In this document: in pieces, positions 1 to 5,609 of the stretch
Position numbering within the stretch: the stretch's first letter is position 1
Layout: each line of letters begins with the position of its first letter
Source of the DNA: an uncultured Oscillospiraceae bacterium
GTDB taxonomy: Bacteria; Bacillota; Clostridia; Oscillospirales; Oscillospiraceae
Assembly: GCA_900752305.1 (NCBI GenBank)
Contig: CAADUV010000090.1
Span: 1-5,609 of the forward strand
Reading direction: 5' to 3'
DNA: 5,609 bases
Made by a program: the position numbers and the translations under genes
Notes under the pieces: model-generated
Seen by the model: the letters and a program-made list of their open reading frames with translations, nothing else
Databases searched by the model: none
What the model was told of the DNA's origin: nothing

Positions 1-672
1 ATGAGAACGGTGTTCTTTGAATTGTGTTGGCGTAAGGACACGCGTTTGCTGATTTAAGCTTTTCCGCCCCTTGCGGTCAGTTCCTAGGTTATTCAGTGTG
101 AGTAAATCCGTCAATTCCCATTTGCTATAGGAAGTAATATTTTTGAATATGCTGTAGTGATCGTCAGGCAAATATTCGCAATTTAGCAGGGAGCACCATT
201 GCTGTTTCAAATACTTATGATCGAGATTATCGAAGAAATGTGTAAAATCTCCGATCATAATATAACAATCACCAAGCATTCTAATAAAGCTAAAAGCCTT
301 TTTTGAAAAATGAATGTTACTTTTATAGAGATTTGTGCGATAAGCTATAGCAACATCAGATAAACCGTCATTTAGCACTCTTTCGTTATAAAGTCTATTA
401 AGTATGAAACTATAGTATTGAAAAATGCAACGATCAATATGAGCTGCATAGCAAATATCTCGTTCTTTTACACTGATCCCCTCGTCTTTGTTGAATTTTG
501 TCATTTTTATTTTATAGTGAATAAAAGGGTAAAAACCATGTGTAGCTACTTTGTGTGGATTTGATATATATAGTGCTTGCTTTCCAATATCAGTGCGCAA
601 ATCAAAATGAGCATAAGGCTTTTTGCTGCGTTTAATAGTATCTGCAGAATGTAACCAGTCGTAGTCCGTCAT
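1..672 (-). CDS. drt2: DRT2-type (UG2) defence reverse transcriptase, N-terminal 224 residues, cut by window edge
   Basis: The minus-strand reading frame is open from ATG at 672-670 to the window edge, 224 codons with no stop, and continues beyond position 1. An AAGGAG ribosome binding site (677-682) lies 4 nt before the ATG. Residues 75-81 (YAAHIDR) and 109-112 (IAYR) resemble conserved blocks of bacterial 'unknown group'/Abi-like reverse transcriptases. Residues 141-152 (GDFTHFFDNLDH) fit RT motif A, with D142 the expected metal-binding aspartate. The palm YxDD box and thumb lie outside the window, so an intact active site cannot be confirmed. Known DRT2 enzymes (studied in Klebsiella pneumoniae) copy an upstream ncRNA into concatemeric cDNA that encodes a toxic stop-free protein after phage infection. 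The DRT2 call rests mainly on the ncRNA and junction promoter just upstream. The RT fragment alone supports only a UG/DRT-type RT. AT-rich codon use unlike the neighbouring genes suggests horizontal acquisition. Confidence 0.87.
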   Translation of the reverse strand, partial: MTDYDWLHSADTIKRSKKPYAHFDLRTDIGKQALYISNPHKVATHGFYPFIHYKIKMTKFNKDEGISVKERDICYAAHIDRCIFQYYSFILNRLYNERVLNDGLSDVAIAYRTNLYKSNIHFSKKAFSFIRMLGDCYIMIGDFTHFFDNLDHKYLKQQWCSLLNCEYLPDDHYSIFKNITSYSKWELTDLLTLNNLGTDRKGRKSLNQQTRVLTPTQFKEHRSH

Positions 673-691
673 AAATCTCCTTAATTTGCAA

Positions 692-733
692 TACCCACTG
701 ACATGGAGGATAGCATTCCTAAGCCAGTGGGTA
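692..733 (-). other. 3' stem-loop of the ncRNA, next to the RT ribosome binding site
   Basis: TACCCACTG (733-725 in the transcript) pairs perfectly over 9 bp with CAGTGGGTA (700-692). The apical part can form a further AGGA/TCCT helix. No U-tract follows, so it is not a typical terminator. It may be the RT-binding or 3'-end element of the ncRNA and could limit read-through into the RT message. Confidence 0.7.
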
Positions 734-835
734 ATATTGTTAAAACGTGGTTTCTCTAAAGTGCCAAAAATGGCGTGCATATAAAGATGCCAGCTATCCG
801 GTTTTGCAATTCTCGACTATGATATAATCGAGTGG

Positions 836-859
836 AAGGAGGTTATCATACCCGCTATG
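836..859 (+). promoter_or_regulatory. Shine-Dalgarno and ATG of the predicted neo mRNA
   Basis: AAGGAGG at 836-842 begins about 8 nt after the TATAAT box, so it would sit at the very 5' end of the mRNA made from the junction promoter. The only in-frame ATG of the repeat is at 857-859, 14 nt beyond the SD. That spacing is longer than usual, so an ATA or ATC start at 848 or 845 cannot be excluded. Confidence 0.55.
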
Positions 860-897
860 TGTATTGCAGTTCTGACATCCGAATGGGTGCCAGTCTG

Positions 898-948
898 GTC
901 AACAGCAGTCCAGGAATTCCTTGCCGGAATTATACTGGAGGAGTTGAC
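898..948 (-). other. Long hairpin within the ncRNA template region
   Basis: GTCAAC (948-943) pairs with GTTGAC (903-898). Inside are CCAG/CTGG and AATTCC/GGAATT helices closed by a GGCAA loop, making a long stem with small internal loops. The GTCAAC arm is also the complement of the neo -35 region, so the same bases serve RNA structure and a promoter element. Confidence 0.7.
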
Positions 949-988
949 AACAATCCCTTTCCCCCACACCTACGTGTGAAACATTTTT

Positions 989-1017
989 ATTATAGCAGAG
1001 ATTTTTAGAATACTCAA
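989..1017 (-). promoter_or_regulatory. Promoter of the ncRNA-RT operon
   Basis: Read on the minus strand, TTGAGT (1017-1012) is followed by exactly 17 nt and then a perfect TATAAT (994-989). The DNA upstream (about 1020-1080) is very AT-rich and could act as an UP element. A start near 982 would begin the transcript just before the CACAC hairpin. This is the only strong minus-strand promoter upstream of the reverse transcriptase. Confidence 0.85.
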
Positions 1018-1130
1018 CTGGCACTTTCGCAAATTGAATGCTAATTTAGAAAAATTTATATATTATTCACAATTTGTGGATTTAACGCTAAAGTACCTAT
1101 GCATACAAGGAAAAGAAAGGGTTAGAACAA
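1018..1130. other. AT-rich intergenic stretch between sulP and the ncRNA promoter
   Basis: No gene is supported here. The stretch follows the stop codon of the SulP gene and marks a sharp change from GC-rich to AT-rich sequence. TTCACAAT (1066-1073) and ATTGTGAA (1133-1140) form an 8-bp inverted repeat. There is no clear intrinsic terminator for sulP. It is the likely edge of the acquired defence block. Confidence 0.5.
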
Positions 1131-3263
1131 CTATTGTGAACCTTTTTTTACTCTCTCCCGCACCTCCTCCAAGTGCCGACTGGTCTCCGGATACCGCTCC
1201 TTCAAGTAATGCGCCAGCGCCTGCCGATGCTCCGCCAGCTGTTGGGACACTTCTGGGTACTCCTGCCGGAGCTTAGCGGCGATCTCTGCGCGCTCCTGTT
1301 CTAAGGTGGAGAGCACTTCGCCCTCTGGCCGCTCCAGCAGCTTGGCCAGCTCCGCCAGATGCTCTTCCAGGTGCGCCAGCACGTCGTCCCGGTCCATGAC
1401 GCCCTGCCAGCGACCACTGTGCAGCAGGCGCACCAGGGCGTAGGCACGCTCCTCCTTGTTGGTGTGGGCCAGGGTGTCGATGAGCTGACCGGTCAGGTGC
1501 TCCATCTCCGCCTCGGCGTCTTTGCCGTAGGCCCACTGGATCTCTTGGCTGTACCGCAGCAGCTCCGGCACTGTCCGCCGCAGGCCGGTGGGGAGGAACC
1601 GCAGCAGCTGTTCCTGTACGATACCGGTATCCAGCAGGGCAGCGTACATGGTGCGGTGTACCGCCCCTTCCGCTACCAGCTCTCCAGCACCGAACCGGCG
1701 CAGCTCGTCGTTGACTTGGCCGATGTGTTCGGTGAGATAGAACCGGATGCCGCGGGCTTTCAGTTTCCGATACAGGATCACCAGCCGGTCGGCGGCGGAC
1801 ACGTCCACACTGACGATGCCGCTGGCGTCCACGATGACCGCCTTGGTGTCCGGCGTGATGGCATCCTCCAAATCCTGCTGGAACAGGGCCACGTTGGCAA
1901 AAAACAGGCTCCCACTGAACCGGTACAGCACCACATGGGGCAGAGGCTGCGCGTCACCCATCCGGTCTAAGGGATAGAAACCGGGATGGTCAGGGATGAC
2001 CCCCAAAAAGTCCCGGCGAGGCTGGGAGCTGCGCAGGATGACGTCGGCGAAGGAGAGCACCACGCCGATGACCACGCCGTAAATGGTGCCCAGCACCAGC
2101 ACCCCGGCGAAAGCGCCCATAAAGATGTAAAATTCCTTCCGGTTGGCCTGGAACAGCCGGTGCGCCAGGTCAAATTCCACCGCCCCCAGCAGAGCGGAGA
2201 TGACGATGGCCGTCAAGATGGGCACAGGCAGATATTGAATGAACCCGGTGCAAAAGAGCAGCAGCGCACCCATCAGGACAGCCGCCGCCAGAGACACCAG
2301 CTGGGTGTGCCCACCGAACTGCTCATTCATAGACGAGCGGGACACACTGCCGTTCACCGGGCAGCACCCCACTAGGCAGGCGGCGAAATTGGCCAGGGAA
2401 AAGCTCAAGATCTCTCGGTTGTCGCTGAGCTGGTAGTCGTTGCGCAGAGCGAAGCTGTTTTCCGCCAGCAGCGTCTCCGCCATGATGACGATGGCCACCG
2501 ATAGGCTCATACCCAGCCCCTTCACCGGCGTCAGCAGGGAGAAGTCCGGCAGATGCAGTCCCGGTAGCCCCGGTGCCACCGGAGACAGACAGGGGACACC
2601 GCGTCCCGCCAGGTCAAACCAAGCGGAGGCGGCGGCACCGGCCACCATGATGAGGATGGCCATGGGGAACTTGGGCAAAAAACGTTTCGCCAGCAGCAAA
2701 ATTGCCAGTGCAGCCACCCCCAGCCCCAGGGACAACCAGTGGACGGACTGACCGGCGCCGAGGATGTGCTCCACCAGCTCCAATAGTTCCCCCGTCCCGG
2801 CGGCGTGCCCCATGAGCTTGGGCACCTGCATGAGGATGATGGTGCAGCAAATGCCGCTGATAAAGCCGCCCATGACGGGTGCCGAGATGAAATTGAGCAC
2901 TTTTCCCGCCTTTAGCAGGGCGAACAGCAGCAGCCACACCCCCGTATAAAAGGCCAGCAGCGGCACCATGGCAATGGCACCCTCCGAGCCGAGGGGGATG
3001 CCCAGTCCTGCCACCATACTGCCCACCATGGCCGCTGGCGCGGCGTCCACGCCAAAAATAAACTGGGGAGAGGTGGAGAAAAGGGCAAACAAAAGGACCG
3101 GCAGCACCGACCCATACAGACCGTAGGCCGCTGGCAGACCGGCGATCTGGGCGTAGCCCATGGAGATGGGGATGGAGACTGCGGCGATGACCACGCCGGA
3201 CAACAAGTCCTGCCGGAGATAGCACCGCTGATAACCGGACAGGGTTTTGAGCAAAACATTCAT
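1131..3263 (-). CDS. SulP-family anion transporter with STAS domain and charged C-terminal extension
   Basis: The 710-residue protein begins MNVLLKTL, with AAAGGAG (3274-3280) 10 nt upstream. An in-frame ATG at 3308 lacks a ribosome binding site and was not used. Residues about 18-405 form the multi-span SulP membrane domain, with SulP-like blocks at 46-80 (YGLYGS, FSTSPQF). A STAS domain spans about 443-548, with GSLFFAN at 451-457 and the DASG phosphoacceptor-like motif at 479-482. SulP proteins move sulfate, bicarbonate or other anions across the cytoplasmic membrane; the substrate here cannot be read from sequence. Residues about 550-710 form an extra region rich in Glu, Arg, Lys, Leu and Ala, probably long helices or coiled coil, ending in repeated KERYPE/RQEYPE-like segments. 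Bacterial SulP proteins usually end soon after STAS. It lies on the same strand as azlCD, 154 bp downstream, and may be transcribed separately. Confidence 0.9.
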   Translation of the reverse strand: MNVLLKTLSGYQRCYLRQDLLSGVVIAAVSIPISMGYAQIAGLPAAYGLYGSVLPVLLFALFSTSPQFIFGVDAAPAAMVGSMVAGLGIPLGSEGAIAMVPLLAFYTGVWLLLFALLKAGKVLNFISAPVMGGFISGICCTIILMQVPKLMGHAAGTGELLELVEHILGAGQSVHWLSLGLGVAALAILLLAKRFLPKFPMAILIMVAGAAASAWFDLAGRGVPCLSPVAPGLPGLHLPDFSLLTPVKGLGMSLSVAIVIMAETLLAENSFALRNDYQLSDNREILSFSLANFAACLVGCCPVNGSVSRSSMNEQFGGHTQLVSLAAAVLMGALLLFCTGFIQYLPVPILTAIVISALLGAVEFDLAHRLFQANRKEFYIFMGAFAGVLVLGTIYGVVIGVVLSFADVILRSSQPRRDFLGVIPDHPGFYPLDRMGDAQPLPHVVLYRFSGSLFFANVALFQQDLEDAITPDTKAVIVDASGIVSVDVSAADRLVILYRKLKARGIRFYLTEHIGQVNDELRRFGAGELVAEGAVHRTMYAALLDTGIVQEQLLRFLPTGLRRTVPELLRYSQEIQWAYGKDAEAEMEHLTGQLIDTLAHTNKEERAYALVRLLHSGRWQGVMDRDDVLAHLEEHLAELAKLLERPEGEVLSTLEQERAEIAAKLRQEYPEVSQQLAEHRQALAHYLKERYPETSRHLEEVRERVKKGSQ

Positions 3264-3293
3264 GGGGTAGAAACTCCTTTCGGAACAAAGAGA

Positions 3294-3316
3294 ACGGGAC
3301 GGCAGCACCGTCCCGT
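3294..3316 (-). terminator. GC-rich hairpin with T-rich tail in the sulP leader
   Basis: ACGGGACGG and CCGTCCCGT form a perfect 9-bp stem with a 5-nt loop, followed on the minus strand by TCTCTTTG. It sits about 100 bp after azlD and 31 nt before the sulP start. It could be the azlCD terminator or a sulP leader attenuator. The T-tract is interrupted, so the call is tentative. Confidence 0.4.
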
Positions 3317-3363
3317 CGTTGGGAAATCGTTAGGGTTTTGGGTCATCCATATGGTAACATATC

Positions 3364-3393
3364 CCCCCTCTAAATGCAATGAAATAGAGGGGG
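3364..3393. repeat. Inverted repeat downstream of azlD
   Basis: CCCCCTCTA (3364-3372) and TAGAGGGGG (3385-3393) form a perfect 9-bp stem with a 12-nt loop, starting 25 nt after the azlD stop codon. No T-tract follows on either strand, so it is not a standard intrinsic terminator. It may stabilise the azlCD mRNA 3' end. Confidence 0.5.
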
Positions 3394-3417
3394 ATAAAAG
3401 GGAGAGAGGATAGCAGA

Positions 3418-3744
3418 TCACACAAAGCAGCACTGCACCAAAACCATATGCAGCACCGTACCAGCCACCAAGCTCAGCACCATATTCCGTTTCCGAAGGT
3501 GAACCACCACCACACAGGCCAAAGAGATCAGCTCCGGCAGACCATAATAAGCGGTGAACAAAGCGTCCTTCAGGCAGTAGATGACCAAAAAGCCCATGAC
3601 CGCCGCCGGCAGCACCCGACCCAGCCGGACGATGGCATCCGGCAGTTTTTTCCCCTCCGGGAAGAGGGCGAAGGGCAGGAACCGGGTGGTCACGGTGCCC
3701 AGTACCACCATGGCGATGGTGAGGATGCGTTCTGTTACGGTCAT
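3418..3744 (-). CDS. azlD: AzlD family, small subunit of branched-chain amino acid exporter
   Basis: This 108-residue hydrophobic protein has the family length and the TRFLPF motif at 20-25, followed by a P-E-G-K-K-L-P-D-A segment and about four membrane spans. The LGRVLPAAVMGFLVIYCL stretch is typical of AzlD. It works with AzlC in the cytoplasmic membrane to export branched-chain amino acids and their analogues; Bacillus subtilis azlCD is the reference. Its ATG overlaps the azlC stop as ATGA, a sign of translational coupling in one operon. The exact substrate is inferred from the family. Confidence 0.93.
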   Translation of the reverse strand: MTVTERILTIAMVVLGTVTTRFLPFALFPEGKKLPDAIVRLGRVLPAAVMGFLVIYCLKDALFTAYYGLPELISLACVVVVHLRKRNMVLSLVAGTVLHMVLVQCCFV

Positions 3745-4439
3745 ACCGATCCCTCCCGTTCCTTAGGTTCCCGTTTGCCGTCCAGGCAGACGCAGAGGAC
3801 GATGAGCGCCAGGGCAGGCAGGATGAAGTTCTTGCTTCCCAGCACCAGCAAGCACACCAGGGCAATGCCCAGTCCCATCCAGCCCGAGCGCTGTTTCTCC
3901 CTGCCCTCCAGCTGCCCCAGGAAGAGGACGGTGATGAGGGCGGTCAGAATAAAGTCCACACCGTTGGTGTTGATGGGCAGAGCGGAGCCCACCAGATAAC
4001 CCAGGGCGCTGCTGGACACCCAGTAGATTTGATCTAATAAAGTGATGAAGAAGTAGAACCAACCCCGATCCACCCCTTCCGGCGGGGTGATGGCACTGTT
4101 CAGGGCAAAGGTCTCGTCGCACATCCCGAAGATGAGATACCCCTTCTTCCACCCCATGTCCCGATACTTGCCCAGCATGGCCAAGCCATAGAACAGGTGG
4201 CGGGCGTTGACCATGAGGGTCATGATGAAGGCGTTGAGGGGTTGGAAAGTGCCCACCAGCAAGTTCACCGTGACGAACTCCATGGAGCCGGCAAAGATGA
4301 AGATGCTCATGGCCAGGATGTAGAAGATGGGCAGACCCATGCTCTTCATGAGCAGGCCGTAGGATAGTCCTAAAAAGAGAAATTCCACCCAAATAGATAC
4401 GGTGTAGGGGAAAGCCGCCCGAAGGGCTTTTCGTTTCAT
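3741..4439 (-). CDS. azlC: AzlC family, large subunit of branched-chain amino acid exporter
   Basis: This 232-residue membrane protein has the AzlC signatures AGSMEF (about 50-55), NARHLFYG (78-85) and DETFAL (108-113), and several hydrophobic spans. The start at 4439 is preceded by GGAG (4450-4453) with 10 nt spacing. The protein ends in a short charged tail (about 221-232), and its TGA overlaps the azlD ATG by 4 nt. With AzlD it forms a branched-chain amino acid export complex. The divergent XRE/cupin regulator next door and the repeated motif between them suggest that this operon is regulated locally. Confidence 0.94.
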   Translation of the reverse strand: MKRKALRAAFPYTVSIWVEFLFLGLSYGLLMKSMGLPIFYILAMSIFIFAGSMEFVTVNLLVGTFQPLNAFIMTLMVNARHLFYGLAMLGKYRDMGWKKGYLIFGMCDETFALNSAITPPEGVDRGWFYFFITLLDQIYWVSSSALGYLVGSALPINTNGVDFILTALITVLFLGQLEGREKQRSGWMGLGIALVCLLVLGSKNFILPALALIVLCVCLDGKREPKEREGSV

Positions 4440-4458
4440 CTCGGCTCAACTCCAATCT

Positions 4459-4483
4459 CCCTTGCCTTTGCGGCAGGGTTTTT
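4459..4483 (+). other. Terminator-like hairpin in the divergent promoter region
   Basis: CCCT-t-GCC (4459-4466) pairs with GGCAGGG (4472-4478) around a 5-nt loop, followed by TTTTT. It looks like a plus-strand intrinsic terminator, yet no plus-strand gene precedes it. It could stop antisense transcription coming out of azlC. Confidence 0.4.
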
Positions 4484-4490
4484 GTATAAT
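4462..4490 (+). promoter_or_regulatory. Probable promoter of the XRE/cupin regulator
   Basis: TTGCCT (4462-4467), 17 nt, then a perfect TATAAT (4485-4490). A start near 4497 gives a leader of about 95 nt that contains the ATCGAAC copies, allowing autoregulation. Confidence 0.6.
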
Positions 4491-4514
4491 GAAGGTATCA
4501 TACATCGAACGCAA
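4486..4514 (-). promoter_or_regulatory. Probable azlCD promoter
   Basis: On the minus strand, TTGCGT (4514-4509) is followed by 17 nt and CATTAT (4491-4486). The -35 overlaps an ATCGAAC copy (4504-4510), so a regulator bound there would block it. The -10 overlaps the opposing -10 of the regulator gene, so the two promoters are likely mutually exclusive. Confidence 0.55.
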
Positions 4515-4561
4515 AGACAGTTTATCGAACGATGTTGCAATATATCTTACAACTGTTCGAT
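4504..4561. promoter_or_regulatory. Triple ATCGAAC motif, likely operators of the XRE regulator
   Basis: ATCGAAC occurs at 4504-4510 and 4524-4530 in the same orientation, 20 bp apart, and as the inverted GTTCGAT at 4555-4561. The second and third copies form an inverted pair around an AT-rich centre. The first overlaps the azlC -35. This arrangement between divergent genes fits binding of a dimeric XRE protein at several sites. Confidence 0.55.
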
Positions 4562-4591
4562 ATATTTGTCAACCGGAAAAGGAGCAAGCAG

Positions 4592-5152
4592 ATGGATTGG
4601 GATTTGGGACGGATCATCGCCATGAATTTGAAGCAGCTGCGGACGGAGCGCAGCCTGACCTTGGGACAGCTGGCCAAGGAGTCTGGGGTCAGCAAGGCCA
4701 TCCTGTCCGACATGGAGAAGGGGGAGAGCAACCCCACCATCAACACCATCATCAAGGTGTCCAAAGGGCTGAACGTCCCCTATTCCCGCCTTATGGAGGG
4801 GGTGGAGCCGGAGTCCACCTTGGTGCGGCAGCAGGAGACGGTGATGCAGGCCAACGAGAACCATCACTATCGCATCTTTTGCTATTTCACCACCTCTCCC
4901 AAACGCAACTTCGAGCTGTTTCGGGTGGAGCTGGACCCCAACTCCTCCAACGTCTCCATCGCCCATCCCCCCAAATCCCAGGAATATCTATATGTGCTGG
5001 AAGGGGAGCTGACCTTAGAGACTGAGACAGCATCCTACACCCTGCACCCGGGAGACTCCCTGGGCTTTGCCTCGTCCGTGCCCCACACCTACCACAACCG
5101 GCAGACGGAGCAGGCCGTGTTCCTCTGTATCAATTACCACCCCAACTTTTGA
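4592..5152 (+). CDS. XRE-family transcriptional regulator with C-terminal cupin domain
   Basis: The 186-residue protein starts MDWDLGRI, chosen because AAAGGAG lies 7 nt before this ATG; the upstream ATG at 4532 would add 20 residues with no ribosome binding site. Residues about 8-65 form a helix-turn-helix of the XRE/HTH_3 type (LGQLAKESGVSKAILSDMEKG). Residues about 110-183 form a small cupin barrel, with EYLYVLEGEL in motif 1 and HPGDSLGFASSVPHTYHN in motif 2, probably sensing a small ligand or metal. Regulators of this kind are often next to amino acid exporters. It is divergent from azlCD and likely represses or tunes it from the ATCGAAC sites. The ligand is unknown; branched-chain amino acids are only a guess. 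Confidence 0.92.
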   Translation: MDWDLGRIIAMNLKQLRTERSLTLGQLAKESGVSKAILSDMEKGESNPTINTIIKVSKGLNVPYSRLMEGVEPESTLVRQQETVMQANENHHYRIFCYFTTSPKRNFELFRVELDPNSSNVSIAHPPKSQEYLYVLEGELTLETETASYTLHPGDSLGFASSVPHTYHNRQTEQAVFLCINYHPNF

Positions 5153-5169
5153 GGAGAGAGGAGTCTCTT

Positions 5170-5556
5170 ATGCTGAAACGATACGCCTGGTTAGATACAT
5201 TTCTCCGCGCCCACTCCGGTGTGACCTACGATTGGAAGGAGGAGTGGCAATGGCACCGCTACCTGTTGGACGGCAAGCTGTTCGCCGCCCTCTGCCAGCC
5301 CGACTCGGAGCACAAGGACTACGATTGCCGCCCCCTGCTCACGGTGAAATGCGAGCCGGAGTTGGCCGTCGCCCTGCGGGCGGAGTACCCGGAGGACATC
5401 CTGCCTGGGTTCTACATGAACAAGACCCACTGGAACACCATCTTCCTGGATGGGCATCTGTCCCAAGACCAGCTGGAACAGTTCTGCGACCGCTCCTATC
5501 AGCTGATCTTCAGCAAGCTCACCCAAAAACGCCAGCGGGAGCTGACGGAAGGATAA
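5170..5556 (+). CDS. MmcQ/YjbR-family protein
   Basis: This 128-residue protein matches the MmcQ/YjbR (former DUF419) family: LTVKCEPELA at 57-66 and PGFYMNKTHWNTIFLDG at 79-95 are the typical blocks. The family has a double-wing fold like some DNA-binding proteins, but its cellular role is not established. The ATG at 5170 was chosen because GGAG (5160-5163) lies 6 nt upstream; a TTG at 5149 would overlap the regulator stop. It begins 17 bp after the regulator and is probably co-transcribed with it, ending just before a strong terminator. Confidence 0.9.
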   Translation: MLKRYAWLDTFLRAHSGVTYDWKEEWQWHRYLLDGKLFAALCQPDSEHKDYDCRPLLTVKCEPELAVALRAEYPEDILPGFYMNKTHWNTIFLDGHLSQDQLEQFCDRSYQLIFSKLTQKRQRELTEG

Positions 5557-5568
5557 ATAGCGCAAAAG

Positions 5569-5595
5569 AGCACCCAGCCATCGGCTGGGTGCTTT
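5569..5595. terminator. Strong intrinsic terminator, possibly bidirectional
   Basis: GCACCCAGCC (5570-5579) and GGCTGGGTGC (5583-5592) form a perfect 10-bp stem with an ATC loop, followed by TTT. An AAAAG run before the stem gives a short U-tract on the other strand, so it could work in both directions. It ends the regulator-YjbR transcript 13 nt after the stop. Confidence 0.88.
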
Positions 5596-5609
5596 GTCAT
5601 CGTTGGGAC

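What the first reader, a model, noticed from the sequence alone, without database searches (positions are those of the whole stretch)
820..954. A perfect promoter that exists only after reverse transcription
TGATATAAT (820-828) and TTGACA (944-949) are in the wrong order in the genome. Joining 954 to 811 places TTGACA exactly 17 nt before TATAAT. A 12/12 consensus match with optimal spacing and an extended -10 is unlikely by chance, and it sits inside the RNA gene just upstream of an RT. It matches the DRT2 mechanism, in which the neo promoter forms at cDNA repeat junctions.
Basis: partly seen in the sequence, partly recalled or inferred. Interest (0 to 1): 0.95.

Follow-up and report, generated by a model that had tools for sequence, protein, structure and literature searches.

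The report
Split promoter joined by reverse transcription
This bacterial locus encodes an RNA and a reverse transcriptase of the DRT2 phage-defence family in which a perfect promoter is stored as two halves in swapped order, predicted to be joined, together with a stop-free reading frame, only when the RNA is copied head-to-tail into DNA; it and its close relatives carry a matched pair of short predicted 'jump' words that differs from the pair in the studied Klebsiella system.

Summary
The boxes lie in an ncRNA (Rfam RT-6, 61.8 bits) upstream of a reverse transcriptase matching PADLOC Drt2 (5.8e-80).

Beyond the reading: the same word, CAAT in cDNA (ATTG in RNA), sits at both template edges (807-810, 951-954), where Klebsiella DRT2 has ACA/ACA. 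In the Clostridial branch (12 loci with this word, window included; 5 with ATAC; 1 with AATA) 18 of 18 have a join with spacer 17, a length that is a multiple of three (ten lengths, 126-165 nt) and one open frame; four were held-out loci. The words follow clades of the RT tree. I read this as a deep DRT2 branch with its own jump word. Published work found Neo annotation "more challenging" in divergent clades. Ten more distant plasmid DRT2 loci gave no convincing unit.

The parts
989..1017 (-). Putative promoter of the ncRNA: TTGAGT (1017-1012), 17 nt, TATAAT (994-989), TG before the -10
   Evidence: 10 of 12 consensus match; shuffles of the region average 1.4 such sites, so it rests on its place 6 nt before the RT-6 start
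910..983 (-). Rfam RT-6 RNA (RF03027): 5' end of the ncRNA and 5' edge of the template
   Evidence: 61.8 bits against a gathering score of 46.7
690..983 (-). Proposed ncRNA; 3' end not determined
   Evidence: folds better than 200 of 200 shuffles, z -3.78; aligned in 11 loci
963..980 (-). 5' handle hairpin of the ncRNA (arms 980-974 and 969-963)
   Evidence: 7 of 7 pairs with changes on both sides, 93.5% of cells paired
951..954 (+). Jump word copy 1, CAAT in the cDNA (ATTG in the RNA), 5' template edge
   Evidence: ATTG in 11 of 11 rows of A2
944..949 (+). -35 box TTGACA
   Evidence: sequence; TTGACA in 10 of 11 branch loci and TTGACG in L011
811..954 (+). Predicted repeat unit of the cDNA, 144 nt
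   Evidence: join detector, frame
812..952 (+). Stop-free frame (predicted neo), 48 codons per repeat including the codon across the junction; predicted two helices
   Evidence: AlphaFold pLDDT 67
857..859 (+). First in-frame ATG downstream of the -10 box; AAGGAGG at 836-842 lies 14 nt before it, longer than usual
820..828 (+). Extended -10 box TGATATAAT
   Evidence: TGN extension in 11 of 11 branch loci
812..832 (-). Hairpin around the -10 box in the ncRNA (arms 832-827 and 817-812)
   Evidence: only 74.2% of cells paired in 11 loci, not well supported
807..810 (+). Jump word copy 2, CAAT (ATTG in the RNA), 3' template edge
   Evidence: ATTG in 10 of 11 rows of A2, ATTA in L074
708..799 (-). 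Pseudoknot helix, arms 799-793 and 714-708
   Evidence: 6 of 7 pairs with changes on both sides, 96.1% of cells paired
693..732 (-). 3' hairpin, arms 732-723 and 702-693
   Evidence: 9 of 10 pairs with changes on both sides, 100% of cells paired
1..672 (-). DRT2 reverse transcriptase, first 224 residues; cut by the window end before the YxDD motif
   Evidence: PADLOC Drt2 5.8e-80; start by comparison with relatives

Best explanation
The two out-of-order promoter boxes lie near the two ends of the predicted template of a DRT2-family ncRNA, and repeated head-to-tail reverse transcription of that template would likely join them into a working promoter in front of a stop-free gene (neo). Predicted steps: the ncRNA (about 983 to 690, minus strand) binds the RT; the RT copies the template from 811 up to 954; the cDNA end ...CAAT re-anneals from the ATTG at the 5' template edge to the identical ATTG at the 3' edge and copying restarts; the 144-bp repeats become double-stranded; each junction makes TTGACA-17-TATAAT; transcription and translation give a hydrophobic 48-residue repeat protein that would arrest the infected cell. 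Shown here: the sequence architecture, its conservation in the branch, and clade-specific words at both edges. Inferred from Klebsiella DRT2: cDNA synthesis and jumping, second strand, transcription, translation and growth arrest.
For: RT is Drt2 by profile and P0001, 77% identical to it, matches Klebsiella DRT2 structures at 2.2e-60. RT-6 ncRNA upstream on the same strand. Full join criterion 0 of 1000 shuffles, 3 of 1728 control windows. 18 of 18 branch loci with spacer 17, multiple of three, one open frame, 126-165 nt, 4 of them held out. TTGACA, TATAAT and the 17 nt are kept in the ATAC loci although the letters between them differ. RT tree: CAAT rows one clade (100/98), ATAC rows L004 and L005 another (100/99). 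ncRNA helices covary. All 17 CAAT and ATAC units have an in-frame start codon downstream of the -10, 11 of 17 after a GGAG-bearing stretch; 55-61% hydrophobic residues. Published mechanism: PMC12039810, PMC11100668.
Against: No experiment on this locus. The RT is cut by the window, so its YxDD motif was not seen. The detector looks only at spacers 16-18 and demands a shared word of 3 or more; a word of 4 or more arises in 5.6% of random flanks, so the single-locus words (AATA, ATCT, CTTC) are weak by themselves. In 8 loci the region was cut around a motif that includes the complement of the -35 core. L074 and L106 share only 3 letters; L011 has 10 of 12; L005 ties with two units that are not multiples of three and L074 with a 117-nt one. 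No consistent synonymous-change signal in the neo frame. Ten plasmid DRT2 loci show no convincing unit. The ATG is 14 nt from the Shine-Dalgarno stretch. Further pair types are not above shuffles (314 of 500).
Confidence: 0.88

Rival explanations
1. Chance arrangement of two common hexamers beside a reverse transcriptase.
For: Both hexamers can arise in AT-rich intergenic DNA; swapped boxes arose in 2 of 500 whole-window shuffles.
Against: Full criterion 0 of 1000 shuffles; found in 18 of 18 branch loci.
Confidence: 0.01
2. The letters are conserved because the ncRNA needs them (RT contacts, hairpin loop, RT-6 core) and the resemblance to a promoter is secondary.
For: UUGUUGUCAAC lies in the conserved core of RT-6, and the -10 complement lies in a hairpin of the RNA.
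Against: In the ATAC loci the flanking letters differ but TTGACA, TATAAT and 17 nt remain; the unit is a multiple of three in ten different lengths; Klebsiella box mutants lose transcription and defence (PMC12039810, part 2).
Confidence: 0.06
3. A DRT2 locus whose product differs here: inactive in this genome, or cDNA made with another junction or another use of the repeats.
For: The RT is cut by the window; two relatives have broken RT genes (L008 and L010); repeats are longer than the published 111-129 nt.
Against: The visible 224 residues are intact and hold the conserved GDFTHFFDNLDH stretch; the frame and spacing are precise.
Confidence: 0.05

Closest known systems
Klebsiella pneumoniae DRT2 (PMC12039810, PMC11100668)
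   Same: RT family; ncRNA upstream of the RT; template with swapped -10 and -35 boxes that would lie 17 bp apart after the join; repeated short word at the template edges; unit a multiple of three with one open frame; hydrophobic, probably helical repeat.
   Different: Word ATTG/ATTG instead of ACA/ACA; unit 144 nt (branch 126-165) against 111-129 nt published; 5 + 12 nt around the junction against about 6 + 11 as I reckon it from the paper's wording; no extra nucleotide at the junction is needed; RT on a far branch of the tree, P0001 matching Klebsiella over residues 18-428 at 208 bits.
Rfam RT-6 RNA (RF03027)
   Same: The window and relatives pass its gathering score.
   Different: The family covers 75 nt only; here it is the 5' part of a longer ncRNA with the template and a 3' scaffold.
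DRT9 and DRT10 (class 2 DRTs with ncRNA)
   Same: RNA-templated repetitive cDNA synthesis (passages).
   Different: Their products are poly-dA or tandem-repeat cDNA not described as genes; the Drt9 profile scores 0.00082 here against Drt2 at 5.8e-80.

Membership tests
DRT2 (UG2) defence system | RT of the Drt2 profile family | tested here: met
   PADLOC Drt2 5.8e-80 and 3.2e-56; P0001 against 9c0i 2.2e-60
DRT2 (UG2) defence system | Structured ncRNA upstream of the RT on the same strand | tested here: met
   RT-6 hit, covarying helices including a pseudoknot, fold z -3.78
DRT2 (UG2) defence system | Swapped -10 and -35 boxes that join at 17 bp | tested here: met
DRT2 (UG2) defence system | Unit a multiple of three with one stop-free frame across junctions | tested here: met
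   144 nt; 18 of 18 branch loci
DRT2 (UG2) defence system | Intact catalytic YxDD | tested here: inconclusive
   Window ends at RT residue 224, before the motif; present as YSDD in the consensus of 22 relatives
DRT2 (UG2) defence system | Phage-triggered concatemeric cDNA, neo mRNA and Neo protein; phage defence | not testable with these tools
   Needs expression and infection experiments
Klebsiella-type subgroup of DRT2 | ACA-1 and ACA-2 at the template edges | tested here: not met
   ATTG at both edges
Klebsiella-type subgroup of DRT2 | Repeat of 111-129 nt | tested here: not met
   144 nt
Rfam RT-6 (RF03027) | Score over the gathering threshold | tested here: met
   61.8 against 46.7 bits
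DRT9 | RT of the Drt9 profile family | tested here: not met
   0.00082 over 57 residues against Drt2 at 5.8e-80

The most novel reading that the evidence does not exclude
DRT2 is a general gene-assembly device with an interchangeable address: each deep clade carries its own matched pair of jump words (RNA letters ACA, ATTG, GTAT, TATT and perhaps others) that sets where the cDNA re-anneals, while selection holds the join to 17 bp between the promoter boxes and to a whole number of codons. The divergent clades for which published Neo annotation was difficult would then use the same mechanism with a different word.
Probability: 0.65. Interest if true: 0.72.

Novelty: new variant of a known kind. 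Interest (0 to 1): 0.6.

Why it matters
[quoted passage not shown] Here one such branch, found in Clostridia and in phage or viral records, shows the same architecture in its sequence once the jump word is allowed to change; whether it is one of the clades they meant I could not check. It gives a simple rule (repeated word, 17 nt, multiple of three) for finding genes that no linear annotation contains, and a direct test of how template jumping is addressed: change one word, the other, or both.

Tried and rejected
Searches that gave little: viral contigs with the window RT, with alignment A1 and with L005's RT confirmed no relative; the 15-mer pattern scan gave 59 viral stretches, none of which I judged a DRT2 ncRNA from the printed contexts (they were not searched for RTs), and I reused them as control. 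Plasmids at DNA level with the window and E. coli genomes with L090's upstream region: no match. No whole genome is held for the window, so its host is unknown. Two RT-6 hits under the cut-off (L012, L072) were not pursued: L012 lies beside tRNA genes by my reading.

Codon-position and synonymous-change comparison of the neo frame in seven pairs of units: no consistent signal, so I do not claim purifying selection on residues.

Ten plasmid DRT2 loci (L087, L089, L093-L097, L099, L100, L102) gave no convincing unit, and two (L088, L101) had only 90 and 187 nt of upstream DNA. L089 is split between 144 nt with spacer 16 and 145 nt with spacer 17. L092 and L098 (10 of 12 each) are weak. L090 reads as ATCT; its edges agree in 5 of 6 letters (ATCTGT/ATCTAT), so it may be a drifted relative of the Klebsiella word.

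DRT9 and DRT10 were considered and set aside. The Klebsiella locus could not serve as a positive control for the detector: I searched its protein only among plasmids, where the best match was 52% identical.

Full report
OBSERVATION. The sequence shows TGATATAAT at 820-828 and TTGACA at 944-949 on the + strand, in the order opposite to a promoter. Joining 954 to 811 gives a 144-nt unit with TTGACA, 17 nt, TATAAT and a TG extension. The frame that starts at 812 has no stop around the repeat; the other five frames have 1 to 4 stops per unit. The four bases before each edge are the same, CAAT at 951-954 and at 807-810, so the join falls on a short repeat.

CHANCE. Boxes in this order within 210 nt arose in 2 of 500 shuffles of the window. 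The full criterion (promoter at least 11/12, spacer 17, repeated word of at least 4 nt, multiple of three, open frame) arose in 0 of 1000 shuffles of the region upstream of the RT, and in 0 to 3 of 1000 for the six other loci so tested. In 1728 windows of 500 nt of viral DNA taken as unrelated it arose 3 times, and 0 times with 12/12; looser criteria arise more often (19 and 90 of 1728). With the boxes fixed, random flanks share a word of 3 or more in 20.9% and of 4 or more in 5.6% of cases.

WHAT IS THERE. On the minus strand a promoter-like site (TTGAGT-17-TATAAT with TG, 1017-989) precedes Rfam RT-6 at 983-910 (61.8 bits) and then a reverse transcriptase whose start, by comparison with relatives, is at 672; the ORF tool reads it from 780, inside the ncRNA. 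The RT matches PADLOC Drt2 (5.8e-80). P0001, 77% identical over 86% of the query, matches the Klebsiella DRT2 structures (2.2e-60). The window ends within the RT, before the YxDD motif. The rest of the window is ordinary: a SulP-type permease with a STAS domain, AzlD, AzlC, an HTH-cupin regulator and a YjbR protein.

THE RNA. Window 690-983 folds better than 200 of 200 shuffles (z -3.78). In an alignment of 11 loci (A2) four helices that I named from the window were counted: 92.4% of cells paired against 37-49% for slid versions, 24 of 30 pairs with changes on both sides. The 5' handle, the pseudoknot (799-793 with 714-708) and the 3' hairpin carry this; the hairpin around the -10 is weaker (74%). 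The number of further pair types was not above shuffles (314 of 500). The ATTG at the 5' template edge is invariant (11 of 11); the one at the 3' edge is ATTG in 10 of 11 and ATTA in L074.

RELATIVES. I fetched relatives by RT protein from genome contigs (2 loci), by RT-6 and by RT from whole genomes (RT-6 over its cut-off: 5 of 394, 5 of 394, mostly the same genomes, 3 of 200; RT: 4 of 391, 3 of 64, 4 of 200, 2 of 29, 2 of 95, 4 of 160), from phage and plasmid records and from viral contigs (1 locus). A detector that ranks joins by promoter match plus word length, without using length modulo three or frame, was run on 30 loci; it allows spacers of 16 to 18 only and demands a shared word of 3 or more. 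All 11 RT-6-branch loci have a join with spacer 17, a length that is a multiple of three (126, 141, 144, 153, 159 or 165 nt), one open frame and a promoter of 10 to 12 of 12. For L074 that join ties with one of 117 nt and spacer 16. L004 (Clostridioides phage HGP05), L005 and L076 behave the same with the words ATAC, ATAC and AATA; L005 ties with two units that are not multiples of three. Outside the branch L090 and L091 fit (ATCT, CTTC), L092 and L098 weakly; ten others do not, and two were cut short upstream. In 8 loci the region was cut around a motif that includes the -35 complement, so their -35 is partly chosen; their -10, spacing, length and frame are not. Four loci fetched afterwards served as a held-out test: L103 (150 nt), L105 (144), L106 (135, word of 3 letters) and L107 (135) all fit at first rank. 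That makes 18 of 18 in the Clostridial branch. They are not all independent: L009 and L075, and L011 and L077, are 92% and 84% identical in the unit. L104 and the fragments L081, L083 and L085 were not run.

TREE. In a tree of 29 RTs the CAAT rows form one clade (100/98, 10 rows; L008, whose RT has stops, is absent), the ATAC rows L004 and L005 another (100/99); L076 (AATA) stands next to the CAAT clade with poor support (90/68). Klebsiella DRT2 lies far off with L090 (99/95). L103 and L105-L107 came later and are not in it. So the word differs between clades, at both edges, while the boxes, the 17 nt and the multiple of three stay. That is what one expects if the cDNA end re-anneals by the word; it is inference, not measurement, and the words seen in one locus each (AATA, ATCT, CTTC) are weak by themselves.

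THE PREDICTED PROTEIN. The repeats are 55-61% hydrophobic in the 17 CAAT and ATAC loci. Each of these has an in-frame ATG, GTG or TTG downstream of the -10; 11 of 17 have a GGAG-bearing stretch before or at it, L003 has AAGGA, L008 GGGGG, and L002, L010, L011 and L077 only GGGA-type ones. Here AAGGAGG (836-842) is 14 nt before the ATG at 857, longer than usual. AlphaFold of one repeat with ten sequences gives two helices (8-25, 27-46) at pLDDT 67 and pTM 0.36, a weak model that agrees with the helical repeats published for Neo. Codon-level comparisons gave no consistent sign of residue conservation.

PUBLISHED WORK. PMC12039810 (parts 1-3 of 10 and passages) reports for Klebsiella DRT2 the swapped boxes with 17-bp spacing after the join, units of 111, 117, 120 and 129 nt, a junction fixed as TGTTA in the authors' simulations, and loss of defence on box mutation. 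PMC11100668 (parts 1-3 of 8, section 10 and passages) reports rolling-circle reverse transcription with ACA-1/ACA-2 and says that divergent clades were harder to annotate. Searches of the held library and the passages I saw of PMC12596737, PMC12632851 and PMC13213688 showed no mention of another jump word; supplements and subscription papers were not seen, so it may be in print elsewhere.

VERDICT. By sequence it is a DRT2 system, not of the ACA subgroup: a new variant of a known kind. Shown: architecture, conservation, clade-specific words at both edges. Inferred: jumping, second strand, transcription, translation, arrest.

Noticed in passing
window 689-692 (minus strand 692-689): A third CAAT copy (ATTG in the RNA) just after the 3' hairpin, near the likely ncRNA 3' end. 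It is ATTG in 8 of 11 rows of A2; L074 has ATTA both here and at the 3' template edge, but L009 and L075 have CTTT here and ATTG at the edge. Unexplained.
   Followed up: partly
L090:1040-1152: Rfam RT-12 (RF03016, 72.9 bits) directly follows the predicted template of a Klebsiella-side DRT2, as its 3' scaffold, whereas RT-6 marks the 5' edge in the window's branch: two Rfam families seem to be parts of DRT2 ncRNAs.
   Followed up: partly
L008 (G175) and L010 (G191): RT genes look broken (2 TAA in G175; split in two frames in G191) while the template unit still has spacer 17, multiple of three and an open frame.
   Followed up: no
L004, L103, L003, L005: DRT2 loci in phage or viral records: Clostridioides phage HGP05 and an IMG/VR contig with ATAC words, two 'Bacteriophage sp.' scaffolds. 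L003 also has group II intron domain hits on the other strand upstream of the RT (1460-1772).
   Followed up: partly
window 1131-5556: Ordinary neighbours: SulP-type permease with STAS domain, AzlD, AzlC, HTH-cupin regulator, YjbR protein.
   Followed up: no
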